In this document: positions 1-64,000 of the stretch, one piece after another
How the letters are laid out: every line of letters starts with the position of its first letter
Numbering within the stretch: the first letter of the stretch is position 1
Assembly: GCA_016786495.1 (NCBI GenBank)
Contig: JAEUUJ010000019.1
Coordinates: 1 to 64,000 of the forward strand
DNA from: Cyclobacteriaceae bacterium
GTDB taxonomy: Bacteria; Bacteroidota; Bacteroidia; Cytophagales; Cyclobacteriaceae
Length of the DNA stretch: 64,000 nt
Reading direction: 5' to 3'
Translations under genes and position numbers: made by a program
Notes under the pieces: generated by a model
What the model saw: the letters and a program-made list of their open reading frames with translations, nothing else
Told to the model about the DNA's origin: nothing
The model's database searches: none

Positions 1-28
1 GCAGGTTCGAATCCTGTTCTGGGCACCA
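1..28 (+). tRNA. 3' end of a tRNA, cut by the window edge
   Basis: The window opens inside a tRNA. A T-arm is visible (stem GCAGG, loop TTCGAAT, stem CCTGT), followed by the acceptor 3' strand TCTGGGC, discriminator A and an encoded CCA at 26-28. The missing 5' acceptor strand should read GCCCAGA. The anticodon is outside the window, so the isotype cannot be read. Discriminator A and the neighbouring tRNA-Leu make leucine plausible, but that is only a guess. Confidence 0.85.
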
Positions 29-38
29 TTTTTAATCT

Positions 39-120
39 GCCGAAGTGGTGGAATTGGTAGACACGCACGTTTCAGGGGCGTGTGTCGCAAGATGTGCGGG
101 TTCGAGTCCCGCCTTCGGTA
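39..120 (+). tRNA. tRNA-Leu (anticodon CAG)
   Basis: An 82-base class II tRNA. The acceptor strands are GCCGAAG and CTTCGGT (G-U at the first pair) with discriminator A at 120. The anticodon arm is CACGT-TTCAGGG-GCGTG, giving anticodon CAG, which reads CUG. The T-arm loop is TTCGAGT. An extra variable arm is present between the anticodon and T arms, as expected for leucine. CCA is not encoded, unlike in the preceding tRNA, so it must be added after transcription. The 10-base gap to the upstream tRNA suggests cotranscription. Confidence 0.95.
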
Positions 121-123
121 CGA

Positions 124-154
124 AAGAGTTAGCGCAGGCTAGCTCTTTTTTTTT
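124..154 (+). terminator. Intrinsic terminator of the tRNA operon
   Basis: AGAGTTAGC and GCTAGCTCT form a nine-pair hairpin with one wobble pair just after the tRNA-Leu. A run of ten T bases follows. This is a typical rho-independent terminator. Confidence 0.85.
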
Positions 155-364
155 GATCATGACATGCTAGCCGGGTGGATGCACGTTCGTGTCAATACAC
201 ATCAGTTCCTGTCTTGCTCTTTTTAGAGATTCGCACGGCCGGGCTATTTCTTTTATAAGAGTTGAATTTCTACCCTCATTTGTGCGCTTGATCAGTACCC
301 TCAGCCACAAGGAATTTCTCCCGGCTCAGTCAAAAAATTGCTATACTTACCAGTTGACTCCGAT

Positions 365-796
365 ATGCTTTCAAAGAAGTGCAAATATGCCATTCACGCC
401 CTCGTATACCTGGCTGAACGCCATGGACAGGGCCCTGTGCAGATCGGGGAAATCGCTGACCAGCAGAAAATCCCGAAAAAATTTCTGGAAGCAATTTTAC
501 TGGAACTGAGGAACGGGCGTATTCTGAACAGTAAAAAAGGAAAGGGTGGGGGCTATTACCTGCAGCGCAATCCGGAGGAAATTAATCTTACGGAAGTGAT
601 CCGGTTAACCAACGGCCCGATCGCCCTGCTTCCCTGTGTGTCTCTCAATTTTTATGAATCGTGCGAGGAATGTGTTAACGAAAAGAATTGCACAATCCGG
701 ACTACGTTCCTCACCATCCGGGACGAAACGCTGAAAATTCTCAGCGAAAGCAACCTGTCGGCCCTCGTGAAAAAACAGAAAAAGGACCGAAAATAA
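365..796 (+). CDS. Rrf2 family transcriptional regulator
   Basis: A 143-aa DNA-binding regulator. The N-terminal winged helix (MLSKKCKYAIHALVYLA, then an IADQQKIPKKFLEAIL recognition region and a KGKGGGYYL wing) is the Rrf2/IscR/CymR pattern. The C-terminal half has four cysteines (C91, C100, C103, C109). Many Fe-S-binding Rrf2 proteins use three cysteines here, so a cluster or redox-sensing thiols are likely, but the ligand is not known. I chose the ATG at 365 because the family's N-terminus starts there; an in-frame upstream ATG at 338 adds nine unconserved residues. The gene sits 67 bases before a peroxiredoxin gene whose promoter carries a 16-base element also found before the TonB receptor at 5376. 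This protein is the best candidate to bind both. Confidence 0.85.
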   Translation: MLSKKCKYAIHALVYLAERHGQGPVQIGEIADQQKIPKKFLEAILLELRNGRILNSKKGKGGGYYLQRNPEEINLTEVIRLTNGPIALLPCVSLNFYESCEECVNEKNCTIRTTFLTIRDETLKILSESNLSALVKKQKKDRK

Positions 797-811
797 TCCC
801 AACCGGATTAG

Positions 812-838
812 TCTACTAATTTTATAGGATTAACTTTA
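812..838 (+). promoter_or_regulatory. Candidate Rrf2 operator and -7 element of the peroxiredoxin gene
   Basis: TCTACTAATTTTATAG at 812-827 is identical to the reverse complement of 5318-5333 upstream of the TonB receptor. CTACTAATTTTATAG is an imperfect palindrome (10 of 15 positions symmetric). A near-consensus Bacteroidota -7 element, TAACTTTA, follows at 831-838, 26 bases before the ATG. The element would cover the space upstream of -7, which fits repression. That this is a binding site is inferred from its repetition and position. Confidence 0.6.
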
Positions 839-863
839 CAGGGTAAAATCTTAATCAATTAGT

Positions 864-1499
864 ATGTCTTTACGCTTGGGAGATGTGGCGCCCGACTTCA
901 CTGCGGAAACCACCGAAGGAACAATCAAATTTCATGAATGGCTGGGAAACGGCTGGGGTGTATTGTTTTCACATCCGGCTGATTTTACACCCGTATGTAC
1001 CACGGAGCTCGGAGCAATGTCGAAACTGACGCCCGAGTTTACGAAACGCAACGTTAAGGTTGCTGCGCTAAGCGCTGACCCACTCGATTCGCACAAGAAG
1101 TGGGTGAACGATATCAACGAAACTCAGCATACAACGGTTAACTATCCAATCATTGCCGATCCGGAATTCAAAGTGGCAAACCTGTACGGCATGGTGCATC
1201 CGAATGTTACGGATAAGTTTACCGTTCGCTCGGTATTCGTGATCGGGCCGGATAAGAAAGTTAAGCTCACCATTACATATCCGGCTTCAACCGGCAGAAA
1301 TTTTGATGAAATTCTGCGGGTTATTGACAGTTTGCAGCTAACTGCAAACTACAGCGTGGCTACACCAGCCAACTGGAAGAATGGCGAAGATGTGATCATT
1401 ACAACAGCCGTGAAGGACGAAGATATTCCGGCTAAGTTCCCGAAGGGGCACACACGGATCAAACCGTATCTGCGCACGACCCCGCAGCCGAATCTTTAA
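864..1499 (+). CDS. Peroxiredoxin, 1-Cys / Prx6 type
   Basis: A 211-aa thiol peroxidase that reduces hydrogen peroxide and organic hydroperoxides in the cytoplasm. The active-site stretch SHPADFTPVCTTELG contains the peroxidatic Cys45 in the PVCTTE context typical of the Prx6 subfamily. The length and the long C-terminal part (KFPKGHTRIKPYLRTTPQP) also fit Prx6 rather than AhpC. No resolving cysteine is visible, and no AhpF-like reductase is nearby, so the electron donor is unknown. The Rrf2 regulator upstream and the shared operator-like element suggest redox or Fe-S control. A strong hairpin follows the stop codon. Confidence 0.93.
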   Translation: MSLRLGDVAPDFTAETTEGTIKFHEWLGNGWGVLFSHPADFTPVCTTELGAMSKLTPEFTKRNVKVAALSADPLDSHKKWVNDINETQHTTVNYPIIADPEFKVANLYGMVHPNVTDKFTVRSVFVIGPDKKVKLTITYPASTGRNFDEILRVIDSLQLTANYSVATPANWKNGEDVIITTAVKDEDIPAKFPKGHTRIKPYLRTTPQPNL

Positions 1500-1511
1500 A
1501 GCTCATAAAAC

Positions 1512-1539
1512 AAAACGTCCCGCGAAAGCGGGACGTTTT
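1512..1539. terminator. Bidirectional terminator between convergent genes
   Basis: AAAACGTCCCGC and GCGGGACGTTTT form a perfect 12-pair stem with a GAAA loop. It is T-rich on exit from either side and lies between the stop codons of the peroxiredoxin (plus) and the DUF6515-like gene (minus). Confidence 0.9.
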
Positions 1540-1556
1540 CATTCAGGAGAAACCGG

Positions 1557-2165
1557 TTAGGGTACTACTACCTCGTAACCAATCTTGTCGTCAAATTCCG
1601 GAACCTCCACCTCGGCATAGTAGGTATCGTCCAGCACGTAATACTCTTTTCCATCGATGGTTTCAACCTCGTAGCCTTCGGGTAAAGCATCAACTACTGC
1701 GCCTTCCGGTGCATCAACAACATCGTATTCTTCGGTTGTATTCGGAGCCTTTGCATAGTATGTTCCATAGTAGTAATAGTACGTAGCCGGGCCTACAATA
1801 ACGGTTCGATATCCCACCGGAAGCACCCGTACACGCAGCCCGCGTACAGGCCTTACCACCACGTAATCAGCCCCCCTGCGGGTATAGTAAACACCTCCGT
1901 GAAAATAGTAGGGTGTTCTTTTGTATTTGATTACCGTTGCACCGGCAGGAACTACCCGTACAGTTGCTCCCCAACGGGGGAGGCCGGCATAGCGGACGTG
2001 GGCCCTGCGAACAACAACGGTGCGTTGTGGCCTGCGAACCACAACGGTGGTTCCGCGTCTGGTACGAACAACGGTTCTTCTGCGTTGCGCGTCAGCCTGT
2101 TCGCTGATAAGCGCGAGCCCGCAGGTTAAGAGCAGGGAGAAAAGGATAAATCTGATTTTGTTCAT
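1557..2165 (-). CDS. DUF6515-like secreted Tyr/Val/Arg-rich protein
   Basis: A 202-aa protein of unknown function. It has an N-terminal signal peptide (MNKIRFILFSLLLTCGLALI, cleavage after ADA), then a basic Arg/Val-rich stretch at about 28-55. Repeated short segments of the form 'Y-Y-x-G-x-Y-Y' and 'V-x-x-L-P-x-G-Y' follow. This resembles the DUF6515 family of Bacteroidota and Proteobacteria exported proteins, which pair a 'G-Y-x-x-V' segment with 'Y-Y-Y-x-G-T-Y-Y'. The acidic C-terminus contrasts with the basic N-terminal part. It is probably periplasmic or envelope-associated. It is transcribed divergently from the sigma factor gene at 2374. Confidence 0.7.
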   Translation of the reverse strand: MNKIRFILFSLLLTCGLALISEQADAQRRRTVVRTRRGTTVVVRRPQRTVVVRRAHVRYAGLPRWGATVRVVPAGATVIKYKRTPYYFHGGVYYTRRGADYVVVRPVRGLRVRVLPVGYRTVIVGPATYYYYYGTYYAKAPNTTEEYDVVDAPEGAVVDALPEGYEVETIDGKEYYVLDDTYYAEVEVPEFDDKIGYEVVVP

Positions 2166-2373
2166 GTTTTGTGGTTTTGCGAAACGTTTGACTTAAAACA
2201 AGGGTAGAGGTTTAATGCCGCGGGCAATTTTCGGTTTTTTTTTCAGGCGGTTTCTTACGAAATGAACCAAATATGAGCTTTGTTTAATTGGGGTCAAAAA
2301 CTGTACTTCCGGCTGTAACCTTTGGTACCCCATCCGGTAAATAACACGAAAATCAACGAAAACGCAGAACCTG

Positions 2374-2913
2374 ATGACCGATGAGATGATCATGGAGGCC
2401 GTGAAAAACGGAGATCTTCAGCAGGCATCGCTGCTTTTTGAACGTTATCAGAAACGCATCTACAATTTTCTGGCGCGGATGACCATGAGCAAAGTGCTGG
2501 CAGAAGATTTAACCCAGAATGTTTTTCTGCGGATGATTAAGTACCGGACGAGCTATCGCGAAGGAAGCAAGTTTCAGTCGTGGATTTACCAAATAGCCCG
2601 CAACGTGTTCAGCGATCATTACCAAATGCATAAAAACCGGTTCGCGGGTTTTGTAGACGTAGAAAAAGTGGGTGCTGCGATTCCGGATGAAGAAGAAAGC
2701 CTGGCACAGGATGAACGTGAGCGGATTTTGCACCGGTCGATGGCGCTGCTCACCGAAGAACAACGCGAGTTGCTCGTCCTCACCCGCTTTCAGCATTTAA
2801 AGTATGAAGAAGTAGCCGAGATGATGGATACCACTGTAGCAAATATCAAAGTGAAGATTCATCGGGCGATTCAAAAATTAAGAGAACATTATTTTCAACT
2901 GGAGCAGATATAG
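2374..2913 (+). CDS. ECF-type RNA polymerase sigma factor
   Basis: A 179-aa sigma-70 family protein of ECF size. Region 2 spans about residues 20-90 (LFERYQKRIYNFLARM, AEDLTQNVFLRMIKY and FQSWIYQIARNVFSDHY). Region 4 spans about 123-172 (LLTEEQRELLVLTRFQHLKY, then an EVAEMMDTTVANIKVKIHRA helix-turn-helix). Regions 1.1 and 3 are absent. The next gene starts two bases after the stop and encodes a single-pass membrane protein, the usual arrangement for a sigma factor held at the membrane by its anti-sigma factor. Two DUF4097 genes follow on the same strand and are plausible regulon members. Confidence 0.92.
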   Translation: MTDEMIMEAVKNGDLQQASLLFERYQKRIYNFLARMTMSKVLAEDLTQNVFLRMIKYRTSYREGSKFQSWIYQIARNVFSDHYQMHKNRFAGFVDVEKVGAAIPDEEESLAQDERERILHRSMALLTEEQRELLVLTRFQHLKYEEVAEMMDTTVANIKVKIHRAIQKLREHYFQLEQI

Positions 2914-2915
2914 TT

Positions 2916-3689
2916 ATGGAACGCGAGAAACTTGAAAGTATGCTCATCGAATACATCGATGGAACATTGGATGATAAAGCGCGCACGCAGGTGGAGCAAG
3001 AGCTTGAACGCAACGCGCATGCCCGAACCCTGTATCAGCAACTTAGCGCGGTGATGGGAACGATGAACGAGGCCACCCAACTGGAGCCAGGCGAAACATT
3101 GAAAAGAAGTTTTGACCACTTTCTCGCGCAGGAGATTGCGCGAAAACCGGAAGGCCGTTCAGTAACCATGGTGCCGATGTTCTATCGGATTGCGGCAGGC
3201 ATTATTATTCTGATGGTAGTGGGCGTGGCCGCGTACTGGATCAGGCGTGACTTGCAGAATGAGGCGCGGATTGTAGCGATGGAACGTGAGCTTAATGAGT
3301 ACAAGCGACAGATGAAGGGCTTGCTCGACAATGAGTTTTCGGCCAGTAAGCGGATGGAGGGAGTTTCGGTAGCGTATGAGATCAGCAACCCGGACGATGA
3401 GATTGTGAATGTTCTGGTCAGCACGCTGAATAATGACCCGAACACGAACGTACGCCTGGCGGCATTGGATGCCCTCAGCCAGTTTACAAAAGAAGATCAG
3501 GTTCGTAACGAGTTGATTAAATCGTTATCGACACAAAAGGATCCTGTCATTCAGATCGCGTTGATCCAGCTGATGGTGAAAATGAGGGAGAAGGGTGTTG
3601 TCAAGCAACTTGAAAAGATGACAAAAGACACCAAAACGATGAAGGCTGTTCGGGATGAAGCTTACTCTGGAATATTTAAACTTTCGTAA
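2916..3689 (+). CDS. Putative transmembrane anti-sigma factor with a HEAT-like C-terminal domain
   Basis: A 257-aa protein with a short helical cytosolic N-terminus (residues 1-80, beginning with a LIEYIDGTLDD segment typical of anti-sigma N-termini). One transmembrane helix follows at about 89-109, then a coiled-coil stretch (about 111-140) and a C-terminal alpha-helical domain (about 160-255). That domain contains HEAT-type pairs such as DPNTNVRLAALDALSQF and KDPVIQIALIQLMVKM. The zinc-binding HxxxCxxC motif of ZAS anti-sigma factors is absent. Placement directly behind the ECF sigma gene supports an anti-sigma role. The HEAT part would lie outside the membrane and could sense protein partners; that is inference. 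Confidence 0.75.
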   Translation: MEREKLESMLIEYIDGTLDDKARTQVEQELERNAHARTLYQQLSAVMGTMNEATQLEPGETLKRSFDHFLAQEIARKPEGRSVTMVPMFYRIAAGIIILMVVGVAAYWIRRDLQNEARIVAMERELNEYKRQMKGLLDNEFSASKRMEGVSVAYEISNPDDEIVNVLVSTLNNDPNTNVRLAALDALSQFTKEDQVRNELIKSLSTQKDPVIQIALIQLMVKMREKGVVKQLEKMTKDTKTMKAVRDEAYSGIFKLS

Positions 3690-3766
3690 CGATTGATTGA
3701 CTCACTGCAGAGAGAAAATTGATCGGATGGTTATATACACAATACAGATTCTAAAAAACTAAGACA

Positions 3767-4525
3767 ATGAAAAAGATACTGATGGGAGTGGCTGCCCTTT
3801 GCATAACATTAACAGTCACGGCACAAGATTATAAAGTAGCGAAGAGCAGCGGCAAGCTCCAGATCAACCTCGGCCGCGTAACGGTGGAGGGACACGCTGG
3901 AAATGAGATCATTTTCTCCTCAAAAGACAGCGGTCGTGAAAAAGACGATCGCGCAGTCGGACTTCGGGCCATCAGCGGATCGGGACTCGAAGACAATACC
4001 GGCCTTGGCATTAACGTGACGGAGAAAGACGGAGTGTTGGTCGTAAGCCAATTGAAGAAGATGAACTCACCCGACATTAAAATTCTGGTTCCAAAAGGAG
4101 TGATTGTTGGGTATGAACACAGCTCGCAATACGGGGGCACGGTTACATTCCGGAATCTTGAAAACGAAATCGAAATTTCCGCCAACTATAACAGTGTAGA
4201 GCTCGAGAACATCAGCGGGCCGGCAACGGTGAAGGCTGTTTATGGAAGTGTAGACGCCAGCTTCAGCAACAATGTTAAAGGACCCATATCAATTGTATCG
4301 ATCTACGGCCACGTGGATGTTGCGATGCCGGTGGGCATCAAGGCAAACATCAAGATGAGTACCTCCTACGGGGAAATCTTTGCCGCGCCTGATTTCAAGA
4401 TTGAGGTAGAAAGCCAGGGTGATATGGTTAATTACAGCGATCGCGTTAAGGGTAAGATCAACGGAGGCGGTATGAACATTGAATTCCGCTCCGACTACGG
4501 TAAAATTTACTTCCGCAAGAAATGA
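3767..4525 (+). CDS. DUF4097 family secreted beta-repeat protein (first of two)
   Basis: A 252-aa exported protein with a clear signal peptide (MKKILMGVAALCITLTVTAQ). The rest is predicted all-beta, with recurrent segments such as NVTEKDGVLVV, KILVPKGVIVG, ISANYNSVELENISGP and VYGSVDASF, the right-handed beta pattern of DUF4097 adhesin-like proteins. It overlaps the next gene, a paralogue, by four bases (ATGA), so the two are translationally coupled. It lies 77 bases downstream of the anti-sigma gene and may belong to the same transcription unit. The biochemical function of the family is unknown. Confidence 0.8.
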   Translation: MKKILMGVAALCITLTVTAQDYKVAKSSGKLQINLGRVTVEGHAGNEIIFSSKDSGREKDDRAVGLRAISGSGLEDNTGLGINVTEKDGVLVVSQLKKMNSPDIKILVPKGVIVGYEHSSQYGGTVTFRNLENEIEISANYNSVELENISGPATVKAVYGSVDASFSNNVKGPISIVSIYGHVDVAMPVGIKANIKMSTSYGEIFAAPDFKIEVESQGDMVNYSDRVKGKINGGGMNIEFRSDYGKIYFRKK

Positions 4526-5253
4526 GATCGCTGGTTAGTATTATGCTGATCACGTTCGTTATCGGTAGTCTGGCTGCCCAGACTCCGGTAACGAAAAGTT
4601 TTGCGACCGCATCGGGCCAAAAGATTGTGCTCCAGTTTGATTACCCTGAATTGATCAAGGTGAGTACCTGGGACAAAAACGAGGTGTCGATCACCGGAAA
4701 GGTGAGTATTAATGGTGGTGAAAACGATGACGCATTCGAATTGACTAGTATCACTGCCGGAGGCACGCTTACGATTGAAGGGCGAATGCGGGATCTCAAA
4801 AAATTGCCGCACCGGTATACCATCAGCAGGGGTCAGGAGAAAATTACGTTTAAGACAAAGGCTGACTTCGAGAAGTACCAGCAGGAACATGGAGGTAGCT
4901 TCAACTACACCTCGCAGGGTGTTGACATCGACATCACACTTGAAGTAAAAGTGCCCCGGAATATGGAAACCAAAATTGAAGCGACCTATGGTCTGGTAGA
5001 GGTTCGTGATTTTTCCGGGCCGCTTACGGTGGAGGCCACCTATGGCGGAGTAGACGTGGTGGTTCAGCCGAAAAGTACAGGCGAGTTGGTAGCAGAAACC
5101 GGTTACGGTGAAATTTATTCCAACCTTGACCTGAAGTTTCGGGGTGAGGATTTCGGGAATTTTCACACGCAGGTTTCCGCCAAGCCTGGCACGGGACCCC
5201 GATATAGTTTTGGGTCGCGGTACGGAAATGTGTACCTGAGAAAGTCATTGTAA
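4522..5253 (+). CDS. DUF4097 family secreted beta-repeat protein (second of two)
   Basis: A 243-aa paralogue of the preceding protein, with a signal peptide (MRSLVSIMLITFVIGSLAA) and the same repeating beta motifs (LEVKVPRNMETKIEATYGLV, EATYGGVDVVV, ETGYGEIYSNL, SRYGNVYLRKS). The C-terminal 'YGNVYLRK' matches 'YGKIYFRKK' in the first copy, indicating tandem duplication. Its start overlaps the upstream stop codon. A terminator hairpin follows at 5262. The pair probably acts in the periplasm or at the outer surface; no enzymatic motif is visible. Confidence 0.8.
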   Translation: MRSLVSIMLITFVIGSLAAQTPVTKSFATASGQKIVLQFDYPELIKVSTWDKNEVSITGKVSINGGENDDAFELTSITAGGTLTIEGRMRDLKKLPHRYTISRGQEKITFKTKADFEKYQQEHGGSFNYTSQGVDIDITLEVKVPRNMETKIEATYGLVEVRDFSGPLTVEATYGGVDVVVQPKSTGELVAETGYGEIYSNLDLKFRGEDFGNFHTQVSAKPGTGPRYSFGSRYGNVYLRKSL

Positions 5254-5261
5254 ACGTTTGC

Positions 5262-5298
5262 AAAGCCCTGTGGAAAATTTCATGGGGCTTTATTTTTT
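5262..5298 (+). terminator. Terminator after the DUF4097 pair
   Basis: AAAGCCC and GGGGCTTT form a stem of about seven pairs around a 15-base loop. A T-rich tail (TATTTTTTA) follows. It separates the sigma-factor unit from the TonB receptor operon. Confidence 0.75.
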
Positions 5299-5317
5299 AC
5301 CTTAATCTATAGTTAGT

Positions 5318-5348
5318 CTATAAAATTAGTAGAGTATTAATATATTTG
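5318..5348 (+). promoter_or_regulatory. Candidate Rrf2 operator and -7 element of the TonB receptor operon
   Basis: CTATAAAATTAGTAGA at 5318-5333 is the exact reverse complement of 812-827 upstream of the peroxiredoxin gene. A perfect Bacteroidota -7 element, TATATTTG, lies at 5341-5348, 27 bases before the start codon. No TTG-type -33 element is seen at the expected distance; the operator sits there instead, so binding should affect polymerase access. In both promoters the element is immediately upstream of -7, which argues against a chance match. Confidence 0.65.
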
Positions 5349-5375
5349 AGCTTTTGAACCCCGAATAGCTTAATC

Positions 5376-7949
5376 ATGAATAAAACTCTACTCACGATTT
5401 TTCTCACGCTCACAGCCGTTAGCGCATTTGCGCAACAAACTGTTTCCGGAGTTGTTAAGGACAGCCAGGGAGCACCCATTGAGCAGGTAAACGTGGTGAT
5501 TACCGGCACCAAGGCATACGCTGTCACCGATTCACAAGGCGCTTTCACCCTCACATTCTCTGCACCGTTACCGGTGGTTGTCCGCGTAAGTTCGGTTGGA
5601 TACAAAACGCAGGAAGTGCAACTTGATTCGCCGGACAGGCAACTTGAAATCACGCTGGCTGAAGACGTTCTGCTTTCGGAAGTTGTGATTACTGCCAGGC
5701 GAAGAAAAGAAGTCGCCCAAAAGGTGCCGATCGCTATTTCGGTACTTAGCGGAGAAACGGTCGACCAATCGGGTGCATTTAATGTTAACCGTCTGAAAGA
5801 ACTCATCCCGTCAGTTCAGCTTTATTCATCCAATCCGCGCAATACGGGGATTAACATTCGTGGTTTGGGATCTCCGTTTGGATTAACCAACGACGGACTC
5901 GATCCGGGTGTAGGTTTTTATGTTGACGGAGTTTATTATGCACGGCCGGCTGCGGCAACGTTCGACTTCATTGATGTGGAGCGTATTGAAGTACTGCGCG
6001 GCCCTCAGGGAACGCTGTTCGGAAAGAACACGACCTCGGGAGCGTTTAACATCACTACCCGAAAGCCAGCGTTTACCCCGGGTGCCGATGTTGAAGTCAG
6101 CTACGGTAATTATGGATTTGTACAAGCGAAAACCTCTGTTACCGGACCGTTGTCTAAAAAGCTTGCTGCACGATTGTCTTTCTCAGGCACACAACGTGAT
6201 GGTACCATCGAAAACGTAAGAACCGGAAAGTACATTAATGATATTAACAACCTGGGTCTGCGCGCGCAGCTTTTGTTTGAACCCACTTCCACTACCTCGG
6301 TCACGTTGTCGGCAGACGCATCCCGCCAGCGGCCAGACGGTTACGCTCAGGTAGTAGCAGGCGTTGTGAAAACCAAACGTGCCGATTACCGTCAGTTCGA
6401 TGCGATTATTGCCGACCTCAATTATTCATTACCCAGCCGGAATGCATTCGACAGAAAGATTGATCATGATACTCCATGGAAGTCGAACAACGACCTGGGC
6501 GGAGTTTCTTTAAATGTTGATACCGAGCTCGGCCCCGGTACGCTTACCTCAACTACCGCGTGGAGATATTGGGACTGGGATCCGTCTAACGATCGCGACT
6601 TTACCGGCTTACAGGCATTGTCAAAATCGCAAAATCCGGCTGAGCACCGCAATTGGTCGCAAGAGATACGCTATGCTGGCGATATCTCATCCCGCGTAAG
6701 CGGAGTGGTCGGAGTATTTTTTATTGATCAGGAAGTCAAGATCAACGGAACGGAAGAATCCGGTTCAGCGCAGTGGCGCTTTTCTCAAAGTTCAACCAAT
6801 GCGCTGTGGCAAACGCCCGGTCTTTTTGAAGGATTCGGAATCCGCACGAAGGCGTCTATTAAATCAAAGAGTGCGGCCGTGTTTGCCAACGTTGACTGGG
6901 AAGTGCTGGAGGGCTTGCACGTAATGCCTGGCATACGCTTCAACTACGATGAAAAGAATGTTAGCTACAACCGTACGGCATATGGCGGACTTGATACGGC
7001 TACCTACAGTGGCACGAAAGCTCAGAAAACAACCCTGCAAGGATTTAAGAACGGGGTTTACACGAGTCAGCAATATGTGGCCGATGCCGATGAGAACAAT
7101 TTTACCTATAATGTCACCTTGGCCTACAAGCCTACAAGCCGTATCAACGCATACGTAACGTATTCAACAAGCTATAAGCCGGTAGGTGTAAACGTGGCGG
7201 GATTACCTACGATCGATGGACAACCGGCTACTGATCTGGCGGTGATAAAACCGGAAGATGTGAAACATGTTGAGGTGGGTATTAAAACTACCCCGGTTGC
7301 CAATGCTACACTAAATCTGACGGTTTATAATACCGGCATTAATAACTACCAAACCAATGTTCAATCGCCTGAGCTGGGTGTTAACCGGGGTTACATCGCC
7401 AATGCCGAGGAAGTTCGGGTGCGGGGTCTCGAACTGGATGGAAGTATCACGATAAGCAAATCTGTCAAACTGTATGGTGCAGCTGCGTATACCGATGGGG
7501 AATATGTGAAATTCACGAATGCTCCGCTTCCGCTGGAAGAAACCGGAACAACCGTTGACGGGGTACAAGTTGCATTTAAAGATATTTCCGGTGAAACGTT
7601 GCCCGGCATTTCGAAATGGTCGGGTTCACTGGGTGGCGAGTTTACAACTCCTGTGAACTTCCTGCGGCAGGGTGGCAGGTTCTTTTTCGCGGTTGAAACA
7701 TTTTATCGCTCAACGTTTTCGTCAAGTCCGTCACCCTCGAAGTATCTTAACGTGGATGGCTACTCCCTCGTTAACATCAGAACCGGGTTTAGAGTATCGG
7801 GCGGTGTGTCAGCCACGTTGTGGGCACGCAACGTGTTAAACAAAGATTACTTTGAGCAATTGTTGCCTGCAGGCGGAAATGCAGGCCATTACGCAGGAGT
7901 TTTGGGTGATCCACGCACATGCGGAGTTACGATTCATTACTCGTTTTAA
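5376..7949 (+). CDS. TonB-dependent outer-membrane receptor
   Basis: An 857-aa outer-membrane importer. In order: signal peptide (1-19), a carboxypeptidase-regulatory-like Ig domain (about 22-105, VSGVVKDSQGAPIEQVNVVI), a plug domain (about 115-230, with LRGPQGTLFGKNTTSGAFNI), and a beta-barrel ending in phenylalanine (THYSF). The plug and barrel style resembles siderophore or small-metabolite receptors rather than SusC, and no SusD partner follows. The substrate is not readable from sequence. Its promoter carries the same 16-base element as the peroxiredoxin gene, suggesting iron-, redox- or sulfur-responsive expression. Three genes downstream (FAD protein, DUF2490, TSUP permease) are closely spaced and probably cotranscribed. 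Confidence 0.92.
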   Translation: MNKTLLTIFLTLTAVSAFAQQTVSGVVKDSQGAPIEQVNVVITGTKAYAVTDSQGAFTLTFSAPLPVVVRVSSVGYKTQEVQLDSPDRQLEITLAEDVLLSEVVITARRRKEVAQKVPIAISVLSGETVDQSGAFNVNRLKELIPSVQLYSSNPRNTGINIRGLGSPFGLTNDGLDPGVGFYVDGVYYARPAAATFDFIDVERIEVLRGPQGTLFGKNTTSGAFNITTRKPAFTPGADVEVSYGNYGFVQAKTSVTGPLSKKLAARLSFSGTQRDGTIENVRTGKYINDINNLGLRAQLLFEPTSTTSVTLSADASRQRPDGYAQVVAGVVKTKRADYRQFDAIIADLNYSLPSRNAFDRKIDHDTPWKSNNDLGGVSLNVDTELGPGTLTSTTAWRYWDWDPSNDRDFTGLQALSKSQNPAEHRNWSQEIRYAGDISSRVSGVVGVFFIDQEVKINGTEESGSAQWRFSQSSTNALWQTPGLFEGFGIRTKASIKSKSAAVFANVDWEVLEGLHVMPGIRFNYDEKNVSYNRTAYGGLDTATYSGTKAQKTTLQGFKNGVYTSQQYVADADENNFTYNVTLAYKPTSRINAYVTYSTSYKPVGVNVAGLPTIDGQPATDLAVIKPEDVKHVEVGIKTTPVANATLNLTVYNTGINNYQTNVQSPELGVNRGYIANAEEVRVRGLELDGSITISKSVKLYGAAAYTDGEYVKFTNAPLPLEETGTTVDGVQVAFKDISGETLPGISKWSGSLGGEFTTPVNFLRQGGRFFFAVETFYRSTFSSSPSPSKYLNVDGYSLVNIRTGFRVSGGVSATLWARNVLNKDYFEQLLPAGGNAGHYAGVLGDPRTCGVTIHYSF

Positions 7950-8042
7950 CGCATGCCGTTCCGCCAAATGGGTTTCGGTGAGCGTGAAGGCCGACATTTC
8001 GTGGTGTTTTTTGTAATCCGTATCTTTCCTTTTTACGATCGG

Positions 8043-9389
8043 ATGGATGTTGCCATAATCGGAGGGGGACTCAGCGGAACCCTGGTTGCGTACTATATGT
8101 TGCTCGCAGATCAGCACGAGCAAAATGTTTTCCTGTTCGAGCGGGAGCCACTTCAGTTTGCGCGGGGCATTGCTTACCGCGATTCGAATGAAAATCATCT
8201 GCTGAATGTGCCTGCCGCAGCGATGAACCTCCGCCAGCTTCCGCCGGGAGATTTCTATCACTGGCTTCAGAAAAACAATCAAACAGGATATTCCCCGGCC
8301 GACTTCGCTCCGCGCAATCTGTTCGGCAGTTACCTGAAAGAACTTTTTGAACGACAGCTGGCAAAAGCTAAAAAGGTAAATGTTAAGGTTATCGCCGATG
8401 AGGTGATTGACATCCGGAAGACCGATGACGGGCTGCAGATTTTATCAAGGTCGGGTCGATCATTTCACGTTGCGAAAGCTGTTCTCGCCAATGGAATTTT
8501 ACCACCAGCTGATCCGTTCGCGCTGGCCCCGCAAGTTTTGCGGTCAGGACATTACCAATCAAACCCGTGGAATTTCCGATACCTGAATCAGTTAAAAGCT
8601 AATCAGCACGTTACGCTCATCGGAAGCGGGCTAACCATGCTCGACCATGCCGTGGAGTTGCTGAATGACAAAGGAAACTTCTCGGTAACTGCATTTTCGC
8701 GAAGGGGGCTTTTGCCGTTGCCGCACGCACCCTACGAACCCTATCACTTTCCCGACTACACCATTGTTCCAGTGGAGGATATTGGGTTATTGCTGAAGAG
8801 TATTAGAGCATATTATCACCGGCACAAGGACCAAGGCCTTGATTGGCGTGATCTGATCGACCGGATACGGAGTCAGGCTCCACAGCTTTGGCAGGCACTG
8901 AGTGAAGTAAGCAAGAAACGGTTTATACGTCATTTGAAACCTTACTGGGAAATTCACCGGCACAGAGCACCCCAACGTGCATTAAACGTTATCGAAAGAG
9001 CGGTTAAAGAAGGCCGGTTTCAACTTTTCAGAGGTTCTATCCGAAGTGCAGAGTTTAAGAGATCACAGCTTGTCATTCAATTGGGTGGCGCGCGCGGATC
9101 GGTGACGCTCATTACAGATTACTTGTTAAACAGTTCCGGATTGCAACAAGATATTTCCCTGACATCAGATACATTGTTGAAAAATCTTCTTGAACGGAAG
9201 TACATGATTCCGGATCAGACGGGGCTGGGCGTTGAAACCGATCACTCAGGTGCGCTCAGTTGTTTGTCGGGCGAAAAAAATATTTTTACGCTTGGTGCTT
9301 TGCGCAGGGCTTCCGTATTTGAATGTACGGCTGCGAAGGAAATCAGCGAACAGGCTTTCCTGCTCAGCGAGCAATTACTTCAACGTTAA
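8043..9389 (+). CDS. FAD/NAD(P)-binding protein, YdhS-like
   Basis: A 448-aa flavoprotein of the NAD_binding_9 type (PF13454-like, the family of E. coli YdhS). The N-terminal Rossmann motif is DVAIIGGGLSGT, followed by a conserved GIAYRDSNENHLLNVPAAAMN segment and a second nucleotide-binding stretch (HVTLIGSGLTMLDHAVEL). The start at 8043 places the GxGxxG motif at residues 7-12. An upstream in-frame ATG at 7953 would add 30 unconserved residues. Members are predicted oxidoreductases whose reaction is mostly unknown. Being in the receptor operon suggests it modifies or reduces the imported compound; that is inference. Confidence 0.85.
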   Translation: MDVAIIGGGLSGTLVAYYMLLADQHEQNVFLFEREPLQFARGIAYRDSNENHLLNVPAAAMNLRQLPPGDFYHWLQKNNQTGYSPADFAPRNLFGSYLKELFERQLAKAKKVNVKVIADEVIDIRKTDDGLQILSRSGRSFHVAKAVLANGILPPADPFALAPQVLRSGHYQSNPWNFRYLNQLKANQHVTLIGSGLTMLDHAVELLNDKGNFSVTAFSRRGLLPLPHAPYEPYHFPDYTIVPVEDIGLLLKSIRAYYHRHKDQGLDWRDLIDRIRSQAPQLWQALSEVSKKRFIRHLKPYWEIHRHRAPQRALNVIERAVKEGRFQLFRGSIRSAEFKRSQLVIQLGGARGSVTLITDYLLNSSGLQQDISLTSDTLLKNLLERKYMIPDQTGLGVETDHSGALSCLSGEKNIFTLGALRRASVFECTAAKEISEQAFLLSEQLLQR

Positions 9390-9393
9390 TGCG

Positions 9394-10137
9394 ATGCGGC
9401 TAAAGACAATTCTGGTACTGTTTCTCATGCTGGGTTCTGCTGCGTGCTTTGCACAAAAAAACATTGAGTACGATGAACAAACCTGGTTTGGCTACCTGAA
9501 TCAAACCCGTATCACGAACCGGTCCGGCATTTGGCTCGACCTGCACCTTCGTGTTGGAGATAGCTTTATCAAACAGCCGACCCTCGGTATGATTCGCGGT
9601 GGCTACATCTTTTACCTGAACGATCAAAATCGCCTGGCTGCGGGTTATGCGCACATCACGCAATATGCAGTAACCGGGAACGCACCGAATGTTCCTGAGC
9701 ACCGCTTGTGGCAGCAGATTCAATGGTTTGAAAAAAAGAATTGGCTCTCACTCATGCAATATGCGCGATTAGAAGAACGCTTCCGCAGAAAAGTGGAGGC
9801 AAATGAATTGATTTCCGACTATAGTTTTAACTACCGGGTACGCTATGCTATAGCGTTCACCATTCCGTTAAAAGGTAAACCGGGCGATCCGCATACTCCC
9901 TTTGTTTTTGTTAACAATGAGGTTATGATCAATTTCGGATCAGAAATCGTAAACAACTACTTCGATCAGAACCGGTTTTTTGTAGGCCTGGGTTATCAAT
10001 TCACGAAAAATCTGAATGCACATCTTGGGTATTTAAACGTGTTTCAGCAATTGCCAACGCCCGGAACCTTTCGCCATGTAGATGCGATCCGGCTTTTTGT
10101 TTTCCATAATCTTGATTTCCGACCGGATGACCGATAA
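9394..10137 (+). CDS. DUF2490 family outer-membrane-type protein
   Basis: A 247-aa protein starting four bases after the FAD protein. The signal peptide is MRLKTILVLFLMLGSAACFA. The mature part has alternating-residue beta strands and motifs typical of DUF2490 (EQTWFGYLNQTRI, WQQIQWFEKK, ARLEERFRRK, NRFFVGLGYQF). The family is predicted to form a small beta-barrel in the outer membrane; its function is undescribed. It overlaps the next gene by 11 bases, so the unit is translationally compact. The signal-peptide ATG at 9394 is clearly the start; the open frame extends upstream into the previous gene. Confidence 0.82.
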   Translation: MRLKTILVLFLMLGSAACFAQKNIEYDEQTWFGYLNQTRITNRSGIWLDLHLRVGDSFIKQPTLGMIRGGYIFYLNDQNRLAAGYAHITQYAVTGNAPNVPEHRLWQQIQWFEKKNWLSLMQYARLEERFRRKVEANELISDYSFNYRVRYAIAFTIPLKGKPGDPHTPFVFVNNEVMINFGSEIVNNYFDQNRFFVGLGYQFTKNLNAHLGYLNVFQQLPTPGTFRHVDAIRLFVFHNLDFRPDDR

Positions 10138-11044
10138 TTCGCCACAGAACAATGTAATAGAGGAGGAACTGGCTGAAAAGAAAAAGCTCAGCAAGCGAAA
10201 AGTCTTCGTCATCGCCCTTGTCTCGCTGATGATCATCACTGTTTGCATTTTCTTCTTTGAAGAGATCAAACACCAGGGGAAGGAAATTTGGGGAAGTATC
10301 GGCCCGGAATTTTTCATTTTTGTGGCAGGTGGCTTTATCGCCCAAATGATTGACGGCTCGTTGGGAATGGCCTATGGTGTGAGTGCATCTACATTTCTGA
10401 TGTCGTTCGGAGTTTCGCCTGCAGCTGCCAGTGCCAGCATTCATGCATCTGAGATTTTTACCAGTGGCGTTTCGGGTTTATCGCATTTGAAGTTTCAGAA
10501 TGTCAACAAGAGGCTTTTTAAACATTTGCTGATTCCGGGTGTGTTGGGTGCAATCGCCGGAGCGTACATTTTGTCTTCTTTTGAAGAATATAATCATATT
10601 CTGCGCCCGATTGTTGCCACGTACACACTTATCCTCGGCATTGTAATTATCGTCAAGTCGCGCAACATTCAGCCTAAAAGAAGGAAGACCAAAAATGTTC
10701 CGGCCTTGGCCGGCTTTGGTGGATTTATGGATTCGATAGGCGGGGGTGGCTGGGGGCCGATTGTAGCAACAACGCTCATCGCGCGGGGAAGAAATCCCCG
10801 CTACACGATTGGATCGGTGAACCTCGCTGAATTTTTTGTTTCGTTTGCCAGTTCCGTAACCTTTTTCCTGAGTATCGGCATTGGATACTTTCAGATCATT
10901 GCGGGCCTTATTCTGGGTGGAATCATTGCTGCACCCATTGCCGCATTGCTGGTTAGCAAGCTTCCTGTTAAGAAAATGCTGATGGTAGTGGGTGTTGTGG
11001 TCATCATCGTCAGCATTCGCCTGATCGCGTTGTCCATTCTGTAG
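10127..11044 (+). CDS. TSUP (TauE/SafE) family permease
   Basis: A 305-aa inner-membrane protein. After a charged N-terminal segment come about eight hydrophobic helices in two inverted halves: GGFIAQMIDGSLGMAYGV in the first half and AGFGGFMDSIGGGGWGPIVA in the second, the duplicated signature of the sulfite-exporter TauE/SafE family. Family members move sulfite, sulfoacetate or other sulfur anions, but many have unknown substrates. It overlaps the DUF2490 gene and is the last member of the putative TonB receptor operon. A permease of this family beside the receptor makes a sulfur compound one candidate substrate. Confidence 0.88.
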   Translation: MTDNSPQNNVIEEELAEKKKLSKRKVFVIALVSLMIITVCIFFFEEIKHQGKEIWGSIGPEFFIFVAGGFIAQMIDGSLGMAYGVSASTFLMSFGVSPAAASASIHASEIFTSGVSGLSHLKFQNVNKRLFKHLLIPGVLGAIAGAYILSSFEEYNHILRPIVATYTLILGIVIIVKSRNIQPKRRKTKNVPALAGFGGFMDSIGGGGWGPIVATTLIARGRNPRYTIGSVNLAEFFVSFASSVTFFLSIGIGYFQIIAGLILGGIIAAPIAALLVSKLPVKKMLMVVGVVVIIVSIRLIALSIL

Positions 11045-11104
11045 GCCCGGACTGGTTTTTGCAGAACGGTTAATCAAGTTTTATCTTACTCACTTTTTTG
11101 AAAG

Positions 11105-11593
11105 ATGGCGTTATTTGAGAAGCACCTAGTTGTCAAGAAATCCACCTTGCCCAACGCGGGCAAGGGATTATTTACAAAAGTTTTTATCCCCAAACGAACA
11201 CGCATTGTTGAATACAAGGGTCGGATTACAACCTGGGCCGAAGTAAAGGAAGATGACGGTGAGAACGCCTACATTTTTTACATCAAGCGCTACCATGTTA
11301 TTGATGCACTTCCAACCAAAAAGCCCTTAGCCCGATATGCCAATGATGCGCGCGGATTTGTGCGGATAAAAGGTGTTACTAACAATGCTGAGTACGTAGT
11401 GGACGGGTTGAAGGCCTATATTGAATCGACAAAAAACATTGAACCCGGATCGGAAATATTTGTTGATTACGGGCCTGACTATTGGAAAACCATGCGCGAA
11501 AACCTCGCGATTGACAAGAAAGCCAAGCGTGAAGCTGAAAAGAAAGCTCAGCGCAAGCGTGCCAAGAAGAAAAAGACCAACAAAAGGAAGTAG
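11105..11593 (+). CDS. SET-domain protein lysine methyltransferase, putative
   Basis: A 162-aa protein with a compact SET domain (about residues 8-130): a GKGLFTKVFIPKRTRIVEY N-terminal motif, LARYANDARGFVR in place of the usual NHS-type motif, and IEPGSEIFVDYGPDYW carrying the catalytic-tyrosine region. SET enzymes transfer a methyl group from S-adenosylmethionine to lysine side chains. The last 30 residues are extremely Lys/Arg-rich with Ala (KREAEKKAQRKRAKKKK), which could bind nucleic acid or be a self-methylation target. The substrate is unknown. The stop codon abuts the stop codon of the convergent minus-strand gene. Confidence 0.85.
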   Translation: MALFEKHLVVKKSTLPNAGKGLFTKVFIPKRTRIVEYKGRITTWAEVKEDDGENAYIFYIKRYHVIDALPTKKPLARYANDARGFVRIKGVTNNAEYVVDGLKAYIESTKNIEPGSEIFVDYGPDYWKTMRENLAIDKKAKREAEKKAQRKRAKKKKTNKRK

Positions 11594-14542
11594 TTACTTC
11601 GTTGATCGCACTTCCTCCAGTTCTGCGTATGCATCCGCAGCAAAATCATCAAAACCGATTCGGGTAGCCTCGTTGATATAGGCGGCCAATAGCCGGATTG
11701 AGCCTGGATTTATTTGTTTGGCTTCCGCCAGAAGGGTGTAGGCTTTCAGCCGTTCGGCTGAATGGTCTCGGAAAAACCGGGCGGCAGCTATCACACCCTC
11801 TTCAAAGAATGGATTGTACACCGCTAATATTTCATAATTCTTTTGTGCCGCCAGCGTGTCGCCACTGGCTTCCTGAATCAAGGCTGTGTACAGCATTTTT
11901 TGTAGCAGCTTGTCTTGCGGAAAGTCGATGCCCTGATTGATTTTTTCACCCAGCAATCGCACCTCGTTTCGGGCTGCCAACAATTCAAGCTCGAAATGAT
12001 TGATTTTTGCGTTCAGATTTTTGTCGGTAAACCGGATCCCCTCCAGCCGGGTGAAGTAACGAATTGCTTTTTGTACGCTGCCGGCATTGAATTGCCGCTG
12101 CGCCATCTCCAGAATAATCAGCGCTTTGTAGTTCGGGTTGTCGATCGTGTTGATGATTTTAGTGAACAGCGTTGAATCCGTCAGGCTTAACCGATACCGG
12201 CAATACTGATATTTTTCGAGATCTGTTTGCGTGAAAACTTCGGTTGTTGTGGTGGCATAGATTTTCCGGAGCTGGCGTCCGATTTCGCGATCACTCAGGT
12301 TTCTGCTTTCTAACAAAGCGGCTGCCGCTTCCCTGGCTTGTTCCTCTTTTCGCGCTTCAGCCAACGCGATGGCATTGTAGGTTTTTGCGTCTTTGTAGTC
12401 TTGTTCAACCGAGTATGCGAAACAACTCACGGCCAACTGCGGATTGCCTTGCTCAAGCGCCCAGAGGCCCATCGTATAATTGAATTTACCCTGCAGCGAT
12501 TGTGTTACGTAAGCTACTTCACCCATTAACGCCATGGCCTGGGCAACGTTGTTTTGATAGTAATAAGCGTGCGCGAGTGTGGCCTTTAACGCTTCCGAAT
12601 AATCGGAGTTAACAGAATCCGTTGCAAGTTTAAAAGCCCTGCTAATAAATGTAGTGTCCAGATCCCTCAGCTTGTACACCATGTAGTTGTTCAGCAGCGT
12701 TGCTGACTGAACGGTTAACACTGGATTTTTTAGCGGGTCGATCGGGGTTGTTAATGTTTGATGTTGCTGTCCGGCAATGATGAGCGCGTTGCTCAGTACG
12801 CCATTGGATTTGGTAAAGGGCTGGATAAGGGAGTCGGCCTGGACTGCGATGTTGTTTTTTGCTACCAGCGCGGTAAGGTTTGTTTCAGCCGATTCGCGGG
12901 TTGTATTGTTTTTGGTGGCGCGATCGAAAAACAAGAGGGCAGAGTCGCGCTTGTTAACTTTGAACAGCGCGTAGCCGAGGTTATTTTCAATGAAACCTGA
13001 TTTTGGAAATACTGTTAAGCCGGCTTCGAGGGCATGCTCCATTTCGAAATTATTGTCTTCCAGCAGGAACACATTGGCATTGTTGATGATGGATGATTCG
13101 GTTATTTTTTTCCGATTAATAGAATTATAGTACGTGTGTGCTCCGGAAAAGTCGTTTCGCGTGAGTGCGAGGGTAGCGAGGTTGTAATTACTGTGAAAAT
13201 TTGTTCCCGCATAACTACGCGCCTTTCCATAATACGCTTCCGCGGTAACTTCACCTTCAATGGTTTGCTGTACATCGGCCATGCTGTTAAAAATGCCGGC
13301 CGTGGCATAGTATACGTACGTGTGCCACTGGGAGTAGAAAACAAATGCCAGTGTGGCAATCAATCCTGCTATCCGGTAGGTGGCATAGGGCATACTTACC
13401 GGGCTATACAATACCTTGTATACATTCTTGTTGGCCGCCATCATGCCAATGAAGTTCGAGGTGAAGTACAAAATAAATATTACGCCAAAGCCGATGTGGC
13501 TAAAGATGATTACATCGCGGATGATGCGTAACGCGGCATCATTGTAGCTGTGCAGCATTACAGCGGTAGTGGTAAACGCAATCACCGCAAGGCCGGCAAT
13601 AAAATATGCCCCAAAGGGGTAATAGGAGATGATATTGTCAAACATCTGGTCCCGCTTCTTGTAGCCCCAGATCGCCAGGATCGCAGAAACGGTGAATAAC
13701 AGGTACAGATTGATGAATACAAAGTCCCACTCGATAAAGCCGGCTTCATTCATGTAGGCGAGTACCAGGTTAACCAGGTAGATCAGACTGATCACCGCGA
13801 AGTGGCGAAGGCTTTTTGAGTTTGTCTCGCTTTGGCTTGTGAGATAGACAAAGCCTGCCAGTATTTCATGGGCAATCATGAACATGAACAGGACGGTTAT
13901 GATCAGTCCCGGGATAAAGGAGCTTACCGAGAGATAAAGGAATGGATGCTCAACGGCCGAACAGAAGTGGACGATGATACCCAATACGGCTGTCAATGCC
14001 AGAAAAACGAGAGCACGCAACGTAAACGAGGCTGTTGTATTAAATGCGTTAAAGTAAAAACTGACGGCAATAAACACCACCGCAGTGACGATCACCGGGG
14101 TAAAATTGCGCTGACCGAAAAGTCCGAGCACATCCAGCCGCATGCTGACAAGAAAAAGTGCAAACAGGCCTACTCCTGTATAGTACCAAAACCGCGGAAG
14201 GGTTGTGATGACGGTGAGCAACACCATACTCATCAACGCCAGAACGGCAACAAAAATGTAAGAAGTGGTGGTGCTTACCTGAAGCGGTCCTGCATGATAG
14301 TATTCAAACGTTGTGTACGAATCGATGGGGACAACGAACTCGAAATTTCCCACATCAAACGTATGACTAATGCTCTCAATGGTTTGTTGATCCTGATAGG
14401 TATTCCACGCTGTCAATCCTTGCGGGGCCCGGAAATACCCTGCCCACAAGAAAATCAGCCCGGCCAGCAGCAGCACAATCAACGCGTACCACCAGAATTT
14501 ATATTCACGCGTCCAGTTTTTCCAAAAGAATAAAGATTGCAT
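11594..14542 (-). CDS. Multi-pass membrane protein with TPR-rich C-terminal half
   Basis: A 982-aa protein. The first 430 residues or so contain about a dozen hydrophobic helices, starting at LIVLLLAGLIFLWAGYF. The remainder is alpha-helical with tetratricopeptide-like pairs (for example SGFIENNLGYALFKVNKRDSALLFFDRA and GLWALEQGNPQLAVSCFAYS). I recognise no catalytic motif. The architecture is common for large Bacteroidota envelope scaffolds. It is the last gene of a minus-strand run beginning with the Nudix gene, 38 bases behind gatC. It ends directly against the SET gene with no intergenic base. Confidence 0.75.
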   Translation of the reverse strand: MQSLFFWKNWTREYKFWWYALIVLLLAGLIFLWAGYFRAPQGLTAWNTYQDQQTIESISHTFDVGNFEFVVPIDSYTTFEYYHAGPLQVSTTTSYIFVAVLALMSMVLLTVITTLPRFWYYTGVGLFALFLVSMRLDVLGLFGQRNFTPVIVTAVVFIAVSFYFNAFNTTASFTLRALVFLALTAVLGIIVHFCSAVEHPFLYLSVSSFIPGLIITVLFMFMIAHEILAGFVYLTSQSETNSKSLRHFAVISLIYLVNLVLAYMNEAGFIEWDFVFINLYLLFTVSAILAIWGYKKRDQMFDNIISYYPFGAYFIAGLAVIAFTTTAVMLHSYNDAALRIIRDVIIFSHIGFGVIFILYFTSNFIGMMAANKNVYKVLYSPVSMPYATYRIAGLIATLAFVFYSQWHTYVYYATAGIFNSMADVQQTIEGEVTAEAYYGKARSYAGTNFHSNYNLATLALTRNDFSGAHTYYNSINRKKITESSIINNANVFLLEDNNFEMEHALEAGLTVFPKSGFIENNLGYALFKVNKRDSALLFFDRATKNNTTRESAETNLTALVAKNNIAVQADSLIQPFTKSNGVLSNALIIAGQQHQTLTTPIDPLKNPVLTVQSATLLNNYMVYKLRDLDTTFISRAFKLATDSVNSDYSEALKATLAHAYYYQNNVAQAMALMGEVAYVTQSLQGKFNYTMGLWALEQGNPQLAVSCFAYSVEQDYKDAKTYNAIALAEARKEEQAREAAAALLESRNLSDREIGRQLRKIYATTTTEVFTQTDLEKYQYCRYRLSLTDSTLFTKIINTIDNPNYKALIILEMAQRQFNAGSVQKAIRYFTRLEGIRFTDKNLNAKINHFELELLAARNEVRLLGEKINQGIDFPQDKLLQKMLYTALIQEASGDTLAAQKNYEILAVYNPFFEEGVIAAARFFRDHSAERLKAYTLLAEAKQINPGSIRLLAAYINEATRIGFDDFAADAYAELEEVRSTK

Positions 14543-14580
14543 GGCAGGGAGTTAGTATGCGATTGAAACGGAAAAGAGTG

Positions 14581-14868
14581 CTAGCCCAGTACTTTCGGCA
14601 CCCGGAAATAATCCTCATTTTTCAGAGGGGCATTTTTAAGCACTTCCTCGGCGGGAATCTGAGGTTCGGTTTTGTCTTCGCGGAGCGAATTTACTTCGTG
14701 CGACATGGAAGTAAGCGGATTAATTCCGGTAGTATCGACCTCGTTTAATTTTTCCACCCAGTTGATGATGTTGGTCATGTCTTGCATCATCTTCTCAGCG
14801 TCCTTGTCTTCAAATTCCAGACGAGCAAGGTGCGCCATCTTATCCAACAATGCACGGTCGATTTTCAT
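14581..14868 (-). CDS. gatC: Asp/Glu-tRNA amidotransferase subunit C
   Basis: A 95-aa protein of normal GatC length, with the conserved segments KMAHLARLEFEDKDAEKMMQ, WVEKLNEVDTTGINPLTSM, LREDKTEP and DYFRVPKVLG. GatC stabilises the GatA-GatB complex that converts misacylated Glu-tRNA(Gln) or Asp-tRNA(Asn) to the amide form. GatA and GatB are not in this window. Its start codon overlaps the plsC stop codon (four bases), so the two genes are coupled. Confidence 0.95.
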   Translation of the reverse strand: MKIDRALLDKMAHLARLEFEDKDAEKMMQDMTNIINWVEKLNEVDTTGINPLTSMSHEVNSLREDKTEPQIPAEEVLKNAPLKNEDYFRVPKVLG

Positions 14869-15590
14869 GGATTCAATTTTTTTAACTCCTGTTCAACAAT
14901 ATTGAAAACCTGCATTTTAAGGTGGTCAATGTCCTGAACGGTGTAGCCGGTTGGGTCGATCGGTTCATGAAAGATGAGCGATATTCGCCCCGGTCGTAAC
15001 ACCATCGCATTATCCGGCAAAATTATCCAATTGTAGGGTAATGTTACCGGCACAATGGCAATTTGTTTTTCGATGGAGAGCCTGAACGCACCATCTTTGA
15101 ATCGGCTCATCCGGGGTGGCTGCGTAGTAATGATTCCACCTTCCGGAAAAATCACGAGACTTTTGCCTTCTTCCAGCGCCTTCAGCGACCGGGTGTACGA
15201 ACTGTATCTGCTGGTTAGCTTACTGCGATCAACGGTAATGTGAAGCTTGCGATACATGAAGCCGAACAACGGTATTTTTTCCATCGCGTTCTTTCCTACA
15301 AAAATGGCGTTCATGGGATTCAAGCCCATTGCCACAATGTCGAGGTACGAAAAATGATTGGGGCAAAAGATGTACTGCTTATTCGGATCAAGTTTTCCCC
15401 GCACTTCGCGATGCCAGCGCATGCCCATCAGCGTAAGAAGCGCCATCGCCCACCAGCGGTTAAAAACTCCCACCAGGTGATGCTGTTTTTTAAAGACGAT
15501 GGGAATCAGCAGCAGCGGAAAAAAAACGAAAAACAGGATAACAAAAACAGAAAATCCATATGCCGTGTGAAGTGCTCGCAGAAATTTCAT
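14865..15590 (-). CDS. plsC: 1-acyl-sn-glycerol-3-phosphate acyltransferase (PlsC family)
   Basis: A 241-aa membrane-associated acyltransferase that makes phosphatidic acid from lysophosphatidic acid. It has an N-terminal hydrophobic helix (about 13-33). The catalytic H(X4)D motif is NHFSYLD (H79, D84), and the substrate-binding motif is VIFPEGGI. The length is typical of PlsC. It is coupled to gatC downstream and lies eight bases behind the M24 peptidase gene, within one minus-strand unit. Other lysophospholipid acyltransferases share these motifs, so the exact acceptor is inferred. Confidence 0.9.
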   Translation of the reverse strand: MKFLRALHTAYGFSVFVILFFVFFPLLLIPIVFKKQHHLVGVFNRWWAMALLTLMGMRWHREVRGKLDPNKQYIFCPNHFSYLDIVAMGLNPMNAIFVGKNAMEKIPLFGFMYRKLHITVDRSKLTSRYSSYTRSLKALEEGKSLVIFPEGGIITTQPPRMSRFKDGAFRLSIEKQIAIVPVTLPYNWIILPDNAMVLRPGRISLIFHEPIDPTGYTVQDIDHLKMQVFNIVEQELKKLNP

Positions 15591-15598
15591 GCCGGTTG

Positions 15599-16927
15599 TT
15601 ATCGGTTATTAGCCTGGGGTTTTGGAATGATAATAATTTCCTTCTGTCGGCCATCAATATACCGGAATCCGGTTTCGTCAAAATACCCGTCTTCTTCCAG
15701 TTGAATAAGAACACTCTTGTTCCATTCCGGCAGATTAACGGAGCAATTCAACTCAATGGAATAACCGGTGCGATAATGCATCGGATAGTCGCCCGTGAAA
15801 GGAACACCTTGCTGCATATCCCACATGCCGATGGTAGTTCCCGCGGCATGGCCATGGAACCCGATAGGGTGTGTATAAATAGAAGGAGTGATTCCTTCTT
15901 TTATCGCCTGATCGCGAGAAGCTTTCAATATCTCGTTTCCGGTTCTGCCTTCCTTAAAATTTCCCGTGAGAATATCCTGAAGGCGATTGCCTTTTGCGAA
16001 TGCTTCGCGGAGATATGCCGGAGCCTCGGTTTCTCCGGGTTTCAATACGTATGCATGCTGTTGCGTGTCGGTGTTCAGTCGTAAATAGGTTATGCCAAAA
16101 TCGACATGCAAAAAATCTCCGGGCTGGATCACGAGTGGTTGCGGCCGCTTGGCCATGATGGCAATCGGTTCGTTTCGCTGTATCGATACCGACGGGTGAA
16201 ACCAGGTATCAAGCTTGAGACGTTTGATCTCTTCGCGATACCACCACACGACATCATCGGTGGTGGTAACACCGGGCTGAATCACCTGATCGGAAAGGCC
16301 TTTCGCCAGAATATCGTGTGCGATCCGGCAGATTTGCTGATAGATAACCATCTCTTTTTCCGTGCGGGTTTCCAGCCAGCTCACGGCTAATTTCTCGGCA
16401 GAGGCTACGCGGTTCTGGAACGTTTTGGGAAGTACGCGCATCAGGTTGTGGTAGTCGTTGGCGGTAAGTCCGTCGGCATGACCATAAGCAGGTGCTTCAT
16501 TAACACCAATTTTTTTGGGATTGCGTTCACTGATGATTTTTCCGAGCTGTGCCCATTGATCGGGATTTGCGTCAGGATCCCATGCGCGTTTGAAAACTTT
16601 TCCTACATCATATCGCGCCACGGCCAGGTATTCCGTTTCTGTTCCGTTGTCATAGGCCACCAGCATGGTTGTTCTGCGGGCTGCAAACCAGGTTGCCGGT
16701 AACAACGTTTTGATAACGGGGTCTTCATTGTATTCGCGGGAGATAATCACCCACATATCGAAGCCTTCCCTTCGCATCAAGGCCGGTAATACCGTGCGCA
16801 AACGATCTTCGAGCAGTTCATCCACCACGGCCGCTTGCTCGCGCTGCGTTAGCATGGCGGGATATTGTGCAAAAGCAAGTTCCGTTGACAATACGAGCAG
16901 TAAACAAAAAAATATTTTTCTCATCAT
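15599..16927 (-). CDS. M24 family metallopeptidase (Xaa-Pro peptidase type), exported
   Basis: A 442-aa protein with a signal peptide (MMRKIFFCLLLVLSTELAFA), so it probably acts in the periplasm. The C-terminal pita-bread fold is recognisable by its metal-ligand positions: HVDFG and the NTD ten residues later (two Asp), HPIGFHGHAAG (His), IELNCSV (Glu) and LEEDGYF (Glu). The N-terminal creatinase-like domain (about 30-200) includes SREYNEDPVI. These enzymes remove N-terminal residues before proline. All ligands appear present. It lies nine bases behind the thioesterase gene and eight before plsC. Confidence 0.9.
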   Translation of the reverse strand: MMRKIFFCLLLVLSTELAFAQYPAMLTQREQAAVVDELLEDRLRTVLPALMRREGFDMWVIISREYNEDPVIKTLLPATWFAARRTTMLVAYDNGTETEYLAVARYDVGKVFKRAWDPDANPDQWAQLGKIISERNPKKIGVNEAPAYGHADGLTANDYHNLMRVLPKTFQNRVASAEKLAVSWLETRTEKEMVIYQQICRIAHDILAKGLSDQVIQPGVTTTDDVVWWYREEIKRLKLDTWFHPSVSIQRNEPIAIMAKRPQPLVIQPGDFLHVDFGITYLRLNTDTQQHAYVLKPGETEAPAYLREAFAKGNRLQDILTGNFKEGRTGNEILKASRDQAIKEGITPSIYTHPIGFHGHAAGTTIGMWDMQQGVPFTGDYPMHYRTGYSIELNCSVNLPEWNKSVLIQLEEDGYFDETGFRYIDGRQKEIIIIPKPQANNR

Positions 16928-16936
16928 GAGGTAAGC

Positions 16937-17500
16937 TTAACGGTTAGGGATTGCCAGGATACAACGTTCGGTTTTTAGAATTTCCTGCGCACGGGCAACT
17001 TCGATGTGCGACCGGGCATCATCCATCTCTTCTTTTACCTTGGCGCGGATTTCTTTCATTCGCATGGCCTCGATAAAGCGCTTTACCTCTTCCGTGTTTT
17101 CAAGAATCAATTTCGGAACGGTTGCGGGTTTATCGTCATCACCTTTGGCGACCATGATAAAGTAAGACGAGTTTGTATGTTTCACGAAATTTGTTTTCAC
17201 GTTCAGCGCCTCTACCCGAATGCCTACAATGAGCGATGAACGGCCAACGTAATTTACCGATGCATGTAACGACACCAGTTCGCCTACTTCAACGGGCTGC
17301 AAAAAATCCACACTGTCGACCGATACCGTAACACAATACGTTCCCGAGTGTTTGCTTGCACAGGCATAGGCAACCTTGTCCATCAGCGAAAGCAAAATGC
17401 CACCGTGAATTTTTCCGCCAAAGTTGGCGTAGGCCGGGATCATCAGCTCGGTGATGGTGGTCTGCGAGAAGCGGACCGGCCGTGCTTCATCTATATTCAT
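16937..17500 (-). CDS. Acyl-CoA thioesterase, hotdog fold
   Basis: A 187-aa protein with one hotdog domain. The stretch NFGGKIHGGILLSLMDKVAY is the substrate-binding helix region of the YciA/BACH group, followed by SVDSVDFLQPVEVGELVSL. These enzymes hydrolyse acyl-CoA to fatty acid and CoA. The C-terminal 50 residues form a charged helix that could aid oligomer contacts. It is the second gene of the minus-strand run, 43 bases behind the Nudix gene. Confidence 0.88.
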   Translation of the reverse strand: MNIDEARPVRFSQTTITELMIPAYANFGGKIHGGILLSLMDKVAYACASKHSGTYCVTVSVDSVDFLQPVEVGELVSLHASVNYVGRSSLIVGIRVEALNVKTNFVKHTNSSYFIMVAKGDDDKPATVPKLILENTEEVKRFIEAMRMKEIRAKVKEEMDDARSHIEVARAQEILKTERCILAIPNR

Positions 17501-17543
17501 AGGGGGTACGGTAAAACAATGAAGTTACTGGAATCCGGTGGCA

Positions 17544-18086
17544 TTAAAAATTTTTGAGCCGGGCTACTTTTAGTATTCCGGCTACGCTCATGCTGTCGGT
17601 TATTTCTCCCCGCATCACCATGTCGATTGCCACCTTGAATGGCACCTTTTTTACAACCAGATCGGCTTCCGTTTCTTCCAGTTCATTCGCGCCAAACGAC
17701 AGTTCTTCCGCCAGGAAAATGAAACCTTCTTCATCGGTAACCGAGTTGGAGGTGTGAAAGGTCATAATCTGTTCCCATCGCGCAGCCATCATGCCAGTCT
17801 CCTCCTTTAGTTCGCGTTTGGCTGAATCAAGCGGCAGTGTGCCTAGCGGACAACCACCTTCCGGTATTTCCCAGGAATATGCGTTGAGTGTATAGCGGTG
17901 TTGCCCCACCAGCCACGTATTGCCATCCTGATCGAGTGGTACGATTCCGATTGCCTTATTCTTGAAGTGAACTTTGCCGTAAATTCCGTTGCCTCCGGCC
18001 GGATTGATAACCTGATGCTCCTCCAGTTTAATCCAGTTATTTTCATACACATCACGGGTCGAGAGCGTTTTCCACGGGTTAGTCAT
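17544..18086 (-). CDS. NUDIX hydrolase, ADP-ribose pyrophosphatase-like
   Basis: A 180-aa protein resembling the NudF/ADP-ribose diphosphatase group (SWEIPEGG upstream of the box, and VGQHRY). The Nudix box spans GGCPLGTLPLDSAKRELKEE followed by TGM. The catalytic core RELKEETG is intact, but the first glutamate of the consensus (GX5E) is a threonine here. That may shift metal or substrate preference. It is the first gene of a six-gene minus-strand run; a perfect -7 element lies upstream at 18113-18120. It is divergent from rnhB. Confidence 0.87.
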   Translation of the reverse strand: MTNPWKTLSTRDVYENNWIKLEEHQVINPAGGNGIYGKVHFKNKAIGIVPLDQDGNTWLVGQHRYTLNAYSWEIPEGGCPLGTLPLDSAKRELKEETGMMAARWEQIMTFHTSNSVTDEEGFIFLAEELSFGANELEETEADLVVKKVPFKVAIDMVMRGEITDSMSVAGILKVARLKNF

Positions 18087-18112
18087 AGCACAGTTTTTAA
18101 ATCGAGATATTT

Positions 18113-18120
18113 CAAATATA
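18113..18120 (-). promoter_or_regulatory. -7 element of the Nudix-to-TPR minus-strand unit
   Basis: On the minus strand this reads TATATTTG, a perfect match to the Bacteroidota TAnnTTTG -7 consensus. It lies 26 bases upstream of the Nudix start codon. No clear -33 TTTG is seen at the standard distance. Confidence 0.55.
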
Positions 18121-18158
18121 CGTTTGAATTTTGAAGCCCGAATTTTGATTTTTGCAGG

Positions 18159-18761
18159 ATGCTGAAGTCGTGCTTTTCACCTACGTTAATTGAAGCCGGT
18201 TGTGACGAAGCCGGACGCGGGTGCCTGGCTGGCCCCGTGGTGGCCGCAGCGGTGATTTTGCCGAAGGATTACACCCATAAGAAATTGAACGACTCGAAGC
18301 AGCTTACGCGGGAAGACCGCGAACTCCTGCGCACCGAAATTGAGCGGGATGCCATTGCATGGGCCATCGCGGAAGTAACCTGCGATGAGATCGATGTGAT
18401 TAACATCCTGAATGCCTCGTTCAAGGCCATGCATCGGGCAATCGACAAACTCACACACAAACCGGAACTTTTGCTGATTGACGGAAATCGATTTAATCCG
18501 TATGCCGCGATAAAGCATGAGTGCATCATTAAAGGAGATGCGTTGTACCTGTCAATTGCGGCTGCCTCCGTTTTGGCTAAGACTTATCGCGATGACTACA
18601 TGCTCAAACTTGCGCAGCAATTTCCCGGATATGGATGGGAAACGAACGTAGGCTACCCTACCCAACAACATCGTGATGGTATTCGTGAACTGGGTATCAC
18701 ACCGTTTCATCGCAAATCGTTCACGTTACTTCCCGATCAGCTGGAGCTGTTCGAAGACTAA
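18159..18761 (+). CDS. rnhB: Ribonuclease HII
   Basis: A 200-aa cytoplasmic endonuclease that cuts the RNA strand of RNA-DNA hybrids, including single ribonucleotides misincorporated in DNA. The signature [14 protein letters not shown] carries the catalytic D16 and E17. LLLIDGNRF supplies the third acid and [15 protein letters not shown] the fourth. The length is normal. The NRDE gene starts 12 bases after the stop and is probably cotranscribed. Confidence 0.95.
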
Positions 18762-18772
18762 TTATTTTATTC

Positions 18773-19540
18773 ATGTGCCTGATTTTTATTTCCGTACAGG
18801 AACACCCTCAGTATAAACTGGTCATTGCAGCGAATCGGGATGAGTTTTATCAACGTAAAACCGCACCCGCGTCTTACTGGCATGATCATCCGGAAATATT
18901 GGGTGGTCGTGATCTCGAAGCACAGGGTACCTGGATGGCAATGAATAAAAACGGCCGGATAGCAATGGTTACAAACTATCGTGATATCCGCAACATCAAA
19001 TCGGTGGCACCTTCCCGGGGAGCTTTGGTGACGGATTATTTGCTGCAAAGCAACGCGCCTGAGCATTATCTCAGAGATGTTGAAGAAAAGGGAAAAGCAT
19101 ACAACGGCTTTAACCTGGTAGTTGGATCGGGTGAGGAGCTATGGTACAATTCAAACTATCGGGAAGGCGTTCACAAACTTTCACCCGGCTTGCACGGCTT
19201 AAGTAATCACCTGCTTGATACACCCTGGCCTAAGGTGGAACGCGGTTTGGATAAAATGAGGGGTATTATGAAGGGAAGTGATCTGTCGATCGACTCTTTA
19301 TTTACGGTTTTATTTGATGATGTAATTGCGCCTGACGACAAACTTCCGGACACAGGCGTTGGTCTGGAACGCGAACGGATGCTGTCGTCTATGTTTATTA
19401 AGAGTCCCGGCTACGGTACGCGATGCTCAACCGTTGTGCTCATTGATCGGAACGATCACGTGCAATTTTCGGAGCGCGTATTCAATCTCCAGACATTTTC
19501 CTATACCCAGCAGGATTTTCAATTCGACATCGGGAAATAA
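18773..19540 (+). CDS. NRDE family protein (TANGO2-like)
   Basis: A 255-aa protein with the family-naming motif AANRDEFYQR at about residues 20-29, and GGRDLEAQGTW and GRIAMVTNYRD following. Cys2 directly after the initiator Met could serve as an N-terminal nucleophile, as proposed for this fold. Eukaryotic TANGO2 is linked to heme or lipid handling, but no bacterial role is established. It sits in an operon with rnhB and ends at a strong bidirectional terminator. Confidence 0.87.
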   Translation: MCLIFISVQEHPQYKLVIAANRDEFYQRKTAPASYWHDHPEILGGRDLEAQGTWMAMNKNGRIAMVTNYRDIRNIKSVAPSRGALVTDYLLQSNAPEHYLRDVEEKGKAYNGFNLVVGSGEELWYNSNYREGVHKLSPGLHGLSNHLLDTPWPKVERGLDKMRGIMKGSDLSIDSLFTVLFDDVIAPDDKLPDTGVGLERERMLSSMFIKSPGYGTRCSTVVLIDRNDHVQFSERVFNLQTFSYTQQDFQFDIGK

Positions 19541-19541
19541 A

Positions 19542-19569
19542 AAAAGCCCCGCGATTTCGCGAGGCTTTT
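19542..19569. terminator. Bidirectional terminator
   Basis: AAAAGCC and GGCTTTT flank an inner CGCGA/TCGCG stem, giving a strong hairpin with A/T runs on both sides. It lies between the convergent NRDE gene and the first giant T9SS gene, 20 bases past the stop codon of the latter. Confidence 0.88.
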
Positions 19570-19588
19570 GATTTGTGTTTTTCAATTT

Positions 19589-22500
19589 TTATTTCACCAA
19601 CAATTTGAAGGCTTCACCGCGACTGGTGCGGATGATATACATTCCGTTCGGTAAGCCTGTTGCATCAAAGCTGTCGACTTGTTTGTACTGCCGAACCGGT
19701 TTGTTCAGGTTGTTGTAGATAGTCACGTTTACGGTTCTGTTGAAATTAACCACGCTGTTCCGGGTCAGATCAACCGGGTTAGGATAGGCCACAAACGGCT
19801 CCACGATGCTTCCGGTTCCGGTATTCTCAACTCTTCTGATCTCCGAATAGCTGGATGTTCCGTCAAAATCAACCTGCTTGAGGCGGTAGTAAGAAACGCC
19901 CGTCATCGGATTTTCATCGATGATAGAATAATCGTGAGGCTTGGTAGATGTACCCGCTCCTTTTACCTCACCGAGGTATTCGAAATCTTTGCCGTTTTGT
20001 GAGCGTTCAATCTCGAAGCGATCGTTGTTGGTTTCGGACGCGGTATGCCACTTCAACAACACGGTATTGAAATCTGTCATCGAAGCGGTAAACGAAGTCA
20101 GTTCAACCGGCAGCGGGTTCGCCAGGTTAGTTGATCCCAGGGTGATGATCTTTTCACTGAACGACACGTTGGTAGCAGAGGTAAAGTCGCCCTGACCTTG
20201 TGTGTGTCCTGCAAGGAAGTTGATACCCCCGAAGTTATCCCACAGCGAAGTAGTTGTATTCCAAACCACCACTTTCAGCGATTCACGGTTTGACGTGTTT
20301 GATGACACATCGCTTTCGATACCCCAGCTTAAACCAACTTGTGCATTGGCATCGGCAGGAGCAGTGTTGTCGGCCACCTTCCAGTATTCACCACCCGAAA
20401 CAATGATTACAGAGGGATCGGATGAAAGCTGATTGGTAACACCCGGTTCAAGCAGGCGTGCATTTCCGATGAAGTATTCGGCATACCAGGTTAAACCACC
20501 CGCAGATACGTTGTTCACTTTGGCATACCTCCAGCGGTTCACCTTTCCAATCGGGAAGGAGAAGCTCGCGCCAGAATTCATCACTTTATAAAGTCGGCCG
20601 TTTACAAATGAATTCGGTCGGCCGTTGGCAGGAGTTACGGTTGCAGAGGCGTTCAACTTGAAGGTTGTCGCGCCCGGGTTGATCATACCGTTGGTGAGCA
20701 GTAATTCGTTGTTGATATCCACATTTCCGGAAAGATTCAAACCGAATGTGTTATCAAGTTCAAGCCGGTGAATTTGTGAAGCTCCGGTAAAGTTACCGTT
20801 AATGAGTTGTGTGGTGGTACCATTCAGCAACATCTTCACCGTTCCTGATCCACCGTTGAAGGTTCCGCCAGTCATAATCAAACTTCCTTTCAAAATCAGA
20901 TTACCACCTGAACCCACGTTAAACGTACCGCTGCTGATGAACAGGTCGCGTGTTATGATGCGGTCACCGCCCGATACACTTACAAAAGTACCGCCGGTTA
21001 CATTCAGGTCTCTGCCCACGGTGAGTGTACGGTTTCCATTGCTTTTGTTAAACGTACCCGTGATCAGGTTAAAGTCGCGGTCAATCAAGATTGCCCGGTT
21101 GTTACTGTTGAACATAGACGGTCCGTTGATCACCAGATCATTACATACGTGCAGATCGTTGTTTGCCAGTAAGCGGTCACCACCACCTGACAGCGTAAGG
21201 TTTCGTACTTCGGTAATACCCCCGAGGATGTCGTACAAACCGGTTCCGGAATACTCCAGTGAACCACCGCTGCAACCAAAGAAGTCGTCAAAGAATCCGG
21301 CTGGTAAAACCGCGCTGGTCGTGTTGCTGGAAATTTTCAGCGTTCCGGTTCCACTTACGATTCCAAGACGGTGGCCGTAGGTTTGGTCTACATCAAGTGT
21401 ACTTCCGTTTTGGATAACGGTTTTGTATAACCTAACCGAGTTTACGTTGAAGTCGAGTTCATGCCCGTTGTTCACCACTACAATCGCTCCGTTAGGAATA
21501 CCTGCGGGCTGCGGACTGAATATGGTCGGATCGGTAATATCTCCGCTGGCGATGGTTTGATACACCGGTACGTTGTCCGGAATAGCCGAGTCAACTCCGG
21601 CAAAATAGTCGCCAGAAACCAAGTCGTCTGTGACGCCTGAGAATGAGAACGTCAACGTCTTGGCAGGTGTGTTAATAACCCCGGAAGATTTATTGATGGC
21701 TTCGGTTGGGTTGTTATCGGTAAGAATGCTGGCGGTGATATAGTTTGCCTCAGTGTACGGAGTTGTTACCTCAACATAGGCTGCATCATAAACCATCACG
21801 GCATCGGCACTGAATGATGTGCTGATGTTGTCAGCATCAATCGTGTAATAATATTGTAGCACGTTATCGATGTCAACGATTTCCGGATCCGGAGCTTCCG
21901 AATCTTCCACAATGGAAGGGTGTGCCTCTTCTGCTGTACGAATGGTGATCGTTGGAGCCACTGCACCGGTTGTCTTGCCAGGTGAACCAAAGTTAAACGT
22001 AACCGGAGTATAGCGCGCCTGACCTACCGGGAACACAAAATCAACAGTATAGTTAGCCGGAAATACTTTGCGAACACCACTGTCGGAGAACGAACTGTTG
22101 GTGCGAATCATGTTTCCTACTGAGAACGGATTAACCGGTGTGATCAATGCAGTGTTGGTGAGCAACAACAGGTTACCGCCCACATCAAACACTCCGTTTT
22201 CCAATCGTAATTGATTGCTGATGCTGAACTTGTAGCCCTGGCCATCCGGAATTTCAACTCCGCTTGAATTGCGGATTGTAACAATGCTCAACGCTGAAGT
22301 TGAGAGGTTATCGGAGCGGCTTAACGTTTGTTTTGCTGTTCCTTCAAACACCAAACCTAAGCCGGATGTACTCGTCATCGTTGCATCAAACACCACATTT
22401 TGCTTGGCGACCAGATAGTTGGTACCGGTGGCAATCGTTCCCGCCAGTACCCGAAGCTCATTGTTCACGATCAGGCTGGTGGATAACGTTGTTTGTGCAG

Positions 22501-25500
22501 TACCTGTTTTGTCCAATTTATAGATATCAAATACACCGTTTCCTGACACACTTCGGATTGAAGCACCAGTAGGGTTAAGAATTGTTTTATTTCCGCTTGC
22601 GGTATATACCCCGTTATTTACAAAGTTATTTCGAAGGGTAACATCAAAGCCCTGCGCGTTAAAGGTTGCCCCGTTGTTGATCGTTAATACACCTCCCAGA
22701 ATTAACGGTTGCGTGTATAGCTTAACAATGGGATCGTTGCTGCTAGTGTTATCGATCGTTAACGCGCCAAATACCTGATTCGTTTTGATACCAATATTTT
22801 TTGCACTCAGTGAGTTTGGAGTGTTTGCATTTCCGATCGTAAGCACCTGTGTTACCGGGAAGCTGTATGTTGTCGGTTCGATGAGTATGGACGGAACAAA
22901 TGCGCTGTTGATACCCTGAACGATGGTAAGCGATCCGCCCGTGTAGGTAAAGCGACTGTTTGTGTTAACAATTTCAAACACTCCGCGGTTTGTTTGAGAC
23001 GCTGCGTTTTTGGCCACCGTTACGGATCCTCCTGTCTGGATATATTTCAGAATACCCGCGGTTGACGTAAGGCCGCGTCTGATTTGTGATCCAACAATCA
23101 ATCCCCCTGAACTAATCTCCAGTTGGGCACTACCACTGGCAGAGTATTCAATGTAATTGTTTCCTCCGTTAACGGCATCGTCCATGTTTACAATACCACC
23201 CGCAACACGAAGTAATCCGTCAAGCAGGATTCCCGTGTTGGCACCCGATACGTTCACCTGGCCCTGGCGGATCTCGAGCCCGGCAGTTGACGGAATGGAG
23301 AAGTCGCCATTACCCGTTGTGAGGTTAAAGCTTATACCGGAATTGTCTAATATCAAAAGACCGTTTCTAAGTTGCAGGGCTTTGGTAGCTGCATTGGTCG
23401 GGCCGTTCAGCGTGAAGTTCGATGAGATCGTCATCGTTGATGCCGTGCTGGTGCCTTTATTCATCTCAATCCGGTACAAGTCGACTGCACCTGCACCGGC
23501 ATTTGTAAACGTATTGGTTGTCGCGCCTGTGAATTCCAGAACCACGTTGTTGTCAGCCGCTCCGTTGGCGCTGAACAAATCAATCACCCCGTTTGTGATC
23601 GTGACGTTACCGCCAATCGACAACCGGTGGGTGAGGGTAGACGGAGTTGTATTAAGCACAGCAATTTCATTTTGACCAGAGCCAACGGCGTTCATGATCA
23701 GATCTCCTGTTACCGCTACCGAATAGTTGCTGCCTGTTGTTGAGAATTCCAGACGGCCTGGTGTGTTATCGCTGAATATCAGGTTACCACCCACGGTCAC
23801 GTTGCCGCCCACCCGGAAGTTAGCCTGTTGATTGATCAACAAATTTCTTCTGACAATAATGTCGGTAGGAATGGTTGCGCTTCTGCCAAATGAAGCAGTC
23901 CCGCCTTCAAAACGAAGGTTCGGGAACACGGAAGGGTTGGTTGGCAATACAACCAATGATCCGGCTTCCGAGAGATAATCGTACAAGCTGGTTACCTCGT
24001 TGGCAAAATCTCCGAAGTCACCAACAATTGTTGGTACTTGTGTGTTCGTGGCGCGAACCATCACTGTTCCAGGCCCTGACACTCTGCCGAAATTAACGCC
24101 CTGGTTTTCCTGAATGGTTAAGCGCGGCTGGAATGTACCTACCGGCACTGCCGCGAATACAACCTGAGCAGCTTGAGCCGTGGCGCTGTTTACATCAATC
24201 GCATGGTGGTTATTTGCTCCTGTATTGCCGGATCCGATGATTGCAACATCACCTGCCTGGGGGAAGCTCGCTGCTGCCGCACCGGTATGCGATACTGTTG
24301 ACCATGAAGAAGCCTGATCCCAACGCAATCCCGGGAAACCGGTAGCACCCGTACTGCGACTGTAGTAAATCGTTGGCGCTCCTGTAAATCTTCCGGTTGC
24401 ACCTGCGGTATAGCTTGCCGCGACAAGGGCAAATCCGGATCCCGGAAACGTACCTGCGGTAGATGCTCCGTTGAAGAAGATAATGTTGGTGGTTGTATTT
24501 ACGTCATTCGTTGCTCCATCGCTTGCCCGCGTAAAAGGAGTAGAATCGAGCACACGACCCGGTACATAGTTCGCTTCGGTACCGCCAACATCTGAATCTG
24601 CATAGTTAAAGTTGTACGCTACTGTAGGTGCCGCGGCAAAATCGCGTGAACGCACACGCCAGTAGTAGGACAAAATATCAGCTCCGCCACCGGAGTTTGT
24701 CGTAGCGAGAATCTCATCGGCCGGATTAACCTGGATGTATCCATCGTCGGTGAAACTCACGATCTGCACAACGGCTGGCGTATAGCGCAGACTCGCATTG
24801 GCATTTGTACCAATCGGGTAAGTTTTTGCACCAGCAGCATTAAAATATACTTCCAGGCCACCGTCTGAACCGAGACCTGCTGTCTGAATCATTTTCGTTG
24901 TTCCGAATCCGGAACCGGAAATTGATGCATTGGCACCGAGCATAACCAGTTTGTTGATGCCGATGTTGAAGACGCCATTGGTCATCGTTAACACACGTGA
25001 CACGTTCAGTGTTCCGGTGGTGAGGTTAATGCCGGCCGTGTTATCGAGTTCCAGGTTAAAGAATGTGCCGTTGTTCGATGAGATGGTTTGCGCAACGGTT
25101 CCGTTCAAAATAACTTTTCCTGCATTGGCCAAAATGCCAACGGTGGAATTGTTTACCACGTTTCCTTTCGCGCTCAGCACAAACGCACCGTATGACAATG
25201 TTCCGCGAATTGCGCTGAACGTTCCATTCATGACAACCGAAGCCGCAGGAGCGGTAACACCATTCTGCACATCAAGCGAAGCTGCAGTGGTAGTTTTTTC
25301 GAAGTAAAAATTATTGAATGTTCTGGCAGAACCACCCAGATTCAGAATACCATTCGCTGACCCGGTAAAGCGGGTTGTGTTTGTTCCGGTGGTATAGGTT
25401 GCACCGGAGTTAATAAAGAAATCTTTTCCGAGTTCAACATCGACTCCCTGTGCGTCAAGAGTTGCGGCAAATGGAGCATTGTCAATCGTTAAACTGTTCA

Positions 25501-28399
25501 GTACTACCAGTGGTTGTGCACTGATAATGGAACGGGTATCCGGGGGACCCACATCACCTGATGTTCCACCCGCCAGCTTAAACGTTGAAGCAACGTTTAC
25601 TGTTTTCCGAAGGATCAGGTTCCACAACGGAGCTTTTGACGTGATCACATAGTTGTTAGATGTATTGTCCATTTCGAGCGTCACGGTTCCACCGGTGACG
25701 CTGATATTTTGTGGATCCGAGTTGATAAAAAATATTCCGCGATCCGCAGTGCCCGATGCTCTGCGCACGGTTAGGGTTCCTCCGCTCATCCGAAATACGT
25801 TACCACCGTAGGTCATGCTAAACGTGTAGTAGTTGCCATTGATACCGGCAGTTCCGTTTACGACAACTGTTCCTCCCGTCTGGATGTACCCTCCAATGTT
25901 GGAAGTTCCTAAAACGGATGTTCTGATCTGGTTCGTTGTAACACTTCCGCCCTCAACCTCCAGCGTGCCGTTTACGCGCAGTGTAAAACCACTTGAAACA
26001 AGAGAGTTAAAAGTTCCGGCACTGACTTTCGCTTTTCCGTAAACCACCACCGCGTTACCACCGCTTGGCATGAGCACGAAACCTCCGTTTACCCACAGGG
26101 TAGCGCCTTCTGAAATGTTATAATTTGATGTTCCGAGCTGATTAACTTCCACATTGGCTCCGATTTCAACTGTTCCCCGCACAAGTCCCAGGGCGTTCAA
26201 GTTGTTGGTCAATTGCGCCACAGAACCGTGTCCTTCGTTGGCGTATCCCCAAAGGTTAAAGTTGGCAACGCTATTAGCTGTGATGCGCAACTTGTAGGTG
26301 TCGTCCGATCCTTTGTCAATTTTGATCCGCCAGAATTTGGAGAAACCATTACAAACCAATTCCTGATTTTCCACCCCGCTGGTAAAGTTTGCATTAACGG
26401 CACCGTTCGTGGGTGTTGCAGTCGTGAAGTTTGCGGCCGTGTAGTTGGTCAGCGCGAGCGTTCCTCCATTGTTGGTAAGATCGCCCAGTAAGTTAAATTC
26501 ATGAACACCACCGGCAGCTCCCACGGTGATACTTGCACCCGATTCAATTGTTACATCGCCATTAACCGTGAGGGTTCGGTTGGTCGTTGATGCGGCATTA
26601 TTGAATTGGAATGTTCCGGTTTCAACCCGCATGTTACCATTCACGGTGAAGTTCGACATCAGGAAGCAGCTTGTGGTGCCACCGGTTAATTTGATTTCGA
26701 GATTATTGTAAATCCGGTCCTGATTCAGTGTTACGTTTGCAGCACCGAAGTACTCAACCGTTCCACCGTTTATTGGATCGGCAAAGTTGGTTGTCGTTCC
26801 GGAAGGGAAGTTATCGTTACCACCTGATCCGGATACGCGTACGCGTCCGTTACCGTCAATCACGTTAAAGTTGTGACCCGAAGTGGCAGCGACATTTAAC
26901 GTACCATCTACCCGGATGCCGGCCAGGGTTACGTTATTAATGTTCATGGTCACCGTGCGACCGTTAGTGATTACTACGTTGTCACTGGCTTGTGGAATCT
27001 CGTTGGCCGGATTCGTTAACAACGGAACTACACCTCCGTCAAGCGTCCACACATCTGGGTTATTCCAGTTACCGGATTGATACGAGTACCAGGTACGGAT
27101 GTTGATACCCGCTACCGGGCTCGCAGCAGCATCGATCGTTCCTAATGTATAGGCACCATCACCGGCTGCATTGGTAATGCGGAACGTGATCCGGTCGCCA
27201 TTGATAAACTTGTTGGCGCTTGCTACACCGGTATTGATCCATTGTGAACCGTTCCACTTCAGTAATACATAGTTGTCTTTGTTAACGGGAGAACCACCGC
27301 CTATTCCTTCTCCGAGATCAAAAGTTGCGTCTACGGTAAGGTTGTTGGTGAAGTCGATGAACCAGCTGCGGTTCCAGCGTTGTTGAACCCCCGCACCCAA
27401 ACTTGTTGCCACCGCCGAGTTAGGAAGGTTGTTGTGTCCGGCAAACGCGAACGTGTTTGTTGATGTGTAGGTATTACCGGTAAGAATAAATCCGGCTGAG
27501 TTAGCCTCGTTATGGGTTACGCCATTCAAACGGCCTACACCAATAACACGATAATCGTACTCCCCGTTAGGGCCGGTTGAACCAACGTAGTTGATGTTTG
27601 ATAGGGCGAGATTGTATTTTGCCGCAATGTAGTTGTTCACGATACGCACCTGCATCGCGTTTAGTTTGCGATCGTATATGATTACTTCGGCAATGTCTCC
27701 TGCGAATGCTTCCAGTGGGTCATAGCTTCCGTTAAGCAAGTCCTGATCGTTTCCCAGTGCGAGGGTACCACCCGATTGAATGCTCTGACCGATTTTGAAG
27801 CCGGTGATATTGCGGTAGGATCCTCCGGATTCGTTACCGTTGATGTAGTAGTCCAGAACACCATCCACATTTTCCCACGATGTTACAACCGAGCGGAAGG
27901 TGTTGTTATTGGTGGCGATGGCTGTTTGATCGAAAGCAGCATCAATCAGGTATGTCCGGAGAGCATCGCTGTTACGTAACAGGTATTCGTCAGGCTTGGC
28001 ATCGGAGGCTGCATAAGAAACCAGTGCATCTCCGGAATCACTCGTCCGATACACGATCACAACCGTATAGGCCGATTGCGGCATGTCGGTGAAAGAATTT
28101 CGTACGATCCGGTTATCCGCCTTTGAAAAGCGAGCATAACCCAAACCGTTTAAAGGGGTTGTATTCTCAAACTGCGGGCTAACCGGTGCAGTGGTAGAGA
28201 GATTGTTGGCGTTACCGGAAAGATCAGGCCAGGCCAAAATATCGTTGCCGTCACTCAAGCTGAGCGTGGTCGCATCAAGCCAGAGTACGTTGCGGGGTTG
28301 TCCGACCCCCAGCGTGTTACCAACACCACCCGGCCCCGTTTGCCCGAAAGCAGCAAGACAAAGAATCGTAAATAAGAAAGAAAGTAGAGATATTTTCAT
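19589..28399 (-). CDS. Giant secreted surface protein with LamG-like domain and T9SS sorting domain
   Basis: A 2936-aa protein with signal peptide MKISLLSFLFTILCLAAFGQ. Residues about 30-265 form a concanavalin/LamG-like domain (VLWLDATTLSLSDGNDILAW). The bulk is parallel beta-helix-like repeat sequence, rich in Gly, Asn, Thr and Ser, with phrases such as 'GNVTITNGVIDLFS' and 'IQTGGTVVVNG'. A '(Y/F)P(I/V)G' module recurs three times, near residues 1200 (YPIGTNANASLRYTP), 2125 (FPVGQARYTPV) and 2615 (FPIGK), suggesting internal duplication. The end holds an 'NPLPVELTSF' linker domain and a type A T9SS sorting domain (YPNPVDLTRN to a final KLLVK). It is likely exported through the type IX system and anchored or released at the cell surface; ligand unknown. 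Confidence 0.88.
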   Translation of the reverse strand: MKISLLSFLFTILCLAAFGQTGPGGVGNTLGVGQPRNVLWLDATTLSLSDGNDILAWPDLSGNANNLSTTAPVSPQFENTTPLNGLGYARFSKADNRIVRNSFTDMPQSAYTVVIVYRTSDSGDALVSYAASDAKPDEYLLRNSDALRTYLIDAAFDQTAIATNNNTFRSVVTSWENVDGVLDYYINGNESGGSYRNITGFKIGQSIQSGGTLALGNDQDLLNGSYDPLEAFAGDIAEVIIYDRKLNAMQVRIVNNYIAAKYNLALSNINYVGSTGPNGEYDYRVIGVGRLNGVTHNEANSAGFILTGNTYTSTNTFAFAGHNNLPNSAVATSLGAGVQQRWNRSWFIDFTNNLTVDATFDLGEGIGGGSPVNKDNYVLLKWNGSQWINTGVASANKFINGDRITFRITNAAGDGAYTLGTIDAAASPVAGINIRTWYSYQSGNWNNPDVWTLDGGVVPLLTNPANEIPQASDNVVITNGRTVTMNINNVTLAGIRVDGTLNVAATSGHNFNVIDGNGRVRVSGSGGNDNFPSGTTTNFADPINGGTVEYFGAANVTLNQDRIYNNLEIKLTGGTTSCFLMSNFTVNGNMRVETGTFQFNNAASTTNRTLTVNGDVTIESGASITVGAAGGVHEFNLLGDLTNNGGTLALTNYTAANFTTATPTNGAVNANFTSGVENQELVCNGFSKFWRIKIDKGSDDTYKLRITANSVANFNLWGYANEGHGSVAQLTNNLNALGLVRGTVEIGANVEVNQLGTSNYNISEGATLWVNGGFVLMPSGGNAVVVYGKAKVSAGTFNSLVSSGFTLRVNGTLEVEGGSVTTNQIRTSVLGTSNIGGYIQTGGTVVVNGTAGINGNYYTFSMTYGGNVFRMSGGTLTVRRASGTADRGIFFINSDPQNISVTGGTVTLEMDNTSNNYVITSKAPLWNLILRKTVNVASTFKLAGGTSGDVGPPDTRSIISAQPLVVLNSLTIDNAPFAATLDAQGVDVELGKDFFINSGATYTTGTNTTRFTGSANGILNLGGSARTFNNFYFEKTTTAASLDVQNGVTAPAASVVMNGTFSAIRGTLSYGAFVLSAKGNVVNNSTVGILANAGKVILNGTVAQTISSNNGTFFNLELDNTAGINLTTGTLNVSRVLTMTNGVFNIGINKLVMLGANASISGSGFGTTKMIQTAGLGSDGGLEVYFNAAGAKTYPIGTNANASLRYTPAVVQIVSFTDDGYIQVNPADEILATTNSGGGADILSYYWRVRSRDFAAAPTVAYNFNYADSDVGGTEANYVPGRVLDSTPFTRASDGATNDVNTTTNIIFFNGASTAGTFPGSGFALVAASYTAGATGRFTGAPTIYYSRSTGATGFPGLRWDQASSWSTVSHTGAAAASFPQAGDVAIIGSGNTGANNHHAIDVNSATAQAAQVVFAAVPVGTFQPRLTIQENQGVNFGRVSGPGTVMVRATNTQVPTIVGDFGDFANEVTSLYDYLSEAGSLVVLPTNPSVFPNLRFEGGTASFGRSATIPTDIIVRRNLLINQQANFRVGGNVTVGGNLIFSDNTPGRLEFSTTGSNYSVAVTGDLIMNAVGSGQNEIAVLNTTPSTLTHRLSIGGNVTITNGVIDLFSANGAADNNVVLEFTGATTNTFTNAGAGAVDLYRIEMNKGTSTASTMTISSNFTLNGPTNAATKALQLRNGLLILDNSGISFNLTTGNGDFSIPSTAGLEIRQGQVNVSGANTGILLDGLLRVAGGIVNMDDAVNGGNNYIEYSASGSAQLEISSGGLIVGSQIRRGLTSTAGILKYIQTGGSVTVAKNAASQTNRGVFEIVNTNSRFTYTGGSLTIVQGINSAFVPSILIEPTTYSFPVTQVLTIGNANTPNSLSAKNIGIKTNQVFGALTIDNTSSNDPIVKLYTQPLILGGVLTINNGATFNAQGFDVTLRNNFVNNGVYTASGNKTILNPTGASIRSVSGNGVFDIYKLDKTGTAQTTLSTSLIVNNELRVLAGTIATGTNYLVAKQNVVFDATMTSTSGLGLVFEGTAKQTLSRSDNLSTSALSIVTIRNSSGVEIPDGQGYKFSISNQLRLENGVFDVGGNLLLLTNTALITPVNPFSVGNMIRTNSSFSDSGVRKVFPANYTVDFVFPVGQARYTPVTFNFGSPGKTTGAVAPTITIRTAEEAHPSIVEDSEAPDPEIVDIDNVLQYYYTIDADNISTSFSADAVMVYDAAYVEVTTPYTEANYITASILTDNNPTEAINKSSGVINTPAKTLTFSFSGVTDDLVSGDYFAGVDSAIPDNVPVYQTIASGDITDPTIFSPQPAGIPNGAIVVVNNGHELDFNVNSVRLYKTVIQNGSTLDVDQTYGHRLGIVSGTGTLKISSNTTSAVLPAGFFDDFFGCSGGSLEYSGTGLYDILGGITEVRNLTLSGGGDRLLANNDLHVCNDLVINGPSMFNSNNRAILIDRDFNLITGTFNKSNGNRTLTVGRDLNVTGGTFVSVSGGDRIITRDLFISSGTFNVGSGGNLILKGSLIMTGGTFNGGSGTVKMLLNGTTTQLINGNFTGASQIHRLELDNTFGLNLSGNVDINNELLLTNGMINPGATTFKLNASATVTPANGRPNSFVNGRLYKVMNSGASFSFPIGKVNRWRYAKVNNVSAGGLTWYAEYFIGNARLLEPGVTNQLSSDPSVIIVSGGEYWKVADNTAPADANAQVGLSWGIESDVSSNTSNRESLKVVVWNTTTSLWDNFGGINFLAGHTQGQGDFTSATNVSFSEKIITLGSTNLANPLPVELTSFTASMTDFNTVLLKWHTASETNNDRFEIERSQNGKDFEYLGEVKGAGTSTKPHDYSIIDENPMTGVSYYRLKQVDFDGTSSYSEIRRVENTGTGSIVEPFVAYPNPVDLTRNSVVNFNRTVNVTIYNNLNKPVRQYKQVDSFDATGLPNGMYIIRTSRGEAFKLLVK

Positions 28400-28751
28400 G
28401 TACAGAACGTTAATTCGGGTTGTTAGAATTTTATAAGTAATTGCGTTAAAACATTGGTTTTTTACTATCAGCGCGAATGCTTCAGGAGTCTTTTTAGCTT
28501 ATAAATCCTAAAAAATTGCTCCTATGCCCGCAGATCCCAGTCTTGGAGAAGCTAATTGGCTGTTTCATAGTGATTTACAGAGAAACAAAAACTCTAAGTT
28601 AGAGATATTTGCTGGTCTTTACAGCCTATTTAATTCATAAAATGTGCGGATAGTAACAGGGCTCCACGAGATTTCGCGGAGCCCTGATTTAGAAATTCTC
28701 CCTGACGGAATCAGGGGTTATGGCACTTTTTTCTAACTACCTGATAATCAT
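28400..28751 (-). other. Spacer between the two giant T9SS genes, with hairpins
   Basis: 352 bases with no credible gene. A strong hairpin at 28657-28686 (CAGGGCTCC pairing with GGAGCCCTG) lies 66 bases past the upstream gene's stop codon but has no U-run. A second, weaker stem (CTCTAA/TTAGAG, 28592-28604) is followed by a T-rich run on the minus strand and may complete termination. The part nearest 28400 should hold the promoter of the 2936-aa protein, but I cannot identify a clear -7 element. Confidence 0.5.
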
Positions 28752-31700
28752 CTATTTGATTACAATACGGAAGATTTCACCGGCCTGGTTACGCACAATG
28801 TAGATTCCAGCGCCAAGGCCTTCCGTACTAAATCCTTCAGCGTCTGAGTATTCACGAACAATCTGGTTCATGCTGTTAAAGATTTTCACGGTTTGCCTAA
28901 CAGGCCTGTCAGTCGATCCGAAGGAGGCGTACGACCCGCTGCTTACCGGGTTCGGCCCCACCCGCAGTTTTCCACGATTTACTTCTGCGTCTCCAAAGTC
29001 GAGCGAAACGATGTTTGAGTATTCGAACTCACCATTGAAGTCGATTTGTTTAAGCCGGTAGTAAACCAACGACAGGATCGGTGCTGTATCTTCAAAGCGG
29101 TAGTCATTTTCTTTGTTGGTTGTTCCGGCCCCGTCAACGCTTCCCAGTGTTGTAAAATCAATTCCGTTTTCGGAACGCTGAACGTCAAAACGATCATTGT
29201 TTAGTTCCGATGCTGTACGCCATTCGAGTAAGCCGGTGCCTGAGTTCGTAACCGATGCTCTGAACCAGGTGAGTTCAACCGGTAACGGGTTGGCCAGGGA
29301 AGAAGAAGCAAGTGTAAACTGTGAGTTAAATGCGGTAACTGCTGCACTCGTTACGATGGTTCCGTTTGTAGCCGTTCCGGTTGTACCACCGTTGCCGAGG
29401 TTAACCCAACTGGTTCCATTCCAGCGTGTCACCCGCACCGTTGGCGGATCGGTGATATAGCCGGCAACACACGCGGCTTCCTGCCAGCTTAACGTTACCA
29501 GCACATTGGAAGATGCACCTGAGTTTCGATCAATTTGCCAGTACTCGCACTTGGTGATGGAAATGAATGAAGGATCACCATTTGATCCAAGGCCGTGATC
29601 GGCATTAAAATATTGTGCGGTGAAGAAGTGCGCAGTGTTCGTTGGCGCTGAAATGGCAGCCGGACGATAAAAGGTATTATCACCGATTGGGAAGGTGAAT
29701 GCATCGTTACCGGTTTTGCGAACCGGGCCATCCACGAAACTTGCGTTACTTGCGCCTGCTGCGGTTGCGTTATCAGCAAAATCAAGATAGTTAGTTGATG
29801 TTGTGTTTAAAATCCCGGAAGTAAAAGTAGCCAAGCCGCTGACGCGTGCATCAGTATTGAGCGTAACAGTGCCCGATGGCTTATTCATGGTCAATTTGGC
29901 AAAGACAGGGGAAGCTGTTCCAGTCTTATTTATAGTCTGGTTAGCCGTTCCTGTAAACGTAGCGCCTCCAAAGCTCGCGCCGAAAACGATAGGTGTTGAG
30001 CTGTTTACGGTCAAGTCGCCACGGAAGTTAGTGTTAACGTTGTAAGCAGGTTGAATTGTACCGGATAACTGATTGAAGATAACATTTCCTCTAAAGTCGT
30101 CTACATTGGCGCTTGCCAGTCTGAATACACCCGTGCCTGTGTTGGCAATTGTTGTAGTGCCCGAACTGAAGACGTTATTACCATTGCTTGCATCTGTAGT
30201 TGAGCCCGTTTTGGTAATGGTGTTCGCTGTACCATTAAATGTTGTTCCATCCAGAAAAACAGACGGAGCAGAGGCAACGAAATTTCCATTCCAGGTTGTT
30301 GCAGGGCCGAGTCTCAGCCCAGCTGAGCCTGTCAGCGTAATATTTTGAGCTGTTGTACCCAGTTGCGTGAATCTCGGAAGCCGGAGCTCACCCGCCGTAA
30401 AACCAGTCCCGCCGGTTGAAATAGTTTTTCCGCTGGCGAACGTAGTTGCTCCAAATCCACTGTCGTTGAAATAAATACCGTTTCCGCTGGTGCTGTTCAC
30501 CAGAATATTCCCGTTGAACGTACTCGCGCCAACATAGTCCATGCGAATAGTTGATGAACCGGCATTAATAAGTGTCAGGTCACCGTTGTATGTGCTTCCG
30601 CTGCCTAATTCAAACAGCATATAGTTGGAGCCATTATTAATGATCGATGTAGGACCATTAAACGTATTGCCTCCACTGGTTCGGTAAAAACCCGTACCGC
30701 TTAGGCGAAGGGTTGTGGTAGACTGGAATGTCATGTTACCGTTACCGGAGTTATCCGTAGCGCCCGTTTTTTCAATCAGTGCCGGTCCATTGAATGTACC
30801 GCCATTCAGGTAAACCTGCGGTGCCCGGAAATCTGAACTTCCCGAAAATGCAATGCCCGGTCCAATGATTAGCGCAGAAGTTCCAGTCATCAGCAATGTC
30901 TGCGGGGTCGTAGCGTCTGCCTGTGTGAACCGTCTTATGCGAAGATCTCCTGTTGTAAAACCAAGTCCGCCCACGGCAATGGATTTTCCCGCCGCTAAGG
31001 TTGCTGTACCGCCACCGCTTTCGCTGAAATAGATACCTCCGCCAAATGTGGAGTTAACAAAGATATTTCCATTGAAAACTGTTCCGGGAACATTGTCTGC
31101 CATTCGGATGGTTGAGGTTCCGGTGTTACTCAGAATGAGGTCACCCGAACCGAATGTGTCCAAAGAGTTCACGGCAAATCGGAAATAGCCGGTGCCGGAG
31201 TTAGCAATTGTAGTAGTAGAACCCAGGAATAGATTCCCCCCGTTACTGTCGTTATTGGTGGCTCCTGTTTTTTCGAGATACGTAATGCCGTTGTAGGTAG
31301 CTCCATCCAATGCAATTTGCGGTGAACGAAAGTCTAATGTTCCATTGAAGGTGGAAGCTGGCCCGATGCGCAATAGTGCTGTCCCCGTCAATACAAGTGT
31401 TTGAGCTGCACTTCCGATCTGCGTTAATCTCTTCAGTCTTAACTCCCCACTGCTGAATCCTAACCCACCGGTAAGAAGTGACGCTCCGGTTCCCAGTGTT
31501 GCAGAGGCCGTTGTATTGTTGCCGATATAAATACCCGCACTTCCGAGCGTAGAGTTAAACGTAATATTTCCGTTGAATTGATTGCCGGTAACATTGTTTG
31601 CCAGATAGATGACGTTCGATCCGGTGTTAGTGGCGGTTAAGTCACTTTGAAAAATATCCGGGGCATTCAATGCCATAGCGAGGTAGCCACTGCCGGAATG

Positions 31701-34700
31701 AACCAATGTTGCACTACCAACAAACGTATTTCCTCCATTGCTGTAATTGTCCGTTGCACCTTTTTTCTCGAGGTACGATGTTCCGCTGAACGTTGTTCCG
31801 TTCAAATAAAGTTGCGGAGAGCGGAAATCGACATTGCCTCCAAACGATGAGGATGGCCCGAGCGTTAGAATTGCAATCCCTCCAATATTCAGGGCCTGCG
31901 GGGTGGGTCCTACCTGAGTGAAACGAATAAGCCGGATATCACCGGTTATAAATCCTGAACTTCCTACGGCTATTGTTCTTCCTGCTGCTAAGGTTGATGT
32001 ACCGTTGACATTGTTTCCAAAATAGATTCCTCCTCCGGAAGTTGAATTTAACTCAATGTTTCCGTTGAACTGGTTTCCGGCAGCGTTATCTGCCAGGCGT
32101 ATTGTGGAAGAGCTGTTATTTTGCAGAATTAATAGTGCGTTGAATATATCCGGGTTAGTAGAACTTGTTAGCAAATAAGAGCTTCCGGAATTGACAAGCG
32201 TTGCAGTTTGATTGAATGTGTTGCCTCCGGTTCCATCGTCATTGTTGGCTGCCGTTTTTTCAAGATAGGCTGTCCCGTTGTATCGGGTACCGTTCAGAAA
32301 TATCCTGGGAGAAGTAAACGTAACATTTCCGTTGAATTCGGAAGTTGGTCCGAGCAACAACTGTGTTGTTGATCCGGTCAGTGTTAGCGTTTGCGCTGAA
32401 CTGCCGGTTTGGGTAAACCTTTTCAGACCAAGTTCGCCGGTCGAGAATCCTGAACCGCCTGTCGTAATGGTTTTGTTGGTTCCTGCGTTGAATGTGGAAG
32501 CTCCGGTTGCACTGTTGCTGAAACGTATCCCTGATGCGCTGCCTGTATTGTTCAAAATAATGTTTCCGTTGAACTCATTTCCTGCAACCGCATGGGCGAG
32601 GTAAATAAAATTACTTCCCGAGTTGGTCACCGTTAAGTCTCCATTGAAAATGTCAGGAAAGTTATTGGCAGTCAATAAATATCCGCTACCAGAGTTTACC
32701 AGCGTTGTGGTACCGTTAAAAATGTTTCCACCTTGTCCGGCATCGTCAACGTTGTTATTTTTTTCGAGGTAAGTTGTGCCATTATAGGTTGCTCCGTTTA
32801 ACAGTAAGCGTGGAGAAATGAACGTAACGCTTCCATCAAAAGACGAGGCTGGCCCTATTCTCAGAAATGTGCCGGCTGTTGTTAAGGTAAGTGTCTGCGG
32901 AATTGCACCTACCTGGGTGAACCGAAACAAGCTTAGTTGACCACTGCTATATCCTGAAGATGAAATGCTGCCCGTCAGGGTCGAAGAAGCTGTGGCATTG
33001 TTGTTAAACACCATGCCCGAAGACCCACCCGTGTTTGCTACTGATATGTTGTCGTTATAAGTAGAAATCCCATTTTCGCCCATGTAAATGAACGTAGAGG
33101 TATGTGAGTTGGTAATATTAATTGCTACCGGGCCTCCATATAACGCGGTTGAACCGGAACCGTTCAGAAAACGACAATTACTTTGAAGTGAGCCTGCGTT
33201 GTTAAGCGTTAGTGCACCAGTGAACGTCACAAACGTGTTAGCGCCTTCTGCCATGAAGAATGACCAGGCATCGGTACCGCTTGACTTATTGGAATTCAGC
33301 GTAAGCGAGTTGAACGTGGTTGTCTGGGTATTGTGCGAGTACGCAAAATAGAAGCGTCCGCCACCCGTGTTGTTAAATGTAGTGGGTGAAAGGAACTGAT
33401 CACGGGTTCCATTCGACAGGTAAATTGTGTTTGGGCTGCTGTTCGTGATCGTTGTTACTCCTGTAAATATGTTGCCGCCTGAGCTCGCATCATCCGTAAC
33501 TCCAGTCTTTTCAAACGTACCAGTTCCGCCAAACGTACAGCCGTTTAATAACAATCGGGGTGAAATAAACGTGACGTTGCCATCGAATTGCGAGGCCGGT
33601 CCCACAATAAGCAAAGTTGTTCCGATTGGACTAAGCAACTGTGCTGTGCTTCCTGTTTGTGTAAAACGCAGCAAGCTTAGTGTTCCTGATGTAAATCCGC
33701 CCGCACCAATGGTTATTGTACGGCCTGCTGCCAGGGTAGAGCTGCTGGATGCTCCAGTATTAAAGAAAACGCCATTAGCTCCGCCCGAATTTGATACCTG
33801 AATATTTTGATTGAAGGTCGAGACACCGTTGGTACCCATGTTTTGTTGGGTAGCGGCATTGGTATTAGTGACAATAACATCGACGTCACCATTGTAAATT
33901 GCGCTTGATCCCGTTCCATTAAGAAACCGTGTGTCGCTTTCAAACGTGCCGCTGTTCTGGATCGTCAGTGTTCCGCCAAACGTAACGGCTGTGTTTGTCC
34001 CCTCACAAAATAAGATTCCCCAATTGTCTACGGCTCCGGATTTATTAATGTTAAATAATACGGAAGACGCAAATGTTGTAGTTTGTCCGCCATGGTTCTG
34101 GGCAAACTGAAAGCGACCACTTCCGGTGACATTAAACGTTGTTGCAGCGTTAAACTGGTCAGCATTTGTGTTTCCGGTTAACAGGTATCCGGAACCTGAA
34201 TTCGTAATCGTAGTAACGCCCTGAAAAATATTCCCCCCGTTTCCACCATCATCGCCTGCACCACTCTTGGTCAGTGTGGCAGTTCCCCCGTATGAACAGC
34301 CGTTCATAAAAAGCCGTGGAGAAGAAAAATTTACATCCCCGCCAAATTGTGAATTGGGGCCAACAGTTAGTGCAGCAGTTCCCGTAAGAGAAAGGGTCTG
34401 GTTAGTAACACTGGTTTGAACAAACCGAAGAAGGCTCAGGCTTCCCGATGAAAAGCCGCCTGCCCCGACCGTTATCGTCTTGCCGGCTGCAAGGGTAGAT
34501 GAAGCTGATGCATTATTGCTGAAAATCACTCCATTTGCTCCCCCGCTATTCGTCAGCACGATATTCTCCGCGTAGGATGCAATTCCGTTAACACCCATGG
34601 TTACAATTGTCGATGGATGTGCATTGGTGATATTTATCGTAACCGGGCCGTTAAATGCTCCTACCGAGCCCGTTCCATTCAGGAAACGATGATCGCTTCG

Positions 34701-36263
34701 CAGTGTGCCCGCGCAATTGATAGTCAATGATCCATTGAACAACAGATTCGAGTCGTTTACCTCACCGAACAAAAACGACCACGAATCAGTACCTGCTGAT
34801 TTATTGGAATTGAGGGTTACGTTCCCATTAAAGGTTGTTGTTTGTCCGCTGTGGTTGTACGCGGCGCGAATCCGGTAACTGCCCGTGTTATTGAACGTTG
34901 TGGTGCTGTTGAAGATATCCGCATTTCCATTACCAAAAACAAATTCATCTGATCCGCTGTTGGTTATGGTTGTAACGCCATTGAATGTATTCCCACCATT
35001 GCTGAAATCTCCGGACGCGCCTGTCTTTTCAAGAGTGGCCGTTCCGCGATAAACTGCCCCGTTCAGGAGAAGTCTGGGAGATGCAAAGTTTACGTCACCT
35101 CCGAAATCCGAGTTGGGGCCAACAACCAGCGAGGCGGTTCCGCTTAACGCAGTGAGTGTTTGTGCGGTAGATCCGACCTGCGTAAATCTTGGCAGGTTTA
35201 ATGTTCCAGCTGTAAAACCGCTGCCACCGATTGTTATGGTGCGGGTAGCCGCCAGTGTAGAACTCGCAGAAGCAGAGTTGTTAAAGTAAACTCCGCTCGC
35301 ACCCCCGTTACTGTTTACGACAATATTGCCATTAAAAGCGGTAGTGCCGTTCGCACCCATGTTGATTGATGTTGATGGATGGCTATTCGTAAGGTTCACC
35401 GTTACGGTGCCAGTGTAGGTAGCCTGGGAGCCGGTTCCCTGCAGGATCCGATGATTACTTTGTAACGCACCTGCGCAATTGAAGGTAACATTTCCGCCAA
35501 ACGATATGGCGGTGTTGGTTCCCTCACAAATCAGGTACGACCAGGCATCTGTTCCTCCTGATTTATTGGTGTTCAGAAAAACATCATTGGCAAAGGTGGT
35601 TGTCTGGCCGCCATGGTTGTAGGCCAGGTAGATCCGGTACCCACCATTGTTATTAAAGGTTGTTACCCCGTTGAATTGATCGCGGTTGATGTTACCCATC
35701 AGGATAAATCCATCTCCCGTGTTCGTTAAGGTTGTTGTTCCGTTGAATACATTGTTACCGTTGCTGAAGTCTCCGTTATTATCCGTTTTTGTGATATCAA
35801 CGGTGCCATTAAATGTAGAACCGTGGAAAAGCAACCGCCCGGTAGTTCCTGACACATTTACGGATACCGTTGTTCCACTGAAGGTGGTGGTAGCCGTGGT
35901 ATTCAGGATGAGCGATGCGGTGGTACCGGGAACAAGTGTTCCCGTAGCAAATTGATTGGTGCCGGTTGTGGTCAGGTTATTCCCCTGGAAATTGATCGTG
36001 CCGGTATATCCGTTGACGGTCATTCCCGCTACCGTGGGTGCGATGTCGAGATTACAAGTGCCCAAACCATTCGCATTGAAAACCGCCACTTCGGTTGCGC
36101 CCGGAACCGAGGCACCACCGGGTCCTCCGGAGGTAGTCGACCAGTTGGCGGTGTTGTTCCAATTAGAAGCCGAGGCTGCAACCCAGAAACGGTTTTGACC
36201 GAATACGGAACCAGTGACACCGGCAAGGATGCTGACCGCCAGCACCAGAATTAACTTTTTCAT
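28752..36263 (-). CDS. Giant secreted repeat protein with T9SS sorting domain
   Basis: A 2503-aa protein. The start at 36263 gives a proper signal peptide (MKKLILVLAVSILAGVTGSVFGQ); an in-frame upstream ATG at 36317 adds 18 unsuitable residues. Most of the chain is ten tandem beta-solenoid-like units, each marked by 'RFTQ-G-AQTL', 'VGP-S-F-G', 'SPRLLLNG-T-Y-GT' and 'LEKTGA-D-S-GGN-F'. The first four units are about 250 residues, later ones about 165-190. A 'FPIGDNTFYRP' module lies near residue 2190, then an 'NPLPVELTWF' domain and a type A T9SS sorting domain (VGPNPVSSG to a final RIVIK). It is probably a surface-exposed adhesin or matrix protein. Same strand and same end-domain layout as the neighbouring giant. 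Confidence 0.88.
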   Translation of the reverse strand: MKKLILVLAVSILAGVTGSVFGQNRFWVAASASNWNNTANWSTTSGGPGGASVPGATEVAVFNANGLGTCNLDIAPTVAGMTVNGYTGTINFQGNNLTTTGTNQFATGTLVPGTTASLILNTTATTTFSGTTVSVNVSGTTGRLLFHGSTFNGTVDITKTDNNGDFSNGNNVFNGTTTLTNTGDGFILMGNINRDQFNGVTTFNNNGGYRIYLAYNHGGQTTTFANDVFLNTNKSGGTDAWSYLICEGTNTAISFGGNVTFNCAGALQSNHRILQGTGSQATYTGTVTVNLTNSHPSTSINMGANGTTAFNGNIVVNSNGGASGVYFNNSASASSTLAATRTITIGGSGFTAGTLNLPRFTQVGSTAQTLTALSGTASLVVGPNSDFGGDVNFASPRLLLNGAVYRGTATLEKTGASGDFSNGGNTFNGVTTITNSGSDEFVFGNGNADIFNSTTTFNNTGSYRIRAAYNHSGQTTTFNGNVTLNSNKSAGTDSWSFLFGEVNDSNLLFNGSLTINCAGTLRSDHRFLNGTGSVGAFNGPVTINITNAHPSTIVTMGVNGIASYAENIVLTNSGGANGVIFSNNASASSTLAAGKTITVGAGGFSSGSLSLLRFVQTSVTNQTLSLTGTAALTVGPNSQFGGDVNFSSPRLFMNGCSYGGTATLTKSGAGDDGGNGGNIFQGVTTITNSGSGYLLTGNTNADQFNAATTFNVTGSGRFQFAQNHGGQTTTFASSVLFNINKSGAVDNWGILFCEGTNTAVTFGGTLTIQNSGTFESDTRFLNGTGSSAIYNGDVDVIVTNTNAATQQNMGTNGVSTFNQNIQVSNSGGANGVFFNTGASSSSTLAAGRTITIGAGGFTSGTLSLLRFTQTGSTAQLLSPIGTTLLIVGPASQFDGNVTFISPRLLLNGCTFGGTGTFEKTGVTDDASSGGNIFTGVTTITNSSPNTIYLSNGTRDQFLSPTTFNNTGGGRFYFAYSHNTQTTTFNSLTLNSNKSSGTDAWSFFMAEGANTFVTFTGALTLNNAGSLQSNCRFLNGSGSTALYGGPVAINITNSHTSTFIYMGENGISTYNDNISVANTGGSSGMVFNNNATASSTLTGSISSSGYSSGQLSLFRFTQVGAIPQTLTLTTAGTFLRIGPASSFDGSVTFISPRLLLNGATYNGTTYLEKNNNVDDAGQGGNIFNGTTTLVNSGSGYLLTANNFPDIFNGDLTVTNSGSNFIYLAHAVAGNEFNGNIILNNTGSASGIRFSNSATGASTFNAGTNKTITTGGSGFSTGELGLKRFTQTGSSAQTLTLTGSTTQLLLGPTSEFNGNVTFTSPRIFLNGTRYNGTAYLEKTAANNDDGTGGNTFNQTATLVNSGSSYLLTSSTNPDIFNALLILQNNSSSTIRLADNAAGNQFNGNIELNSTSGGGIYFGNNVNGTSTLAAGRTIAVGSSGFITGDIRLIRFTQVGPTPQALNIGGIAILTLGPSSSFGGNVDFRSPQLYLNGTTFSGTSYLEKKGATDNYSNGGNTFVGSATLVHSGSGYLAMALNAPDIFQSDLTATNTGSNVIYLANNVTGNQFNGNITFNSTLGSAGIYIGNNTTASATLGTGASLLTGGLGFSSGELRLKRLTQIGSAAQTLVLTGTALLRIGPASTFNGTLDFRSPQIALDGATYNGITYLEKTGATNNDSNGGNLFLGSTTTIANSGTGYFRFAVNSLDTFGSGDLILSNTGTSTIRMADNVPGTVFNGNIFVNSTFGGGIYFSESGGGTATLAAGKSIAVGGLGFTTGDLRIRRFTQADATTPQTLLMTGTSALIIGPGIAFSGSSDFRAPQVYLNGGTFNGPALIEKTGATDNSGNGNMTFQSTTTLRLSGTGFYRTSGGNTFNGPTSIINNGSNYMLFELGSGSTYNGDLTLINAGSSTIRMDYVGASTFNGNILVNSTSGNGIYFNDSGFGATTFASGKTISTGGTGFTAGELRLPRFTQLGTTAQNITLTGSAGLRLGPATTWNGNFVASAPSVFLDGTTFNGTANTITKTGSTTDASNGNNVFSSGTTTIANTGTGVFRLASANVDDFRGNVIFNQLSGTIQPAYNVNTNFRGDLTVNSSTPIVFGASFGGATFTGTANQTINKTGTASPVFAKLTMNKPSGTVTLNTDARVSGLATFTSGILNTTSTNYLDFADNATAAGASNASFVDGPVRKTGNDAFTFPIGDNTFYRPAAISAPTNTAHFFTAQYFNADHGLGSNGDPSFISITKCEYWQIDRNSGASSNVLVTLSWQEAACVAGYITDPPTVRVTRWNGTSWVNLGNGGTTGTATNGTIVTSAAVTAFNSQFTLASSSLANPLPVELTWFRASVTNSGTGLLEWRTASELNNDRFDVQRSENGIDFTTLGSVDGAGTTNKENDYRFEDTAPILSLVYYRLKQIDFNGEFEYSNIVSLDFGDAEVNRGKLRVGPNPVSSGSYASFGSTDRPVRQTVKIFNSMNQIVREYSDAEGFSTEGLGAGIYIVRNQAGEIFRIVIK
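30050..35990 (-). repeat. Tandem array of about ten protein-level repeats inside the giant gene
   Basis: Units recur at the 'FTQ' landmark near 35180, 34420, 33665, 32920, 32415, 31920, 31420, 30930 and 30365, preceded by one unit near the N-terminus. Spacing is about 750-765 bases for the first units and about 495-565 for the later ones. The long units contain an extra block ('YNHGGQTTTF', 'GTDAWSF', 'RFLNGTGS', 'NITNSHPST', 'MG-NG') that the short ones lack. Boundaries are approximate. The units have diverged at the DNA level. Confidence 0.8.
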
Positions 36264-36409
36264 ACGCAGATTAACTAAGGATAACCACCTATCTATAAGG
36301 ACGTTAGACAACGCCAATGTGGATAAAGTTAAAGCATTTTACGGTGCAAAACGAGATACTGGATGAAAATATGGTCTGGTGGTGTCACAGGACGTACCTT
36401 ACGCAAAAA

Positions 36410-37285
36410 ATGATGAAAAAAGCCAAGAAAATGGTCAAAATACCACTGGCGTTGAGGGTCATTCCGAGGGTATTTCCATGGCTTGAAAGGCTCGCGCAAC
36501 CAGTCGCCAACCGGCTATTCAGATTTCTCTTTTTTACGCCCATCAGCTACCGGATCCCGGAAAAAGAATCGAAAGCAGAGACCTTTGCAAAAACCTTCAA
36601 GCTTTCGGTGGGCAGCATGCGCATCCAGTGTTACCAGTGGGGCGACGGACCGAAAACAGTTCTGGCTGTTCATGGCTGGGCCGGCCGGGCTACCCAGTTC
36701 AGGCGTTTTGTCAAGCCATTGATTGCTGCAGGCTATCAGGTTATCGGGTTTGACGGTCCGGCACACGGAAAGTCTTCCGGCAGAAGCACAAACCTGAACG
36801 AATTTCTCGCGGTGATTCAGGCATTACAAAAACAGTTTAACATCGAGGCCATTGTTGCACACTCGTTTGGAGGGGTTGCAAGCCTGTACGCTATCGCGGA
36901 AGGTTTGCCAGTAAAAACCCTGATTACGATTGCCAGCCCAACCATTGCCGACGAAATAATTAATACGTACCTGCGGGCGATTGGGGGTTCAGCGAAAACA
37001 GGAGGTGCATTTAAAAAATATATTTTCGAAAAGTACGGCAAGCCGTTTGAGGAATATTCGTCACTCGCATTTATCAGGCGCGTTCCCGATAGCCTGAATC
37101 TCTTGTTGGTTTACGATGAAGACGATCAGGAAGTAAAGCCCGAACATGCAAATGCCCTATCGGAGCTTTTTCCGAAGGCCAAACTTCTGAAAACCGCAGG
37201 ACTCGGGCACACCCGGATTCTACGCGATAACTTGGTAATCCGGGAAGTTGTAACATTTGTTCGCCTCCATTCGTCAGAACCGTGA
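36410..37285 (+). CDS. Alpha/beta hydrolase
   Basis: A 291-aa alpha/beta-fold enzyme. The oxyanion region is VLAVHGWAGRATQF, the nucleophile elbow is VAHSFGG (Ser), the acid lies in VYDEDDQEV (Asp), and the catalytic His is in LGHTRIL. A mobile helical region sits between the elbow and the acid. The N-terminal 45 residues are basic and hydrophobic (KMVKIPLALRVIPRVFPWLE), suggesting membrane association. I chose the ATG at 36410; an upstream in-frame ATG at 36317 adds 31 residues with no family resemblance. The substrate is unknown. It is divergent from the giant T9SS gene. Confidence 0.88.
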   Translation: MMKKAKKMVKIPLALRVIPRVFPWLERLAQPVANRLFRFLFFTPISYRIPEKESKAETFAKTFKLSVGSMRIQCYQWGDGPKTVLAVHGWAGRATQFRRFVKPLIAAGYQVIGFDGPAHGKSSGRSTNLNEFLAVIQALQKQFNIEAIVAHSFGGVASLYAIAEGLPVKTLITIASPTIADEIINTYLRAIGGSAKTGGAFKKYIFEKYGKPFEEYSSLAFIRRVPDSLNLLLVYDEDDQEVKPEHANALSELFPKAKLLKTAGLGHTRILRDNLVIREVVTFVRLHSSEP

Positions 37286-37477
37286 ATGCGTCAATTTCCG
37301 GGAAATCTGCCCAATCGTGTAATTTCGGCCTCCTTCGGCTGACTAATTGATCAGTTTTTCGCGTTTGGTTAATGGATTTGACCGTTTGTTGAAACTTAAA
37401 TTGGAAAGACCAGTATACGCAGTAGTATTAAACTTTTTCGAGCATTCTGCCATCTTAAAACGTATTAACCCGATCAC

Positions 37478-38194
37478 ATGAATATTATCGAAACACGCAA
37501 TATTTCCAGACGTTACATCATGGGTTCAACCGAAGTCAATGCGCTTCAGTCGGTATCCATCGATATCAAAAAAGGTGAATATGTGGCGTTTATGGGGCCT
37601 TCCGGTTCCGGAAAGTCGACCCTGATGAATATTGTGGGGTGTCTGGATACGCCCACCTCGGGTACCTATTCGCTCAATAACCAATTGGTGAGCGAGATGA
37701 CGGAGAACGAACTTGCGGAAGTCCGCAATAAGGAGATCGGCTTTGTGTTCCAAACCTTTAACCTCTTGCCGCGTGCTTCAGCACTTGAGAACGTTGCGCT
37801 TCCGCTGATCTATGCCGGTTACGGTAAAAGTGAGCGCGAAGACATGGCCATGGCAGCCTTGGAAAGTGTGAGTTTGGGAGATCGCCATCACCACAAGCCA
37901 AACGAACTCTCCGGTGGTCAGCGCCAGCGTGTGGCGATTGCCCGGGCACTGGTAAACAACCCGTCCATCATTCTGGCGGATGAACCAACCGGTAACCTGG
38001 ACACCAAAACATCGTACGACATCATGAATCTGTTCCAGGAGCTTCACGACAAAGGGAATACTATCATCATGGTAACACACGAAGATGACATTGCGCATTA
38101 CGCGCACCGCATCGTTCGTTTGCGTGACGGACTGGTAGAGTGGGACCGTGTGAACGAGAATGTTAACCGAGCACAAGGTGTAGCTGCGCACTAA
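37478..38194 (+). CDS. ABC transporter ATP-binding protein, MacB/LolD type
   Basis: A 238-aa ATPase with all motifs: Walker [10 protein letters not shown] (40-48), Q-loop [10 protein letters not shown], signature LSGGQRQR, Walker [12 protein letters not shown] and H-loop VTHE. '[20 protein letters not shown]' is typical of the LolD/MacB/FtsE-like group that energises MacB-type permeases, which move lipoproteins, peptides or drugs without classical import. No permease gene is adjacent: the gene is alone, with a terminator at 38223. The partner must be encoded elsewhere. Confidence 0.93.
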
Positions 38195-38222
38195 GGAAGT
38201 AAATATCAACGGTGGATAGGTC

Positions 38223-38255
38223 AGGCTGCTCAAAAGGCAGCCTCTTTGTTTTTGT
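38223..38255 (+). terminator. Terminator after the ABC ATPase gene
   Basis: AGGCTGC and GCAGCCT form a perfect seven-pair stem. A T-rich tail (CTTTGTTTTTG) follows, 28 bases past the stop codon. Confidence 0.85.
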
Positions 38256-38262
38256 ATATTTA
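38255..38262 (+). promoter_or_regulatory. Possible -7 element of the cobalamin adenosyltransferase gene
   Basis: TATATTTA differs from TAnnTTTG at one base. It lies 13 bases before the start codon, just after the preceding terminator, so it would give a very short leader. Confidence 0.4.
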
Positions 38263-38275
38263 CCAATCGGTTCGT

Positions 38276-38824
38276 ATGAAGATCTACACAAAAACAGGTG
38301 ATAAGGGTACCACCGCATTATTCGGGGGAAAACGTGTGTCGAAGGCCGATCTTCGTATCGACACCTATGGCACGGTTGATGAATTGAATTCGTATATCGG
38401 ACTGGTGCGCGATCAGCCGGTAAATCAAATCCGAAAAAATATCCTCATCGAGATTCAGGACCGGCTCTTTACGGTTGGCTCTATCCTCGCGACCGAGCCG
38501 GGAAATACAAAAGTCAAAATACCTGCGCTTCATCCGGACGATGTCACATTTCTTGAAAAAGAAATCGATGCCATGGACGCTTCACTGCCCCCCATGAAAT
38601 TTTTTGTGCTGCCGGGTGGTCATCAATCCGTTTCATTTTGTCATGTGGCGCGTACGGTTTGCCGCAGGGCGGAACGCCTCACCATCGCCCTCAACACGCA
38701 TGAGGCTGTCGATCCCCTTGTCATTCAATATCTTAACCGGTTGTCTGATTATCTTTTCATGCTTTCCCGAAAAATGTCGGCCGAACTGAATGCCGAAGAA
38801 ATGCCCTGGAAGCCCAGAATGTAG
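38276..38824 (+). CDS. Cob(I)yrinic acid a,c-diamide adenosyltransferase, PduO type
   Basis: A 182-aa ATP:cob(I)alamin adenosyltransferase that makes adenosylcobalamin. The N-terminal signature is YTKTGDKGTTALFGGKRV followed by DTYGTVDELNSYIG. The C-terminal helix carries RTVCRRAERL with the ATP-contacting arginines. The start at 38276 begins at the conserved MKIYTKTGD; an upstream ATG at 38246 lies in the terminator tail. No cobalamin biosynthesis or B12-dependent gene is adjacent, and the leader is too short for a cobalamin riboswitch. Confidence 0.94.
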   Translation: MKIYTKTGDKGTTALFGGKRVSKADLRIDTYGTVDELNSYIGLVRDQPVNQIRKNILIEIQDRLFTVGSILATEPGNTKVKIPALHPDDVTFLEKEIDAMDASLPPMKFFVLPGGHQSVSFCHVARTVCRRAERLTIALNTHEAVDPLVIQYLNRLSDYLFMLSRKMSAELNAEEMPWKPRM

Positions 38825-38913
38825 GTTTTCGGCAGTCTGATGTGCCACTAACAATCGTTAGGCTGCGAGGAAAAATCCTGCTATATTTCCGCCCTATGTA
38901 AACCGAATGAGGT

Positions 38914-39978
38914 ATGGTGGTCACGGATAATATTCAGATTGAGCGGGTAAAAAATTCAAGAATAAGTCAGGTAGATTTCGCGGATTTGCCTTTTGGTAAA
39001 ATCTATACCGACCACATGTTCATGGCCGACTACCGCGATGGCGAATGGAAGAATTCCCGGATTGTTCCATACGGTCATATCTCGGTAAGTCCGGCTACTC
39101 CTGCCATTCACTACGGGCAGGCAATATTTGAAGGGATGAAAGCGATGAAGTCACCTTCGGGCGATGTATTGGTATTCCGCGCAACCGACAACTGGATGCG
39201 GTTGAATATTTCCGGTGAACGCATTTGCATGCCGCCCGTTCCGGAAGAATTATTCATGGAGGGTTTGAGTACACTCATTTCACTTGATCAACACTGGGTT
39301 CCCGAAGCGGAAGGTTCCTCGTTATACATCAGGCCTTTTCTTTTCTCGGCAGATGAATACATCGGCATCCGCCCCAGCGAGAATTTTACATTCATGATTA
39401 TCCTTTCTCCGGTTGGGCCTTATTACTCAACACCGGTTAAGGTTAAGATTGAAACACATTTTACGCGTGCTACGCAAGGCGGAACCGGGTATGCGAAAGC
39501 AGGTGGAAATTATGGGGGAGCACTCTATCCGGCTAAACTTGCGCAGGACCAGGGCTACCATCAACTTCTCTGGACCGATGGAAAATCGCATGAGTATATT
39601 GAAGAGTCGGGAACGATGAACGTGATGTTTGTGATCGATGACACGTTGGTTACGCCTGCATTAAGCGACTCCATTCTGGCGGGCATCACCCGCGACAGTG
39701 TGTTAAAACTGGCCCGCGCGTGGAACATGAACGTGGAGGAAAGAAAAGTTTCGGTGAAAGAAATTGTGGAGGCTGCACAAAACGGAAGATTGAAAGAAGC
39801 CTTCGGTGCCGGAACGGCTGCCACGATTGCACACATTGAACTCATCGGATTTGAAGGGAAAGATTACTATCTTCCACCAGTTACGGAGCGAAAGTTTGCC
39901 AACAAGGTGTATCATGAGCTTGAAGGTATCAAACGCGGTAATCGCCCGGATCCTTTCGGATGGATAACAAAAATGTAA
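38914..39978 (+). CDS. ilvE: Branched-chain-amino-acid aminotransferase
   Basis: A 354-aa PLP enzyme of fold class IV that interconverts Leu/Ile/Val and their 2-oxo acids. The PLP lysine is K195 in GYAKAGGNYGG. Other conserved stretches are PATPAIHYGQAIFEGMKA, RLNISGERICMP, LYIRPFLFS and EESGTMNVMFV. The length matches the long BCAT type (about 355 aa). A possible -7 (TATATTTC) lies at 38882. The last 19 bases overlap the next gene in another frame. Confidence 0.94.
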   Translation: MVVTDNIQIERVKNSRISQVDFADLPFGKIYTDHMFMADYRDGEWKNSRIVPYGHISVSPATPAIHYGQAIFEGMKAMKSPSGDVLVFRATDNWMRLNISGERICMPPVPEELFMEGLSTLISLDQHWVPEAEGSSLYIRPFLFSADEYIGIRPSENFTFMIILSPVGPYYSTPVKVKIETHFTRATQGGTGYAKAGGNYGGALYPAKLAQDQGYHQLLWTDGKSHEYIEESGTMNVMFVIDDTLVTPALSDSILAGITRDSVLKLARAWNMNVEERKVSVKEIVEAAQNGRLKEAFGAGTAATIAHIELIGFEGKDYYLPPVTERKFANKVYHELEGIKRGNRPDPFGWITKM

Positions 39979-40514
39979 TTCTGATTCTTGTTCTTTTTGT
40001 GGCCAGCCTGGGTGCAAGCGCACAGCAGCGCCAGGTAATTGTGCTTAAGAAAGAACGTGTGCTCGCGCGCTATCAGGTTGGTGATGTGCTGGCGTTTGCC
40101 CGGACGGGCGAGAAAAACATCCAACTCCAAAAAATTCTTGCACTCAACGACACTTCCATCATGATGAACCTGGATACTGTCGCCTATTACCGGATCAGCA
40201 AGCTGGATATCCGTGGCCGGAGAAAGTCAACCTTTGCCGAACGGCTTGGAGCCTACATGATGGTTGCCGGAGTAGTTCTCCCCCTGGCGGATTTAATTAA
40301 TACAACCGCGGTTCAAAAAGAAGATGCTTCCATCGATCAGGGAGTTGGCGTAACCAGCGTTGCGTTGTTTTCGGGCGGAGCCTTGCTTTTCTTTAGCAAG
40401 AGTAAATATTTCAAACCCGGACGGACGCGCAGAATCATGATTGTCGAGAAAGGTTCTCCCTTCTATAAGGTGAAGCCTTCCGCGGACCCTTTACTGTATC
40501 CCGAGCAGCGATAG
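39960..40514 (+). CDS. Hypothetical exported or membrane protein
   Basis: A 184-aa protein of unknown function. The N-terminal signal peptide (MDNKNVILILVLFVASLGASA) precedes a beta-rich segment (about 24-95: VLARYQVGDVLAFARTGEK and LNDTSIMMNLDTVAYYRISK). Two hydrophobic helices follow (about 96-118 and 128-148) and a basic tail. The pattern 'Y-x-x-G-D-x-L-x-F' and 'I-x-x-L-x-D-T-S-I' occurs in Bacteroidota proteins of unknown role. Its start lies inside the end of ilvE, so the two are probably coupled. Confidence 0.7.
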   Translation: MDNKNVILILVLFVASLGASAQQRQVIVLKKERVLARYQVGDVLAFARTGEKNIQLQKILALNDTSIMMNLDTVAYYRISKLDIRGRRKSTFAERLGAYMMVAGVVLPLADLINTTAVQKEDASIDQGVGVTSVALFSGGALLFFSKSKYFKPGRTRRIMIVEKGSPFYKVKPSADPLLYPEQR

Positions 40515-40556
40515 CATTCTTTTGATGTCATTCCTGATAACACTAAGTTTGTGGCA

Positions 40557-41717
40557 ATGAACATCTTCACTACGCCCAGCAAAATCATCATTACCTGTAA
40601 TAAGCGTTTGACACCGTGGCTCAAGCTCGAAGTTGAAGAGCTTGGCTTTCCCGTTACGGACACGTTTGCCACGGGCGTGGAATTGAAAGGCACGGTGGAA
40701 GATTGCATCCGGCTGAACCTGAATCTACGCTGCGCCAGCCAGGTGTTGTATTCGCTGTATGAGTTCCGGTGCAACAGTCCGGAGGAATTGTATAAAAAGC
40801 TGATGACGTATCCGTGGGAGAAACTCATCGCGAATGATGGGTACTTCTCGGTAACAAGCCACGTGGATCATCCGAGTGTGAACAATACCATGTTCACGAA
40901 TGTGAAAGTAAAAGATGCTATTGCGGACCGTATTCGCAGGGAGACCGCAAAGCGCCCGGATTCAGGCTCAGCGATGGATGGCGCGGTGATTAACTTGTAC
41001 TGGTGGGAACTGGATGCCGAAGTATTTCTGGATACGTCAGGTGAAACATTATCCAAGCATGGATATCGCAAGGTGCCGGGTAAAGCGCCTATGCTCGAGG
41101 CACTGGCTTCCGCAACGATTCTGGCTTCGAAGTGGAATCGGGAGTCGCCTTTTGTAAATCCGATGTGTGGATCTGGAACGGTTGCGATTGAAGCCGTATT
41201 GATGGCCACGAACCGCAGACCGGGATTGTTAAGAAAGAATTATTCGTTCATGCACGTGATTGGGTATGATAACCAACTGTATCTCGATCAACTTGAATTG
41301 CTAAACCGTAAAGTAAAGGAGGTGCCAGGGCTGAAAGTTATCGCTACCGATATCAGCGAAGACGCCATCAACGTATCACGAACCAATGCGGGCATTGCCG
41401 GAGTAGAACAGTACATCGACTTTGAAGTCTGTGATTTTGAAAAGACAGAAATTCCTCCTGAACCCGGAGTGGTTTTCTTCAACCCCGAATACGGTGAACG
41501 TTTGGGTGAACTTGACAAGCTTGAAGTTACCTACAAACGCATCGGTGATTTCATGAAGCAGAAATGTCAGGGATACACCGGATACATTTTTACCGGCAAT
41601 CTTGACCTTGCAAAAAAGATCGGCTTACGCGCCAGCCGGAGATATGAGTTCTACACCGCAAAGATTGATTGCCGGTTGCTGGAGTATGAGTTGTATGCCG
41701 GTAAAAAGACCGAGTGA
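40557..41717 (+). CDS. THUMP-domain class I SAM-dependent RNA methyltransferase (RlmL N-terminal type)
   Basis: A 386-aa protein with a THUMP RNA-binding domain (about 50-160) followed by a Rossmann methylase. KAPMLEALASATILASKWN leads into the SAM motif NPMCGSGTVAIEA, with IATDIS following. The family makes N2-methylguanosine in 23S rRNA or tRNA. The catalytic motif IV reads FFNPEYGERLG, with Glu where NPPYG is commonest. Start 40557 (ATG) is preferred over a GTG two codons upstream. Probable target: 23S rRNA guanine, by family. Confidence 0.87.
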   Translation: MNIFTTPSKIIITCNKRLTPWLKLEVEELGFPVTDTFATGVELKGTVEDCIRLNLNLRCASQVLYSLYEFRCNSPEELYKKLMTYPWEKLIANDGYFSVTSHVDHPSVNNTMFTNVKVKDAIADRIRRETAKRPDSGSAMDGAVINLYWWELDAEVFLDTSGETLSKHGYRKVPGKAPMLEALASATILASKWNRESPFVNPMCGSGTVAIEAVLMATNRRPGLLRKNYSFMHVIGYDNQLYLDQLELLNRKVKEVPGLKVIATDISEDAINVSRTNAGIAGVEQYIDFEVCDFEKTEIPPEPGVVFFNPEYGERLGELDKLEVTYKRIGDFMKQKCQGYTGYIFTGNLDLAKKIGLRASRRYEFYTAKIDCRLLEYELYAGKKTE

Positions 41718-41729
41718 ATCCGGTTTTGG

Positions 41730-42365
41730 TCAGATTATTCCGGCAAATGGATCAGCACCGAAACTGGACATCGTCATGATTTCGTATAGCAAGATCAGGG
41801 CGGCAAATCCGATCAGTAATAAAATGAATAAACTCAGCTTGGCGCTTTTGTGCCCTTTCTTAATTCCGCGAATAGCAAGGACAAACCCGGCAAGGTAAGT
41901 TAGCAGGGCTCCCCCGAGCACAATCAACGAACCGGATTGCATAAATACCAATCCTAAAAACAACGCCAACACTGCCATGCCACGACCGTCTTCGCCCGGT
42001 TTTTGTTTTTTCTTTTGGGATTGACTCTGCTCACGCTTCTTTTGATTGTGATTCCTGACTGCTGAGTTTATTTCTTCCTGTGATTTGATAGATTTTGTTG
42101 TTAAAGAGTCTTGAATGCCGCGATCCCCGGCAAAAGTTGTATCCATGCGTGGACTCAAGTGTGTGGTGTCATAGTCATCGCGCGTGATTAACGAGGCGCG
42201 ACCGGAAGTCGAGTCCGTTCGCACGGGAATCGAATCAAGTTTACTGCTGTGCGTGTATTTACTGAAGTAATACCGTTGGCGTGAGCCGGAACAGCAAGTG
42301 AGCAGCAGTATCAGGGAAAGAATCGCTAAACGCGCAAGACTCGTCTTGTAATCGAATGAACACAT
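41730..42365 (-). CDS. Hypothetical lipoprotein with two C-terminal membrane helices
   Basis: A 211-aa protein. The N-terminus (LARLAILSLILLLTCCSGS) is a lipoprotein signal with an LTCC lipobox. A Ser/Thr/Asp-rich linker follows (about 30-100), then a Gln/Lys-rich basic stretch (NQKKREQSQSQKKKQKPGED). Two or three hydrophobic helices follow (about 118-160 and 175-195), including an RGIKKGHKSAKLS loop typical of DUF4190-like small membrane modules. An in-frame ATG at 42473 would add 36 residues ahead of the signal, so I chose 42365. It is convergent with the methylase gene (12-base gap). Confidence 0.65.
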   Translation of the reverse strand: MCSFDYKTSLARLAILSLILLLTCCSGSRQRYYFSKYTHSSKLDSIPVRTDSTSGRASLITRDDYDTTHLSPRMDTTFAGDRGIQDSLTTKSIKSQEEINSAVRNHNQKKREQSQSQKKKQKPGEDGRGMAVLALFLGLVFMQSGSLIVLGGALLTYLAGFVLAIRGIKKGHKSAKLSLFILLLIGFAALILLYEIMTMSSFGADPFAGII

Positions 42366-42556
42366 GAGTTGTAGTTTTAAGCCACTGGATTGACGGATGA
42401 AGGTATCGCTGTCATGGGTTCCGGAGACTCCGACTTTCGCAACCCCCCAAACTGAATCTTGGATTTTTTGCAACTGGCCGGACTAAAAGTTTTTCTTTTG
42501 CATTTATCGCAACGGACTTACCGGGTAGCTGATTTTAGTCTACGCATTGCCTTTTA

Positions 42557-42564
42557 TATATTTG
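42557..42564 (+). promoter_or_regulatory. -7 element of prfB
   Basis: TATATTTG is a perfect match to TAnnTTTG. It lies 19 bases before the prfB start codon. A -33 element is not clear. Confidence 0.55.
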
Positions 42565-42583
42565 CACGATAATTCTATTTCTG

Positions 42584-43682
42584 ATGACAACTGAACAGTT
42601 GAAGGACCTTAAAACAAGAGTTGCCGCCCTTAGGCGGTATCTTTGACTACGATCGCAAGATCGTTGAGGTGAAAGACGAGGAACTTATTACCCAGCAAGC
42701 CGACTTCTGGAACAATCCCAAACAAGCCGAACTGACTCTGAAGAACATCCGCACCAAAAAAGTGTGGACTGACGCGTTCGACCAAGTTAACAAGCAGGTG
42801 GAAGACCTGGAGGTTCTCAACGAATTTCACGATGCCGGTGACGTAAGCGATGAAGAGGTTGATCGCGAATATGCACGTACCGAGAAATCGGTTGAAGAGC
42901 TTGAGTTCAAAAAAATGCTGAGCCGCGAAGAAGACCAGCTCAGTGCCATCGTTGAAATTAACCCCGGGGCGGGCGGCACAGAAAGTAACGACTGGGCTGA
43001 TATGCTCAACCGCATGTACATTATGTGGGGTGAGAAAAACGGTTACGGAGTTTCGCAGTTAAACTATCAGGCGGGTGAAGTGGCGGGTATCAAATCAGCC
43101 ACGCTCGAAATTGACGGACCTTTCGCATACGGGAAATTAAAATCTGAGATCGGGGTGCATCGTTTGGTGCGGATTTCTCCGTTCGATTCAAACGGAAGAC
43201 GCCATACATCCTTTGCTTCAATATTCGTATATCCGAAAGTTGACGACACCATTAACATTGAAGTCAATCCTGCTGACATCGAGATCCAGACATCCCGGTC
43301 AGGCGGTGCCGGTGGACAAAATGTAAACAAAGTTGAAACGAAAGTTCAGCTCACGCACAAACCTACCGGAATTGTAATTGTGTGCCAGGTGGAACGTTCG
43401 CAGCACGCAAACCGCGAACGCGCTATGCAAATGCTGAAGTCGAAACTGTTTCAGCTTGAAATGGAAAAGCGCCACGCGGAACGCGACAAGATTGAAGCCG
43501 GTAAAATGAAAATTGATTTCGGTTCGCAAATCCGCAACTACGTATTGCATCCCTATAAGCTTGTGAAAGATGCCCGCACTGGCGTTGAACGCACGGATGC
43601 ACAGAATGTGTTGGATGGCGACCTGGATGATTTTATCAAGGCTTTCTTGTTAGGGGCCCAGGAACAAAGCGCTCAGAATTAA
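42584..43682 (+). CDS. prfB: Peptide chain release factor 2, made by programmed +1 frameshift
   Basis: RF2 recognises UGA and UAA stop codons and triggers peptide release. The gene starts at 42584 and reads 20 codons to an in-frame TGA at 42644. A +1 shift at CTT-TGA-C continues from GAC at 42645 to 43682, giving 365 aa. The GGQ motif that reaches the peptidyl-transferase centre is in [11 protein letters not shown], and the family stretch [14 protein letters not shown] is present. The MFS gene follows after four bases. Confidence 0.95.
42632..42647 (+). other. RF2 autoregulatory +1 frameshift site
   Basis: AGGCGGTATCTTTGAC holds a Shine-Dalgarno-like AGGCGG three bases before the CTT slippery codon, then the TGA stop with a following C. 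Apart from one base in the SD-like part it matches the E. coli prfB site. Low RF2 makes ribosomes pause at UGA and shift +1, restoring RF2 synthesis. Confidence 0.93.
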
Positions 43683-43686
43683 CGCT

Positions 43687-44895
43687 GTGAATAACACGCA
43701 ACGCATTTATACCTCGCAGTTCTGGATGCTCTGCACAAGCTCGCTTTTGTTCTTCGCGAGTTTCAACATGATTATTCCGAAACTGCCGGCTTACCTGACC
43801 AGCCTCGGGGGTGCCGAGTATAAAGGATTGATCATCTCGCTGTTTACGCTCACCGCGATGATCTCACGGCCGTTCAGCGGGAAAATTGCCGACAAAGTTG
43901 GTCGTATCCCAACCATGCTCATCGGAATTTCAGTTTGTGTATTAATCAGTTTACTCTACCCGTTGCTGGCAACCGTAACCGGATTTCTGTTGTTGCGCCT
44001 GGTGCACGGGTTTTCAACCGGATTTTCTCCCACCGGTGCAACCGCGTATTTATCAGATATTATTCCGTTTACCCGGAGGGGTGAAGCAATGGGCATTTTG
44101 GGGACGGCCGGAACAGTAGGCATGGCCGCGGGCTTAGCAGTTGGACCAAGCATCGCGAACGACTTCGGACTGGATGTGATGTTCTACTGCTCTTCTGCGA
44201 TGGCGGTATTGTCGATCGTAGTGCTGTCGGGAATCAAAGAAACGCTTAAAGTCAAGCAGGGCTTTTCTGCGAACGTGTTTAAAATTCATAAGCGCGATTT
44301 GTTTGAGCCGAAAGTGCTCGTGCCATGTTTGGTCATGCTGCTGGCCACGTATGCATACGGAGCTGTGTTTACCGTTGTGCCCGACTTATGTTTACATGTC
44401 GGAATTCAGAATGAAGGTTTGCCTTTCGTTTTCCTGACGATTTTCTCGCTTTCAGTAAGATTGATTGCTGGCCGGGCGTCTGATAAATACGGCAGGCGAA
44501 AAGTTGTGATTGTTTCAACACTTCTCGTAGCGATTTCAATGCTGGTGCTGGCATTCAGCGTGTCTCCTTTGCTGGTGATCATCGCGATTTCGTTGTACGG
44601 GCTGGCACAGGGCATGACTTCACCCACGTTGCTGGCGTGGGCGACCGACCTGAGTGATGAAAAACATCGCGGACGCGGAATCGCGAGCTTGTATATCTTC
44701 ATGGAACTCGGCATTGGAATCGGAGCGCTTATTTCGGGATTTGTGTATGCGAATAATGCGGATAACTTCTTTGTGACATTTTTAACGTGCAGCCTGCTGG
44801 CACTGACGGCATTTTTGTATTTGATTTTCCTGAAAACACCGCGGTCACCGAAGGCTCTCCATGATCTTACGGAACCAGTAACTGAACCGATATGA
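43687..44895 (+). CDS. MFS transporter
   Basis: A 402-aa inner-membrane protein with 12 predicted helices. The MFS motif A variant is GKIADKVGRIPTML in the loop between helices 2 and 3, repeated as GRASDKYGRRKVVI between helices 8 and 9. 'FLLLRLVHGFSTGFSPTGATAYLSDIIP' spans helices 4-5. This resembles drug or metabolite exporters, but the substrate is unknown. It starts with GTG four bases after prfB and overlaps the next gene by four bases (ATGA), so all three may be cotranscribed. Confidence 0.88.
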   Translation: MNNTQRIYTSQFWMLCTSSLLFFASFNMIIPKLPAYLTSLGGAEYKGLIISLFTLTAMISRPFSGKIADKVGRIPTMLIGISVCVLISLLYPLLATVTGFLLLRLVHGFSTGFSPTGATAYLSDIIPFTRRGEAMGILGTAGTVGMAAGLAVGPSIANDFGLDVMFYCSSAMAVLSIVVLSGIKETLKVKQGFSANVFKIHKRDLFEPKVLVPCLVMLLATYAYGAVFTVVPDLCLHVGIQNEGLPFVFLTIFSLSVRLIAGRASDKYGRRKVVIVSTLLVAISMLVLAFSVSPLLVIIAISLYGLAQGMTSPTLLAWATDLSDEKHRGRGIASLYIFMELGIGIGALISGFVYANNADNFFVTFLTCSLLALTAFLYLIFLKTPRSPKALHDLTEPVTEPI

Positions 44896-45584
44896 AAAAA
44901 ATATTCCTGTACCTCTTTGTGCTCGTGAGCGCAGGTGTTCTGGCGGCTGACGCGTGGGGTAACGACATCGTTTACCTGATCTGTAAGCCGGCCATCATGA
45001 TCACGCTGGGTTTACATTACCTCGTAACGCAGCGTGAAACCAAGCAACCCGTGTCTCGGCCTCTGCTGTTAGCCATCCTGTTTTCATGTGCGGGCGACAC
45101 CTTGCTGATGTTTCAGGGAAAAGATGCGAATTTTTTCATCTACGGATTGGCTGCTTTTCTGGTAGCGCACATCTTTTATATTTTGACATACCGTCAACAT
45201 CGGACAGACGACAACGCGAACGAACTGCAGGGCTTGCAGAAAATTCGCTATGCATTTCCGATACTCCTGTCGGGAACGGGATTGGTGGTGATATTATTTA
45301 ACCGCCTGGGCGGAATGAAATTGCCGGTGTTGGTTTATGCAGCGGTGCTCACATTCATGGTCATCACCGCGCTGTTCCGGTTTGGAAGGACGAACGCAAC
45401 AAGTTTTGCCATGGTATTTGGAGGAGCGATTCTGTTTATGATTTCGGACTCGCTGATTGCGATCGATAAATTTCTGGAGCCGTTGCCGATGGCCGGGATC
45501 TGGATTGTTACCACATACATAGTAGCACAATACCTGATTGTCACCGGGCTCTCCAGCCATAAAACACGGGAGGCATTATACTGA
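44892..45584 (+). CDS. Lysoplasmalogenase family protein (YhhN/TMEM86)
   Basis: A 230-aa membrane protein with about eight hydrophobic helices. Family landmarks are KPAIMITLGLHYL, the CAGDTLLMF acidic motif, HIFYILTYR and ILFMISDSLIAIDKF; the conserved Asp residues are thought to be catalytic. Characterised members cleave the vinyl-ether bond of lysoplasmalogens, but bacterial substrates may differ. It is translationally coupled to the MFS gene. Confidence 0.88.
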   Translation: MKKIFLYLFVLVSAGVLAADAWGNDIVYLICKPAIMITLGLHYLVTQRETKQPVSRPLLLAILFSCAGDTLLMFQGKDANFFIYGLAAFLVAHIFYILTYRQHRTDDNANELQGLQKIRYAFPILLSGTGLVVILFNRLGGMKLPVLVYAAVLTFMVITALFRFGRTNATSFAMVFGGAILFMISDSLIAIDKFLEPLPMAGIWIVTTYIVAQYLIVTGLSSHKTREALY

Positions 45585-45585
45585 G

Positions 45586-45611
45586 ACTTCCCTTGCGAGG
45601 GCAAGAGAAGT
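45586..45611. terminator. Hairpin between convergent genes
   Basis: ACTTC-C-CTTGC and GCAAG-A-GAAGT form an 11-position stem with one mismatch and a GAGG loop. It starts two bases after the YhhN stop codon. No T-run follows on either side, so it may act as a 3' stabiliser or a weak terminator. Confidence 0.5.
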
Positions 45612-45633
45612 CCCGGTACAAGGAGTTTCTAAA

Positions 45634-46044
45634 TCAGAGCAATGTTGCTGTAGAGGTAATGGGTACGCTGAGTGCACGTGAGATCACGCAATTTTGTTCA
45701 GCGCCTTTTACGATCTCTTCAAACTTTTCTTTTGAGATGCCCGGTACACTTCCTTTTATTTCGAGGTGACTTCCGGTAACCGTTAAGTTTTCGAGTGTGA
45801 TGGTTGCTACCGTGTCGAGTGAAGTGGGTGTAAAGCCAGCTTGTCCTAACGCTGCGCTAACGGCCATCGTAAAACAACCTGCGTGTGCTGCGCCCAGCAA
45901 TTCTTCCGGATTGGTACCTTTTCCATTTTCGAAACGAGTCCCGAAGGAATATTGAGATTTGTCGAGGACCGTGCTTTGTGTAGAGAGATTTCCTTTTCCG
46001 GCTTTCAAATCGCCTTCCCAATGTGCGGATGCTGTACGTTTCAT
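45634..46044 (-). CDS. OsmC family peroxiredoxin
   Basis: A 136-aa protein. The two redox cysteines are C57 in AAHAGCFTMAVSAAL and C119 in AEQNCVISRAL, at the spacing of OsmC/Ohr proteins. NPEELLGAAHAGCF and 'FGTRFENGKGTNPEELL' favour OsmC over Ohr. These thiol peroxidases reduce organic hydroperoxides, usually with lipoylated proteins as donor. It is a single gene with no recognised regulator beside it. Confidence 0.93.
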   Translation of the reverse strand: MKRTASAHWEGDLKAGKGNLSTQSTVLDKSQYSFGTRFENGKGTNPEELLGAAHAGCFTMAVSAALGQAGFTPTSLDTVATITLENLTVTGSHLEIKGSVPGISKEKFEEIVKGAEQNCVISRALSVPITSTATLL

Positions 46045-46126
46045 AGCTTAATTTTAGTTGAGTATTAGTTTTACTGGAAGATAACCAATAATTCCCCGTG
46101 AAGGTTCAGCCGATCGGCACACGGCA

Positions 46127-46159
46127 ATAAAAAAGGGTGAAAGTTGCCTCTCACCCTTT
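46127..46159 (-). terminator. Terminator of the DUF2807 gene
   Basis: AAAGGGTGA and TCACCCTTT form a perfect nine-pair stem. On the minus strand it is followed by a U-rich run (complement of 46127-46134). It lies 19 bases after the stop codon. Confidence 0.9.
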
Positions 46160-46177
46160 AATCGTGTTGGTATCAGT

Positions 46178-46993
46178 TTACATCTTTTTTACGCTGCCGC
46201 TTCCGCTGGCATTCGAATTAACATGCGAAGGATTGCCCTTGTATAGTACGGTTCCGCTTCCGCTGATCTCCGCATCAAGATCTTTGTTCACGGTAATTTC
46301 AACATCACCTGAACCGCTGATGTCAATTCGTGCGGTATTAACCACGAGGTTTGCGCCCCGTACTCTGCCGGATCCGGAGATATCGGTATTTAAACTTTCA
46401 GCCGAGCCGGAGGCTTCAACTTTACCCGATCCGGAAATCTCAAAATCCGCTTTACCGGATATTGCTCCGTTCACCGAAACGGTTCCTGATCCGCTCACGT
46501 CAGCCGTTAAGCTCTTGAATTTTCCTTTGATGTCGATCTGGCCGGAGCCACTTACGTCACAATCTGCATCACCCGCTTCGAACTCACCGGTAAGTGTGCC
46601 CGATCCGCTTACGCCTAAATCGATATTTCCTGAGGTTGTAATTTTTGTCTGCGCAATCAGGTTGCCCGACCCGTTAACACTCAGTGCATCAATATTGGAA
46701 ACCGTTACGTACACGATCACCTTGTCATCGTTCGACCAGTTCCAGTTCATCCATTTATCTTCCGGTCCGATCACGAGTTTTCCACCTTCTACTTTCGTCT
46801 TGATCTTTTCAAGTGCCTCAGACGATCCCTCAATTTCAACTTTCTGCGGACTGCCCTGTTTCAGGTATAGCTTTCCACCGGTGCGGAATGAGATTTTGGT
46901 GAAGGTTGCCACTTCGCGTGTTTCACGCTTTTGGGCAAAAACTGCCGAGGTAATCAAAACCAAGGCAGCGAGGATCATGGAGGCTTTTTTCAT
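46178..46993 (-). CDS. DUF2807 (head GIN) beta-solenoid protein
   Basis: A 271-aa exported protein with signal peptide MKKASMILAALVLITSAVFA. About ten short units of the form 'V-S-G-S-G-x-V/I' (NGSGNLIAQ, GVSGSGTLTG, DVSGSGQIDI, EISGSGKVEAS) make a regular beta-solenoid. The head contains GGKLYLKQGSPQKVEIEGS, the usual DUF2807 opening. The function is unknown; these proteins are frequent in Bacteroidota envelopes and resemble the DUF4097 pair in this window. I chose 46993 because the signal peptide starts there. Confidence 0.85.
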   Translation of the reverse strand: MKKASMILAALVLITSAVFAQKRETREVATFTKISFRTGGKLYLKQGSPQKVEIEGSSEALEKIKTKVEGGKLVIGPEDKWMNWNWSNDDKVIVYVTVSNIDALSVNGSGNLIAQTKITTSGNIDLGVSGSGTLTGEFEAGDADCDVSGSGQIDIKGKFKSLTADVSGSGTVSVNGAISGKADFEISGSGKVEASGSAESLNTDISGSGRVRGANLVVNTARIDISGSGDVEITVNKDLDAEISGSGTVLYKGNPSHVNSNASGSGSVKKM

Positions 46994-47098
46994 AGCTGGA
47001 TTTATTACAGGATAAAGACTGTTCGATTTTACGGAGGTTGCACCGGTCAAACCGGTTTATTTGCATCTTTAAGACGCATAAACGGCCCGGGTTGTTGC

Positions 47099-47719
47099 AT
47101 GATCACTTCCTTTCATACAGTAAATGGCTCATCAACAGGAGAGTACCGCGAAAAAGGCAGCAAATTCATTGCGCTCGTTTACCCGGTAGCCTCTGAAGAT
47201 GAGGTCAAGATTCGCCTGGCCGAAGTAAAAAAGAAGTATTTCGATGCGCGACATCATTGTTTTGCGTACATCCTCGGTCCGGATAAGATAAAGTTCCGGG
47301 CATATGACGATGGTGAACCGAATCATTCTGCCGGTGACCCAATTCTCGGGCAGATCCGTTCACGAAACCTGACCAACGTATTGGTAATCGTGGTGCGGTA
47401 TTTCGGAGGTACCAAACTGGGTGTGGGCGGTTTGGTAACAGCCTATAAAACAGCGGCAGACGAAGCGTTGAATAACATTGCCATTGTTGAGCAACAGATC
47501 ACTGTACCGGTGGTCTTTGAATTTGCATACGAATCCACGCCCGTTATTATGAAACTGGTAAAAGATTTCGGGTTAAGCATCCGCAACCAAACATTCGAAA
47601 CTTCCTGTGTGCTGGAGGCGGAGGTACTACTCGCTTCCAGAGAATCACTGTTTGAACGCGCGCGCCTGCTACAGGCAACCGGAAATCACTTTATCCTGCG
47701 GGTTGCTGAAGTTCAATAG
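47099..47719 (+). CDS. yigZ: IMPACT/YigZ family protein
   Basis: A 206-aa protein. The N-terminal UPF0029 domain has EYREKGSKFIALVYPV, the signature DARHHCFAYILG, DDGEPNHSAGDPIL, and VIVVRYFGGTKLGVGGLVTAY. The C-terminal DUF1949 ferredoxin-like domain starts near residue 140. Eukaryotic IMPACT modulates GCN2; the bacterial role is unclear, possibly linked to translation. The start ATG at 47099 matches the family N-terminus. It is divergent from the DUF2807 gene. Confidence 0.92.
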   Translation: MITSFHTVNGSSTGEYREKGSKFIALVYPVASEDEVKIRLAEVKKKYFDARHHCFAYILGPDKIKFRAYDDGEPNHSAGDPILGQIRSRNLTNVLVIVVRYFGGTKLGVGGLVTAYKTAADEALNNIAIVEQQITVPVVFEFAYESTPVIMKLVKDFGLSIRNQTFETSCVLEAEVLLASRESLFERARLLQATGNHFILRVAEVQ

Positions 47720-47727
47720 ACGAATGT

Positions 47728-48000
47728 CTATTCGCTGATCGTCATGTGGATCGTGCAGCTGATCTTGATGTGCGCACTCGGTGAAGTACCCGAAAGCCAT
47801 TTAATCAGTTCCACTTTTTCTTCTGTGAGTTCTTTGATTCGTTTTTCGGAATTGTGATGGTCTTTCCCGAAACGTTCTTCGTTGCTGACCTTTTCAATGG
47901 AGTGGTAGTTGATCTTATCCGTCAGCAATCGTAACGTGATATTTCGGGCCTGTTCCGGTGAAAAGACTCCATCGATAAGGCGTGTTTTGTGGTCGTTCAT
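47728..48000 (-). CDS. Small conserved-type hypothetical protein
   Basis: A 90-aa soluble, charged protein (MNDHKTRLIDGVFSPEQARN, then a KINYHSIEKVSNEERFGKDH core and a KELTEEKVELIKWLSG helix). The opening 'LIDGVFSPEQA' followed by 'L-x-x-K-I-x-Y-H' is seen in small Bacteroidota proteins of unknown function; I cannot name a domain. The start at 48000 is preferred over an in-frame ATG 12 codons upstream. It is convergent with yigZ (eight-base gap). Confidence 0.65.
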   Translation of the reverse strand: MNDHKTRLIDGVFSPEQARNITLRLLTDKINYHSIEKVSNEERFGKDHHNSEKRIKELTEEKVELIKWLSGTSPSAHIKISCTIHMTISE

Positions 48001-48221
48001 AGTAGTAGGTGAATAGCGAATCGTTGACGCGCGCAAAATTGAACAACGGAGAGGATAAATTTTTATTTAACTTTTGTATGGTGTCCATAACGATAATTTA
48101 TGGATTCCGTGCGAACCAGCGGCCAGAACCGGGTTAATCTCCCGCGTTCCCATGCAGTTCTTCAGACGGCCCGCCCGGTAAAATCATGCCCATGCAACCG
48201 CCCTGGAAAAGAAACGTCACA

Positions 48222-48293
48222 TGTGCGTTATGTCACAGACCGGAAATGATCCAGAGGTGACTTTTGTCATAGAAATCGCGCGCAGCGTGCGAT
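48222..48293 (+). promoter_or_regulatory. Inverted repeats upstream of the CstB-like gene
   Basis: The 329-base gap 48001-48329 has no gene. TGTGCGTTATGTCACA (48222-48237) matches the Crp-type pattern TGTGA-N6-TCACA at nine of ten fixed positions. TGAC-TTTT-GTCA (48258-48269) is a second perfect palindrome. ATCGCGC/GTGCGAT (48275-48293) can form a third stem close to the gene. These are candidate operators for a Crp/Fnr-family or other sensor; no -7 element is obvious. Confidence 0.45.
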
Positions 48294-48329
48294 AATTTTC
48301 GAGTCGATTCAGAAATAAAATTCTATTGT

Positions 48330-49751
48330 ATGAAAGTTGAGCAAATCTATACCGGCTGTTTGGCAGAGGCCGCGTACTATATCGAAAGCAATGGCGAAGC
48401 TGCTATTATTGATCCGCTTCGCGAAACCGCTCCGTATCTGGAGCGCGCCAAAAGCGACAATGCAAAAATCAAGTATGTGCTGGAAACACACTTCCATGCC
48501 GACTTTGTGAGCGGACATATTGATCTGGCAAAGAAGGCTGATGCGCAAATTGTGTTCGGGCCGACCGCGAAACCCAACTATGCCGTTCATGTTGCCGAAG
48601 ATGGAGAAGTGTTGAGTTTGGGAAAGGTGAAAATAAAAGTACTCCACACGCCCGGTCACACCCTGGAATCAACAACCTACCTGTTGTTTGACGAGCAGGG
48701 TAAGGAGTACGCAATCTTTACAGGCGATACGCTTTTCATTGGCGATGTCGGTCGTCCGGATCTGGTTCAGAAAGTGAAGGCTGAAATCACTCCGCAATTT
48801 CTTGCCGGAAAGTTATTCGATTCGCTTCGGAATAAAATTATGCCGCTGCCCGATTCAGTCATTGTTTATCCCGGCCACGGTGCGGGAAGCGCATGCGGAA
48901 AGAAAATGGATAAAGAAACTGTATCAACGCTGGGCCTTCAGAAGAAATTCAACTATGCCCTCCGTGCCGACATGACCAAAGAAGAATTCATCGAAGCCGT
49001 TACCGATGGCCTGGTAGAACCACCTCAGTATTTTCCGTCAAACGTGATTATGAACCTGACCGGTGAAGTGGACAGCATCGATACCATTATCAAAAACGGA
49101 AAACGTCCGCTTACCCCTCAGCAGTTTGAGTCTACCCGGGAAGCTGCGAACGCGCTGGTGCTGGATACACGCAGGAAAGAAGACTATATAAAAACGTTTA
49201 TTCCGGGTTCAATTTTTATTGGTGTGGATGACTCATTTGCTCCGTGGGTTGGAACATTGATTACCGATTTAAAACAACCCATCCTGTTGGTGACGGAGCC
49301 TGGGCGCGAAGAAGAAGTGATTACCCGCCTCGCGCGTGTAGGGTACGATCATACCATCGGATTTTTGAAAGGTGGGGTGGAAGCGTGGCGAAATTCCTGG
49401 AAAGAAGTGGATGCGATTGAGACGATTTCGGCCGAAGAGTTTGCTCAGCGTTTTACCGCTGATCCGAACCTGAAGTTGCTGGATGCAAGGAGGCACAGTG
49501 AATTCGAAACCGAGCATCTGGTGGGTGCGGAGAATTTCCCGCTGAATTTTATTAACAAGAACATGGCCTCAATCGATAGCCAACAGAAATACTACATTCA
49601 TTGCGCAGGGGGTTATCGTTCCGTAATCATGAGTTCCATTCTGAAAAGCCGCGGCTACAACAACATTGTAAACATTGCCGGTGGTTATAAGGAGTTAAAG
49701 ACAACTTCACTGAAAAAAACGGATGTTAGAACCGTGAACACCGAGCTCTGA
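48330..49751 (+). CDS. Persulfide dioxygenase-sulfurtransferase, CstB-like
   Basis: A 473-aa three-domain protein. The N-terminal metallo-beta-lactamase-fold persulfide dioxygenase has the iron-binding motif THFHADFVSGH (His54, His56, Asp58), LHTPGHTLES, FTGDTLFIGDVGRPDL and YPGHGAGSACGK. The middle rhodanese domain (about 260-365) has no active-site cysteine (LLVTEPGREEE). The C-terminal rhodanese (about 375-465) keeps it in YYIHCAGGYRS. This order, including the inactive middle rhodanese, matches CstB of sulfide-detoxifying bacteria. It oxidises persulfides to sulfite or thiosulfate. A terminator follows at 49779. Confidence 0.9.
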   Translation: MKVEQIYTGCLAEAAYYIESNGEAAIIDPLRETAPYLERAKSDNAKIKYVLETHFHADFVSGHIDLAKKADAQIVFGPTAKPNYAVHVAEDGEVLSLGKVKIKVLHTPGHTLESTTYLLFDEQGKEYAIFTGDTLFIGDVGRPDLVQKVKAEITPQFLAGKLFDSLRNKIMPLPDSVIVYPGHGAGSACGKKMDKETVSTLGLQKKFNYALRADMTKEEFIEAVTDGLVEPPQYFPSNVIMNLTGEVDSIDTIIKNGKRPLTPQQFESTREAANALVLDTRRKEDYIKTFIPGSIFIGVDDSFAPWVGTLITDLKQPILLVTEPGREEEVITRLARVGYDHTIGFLKGGVEAWRNSWKEVDAIETISAEEFAQRFTADPNLKLLDARRHSEFETEHLVGAENFPLNFINKNMASIDSQQKYYIHCAGGYRSVIMSSILKSRGYNNIVNIAGGYKELKTTSLKKTDVRTVNTEL

Positions 49752-49778
49752 CGCGGAGCGTTTTCTGGTCAACAAAAT

Positions 49779-49811
49779 TGTCCTTTGCATGTGCAGGGGA
49801 CATTTTTTTTT
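49779..49811 (+). terminator. Terminator of the CstB-like gene
   Basis: TGTCCTTTGCA pairs with TGCAGGGGACA over 11 positions (two G-T pairs). A run of nine T bases follows. Confidence 0.85.
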
Positions 49812-49967
49812 GCTGTTAGCCGATTAGTCATGGGCAGTCAGGCGTGTTAAGGTTCAGAAAATCAGATGATTTAACAGAGACGAAAGTGACAGGTACTGTC
49901 TTTCGCGGAAAACGGGTCGGGCAGCTCCGGAGAAAATTTTTACCTTGGAGTTTAATCCCTTAACAGC

Positions 49968-51206
49968 ATGTCAAACCGCGCCCCTGCTCTCAGTTTCATT
50001 TTTATAACGCTTTTATTGGATGTAATCGGCTTCGGAATTATTATTCCGGTGATGCCCGATTTGATCATTGAGCTTTCCGGTCGCGTGGGCACCCGGGAAC
50101 AACTGTTGAGTTTCGCATCGCAACAGGGAGGGCTCTTGGTGGCAGCTTACGCATTCGTGCAATTTTTGTGTGCTCCGATTGTGGGCGGATTGAGCGACAA
50201 GTATGGTCGCAGACCGGTATTGCTTGGCTCACTTTTCGGATTCGGTATCGACTATCTGTTTCTCGCCTTTGCTCCGTCACTGGTATGGCTGTATGTCGGC
50301 CGCATTATTGCAGGTGTCATGGGCGCTAGCTTTACAACCGCGGGTGCATACATTGCCGACATTAGTACACCGGAAAAACGTGCACAAAATTTCGGGATGA
50401 TCGGTGCGGCCTTTGGCCTCGGATTTATCATTGGCCCTTTAATGGGCGGCTTGCTCGCAGATTTTGGAACACGCACGCCATTCTTTGTTTGTGCCGGCAT
50501 AACAATGTTGAACTGGTTATTTGGATTCTTCATTCTTCCGGAATCGCTGAAAAAGGAAAACAGACGGCAATTTGAATGGAAACGCGCCAATCCAATCGGC
50601 ACGTTGAAAAGCCTGACGCGCTACCCGGTTATTTCGGGATTGATTTTATCACTTGCTCTCATTTACATTTCTGCTCATGCTGTGCAAACCAACTGGGCTT
50701 ACTTTGTTAAAGCCAAGTTTGGATGGGATGCCTCTCATATAGGCTGGTCACTCGCTGTGGTAGGTGTTGCATTTGCTGTGATTCAGGGCGGACTGATTCG
50801 CGTTATCATACCCAAACTGGGTCAGGAGCGCAGCGTATACCTCGGCATTGCGCTTTACGCCATTGGATTTTTGCTATATGGCATTGCTCCGGAGGCATGG
50901 ATGATTTATCCGATCATTATTATTTATTGCCTCGGAAGTATCGCAGGCCCGGCTCTGCAAGGGATTATGTCATCGGCCATTCCCCCCAATGAACAGGGTG
51001 AACTTCAGGGGGGCTTTACCAGTCTAATGAGTCTTGCAGCAATCATCGGCCCGTTGTTGATGAATGGAACGTTTGCGTGGTTTACGGGTGAAAACGCTCC
51101 CATCTATTTTCCGGGTGCCGCGATGATTTTAGGCGCAATTCTCACATTAATCAGTTCTCTACTCGCCCGCAATACACTGAAGAAACATTTGATTAAGATG
51201 ACTTAA
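49968..51206 (+). CDS. MFS transporter, TetA/TCR-like
   Basis: A 412-aa permease with 12 helices. The N-terminal [19 protein letters not shown] and motif [21 protein letters not shown] resemble class A-B tetracycline and multidrug efflux proteins. '[23 protein letters not shown]' and '[12 protein letters not shown]' are the helix 4-5 motifs (motif C region) of proton-driven exporters. Chromosomal TetA-like proteins of Bacteroidota are usually not resistance determinants, so the substrate stays open. A near -7 (TACCTTGG) lies about 25 bases upstream. Confidence 0.87.
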
Positions 51207-51230
51207 TAAAGTTATATTTTCAATCACGTG

Positions 51231-53837
51231 TTAATCGCATTTGACTATTTTTAAATACTCAGCGGATTTCCCTTTACGGAGTTGAATTATATAAACTCCC
51301 GGAGAAAGCCCTTGCAGATCGATTTGATAAAGTGATTGGTTTATGGCTTCAATCGAAGTTTTAAGTATTCCCTTTGAATCCGTAATTGTCAACGAGGCTC
51401 CAAAAAGTTTTTCACTAATCTGTATTTTCAAGTTGCCATCTGACGGATTGGGAAATGCATAGATTGAAGCCACTCCTTTCTCAATGCCAGTTACCGGTTC
51501 TATAAATGGGATCATGCTTTCGTTCGAGTACTCGGAAAAAGAATTGCTATTTAATCCCCGTACCCTATAAATATAGGCGAGATGATCCGGAACATGGGTG
51601 TCACTAAAGCCCGTCGCATCCCCCGAAATCGTATCAATTGGAAAAAAGTTCGAGTTGTCTGAAGTCGACCGTTCAATAACTATGAGCGATTGGTGGGTGA
51701 GAGTGTTGTTCCAACTAAGAGAAGCATTGCTTTGGTCTTCACGGACTGCTTGTAAATTGTTAACACCCCCTGATACCTGATGAATTGGGATTGTTCCTAT
51801 GGCAGACACCAAACTTTTGTCGTTGCTCAATAATCGTCCAGTGATAAAAATAGTATTCCCGTCGTACGATGTAGCGAGTACACTTTCATGGAACTTAGCA
51901 ACCGAATACGGCATGTCAACAATATTGCCTAGTGCATCCGTCGTTGTGATTACTGGCTTACCGGTATCGTCGAACCAGCCATACATACCGACAATAATTT
52001 GATTGTCGTTAATAAGTTCTAAGCCAGTGATGCTTTGGTCAATAAGTGTGAATGGCGATGTGAAACCGGCGTCAACCGAACCGTCCTCATTAAGCTTAGT
52101 TAAAAGATTTTCGGAGTTCACTACGAACTTCCACGGTTCTCCGGCTGCATATATTTTATTATTACTGTCAATTACAACCCTGCGGATATAATTTCCGAGG
52201 ATTGGGAATTTAATAAACTCACTATCAAGAGTGCCATCAGTGTTTAGCCGACCTACCCCATAAAGTTTCCCTCCGATTTCGAACGCGCCCACTACAATAA
52301 TTTTCCCGTCTGACTGGAAAGCAAAATCGTAAACCATAGCTCCATTTGGGAGTCCGCTTGTAAATGAGTTGTCCATCGCGCCATTCATTTGTAACTTCGC
52401 AATACCGGGGCTGGAATGACCATCAAGGATTTTAAACGACCCGCTGGTGAAAATCGAGCTTTCGCGTAGTTTGGTTCGTACAATACCCTGAAAACTCTCT
52501 TCCGGGATTTTTTCTTGAAAGGTATTATCCAGTGAGCCGGACGCATTTAGTCGAACTAACTTCTCAGCGGCAACCAGAACTTTTCCATCAGGTTGAACCG
52601 TTACGCCCCACACATTATCAAATGGAGGTGGGTTGAAACTTTCGTCCAATGTGCCGCTTGGATTTATGCGAACAATCCGATCTGAACGGTCGTTAAATCC
52701 GCCAATGGAGAAATCTCCCCCCACGACAACACGCCCATCCGGATAGCCGTCAATAGCGGTGAGTCCTGCAGTTAATGTTGGTTTGCAATTAAATGTGTTG
52801 TCTATTGTTAATTCGCTCGTAAGCCTAACCATGAATGGAGTCAAGGATTCCAATGTGCGAAGCTTGTTGGTACCAATAATGATTAGTCGATCACTCTCGT
52901 CTTTGTAAATACCTCTCAGTTGCCCGCGTGCGAGTTCTTTCTCAAATGCGCCAGTTAAGGAAAAAAGGTTTACTCCATTGGAGTGTGATATGGCGAGTTT
53001 TTCGTTCGGTAATAAAATGCTTTGGCTTAAACTGGTTAATGAAGGGATATTTAATGTAAGTGGGTTCACCGAGCCATCCGCGTTGATAACAGCAAAATTA
53101 TTCCTTGAGATGCCATTGACTTTTGAGAAATTACCGGTGACGATTACCTTATCTTCCCAAACGCTTAAGCCTGCGACATATCCGTCGAATGACACCGGAA
53201 ATCCGCTTTGAATGTTTCCATTGGCATCAAACTTCATAACCTTCGAATTCCCCACAGCGTAGATGTTATCATTCGCGTCAATAGCAGAATTCATGTAGTA
53301 CCCATCGGGTGGAGTGGTAGCCGCAAACGAGTTATCTAACGAGCCGTCTTCATGAAGCCGAACCAAACCTTTATAGGCACCCGATTGAAATTGGCCAACA
53401 GCAATTATTTTTCCGTCCGCCTGTCTTTTCAGATTGGTTATAAAGCCGGTTGAGATACTTAGCGGCTGGAAATTGTCATCAATCGTTCCGTCTGAGTTTA
53501 GTCTCAGGAATGATTTAGCTACTCCATTAAAGCTTGTAAAAGAGCCGGCGACAATTATTTTATTGCCTTGCGGAAACACAGCCAAAATGTTGCTGTTGAC
53601 CTCTACCGACGCAAAAGACTCGTCAACATCTCCGAGTAAATTTACTTTGACGAGGTCTGACACTCGCTGACCATTAATATGATCCATAGTGCGAGTCAAC
53701 AAATAGCCGTCAGGAACCACGGCGAGTCTTTCGACAAACGCGTCACCTTTGACAACAACATTAGGGAAAATCTTAACCTCTTGGCAAAGTGCTTTACAGT
53801 TTATTGCAAGGAGTGCAATGATAAAGAAAAGTCGCAT
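51231..53837 (-). CDS. Secreted delta-60 repeat (beta-propeller-like) protein with T9SS sorting domain
   Basis: An 868-aa protein with signal peptide MRLFFIIALLAINCKALC. Residues about 25-680 carry at least nine delta-60 (DUF5122) repeats recognisable by 'G-[ST]-[LVI]-D-x-x-F' (DGTIDDNF, DGSLDNSF, SGTLDESF, SGSLDNTF, NGAMDNSF, DGTLDSEF) alternating with 'DGKIIAVGQF'-type strands. A fibronectin-III-like domain follows (about 690-785, ERSTSDNSNFFPID). The end is a T9SS sorting domain (YAFPNPSDGNLKIQIS to LKIVKCD). It is probably displayed or released at the cell surface; the binding target is unknown. Confidence 0.87.
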   Translation of the reverse strand: MRLFFIIALLAINCKALCQEVKIFPNVVVKGDAFVERLAVVPDGYLLTRTMDHINGQRVSDLVKVNLLGDVDESFASVEVNSNILAVFPQGNKIIVAGSFTSFNGVAKSFLRLNSDGTIDDNFQPLSISTGFITNLKRQADGKIIAVGQFQSGAYKGLVRLHEDGSLDNSFAATTPPDGYYMNSAIDANDNIYAVGNSKVMKFDANGNIQSGFPVSFDGYVAGLSVWEDKVIVTGNFSKVNGISRNNFAVINADGSVNPLTLNIPSLTSLSQSILLPNEKLAISHSNGVNLFSLTGAFEKELARGQLRGIYKDESDRLIIIGTNKLRTLESLTPFMVRLTSELTIDNTFNCKPTLTAGLTAIDGYPDGRVVVGGDFSIGGFNDRSDRIVRINPSGTLDESFNPPPFDNVWGVTVQPDGKVLVAAEKLVRLNASGSLDNTFQEKIPEESFQGIVRTKLRESSIFTSGSFKILDGHSSPGIAKLQMNGAMDNSFTSGLPNGAMVYDFAFQSDGKIIVVGAFEIGGKLYGVGRLNTDGTLDSEFIKFPILGNYIRRVVIDSNNKIYAAGEPWKFVVNSENLLTKLNEDGSVDAGFTSPFTLIDQSITGLELINDNQIIVGMYGWFDDTGKPVITTTDALGNIVDMPYSVAKFHESVLATSYDGNTIFITGRLLSNDKSLVSAIGTIPIHQVSGGVNNLQAVREDQSNASLSWNNTLTHQSLIVIERSTSDNSNFFPIDTISGDATGFSDTHVPDHLAYIYRVRGLNSNSFSEYSNESMIPFIEPVTGIEKGVASIYAFPNPSDGNLKIQISEKLFGASLTITDSKGILKTSIEAINQSLYQIDLQGLSPGVYIIQLRKGKSAEYLKIVKCD

Positions 53838-53982
53838 TGGGTATTTTTTACGGGTAGCGTTAAAATAAGTTTCTTTTTTAAAAAAACCTCAAAAGCGAGA
53901 TTAAAATATTATAACTTCATGAATCACTTCAATTCGTCTCAGATTTGATGGAGGTCAATTTTACGTAAAATTAGTCAAACCA

Positions 53983-54714
53983 TTGAGAATCGCAGCAATG
54001 CTCATTTTAATGCTGATTCTTCAGCAGGAGTCTTTCAAGCAAACGCAATTGAAAGAGGCCCGCGTAAAGATTGCGTATCAGCATGCAGAAGATTCGGTGA
54101 AAAAGCACTTCGCCGAAAACCACCTTTCGATGGATAACTTTCAAATGTTCATTCGTGCGTTCAAAAAAGAAGCCGTGCTGGAAGTTTGGGTGAAGGAAAA
54201 GAATGCGGGTACGTTCGCGCTTCTTCACACCTACGACTTCTGCGCAACCTCCGGTGTACTCGGCCCAAAACGAAAACAGGGCGACCTGCAAATCCCGGAA
54301 GGTGTTTATCAAATCAATCACTTCAATCCGGTTAGCAACTTTTATTTGTCGCTTGGAATTAGTTATCCGAATGCATCGGACCTGATTTTAAGTGATAAGA
54401 AAAAACCGGGTAACGCCATTTACATTCATGGTGGCTGCGCCACGATCGGCTGTATTTCGATTACAGATGAGGGTATCAAAGAACTGTACGTCACGGCAGT
54501 GGAAGCTAAAAATAATGGCCAGCAGAAAATACCGGTGCACATTTTTCCATCACACCTGGAGCCGGGCGTTGTCGAAAAGCTGGTTAACGAACAGCAGGCC
54601 GATGCAAAAGCCGCGGCTTTCTGGAAAAACCTTGAAGGAATCTACCGCGACTTTCAGTCGTCAAAAAAGCTGCGGCCCGTGCGGGTTAACAGCAGCGGGG
54701 TGTATTATTTTTAA
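53983..54714 (+). CDS. L,D-transpeptidase family protein (YkuD domain, YafK-like)
   Basis: A 243-aa exported protein with a hydrophobic N-terminus (RIAAMLILMLILQQ). The YkuD catalytic stretch is YIHGGCATIGCISITDEGI, with the active cysteine in TIGC and the histidine in IHGG. 'GVLGPKRKQGDLQIPEGVYQI' is typical of the YafK branch. These enzymes form 3-3 cross-links or attach or release proteins on peptidoglycan. I give a TTG start at 53983; the ATG at 53998 is an alternative that shortens the signal by five residues. A strong terminator follows. Confidence 0.85.
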   Translation: MRIAAMLILMLILQQESFKQTQLKEARVKIAYQHAEDSVKKHFAENHLSMDNFQMFIRAFKKEAVLEVWVKEKNAGTFALLHTYDFCATSGVLGPKRKQGDLQIPEGVYQINHFNPVSNFYLSLGISYPNASDLILSDKKKPGNAIYIHGGCATIGCISITDEGIKELYVTAVEAKNNGQQKIPVHIFPSHLEPGVVEKLVNEQQADAKAAAFWKNLEGIYRDFQSSKKLRPVRVNSSGVYYF

Positions 54715-54717
54715 CCG

Positions 54718-54735
54718 ACGGGTCTTAAAATAGAA
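54718..54735 (+). repeat. 18-base repeat, copy 1
   Basis: ACGGGTCTTAAAATAGAA lies just after the L,D-transpeptidase stop codon and before its terminator stem. An exact copy is at 58896-58913, inside the leader peptide of the aromatic operon. The two copies flank the operon in direct orientation. Confidence 0.8.
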
Positions 54736-54765
54736 AGAGCAGGAATTTCCTGCTCTTATTTTTTT
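54735..54765. terminator. Terminator shared by convergent genes
   Basis: AAGAGCAGGAA and TTCCTGCTCTT form a near-perfect stem. On the plus strand it is followed by TATTTTTTT. It lies between the L,D-transpeptidase and the end of the aromatic operon, 16 bases from the latter's stop codon. Confidence 0.9.
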
Positions 54766-54780
54766 GCTGGAGGCGTTTCG

Positions 54781-55884
54781 CTAAACCCGCTCGCTTTCCT
54801 TATTCATCACTTTTGTCTGAATCTGGATCGATTCATTGTGAATAAGTTTCAGCATGTCTTTGGTGAATTCTTCGCTTAATCCCATTGCCATGCTCATCGC
54901 CAAACGGGTGGCGATGATTTCCTCCCAACGGCCCACCTGCAGGATGGTAACGTTGTTCTCTTTTTTATACTGACCGATTTTTTCTGAAATCGTCATTCGC
55001 TTGGCAAACTTTTGCATAATCTCATCGTCAAGCTGGTCGATTTGCTCACGCAGAATAGCCAGTGTGTCTTTGAAATTCTTGTTGTCGGTAGAAGGCTTAC
55101 GCGCAACAAGTCCCTGAATGATGCTGCCGAGTACGGCAGGTGTTACCTGCTGCTTCGCATCGCTCCATGCCGCATCAGGATTAATATGACTTTCAATCAT
55201 TAACCCGCTCATGTTGAGGTCGATTGCTTTCTGACTGATCAGCGCAATCAAATCACGGTTACCGGCAATGTGGCTGGGGTCGCAGATGATGTCCAGTTCA
55301 GGAATTCTGGTCTTCAGTTCTATGGCAAGATCCCACATCGGGGCATTGCGGAAAGGTCCTTTATCAAACGAGGAGAATCCACGGTGAATGGCTGCAAGCT
55401 TTGTAATCCCCGCCTTGTTCAACCGCTCCAGGGCGCCAATCCACAATTCGATATCCGGGTTAACCGGATTCTTCACCATTACGGGAATATCTACTCCTTT
55501 TAATGAGTCGGCAATTTCCTGCACGGAGAAAGGGTTCACCGTGGTACGCGCACCCACCCAAAGAATATCTACGCCAGCTTTCAGGCAGGCTTCAACGTGT
55601 GCTGCATTGGCAACTTCGGTTGTTACCGGTAATCCGGTTTCTTTTTTTGCCTGAATCAACCAGTTCAATCCCTCAGCACCGGCACCTTCATATTGTCCGG
55701 GGCGCGTTCTTGGTTTCCAGATACCTGCACGTAATGCGTTTACCTTGCCGGTAGCAGCAAGTTGTTTCGCAGTCGCGATGGTTTGACTTTCTGTTTCTGC
55801 ACTGCAGGGTCCGCTGATCACGGCCGGTAAGCCATTGGTTGGTAACCACGATGACATTGCTACAAGCTCCAGTTCCTTCTTCAT
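54781..55884 (-). CDS. Bifunctional DAHP synthase / chorismate mutase
   Basis: A 367-aa fusion. Residues about 10-260 are a KDO8PS-like (type I-beta) 3-deoxy-7-phosphoheptulonate synthase: VISGPCSAE, RAGIWKPRTRPGQYEG, TEVANAAH, WVGARTT, MVKNPVNPD, AIHRGFSS, CDPSHIAGNRD. Residues about 275-355 are an AroQ-type chorismate mutase (LREQIDQLDDEIMQKFAKRM). It joins the first step of the shikimate pathway to the first step of the Phe/Tyr branch, a fusion common in Bacteroidota. It is the last gene of the operon, 12 bases behind tyrA. Confidence 0.93.
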   Translation of the reverse strand: MKKELELVAMSSWLPTNGLPAVISGPCSAETESQTIATAKQLAATGKVNALRAGIWKPRTRPGQYEGAGAEGLNWLIQAKKETGLPVTTEVANAAHVEACLKAGVDILWVGARTTVNPFSVQEIADSLKGVDIPVMVKNPVNPDIELWIGALERLNKAGITKLAAIHRGFSSFDKGPFRNAPMWDLAIELKTRIPELDIICDPSHIAGNRDLIALISQKAIDLNMSGLMIESHINPDAAWSDAKQQVTPAVLGSIIQGLVARKPSTDNKNFKDTLAILREQIDQLDDEIMQKFAKRMTISEKIGQYKKENNVTILQVGRWEEIIATRLAMSMAMGLSEEFTKDMLKLIHNESIQIQTKVMNKESERV

Positions 55885-55896
55885 AATATTACAAAG

Positions 55897-56775
55897 TTAT
55901 TTATTTTCAGTCGTTTTTGTTTTCAGTTCAATTCCATTGAGTACTTCACGGATGCGATTAGCATCCTTCATAATCTTATGCAGTTCATTTACATCGCGTT
56001 TCATTAAATGATACTGAAACCGTTGCAGGTGCATGATGTATTCCAATATCGCCTGACTTAAATGTTCGGCATTCTGTTCAAAGATAGGGGCCCACATATC
56101 GGGCGAGCTTTTTGCCAGACGCACAGTAGAAGAGAAACCACTTCCCGCGAGCGCGAAAATATTTTTCTCGTCACGTTCAATGTCCAGCACGGTTTGTCCG
56201 AGTAAGAATGAACTTACGTGCGACAGGTGCGACACGTAAGCTACATGTTTGTCGTGCTCGGCAGCATCCATGTAAATGGTGTTCATGCGCAGGGCGGCAA
56301 ATATTTTTTCGGCCGTAGTCAATGCGTTGTCAGACGACTTTTCTCTTTCGCAGATGATGTTCGTTTTGTTTTGAAACAACCCGGAGAAGGCAGCCGTAGG
56401 CCCCGAGTTTTCTGTACCGGCAATCGGATGAGCAGCGACAAACTGGCCCCGGTTCTTGTGATGGGAGATTACCTTACAGATGGTGGTTTTGGTTGAACCG
56501 GTGTCTACGACAACGGCTTCCTTTTTTACCGTGTCGAGAATGGATGGTAAAAGCTGACTCAACACACTTACCGGAATGGCCATGACAATCAGGTCGGAGG
56601 TTGAGATGGATTTTCCTTCCGCATCAATCCGGTCGACAAGCCCGAGTTCAAGCGCTTTTGCTGCATGCTCTTTGTTCAAGTCGATGCCGACCAATTCCGT
56701 AACCATGCCTGACTTGCGCAAGTCGATGGCGATCGAACCCCCAATTAATCCTAAACCGATGATCGTTGTTTTCAT
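55897..56775 (-). CDS. tyrA: Prephenate dehydrogenase
   Basis: A 292-aa NAD(P)-dependent enzyme of tyrosine synthesis that converts prephenate to 4-hydroxyphenylpyruvate. The dinucleotide motif IIGLGLIGGSIAIDL is at the N-terminus, and the catalytic histidine lies in AAHPIAGTENSGP. No ACT domain is fused, so feedback control on this protein is not apparent. Its start overlaps the aminotransferase stop by four bases. Confidence 0.93.
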   Translation of the reverse strand: MKTTIIGLGLIGGSIAIDLRKSGMVTELVGIDLNKEHAAKALELGLVDRIDAEGKSISTSDLIVMAIPVSVLSQLLPSILDTVKKEAVVVDTGSTKTTICKVISHHKNRGQFVAAHPIAGTENSGPTAAFSGLFQNKTNIICEREKSSDNALTTAEKIFAALRMNTIYMDAAEHDKHVAYVSHLSHVSSFLLGQTVLDIERDEKNIFALAGSGFSSTVRLAKSSPDMWAPIFEQNAEHLSQAILEYIMHLQRFQYHLMKRDVNELHKIMKDANRIREVLNGIELKTKTTENK

Positions 56776-57962
56776 GCTTTCTCGGTTTGGAGTCTAGTTT
56801 TGGTTTGAACGAATTTTTCGACCCGGTCGCAGGCTTCCTTGATTTTTTCAACTGTGCTGCACAGTGAAATGCGGATGTATCGTTTTCCGGCCTGCCCGAA
56901 AATGAAGCCGGGGGTAATGAACACTTTTGTTCCGTACAGAATGTCATCCACAAATTTCTCTACATCGTGAATCGCATCAGGAACCTTTGCCCACACGAAC
57001 AGGCCTGATTGTTTTGATTCATACGAGCAGCCCAGCACATTCAGGATTTTGTGCGCAGCAGTTCTTCGTTCGGTGTAGATTTTATTCAGGCTGGTGAACC
57101 ACTCGTTTGTGCTTTGCAGTGCCTCAACTGCTGCATGCTGCAGGCCGAGAAACATGCCCGAGTCCATGTTGCTTTTTACTTTCAATACGGCATCGATGTA
57201 TTCTTTCTTCCCGGCAACCCAGCCAATGCGCCACCCTGCCATGTTGTGCGATTTGCTGAGCGAGTTTAATTCAAGCGCAACATCCGCGGCACCTGGCACG
57301 GAAAGAATACTGATGGGTTCATCGTTCAGAATAAGACTGTATGGATTGTCGTTAACGATCAAAAAATTATGCTCACGCGCCAGATCAACAAGTTCTTTTA
57401 GCTCAGCAGCCGATGCAATTCTTCCGGTAGGCATGTGCGGAAAGTTCACCCACATGATCTTTACCTTCGAAAGATCCGTTTTGCGAAGCGCGTCAACATC
57501 TACGCCCCATTGGAGCTCTTCCTTTAGCGCGTATGTTCTGATTTTTCCACCCACGAGGTTGGCAACTGATGAGTAGGTAGGATAACCCGGATCCGGAATC
57601 AAAATCTCATCACCTTCATTTACAAACGCCATCGAGATGTGCATGATGCCTTCCTTCGATCCCATTAACGGGAGAATCATGGTCTCAGCATCCAGCGAAA
57701 CGTTGTAGATGCGAGTATAAAAGTCAGCAATCCCTTTGCGCAATTGCGGAATGCCTTTATAGTTCTGGTAGCCGTGATTGGCCGGATTGTTCGCCGATTC
57801 AATCAGTGCGTTGATTGCGGAAGGTGCCGGAGCCATGTCGGGACTGCCGATGCCCAGGTTGATCACGCGATGCTCCGGTGTATCCAAACCGCGCACCTCT
57901 GCCAGCTTCCTGCTGAAGTAATATTCTTCTACGGCCTGTATGCGTTTCGCTGTTTGTATCAT
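56772..57962 (-). CDS. Class I/II PLP-dependent aminotransferase (probable aromatic or aspartate type)
   Basis: A 396-aa fold type I aminotransferase. INLGIGSPDMAPAPSAINAL opens the PLP fold, and NDNPYSLI holds the PLP-contacting Asp and Tyr. The Schiff-base lysine is in LNSLSKSHNMAGWRIGW, and the carboxylate-binding arginine is in YIRISLC. Its place between pheA and tyrA suggests it transaminates phenylpyruvate and hydroxyphenylpyruvate, or prephenate. The start at 57962 lies two bases after the pheA stop. Confidence 0.9.
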   Translation of the reverse strand: MIQTAKRIQAVEEYYFSRKLAEVRGLDTPEHRVINLGIGSPDMAPAPSAINALIESANNPANHGYQNYKGIPQLRKGIADFYTRIYNVSLDAETMILPLMGSKEGIMHISMAFVNEGDEILIPDPGYPTYSSVANLVGGKIRTYALKEELQWGVDVDALRKTDLSKVKIMWVNFPHMPTGRIASAAELKELVDLAREHNFLIVNDNPYSLILNDEPISILSVPGAADVALELNSLSKSHNMAGWRIGWVAGKKEYIDAVLKVKSNMDSGMFLGLQHAAVEALQSTNEWFTSLNKIYTERRTAAHKILNVLGCSYESKQSGLFVWAKVPDAIHDVEKFVDDILYGTKVFITPGFIFGQAGKRYIRISLCSTVEKIKEACDRVEKFVQTKTRLQTEKA

Positions 57963-57964
57963 AC

Positions 57965-58804
57965 CTAAAACTTGATCTGCGCCTTCTTGTATTCCCCTAA
58001 AATGTTCAGGTTTTTCACCTGCCGTAAAACATCGCGCACGGCACTGTCGTAGTCCCTGCGTTTCTTCCACTCCACATCCACATGAATTGAATATTCACTT
58101 GGACGCCCGATAATCGGAATAGACTGAATCTTCGAGAGATTAATGCTGTGCTCCTTGAATGTAGTTAACGCATCGGCCAGGCTGCCCACGTGATTGGCAA
58201 CTTCAAAGCTTAACGAAGCCTTGTTGCTTTCCACTTTCGGATTTGCCCGCCTGTTCAGAATGAGAAACCGCGTAAAGTTCTTTTTGTTTGTCTCGATGCG
58301 CTTCTCCAGAATGTTCAACCCAAATTTTTTGGCTGCGTATTCATTGGCGATGGCTGCAGTGTCTTTCAATTTGAAATCTTTCACCCGTTTTGCAGAAACG
58401 GCCGTATCATCGCTTTCGCGGATTTCCACTCCTTTTAAAGAGAAGAGAAATTCTGAACACTGGCGGATCGCCATGGGATGCGACTCAATCGAAGTGATGT
58501 CTTCGAGCTTCACACCCGGAAGCGCCAGCAGGTGCATGTGGATGGGCAGGTACAATTCGCCCACGATGCTGAAATGATAATCCTGTAAAAGAAAATAATT
58601 CGGCAGGATGCTTCCTGCGATCGAATTTTCGATCGCCATCACAGCAACATCTGCTTTGCCACTTTTCAACGCCTCACATAATTTGTGAAACGACAGGCAC
58701 TCGATCGTTTCAATCGGCTGATCGAAATACGTGAGTGCGGCCACCTCGTGAAAGCTGGTGGCAATCCCCTGAATAGCAACCCGTAATTTTTTCTTCTTCG
58801 TCAT
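57965..58804 (-). CDS. pheA: Prephenate dehydratase
   Basis: A 279-aa protein that converts prephenate to phenylpyruvate for phenylalanine synthesis. The catalytic domain (about 8-185) has AVMAIENSIAGSILPNY, SHPMAIRQCSEFL and the conserved NFTRFLIL. A C-terminal ACT domain (about 195-275) carries GSLADALTTF and LSKIQSIPIIGRPSEY. The usual ESRP Phe-binding motif is not kept there, so feedback by phenylalanine may be weak. No chorismate mutase is fused; that activity is on the last protein of the operon. The start at 58804 is fixed by the attenuator U-run ending at 58805. Confidence 0.92.
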   Translation of the reverse strand: MTKKKKLRVAIQGIATSFHEVAALTYFDQPIETIECLSFHKLCEALKSGKADVAVMAIENSIAGSILPNYFLLQDYHFSIVGELYLPIHMHLLALPGVKLEDITSIESHPMAIRQCSEFLFSLKGVEIRESDDTAVSAKRVKDFKLKDTAAIANEYAAKKFGLNILEKRIETNKKNFTRFLILNRRANPKVESNKASLSFEVANHVGSLADALTTFKEHSINLSKIQSIPIIGRPSEYSIHVDVEWKKRRDYDSAVRDVLRQVKNLNILGEYKKAQIKF

Positions 58805-58836
58805 AAAAACAAAAAGTCCCGGTTTTTCCGGGACTT
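58805..58836 (-). terminator. Attenuator terminator (3:4 hairpin) before pheA
   Basis: On the minus strand AAGTCCCGG (58836-58828) and CCGGGACTT (58822-58814) form a perfect nine-pair stem with an AAAAA loop, followed by TTTGTTTTT up to the base before the pheA ATG. A full intrinsic terminator placed before the first gene implies conditional readthrough. Confidence 0.92.
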
Positions 58837-58862
58837 CTTTTGAGTTCTTGTATCGTTTCAGT

Positions 58863-58949
58863 TCAGCAACAACACTCCGCTCTTCTAAGTCCCGCACGGG
58901 TCTTAAAATAGAAGTACCAAAAGTAAAATAATGAGTGGCTGAGCTTCAT
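58863..58949 (-). CDS. Aromatic-rich leader peptide of the pheA operon
   Basis: A 28-codon open frame starting at ATG 58949 and ending at TGA 58863-58865. Codons 7-15 encode LFYFWYFYF: eight aromatic residues in a row (four Phe, three Tyr, one Trp). The C-terminal part is basic (KTRAG, LRR) and ends ECCC. An A-rich stretch (AGAAAAAG) precedes the ATG, as is usual in Bacteroidota. The frame differs from that of pheA. The peptide itself is probably not functional; its translation rate would report charged aromatic tRNA levels. Confidence 0.88.
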   Translation of the reverse strand: MKLSHSLFYFWYFYFKTRAGLRRAECCC

Positions 58950-58967
58950 GTACTTTTTCTAATTGCA

Positions 58968-58999
58968 TAAAGATAGAATCATTTTAACGCACTGTGCAA
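58968..58999 (-). promoter_or_regulatory. Promoter of the pheA operon leader
   Basis: Minus-strand TATCTTTA (58975-58968) differs by one base from TAnnTTTG. TTG at 58999-58997 is 21 bases upstream, near the usual -33 spacing. The predicted start near 58961 leaves about 11 bases before the leader ATG. Confidence 0.6.
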
Positions 59000-59050
59000 G
59001 AAGGCACCGCAACTTTTTGCGAAATTTTGTGCTAATGTGCGTTAGGAGAG

Positions 59051-59080
59051 TTGTTGGCTTACCGTTCTGGTTTACCTTTG
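59051..59080 (+). promoter_or_regulatory. Promoter of the 59100 lipoprotein gene
   Basis: A perfect -7 element TACCTTTG lies at 59073-59080, with TTG at 59051-59053, 19 bases upstream. The start codon is 20 bases downstream of the -7. It is divergent from the pheA operon promoter. Confidence 0.65.
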
Positions 59081-59099
59081 CGTGCAAAAGATCCCAACC

Positions 59100-59534
59100 A
59101 TGAAAAATGTGTTAAAACTGCTTTTTTTGGCCCTGATTGTGCTCTCAGGCTGCGGCAAACCTGCTACTGAAAGCGCTGCTTCTGCTGATAGTTTGCGACT
59201 TGCCGGCAAGGCGTTGTACGGTCGCGCGATGGACATTCACGATGAAGTGATGCCCAAAATGGACGAACTCTATCGCCTTAAGCAGAACCTGAAAGACACG
59301 CTGGCCAGCCCGGCTGCCTTCCCGGCAGAAGTGAAAGCTGACTTCGAATCGCGTATTCACCTGATTGATTCGGCCGAGCAATCCATGATGGACTGGATGC
59401 ACGACAACCGACTGCGCCCTGCGCAGGATACTACCAATTTGGAAGTCTATCAGCAATACATGAAAGAGAAGGTAGAGGCCGCTGAGAAGATGAAAGCGCT
59501 GATGCTCGAAGCCATCGCAAAAGGTAAAATATAG
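59100..59534 (+). CDS. Hypothetical lipoprotein
   Basis: A 144-aa protein with lipoprotein signal MKNVLKLLFLALIVLSGCG (lipobox LSGC, Cys18). The mature part is alpha-helical and charged (AMDIHDEVMPKMDELYRLKQ, QSMMDWMHDNRLRP and MKEKVEAAEKMKALMLEAI), suggesting a helical bundle. 'DIHDEVMPKM' followed by 'WMHDN' is a pattern of Bacteroidota lipoproteins with no known function. The M23-like gene follows after eight bases and is likely cotranscribed. Confidence 0.75.
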   Translation: MKNVLKLLFLALIVLSGCGKPATESAASADSLRLAGKALYGRAMDIHDEVMPKMDELYRLKQNLKDTLASPAAFPAEVKADFESRIHLIDSAEQSMMDWMHDNRLRPAQDTTNLEVYQQYMKEKVEAAEKMKALMLEAIAKGKI

Positions 59535-59542
59535 TCTGTCGA

Positions 59543-60421
59543 ATGAATCGTCTGCTTTTCGTCCTGGTTGGTCTCATCCTCGCGCACGCTGCGAACGGGC
59601 AGATGTTTCAAAACCAGGAGCAAATTACCCGGTTCGGTAACAGGCTCAACAGCCCTGTCACGATGCGGGTAGAGCAAACCGGCAATACTTTGTCGTTTTA
59701 TGCAGAGAACAAATCATACTATCCGTATAAATTCCAGATTCGCTTTACGAAACTGGTGAACCTGAGTCCGCGCACGGCTGGAGAAACGAGAGTACTGCGG
59801 CATGGCATGACGCGTGTACTGAAACTTACAGTGGAGAACCAAGACGAAGCTCCGGATTATTCCTACACCATTCAGTATGCGATGGGAGACCCATCTAAAG
59901 ATGCGGATGAGGACTTTCCATACTTGTTACCAATCGCACCCGGAAAAGCCTTTGAGCCGTTTCAGCAAACGATCACTAACATCAATCATATTTTAGTTAA
60001 CTCATTTAAGGCCGGAGAAGGTGATACTATATTCGCGATGCGAAAGGGCTTTGTTGCATCATTACCGGATGGAAATGCTCAGACGGATCAAATCGATGAG
60101 TATGCACTCGAAATTATCCACGAAGACGGGTCGGTCGCGTTATATAAGAATATTGCCAAGTCACTTGTTAAATATAACCAGGAGGTTCTCCCGGGTGAGG
60201 CGATCGGGATAATGAATTCATCCGGATACGTGTCAGTTCGGGTTTATGATTTGTCCGATAACCGGCTGACTCCGGTTTCACTAAAGTTCGCGGCAAGTGA
60301 CACTTCATCGGCCGATTTCAGGCAGCTTAAACCAGGATCGGTTGTTCAGCATCCTGCATCTGTTATCGAGAAAGAACTTTCGCCCAAAGAGATCAAGAAA
60401 TTAAAAAAGTCGAAGCGCTAA
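59543..60421 (+). CDS. Exported M23/LytM-like protein, probably non-catalytic
   Basis: A 292-aa protein with signal peptide MNRLLFVLVGLILAHAANG. An N-terminal beta domain (about 25-130) precedes a LytM-like fold (about 145-245): DTIFAMRKGFVASLPDG, EYALEIIHEDGSVALYKNI, NQEVLPGEAIGIMNSSGYV and VSVRVYDL. In active M23 peptidases the metal ligands lie in HxxxD and HxH, with the HxH just after the 'GHL' turn. Here those positions read without both histidines (ALYKNIAKS, VRVYDLS), so zinc binding looks lost. It may be an adaptor for a cell-wall amidase. A basic Lys-rich tail ends the chain. Confidence 0.7.
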   Translation: MNRLLFVLVGLILAHAANGQMFQNQEQITRFGNRLNSPVTMRVEQTGNTLSFYAENKSYYPYKFQIRFTKLVNLSPRTAGETRVLRHGMTRVLKLTVENQDEAPDYSYTIQYAMGDPSKDADEDFPYLLPIAPGKAFEPFQQTITNINHILVNSFKAGEGDTIFAMRKGFVASLPDGNAQTDQIDEYALEIIHEDGSVALYKNIAKSLVKYNQEVLPGEAIGIMNSSGYVSVRVYDLSDNRLTPVSLKFAASDTSSADFRQLKPGSVVQHPASVIEKELSPKEIKKLKKSKR

Positions 60422-60432
60422 ACATTTAACGA

Positions 60433-61518
60433 ATGGAAACCAAACAAATTCCCCTTAACGATCTGCATGTAAAACTCGGTGGTAAAATGGTGCCGTTCGC
60501 GGGCTTTAACATGCCGGTGCGATACTCGTCCGATATTGAAGAGCACATGACTGTGCGCAAAGGGGTGGGGGTATTTGATGTTTCGCACATGGGCGAATTT
60601 TTGGTGAAAGGTCCTCAGGCACTTGACCTGATTCAGCGCGTAACGAGTAACGATGCTTCCAAACTGGTGGATGGCCAGGCACAATACTCATGTTTCCCGA
60701 ATGAAACTGGCGGAATCGTTGACGACCTGATCGTTTATAAAAAGAAAGACAACGATTACATGCTGGTAGTGAATGCCGGCAACATCGACAAAGACTGGAG
60801 CTGGGTTAACAAATTCAATACAAAGGGAGCTGAGCTGACGAATATTTCTGCCGACATCTGCCTGTTTGCAGTTCAGGGGCCGAAAGCTGTCGAAACTTTA
60901 CAGAAGCTTACCAAGGTTGATTTAAGCACAATCAAATATTATCACTTTGCGATCGGAGAGTTTGCCGGTGTGCAGGATGTAATCATGTCGAACACCGGGT
61001 ATACCGGTGCAGGTGGTTTTGAGATTTACGTTCACAAAGATCACGCGGAAGCTGTATGGCATAAGATTTTTGAAGCCGGAAAAGAATTCGACATCAAGCC
61101 GATTGGATTGGGTGCGCGCGATACGCTTCGGTTGGAAATGGGATTCTGTCTGTACGGCAATGATATTGACGACAACACCTCTCCGCTGGAAGGAGGCTTG
61201 GGCTGGATTACCAAGTTCACGAAAGAGTTCACCAATGCGACTGTGATTAAAAAGCAGAAGGACGAAGGCGTGAAGAAAAAGCTGGTTGGTTTTAAGATGG
61301 TCGACAAAGGCATTCCGCGTCACGATTATATCATTAAAGATGCAGCCGGAAACGCGATCGGAAAGGTTACATCCGGAACCATGTCGCCCGTGCTCGGCAT
61401 TGGCATTGGCCTGGGATATGTAGCCACGGAACATTCGGCTGTTGGTTCGGAAATTTTTATTGATGTCCGCGGCAAGGCGCTGAAAGCGGAGGTTAGTAAA
61501 ACTCCCCTGATTGGCTAG
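60433..61518 (+). CDS. gcvT: Aminomethyltransferase, glycine cleavage T protein
   Basis: A 361-aa tetrahydrofolate-dependent enzyme of the glycine cleavage system. Landmarks: [45 protein letters not shown], the folate-site [31 protein letters not shown] and GLGWITKF. The length is normal for GcvT. The other system genes (gcvH, gcvP) are not in the window, and no glycine riboswitch fits in the 11-base gap upstream. Confidence 0.96.
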
Positions 61519-61576
61519 TGTAATCATACGTGAATTCAGATATCCCCGAATCTGAGAATTACTAACTCAACAGATT

Positions 61577-62278
61577 GTGAAAACAATTGATGTTTGCTTG
61601 TCACCCGATCTGATGCACCTCTACGCAGTAGAAGGTAAGTCGGTTGTCGTGGTGGATATTCTCCGTGCAACGTCATCGATGGTTACGGGATTTGCGCACG
61701 GAGTGAGTGGCATTTACCCGGTGGCTAAACTGGAAGATTGCCGCGCCATGAAAGCGAAAGGATACTTGATTGCCGGTGAACGCGAGGGCGAGAAGGTGCC
61801 CGATTTCGATTTGGGTAATTCGCCTTTTGAGTACATGGCACCCGAACTTACAGGAAAGTTGATTGCCCTTACCACCACCAACGGCACTCAGGCGATTGCC
61901 AAATCACTCGGTGCCGCTGAAATAATCATCGGAGCTTTCTTAAACCTTTCTGCTGTGGCTGAACACCTGATCAAAAGCAACAACGATATCCTGATTATTT
62001 GCGCAGGTTGGAAAGGTAAGGTAAACCTGGAGGATACAGTATTTGCAGGCGCCCTTGTGGATAAACTAACCGGTAAATTTTCACTGGGGTGCGATGCGCC
62101 TCTGGCTGCACGACACTTATATACGTGTGCGAAAGGTGACCTGATTGGATTTTTGAATGAATCGAGTCACGTGAAGCGGTTGAACAAGCTCAACATCCAT
62201 GACGACATGAGGTTCTGCTGCACGATTGACAAATACAAAGTTGTGCCGGTTTTGAAAGACGGGCTGCTAGTCGTTTAG
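61577..62278 (+). CDS. comB: 2-phosphosulfolactate phosphatase (ComB family)
   Basis: A 233-aa protein. The conserved VVVVDILRATSSMVTGFAHG, AGEREGEKVPDFDLGNSP, LTTTNGTQAI and ICAGWKGKVNLEDTVFAGAL identify the ComB family (Mg-dependent removal of phosphate from 2-phosphosulfolactate in archaeal coenzyme M synthesis). In bacteria without coenzyme M the true substrate is unclear. It starts with GTG 58 bases after gcvT. It is convergent with mazG, one base apart. Confidence 0.88.
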   Translation: MKTIDVCLSPDLMHLYAVEGKSVVVVDILRATSSMVTGFAHGVSGIYPVAKLEDCRAMKAKGYLIAGEREGEKVPDFDLGNSPFEYMAPELTGKLIALTTTNGTQAIAKSLGAAEIIIGAFLNLSAVAEHLIKSNNDILIICAGWKGKVNLEDTVFAGALVDKLTGKFSLGCDAPLAARHLYTCAKGDLIGFLNESSHVKRLNKLNIHDDMRFCCTIDKYKVVPVLKDGLLVV

Positions 62279-62279
62279 C

Positions 62280-62606
62280 TTAGCGAAGCTTTTCATTGCT
62301 CTTGTGCCGGTCGTGATCGCGGAGCGTCTTCTTCTCCATATTTTTCTGAAAGGCTTCGGTAAGGTTTACACCCGTCTGGTTGGCCAGACAGATTAATACC
62401 CAAAGCACATCGGCCATTTCATCGCCCAGATCTTTTGATTTATCGCTTTCCTTTTCCGACTGTTCGCCATACCTGCGGGCAATGATGCGTGCCACTTCTC
62501 CGGTTTCTTCCGTAAGAATAGCCATGTTCGTAAGCTCGCTGAAGTAGCGTACGCCATGGGTTTTAATCCACTGGTCGACCTGAGCTTGGGCTTCTTGTAT
62601 TGTCAT
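62280..62606 (-). CDS. MazG-like nucleotide pyrophosphohydrolase
   Basis: A 108-aa all-alpha NTP pyrophosphohydrolase of the short MazG type. The metal-binding ExxE and ExxD motifs are visible in LTEETGEVARIIARR and DLGDEMADVLWVL. Such enzymes hydrolyse noncanonical NTPs to monophosphates. A tandem heptamer array lies directly upstream of the start codon (62611-62645). Confidence 0.9.
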   Translation of the reverse strand: MTIQEAQAQVDQWIKTHGVRYFSELTNMAILTEETGEVARIIARRYGEQSEKESDKSKDLGDEMADVLWVLICLANQTGVNLTEAFQKNMEKKTLRDHDRHKSNEKLR

Positions 62607-62610
62607 GGAG

Positions 62611-62645
62611 TTAGTATTTAGTAGATAGTAAATAGTAGTTAGTAG
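62611..62645. repeat. Five tandem heptamers (WTAGTAN) upstream of mazG
   Basis: Units read TTAGTAT, TTAGTAG, ATAGTAA, ATAGTAG, TTAGTAG, exactly in register over 35 bases, starting four bases before the mazG start codon (minus strand). It may alter promoter spacing or translation initiation, or be neutral slippage DNA. Confidence 0.85.
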
Positions 62646-62693
62646 AACAGTATTGCGTAGTTGTTTTGTAGCAATCTAACCACTCAATACGAA

Positions 62694-63371
62694 CTACTTT
62701 TCGAGTGTTTCAAAATCAATATCGAGAACTTCGTAATTTCTCCAGCCGATAAAATCAAAATGCCACCATTCCGACCCGTTAACCTTAAAGCCTTGTTTTT
62801 CCATCGTGTCGATGATCAACTGACGGTTCTTGCGGATCACCGGATCTTTCACGGGTGTTGAAGGCCAGGCTTCTTTCTTAAAAGAATCATAACCCGTGGG
62901 CATTACCAGCTCTTCACCGGTTTTCAGATTAATGATGGTCATGTCGATCGCACAGCCGCGGTTGTGCCTCGATCCCCGGTAGGGAGACGCGACATACGTG
63001 GTGTCTTTATAGACCTCATAAAATTTTACCGTGGCTGCATACGGCCGGTAGGCATCGAATATTTTGATACCAAGTCCTTGTTTGGCCAGTTCGGCTTGTG
63101 CACGTTTGACTGCTTCCGCCACAGGTTTGCGGGCATAGGCTTTTGCCAGGTTGTAGATTTTTTCGCCTGTAAAATTATTGTTCGTGGCATACCGGATGTC
63201 GAGCACGATGCCCGGTATAAATTGTTCGAGATCAACCAGCTCTTTTTTTGAATTGGCTTTTACGCTTTCCAAGTACCCCTCATAGTCCGTAGGTGTCAAT
63301 CCATACTTGTTCTGTGCGAGGATCACCGTACAGGGTAGAATGAGCATTACGGTAAATACGACTGCTTTCAT
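62694..63371 (-). CDS. D-alanyl-D-alanine dipeptidase, VanX type (M15D)
   Basis: A 225-aa exported zinc dipeptidase with a signal peptide (MKAVVFTVMLILPCTVILA). Zinc and catalytic residues: SRHNRGCAIDMTI (His, Asp) and EWWHFDF (catalytic Glu, zinc His). 'KIFDAYRPYAATVKF' supplies the conserved arginine. It cleaves D-Ala-D-Ala. With no VanH, VanA or VanRS genes nearby, a peptidoglycan-recycling role is more likely than vancomycin resistance. Confidence 0.92.
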   Translation of the reverse strand: MKAVVFTVMLILPCTVILAQNKYGLTPTDYEGYLESVKANSKKELVDLEQFIPGIVLDIRYATNNNFTGEKIYNLAKAYARKPVAEAVKRAQAELAKQGLGIKIFDAYRPYAATVKFYEVYKDTTYVASPYRGSRHNRGCAIDMTIINLKTGEELVMPTGYDSFKKEAWPSTPVKDPVIRKNRQLIIDTMEKQGFKVNGSEWWHFDFIGWRNYEVLDIDFETLEK

Positions 63372-63403
63372 TTTTCTACGTGTTTGATATCCAGCTACGC
63401 TGA

Positions 63404-63856
63404 TTATTTCCTGTCTTTGGTGTCGATGACGATCGTAACGGGGCCATCATTGAGCAGGCTTACCTTCATATCGGCTCCAAACTCACCCGTCTGCACCGGC
63501 TTTTCCAACAATGCTTCCACGGCCTTTACAAACTTCTCGTACAGCGGGATGGCAATTTCGGGTTTTGAGGCTTTGATGTAGGAGGGCCGGTTTCCCTTCT
63601 TGGTGCTGGCGTGAAGCGTAAACTGACTTACCACGATGATATCCCCGCCATCGTCTTTAACGCTCACGTTCATGACGCCTTCGGCATCGTTGAAAATCCG
63701 GAGGTTCACTAGCTTCCCGGCCAGCCATTCGATGTCTTCCGGGCCGTCTGCATCTTCGATGCCAACCAGCACCAGCAAACCCTTCCCGATGCTCGACTTA
63801 ACCTGCTTTTCAATTTCCACCGAGGCGGAAGATACCCGTTGAATAACTGCGATCAT
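63404..63856 (-). CDS. dtd: D-aminoacyl-tRNA deacylase
   Basis: A 150-aa editing enzyme that frees tRNA from D-amino acids and glycine. The signature motifs are SQFTLHAST and NDGPVTIVID (the Gly-Pro motif of the active site), with MIAVIQRVSSASVEI at the N-terminus. The start at 63856 matches the family; the open frame runs 31 codons further upstream without similarity. The length is typical. Confidence 0.96.
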   Translation of the reverse strand: MIAVIQRVSSASVEIEKQVKSSIGKGLLVLVGIEDADGPEDIEWLAGKLVNLRIFNDAEGVMNVSVKDDGGDIIVVSQFTLHASTKKGNRPSYIKASKPEIAIPLYEKFVKAVEALLEKPVQTGEFGADMKVSLLNDGPVTIVIDTKDRK

Positions 63857-64000
63857 GGTGAAATATACTAACGACCTGTACCAACCGGAATTGTCGGGCC
63901 GACTATCGTCCAAAAAAATATTTTGACGGTAATTCGCCATCGCCAACACTATTTTTTCGGATATTCAAACTCCTTAATAATAACCTCTTTTTTTTATGAA

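Follow-up and report, generated by a model that had tools for sequence, protein, structure and literature searches.

The Phe leader of E. coli is rich in Phe codons, and in enterobacteria tyrosine is handled by a repressor. The ilv and thr leaders carry several kinds of control codon, the Bacteroid-trp RNA is read as a leader-peptide element, and the attenuator survey of Vitreschak and others (FEMS, 2004) reportedly mentions Bacteroidetes. Members of the enterobacterial Rfam family Phe_leader (RF01859) combine runs of codons for the controlled amino acid with competing antiterminator and terminator structures before pheA. For the Bacteroidota, Table 7 of PMC1173090 (2005), drawing on the Merino database, gives a putative attenuator before pheA>hisHb>aroAIbeta-aroQ>tyrA of Bacteroides thetaiotaomicron, PMC9723704 (2021) describes a structured 5′ element before Flavobacterium psychrophilum pheA that is conserved in other Flavobacteriaceae, together with hints of leader-peptide attenuation upstream of amino acid operons more generally, and PMC2864571 names Bacteroid-trp (RF01692) as a cis-regulatory candidate in Bacteroidetes. 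In Actinobacteria, PMC1262725 found the Phe and Tyr operons to lack an upstream element of this kind.

Here, we analysed a 64-kb stretch of DNA from a member of the Cyclobacteriaceae (the window), in which a four-gene operon beginning with pheA is preceded by what is very probably a ribosome-mediated transcription attenuator gauging charged tRNA-Phe and tRNA-Tyr together. The locus resembles RF01859 in its run of control codons and its competing antiterminator and terminator, but mixes Phe and Tyr codons and stands before one operon with both branches. With the ilv and thr leaders it would share the gauging of several amino acids by one leader, although its codons are aromatic, whereas theirs are branched-chain or Thr/Ile. 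The B. thetaiotaomicron operon comprises the same four kinds of genes, belongs to the same phylum and has a predicted attenuator, but its last two genes are in the reverse order, and the table entry gives no leader peptide, codon content or covariation (PMC1173090); the Flavobacterium element is not called a leader-peptide attenuator, nor are its codons named, in the part of PMC9723704 that deals with it. The initial annotation had considered a joint aromatic sensor in Bacteroidota little described; these two precedents qualify that statement, which holds insofar as the literature searched, mostly papers open without subscription, contained no account of a leader that gauges Phe and Tyr jointly in this phylum.

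Materials and methods

PheA was searched for in 148 genomes of the family (140 with a match) and 392 genomes of the phylum (337 with a match), and a further contig scan supplied the best 80 of 575 relatives. At each locus, 600 nt upstream of pheA were examined; L036 has no upstream sequence and lies outside the counts, while L224 and L225, with only 58 and 379 nt upstream, were scored as misses. The rows with an aromatic leader and a terminator numbered 127, or 125 once identical ones had been removed, and came to 122 when three wrong-frame rows (the second frame of L052, the TTG frame of L126 and the distant frame of L139) were dropped by hand. The window is one of these 122 rows, and L151 contributes two; as the rows are related to each other, their counts are not independent; 121 were long enough for swap controls. 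Consensus folding of 37 close relatives revealed little beyond the terminator, so separate alignments (A3, A4 and A5) were used. The ribosome model, run on 120 loci with one row each, assumes that the ribosome covers 17 nt on the upstream side of the first A-site base and 12 nt on its downstream side, and yields P(2:3), the probability of pairing between segments 2 and 3, in RNA ending in the terminator loop. About 8 kb of upstream sequence was fetched for 40 of the 42 family loci that have a 37–50% identical PheA and lack a leader at pheA, with shorter stretches for L282 (1.5 kb) and L291 (6.4 kb).

Results and discussion

Leader ORF and competing structures in the window

On the minus strand, positions 58949–58863 encode a 28-codon leader ORF (MKLSHSLFYFWYFYFKTRAGLRRAECCC*) whose codons 8–15 (58928–58905) are eight consecutive aromatic codons, a reading of the initial annotation that translation confirms. 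This is the longest aromatic run in all six frames of the 64 kb, where only one other run reaches at least five codons (YYYYY at 1781, minus strand). The same strand continues with pheA (prephenate dehydratase, 57965–58804, ATG at 58804), a class I aminotransferase (56772–57962), tyrA (prephenate dehydrogenase, 55897–56775) and a DAHP synthase/chorismate mutase (54781–55884). The NCBIfam matches agree with the gene names first given to this operon, with only prephenate dehydrogenase above the curated cut-off and several other best matches below theirs. The locus thus has the short ORF expected of a ribosome-mediated transcription attenuator, in which consecutive codons specify products of the pathway. 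The closest gene 5′ of the leader is divergent and on the opposite strand, and the terminator described below therefore ends no upstream gene.

Four segments follow the run on the minus strand, all at the places originally assigned to them. Segment 1 (AAGACCCG, 58897–58904) pairs with segment 2 (CGGGACTT, 58887–58894) through a CCC/GGG core with an A·A mismatch and a 4-nt loop, since a 2-nt loop cannot close. Segment 2 is common to the 1:2 and 2:3 pairings, and its complementarity to segment 3 (AAGAAGTCCCGG, 58828–58839, with AAGTCCCGG at 58836–58828) exceeds that of shuffles (p = 0.01). Segment 3 is both the 3′ arm of the antiterminator and the 5′ arm of the predicted intrinsic terminator, making the two structures mutually exclusive through one common arm. 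Segment 4 (CCGGGACTT, 58822–58814), together with the U-rich tail, spans 58805–58822, and this U-tract ends one base before the ATG of pheA, the first gene. The nine pairs originally counted in the terminator form its core, which A-U and G-U pairs lengthen to a stem of 12 pairs, six of them G-C. RNA folding bears the arrangement out: the terminator (−18.7 kcal/mol, z −4.0) was equalled by none of 200 shuffles, and the whole leader (58805–58949) folds at z −3.5.

A structured leader ahead of a biosynthetic operon might also be a tRNA- or metabolite-binding RNA, such as a T-box or a riboswitch, accompanied by a chance ORF. We consider this exceedingly unlikely, given that the window and the leaders of 18 relatives contain no Rfam family at gathering score, and that relatives keep both the ORF and its distance from segment 2 (see below). 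Specifically, the T-box model had no match at gathering score in the window, and neither did RF01692 in the window or at the trp leader of the same genome. RF01859 scored 22.4 bits on the window against a gathering score of 55, and none of 59 relatives exceeded that score; sub-cut-off matches to this family occur all over the genomes, with two of the three best falling on pheA leaders.

In the window fold, segment 2 is paired with sequence on its 5′ side as long as segment 3 has yet to be transcribed (P 0.66), and in RNA free of ribosomes codons 10–14 are predicted to sequester segment 3, by means of TTTTGG and ACTTCT (58910–58922, minus strand) that pair with it around 1:2 (P 0.82). This latter pairing exceeds 0.5 in the window only (1/120 loci). 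The window's 1:2 helix, aided by codons 10–14, thus holds segment 2 in the absence of a stall, and because both pairings prevent the antiterminator without a ribosome, the resting state of the window would be off.

The −7 consensus of Bacteroidota promoters is TAnnTTTG, and the element TATCTTTA (58968–58975, minus strand) carries five of its six specified bases; CTTG at 58997–59000 on the same strand, 21 nt upstream of the −7-like element, is a candidate −33 element. An exact TAnnTTTG occurs at most 45 nt upstream of the leader start in 37 of the 122 rows, compared to 3.2% of shuffles, and lies 17–20 nt before the leader ATG in 19 of those 37. A generic sigma-70 scan of the window gave no minus-strand site. 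Judging from the promoter-like motif, transcription would start shortly before the leader ATG, with RNA polymerase trailed by a ribosome on the leader. An aromatic codon that cannot be read would stall this ribosome, which would mask the codon stretch and/or segment 1 while its front edge stays at or before segment 2, allowing segment 2 to pair with segment 3 and the four-gene Phe/Tyr operon to be read. With Phe and Tyr plentiful, the ribosome would proceed over segment 2, or 1:2 would reform behind it, and the 3:4 terminator would follow. The predicted logic is OR, a stall on either Phe or Tyr being sufficient.

Conservation and covariation in related genomes

Among the best 80 of 575 relatives, the nearest named PheA homologues (79–80% identity) include Chryseosolibacter, followed by MAGs labelled Cyclobacteriaceae with up to 79% identity. 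Directly before pheA, an aromatic leader with a terminator is present in 17/17 family loci with a PheA of at least 67% identity, in 15/57 with 37–50% identity, and in 0/15 with a more distant PheA. In the other families of the class and in order family f2, the combination was found at 59/59 loci (52 by rule, 7 by eye), which represent part of such genomes and include none with only a distant PheA. Other classes have it at 6/27 loci (5 by rule), the remaining 21 being without a leader near pheA, and named distant loci at 8/50 (6 by rule), with 42 lacking a leader near pheA; many of these named-distant misses belong to the Prolixibacteraceae. Of 29 close named loci, 27 were counted, the other two being copies of L006 and L016. 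A sequence model of close leaders gave one strong match (E 1e-17 or better) in each of the 17 same-genus genomes within a set of 59; three of the 17 had supplied its training sequences, and the matches in the others reflect sequence score alone.

The complementarity of segments 2 and 3 exceeds that of shuffles (p ≤ 0.05) in 101/122 rows. In alignment A5, 96.7% of the 2:3 cells are paired and 10 are double-changed, with 0/500 shuffles as high on either measure, while 100% of the 3:4 cells are paired and 5 are double-changed (2/500 shuffles). The number of pairs with a double change was less striking, as 54/500 (2:3) and 148/500 (3:4) shuffles were as high, and swap controls were modest, ranking a sequence's own partner in the best 5% for 30/121 (2:3) and 28/121 (a:b, described below). 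The pheA upstream regions of many relatives thus keep the aromatic leader and show covariation in both 2:3 and 3:4, which upholds the original proposal of a leader-peptide attenuator with 1:2, 2:3 and 3:4 pairings; as far as can be judged from sequence, the same kind of device is present in many other Bacteroidota.

A further pairing, between the start of the leader (a) and the stretch after segment 2 (b), is better supported in relatives than in the window. There, a (58941–58933) and b (58877–58864) form an isolated duplex of −14.0 kcal/mol but were rejected as a helix, with p = 0.26 against shuffles and a probability in the fold that falls from 0.06 to 0.00 once segment 3 has been transcribed. 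In alignment A4, 92.6% of the a:b cells are paired, compared to at most 49.6% in slid versions, and 7/18 sequences have a G-C/C-G swap. Following a first test that gave p ≤ 0.05 in 34/122 rows, a:b exceeded shuffles in 69/121 versus 20/121 for reversed strands; it has P > 0.5 in 80/120 loci before segment 3 and in 10/120 once segment 3 is present. In alignment A3 it is weak (81% of cells paired, 14/500 shuffles as high), and a +3 slide yields more double changes because the strand repeats. Finally, a small hairpin b:c (58849–58877, minus strand; P 0.54 in the window fold), nested within the antiterminator, is weak in general, with p ≤ 0.05 in only 31/121.

Codon content of the aromatic run

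The aromatic runs of the 122 rows contain 543 Phe, 423 Tyr and 39 Trp codons. Phe and Tyr codons are both present in 122/122 leaders, each run having at least two Phe and at least one Tyr (a single Tyr in one row), and the Phe/Tyr split has 0.36 times the variance of a binomial, an effect to which the relatedness of the rows contributes. We strongly infer from this composition that one leader senses Phe and Tyr jointly, which suggests that Tyr is gauged here by translation, unlike the enterobacterial repressor.

The initial annotation had included Trp as a possible third input. One Trp codon does lie in the run of 39/122 leaders, the window among them, as a joint sensor of all three aromatic amino acids would have it. 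However, no run has two, 83/122 have none, and the same genome carries a separate leader for this amino acid: the stretch upstream of its trpE (L257), the only PF04715 match, encodes MIRVSNIAWWWHISETDM, a WWW leader followed by a terminator. Because W is sparse in the runs and trpE has its own WWW leader, we retain Phe and Tyr as the sensed pair, conclude that Trp is no meaningful input, and regard the three-amino-acid sensor as unlikely, all the more so as 31 further runs before DAHP synthase genes (see below) lack Trp. Likewise, the stretch upstream of hisG in this genome (L258) encodes MRTTTNIHLHHHHVLHTMRGRFMF, an HLHHHHVLH leader with a terminator. The trp and his genes thus also appear to be under leader-peptide attenuation in this genome, and these leaders with their terminators show the mechanism's footprint elsewhere in it.

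That the aromatic residues are conserved throughout would also suit an arrest by the nascent aromatic peptide itself, similar to that of TnaC, instead of by uncharged tRNA. Nevertheless, each position of the run can hold either Phe or Tyr, the remaining residues are variable, and G-L, common towards the end, is encoded by nucleotides that overlap segment 2, which makes such an arrest very improbable compared to stalling at codons whose charged tRNA is scarce.

Predicted position of a stalled ribosome

Segment 2 follows the last aromatic codon at a median distance of 9 nt, about one ribosome edge, with 92% of the 121 rows in the range of 6–12 nt versus 13% of shuffles. Control codons placed in this way would let a stalled ribosome spare segment 2: over the 120 loci, the mean P(2:3) is 0.86 late in the run and 0.75 at the last aromatic codon, and declines to 0.30, 0.10 and 0.05 at the next three codons, i.e. 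the modelled 2:3 pairing collapses one to two codons past the run. Three alternative footprints shift this drop by at most about one codon. The near-constant distance between the last control codon and the antiterminator offers a natural measurement of the ribosome edge.

For the window, P(2:3) is 0.02 without a ribosome, 0.53 for a stall at codon 7, 0.67–0.72 at codons 8–15, 0.29 one codon past the run and 0.007 at the stop codon. These values do not support the expectation that stalling as early as codon 8 would fail to turn the switch on, or that the later Phe/Tyr codons should matter most, since all eight codons score alike (0.67 at codon 8 versus 0.71 at codon 15). In the model, a codon-8 stall frees 2:3 because the ribosome there already covers part of codons 10–14, which pair with segment 3 when no ribosome is bound; masking either segment 1 alone or codons 9–15 alone frees 2:3 with P 0.83. 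Once complete, the terminator prevails at equilibrium (P 0.99) even when a ribosome is stalled on the leader, and the switch must therefore be kinetic.

The window's off-by-default logic does not extend to most relatives. In 115/120 loci, sequence on the 5′ side of segment 2 holds it until segment 3 is available, but 2:3 then wins in 96/120, reaching P ≥ 0.5 without any ribosome (mean over the 120 loci, 0.70). In those loci, the passage of the ribosome over segment 2 would therefore be decisive.

Leaders before DAHP synthase genes

In 31 of the 40 loci with upstream stretches fetched, an aromatic leader with a terminator lies 3.5–5.0 kb upstream of pheA on the same strand, compared to 0/40 on the opposite strand of the same stretches of about 8 kb, and the next long ORF after the leader opens with a DAHP synthase-like sequence in 31/31. 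At L265, which was examined in full, DAHPS/chorismate mutase, aroB, aroA, a small protein and pheA follow on one strand. The pheA loci without a leader are thus not simply losses, and since the leader precedes the DAHPS gene in these 31 relatives, the module apparently keeps its place at the front of the aromatic operon.

The DAHPS-headed leaders, on which the spacing model was run as a second set, show 2:3 complementarity above shuffles (p ≤ 0.05) in 28/31 and have a single W among 267 aromatic codons, located outside the run. Their spacing has a median of 12 nt, and the mean P(2:3) is 0.88 at the last aromatic codon, then 0.85, 0.46 and 0.13 over the following three codons, which sets the edge one to two codons beyond its place in the leaders before pheA. 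With the ribosome at the leader stop, 2:3 can still form in the model of this class (0.80), a misfit to the mechanism; such a ribosome would sit between segments 2 and 3, a placement that the model ignores. A conserved tail, GRIGAAYC, follows the aromatic run in these 31 loci (L265–L301), and at L265 its RIG codons overlap a stretch complementary to the terminator arm.

The DAHPS-headed class also bears on a translational switch, in which the 3:4 hairpin would hide the ribosome landing site of pheA and 2:3 would expose it. The terminator tail abuts the pheA ATG in the window, and the hairpin ends at most 6 nt before the estimated pheA start in 15/122 rows, both of which would suit such a switch. 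Yet the gap between hairpin and pheA has a median of 18.5 nt, the hairpins are followed by T-rich tails (a T-rich tail being a search criterion), and the same module stands ahead of another gene in the DAHPS-headed class. We therefore find a translational switch hardly probable and favour transcription attenuation.

The two classes together provide about 150 natural variants (122 + 31 rows) of a proposed device, open to direct tests, that would control Phe and Tyr synthesis in Bacteroidota, and the codon content, spacing and helices of these variants lend themselves to quantitative predictions. A broader proposal, which we hold to be evenly balanced between right and wrong, is that of a Bacteroidota-wide 'Phe-or-Tyr ruler' with OR logic, a run cut to the ribosome edge, a position at the operon head (pheA or DAHP synthase), tandem copies in some lineages and, in most relatives, read-through as the default until the ribosome passes the run.

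Observations at individual loci

Two tandem aromatic leaders precede pheA within 340 nt in L125, L135 and L140 (order family f2) and in L151 (class family f8), each leader having its own terminator-like hairpin, with some of the hairpins judged by eye. L213, L216, L227 and L236 have no aromatic leader and share TTTGCGTAAATTGTCCCGG...CCGGGA with a T-run just upstream of pheA, which may represent a different control element or simply mark where the preceding gene ends. A 65% identical PheA with a leader of this kind (MNFSQFSSARYYFWYEPQPGLCRVARC) is encoded by L205, a MAG labelled Acidobacteria, pointing to either a mislabelled contig or a transfer. In the other-class genomes L102–L106, PheA lies inside open frames of 691–734 codons, which suggests a fusion protein.
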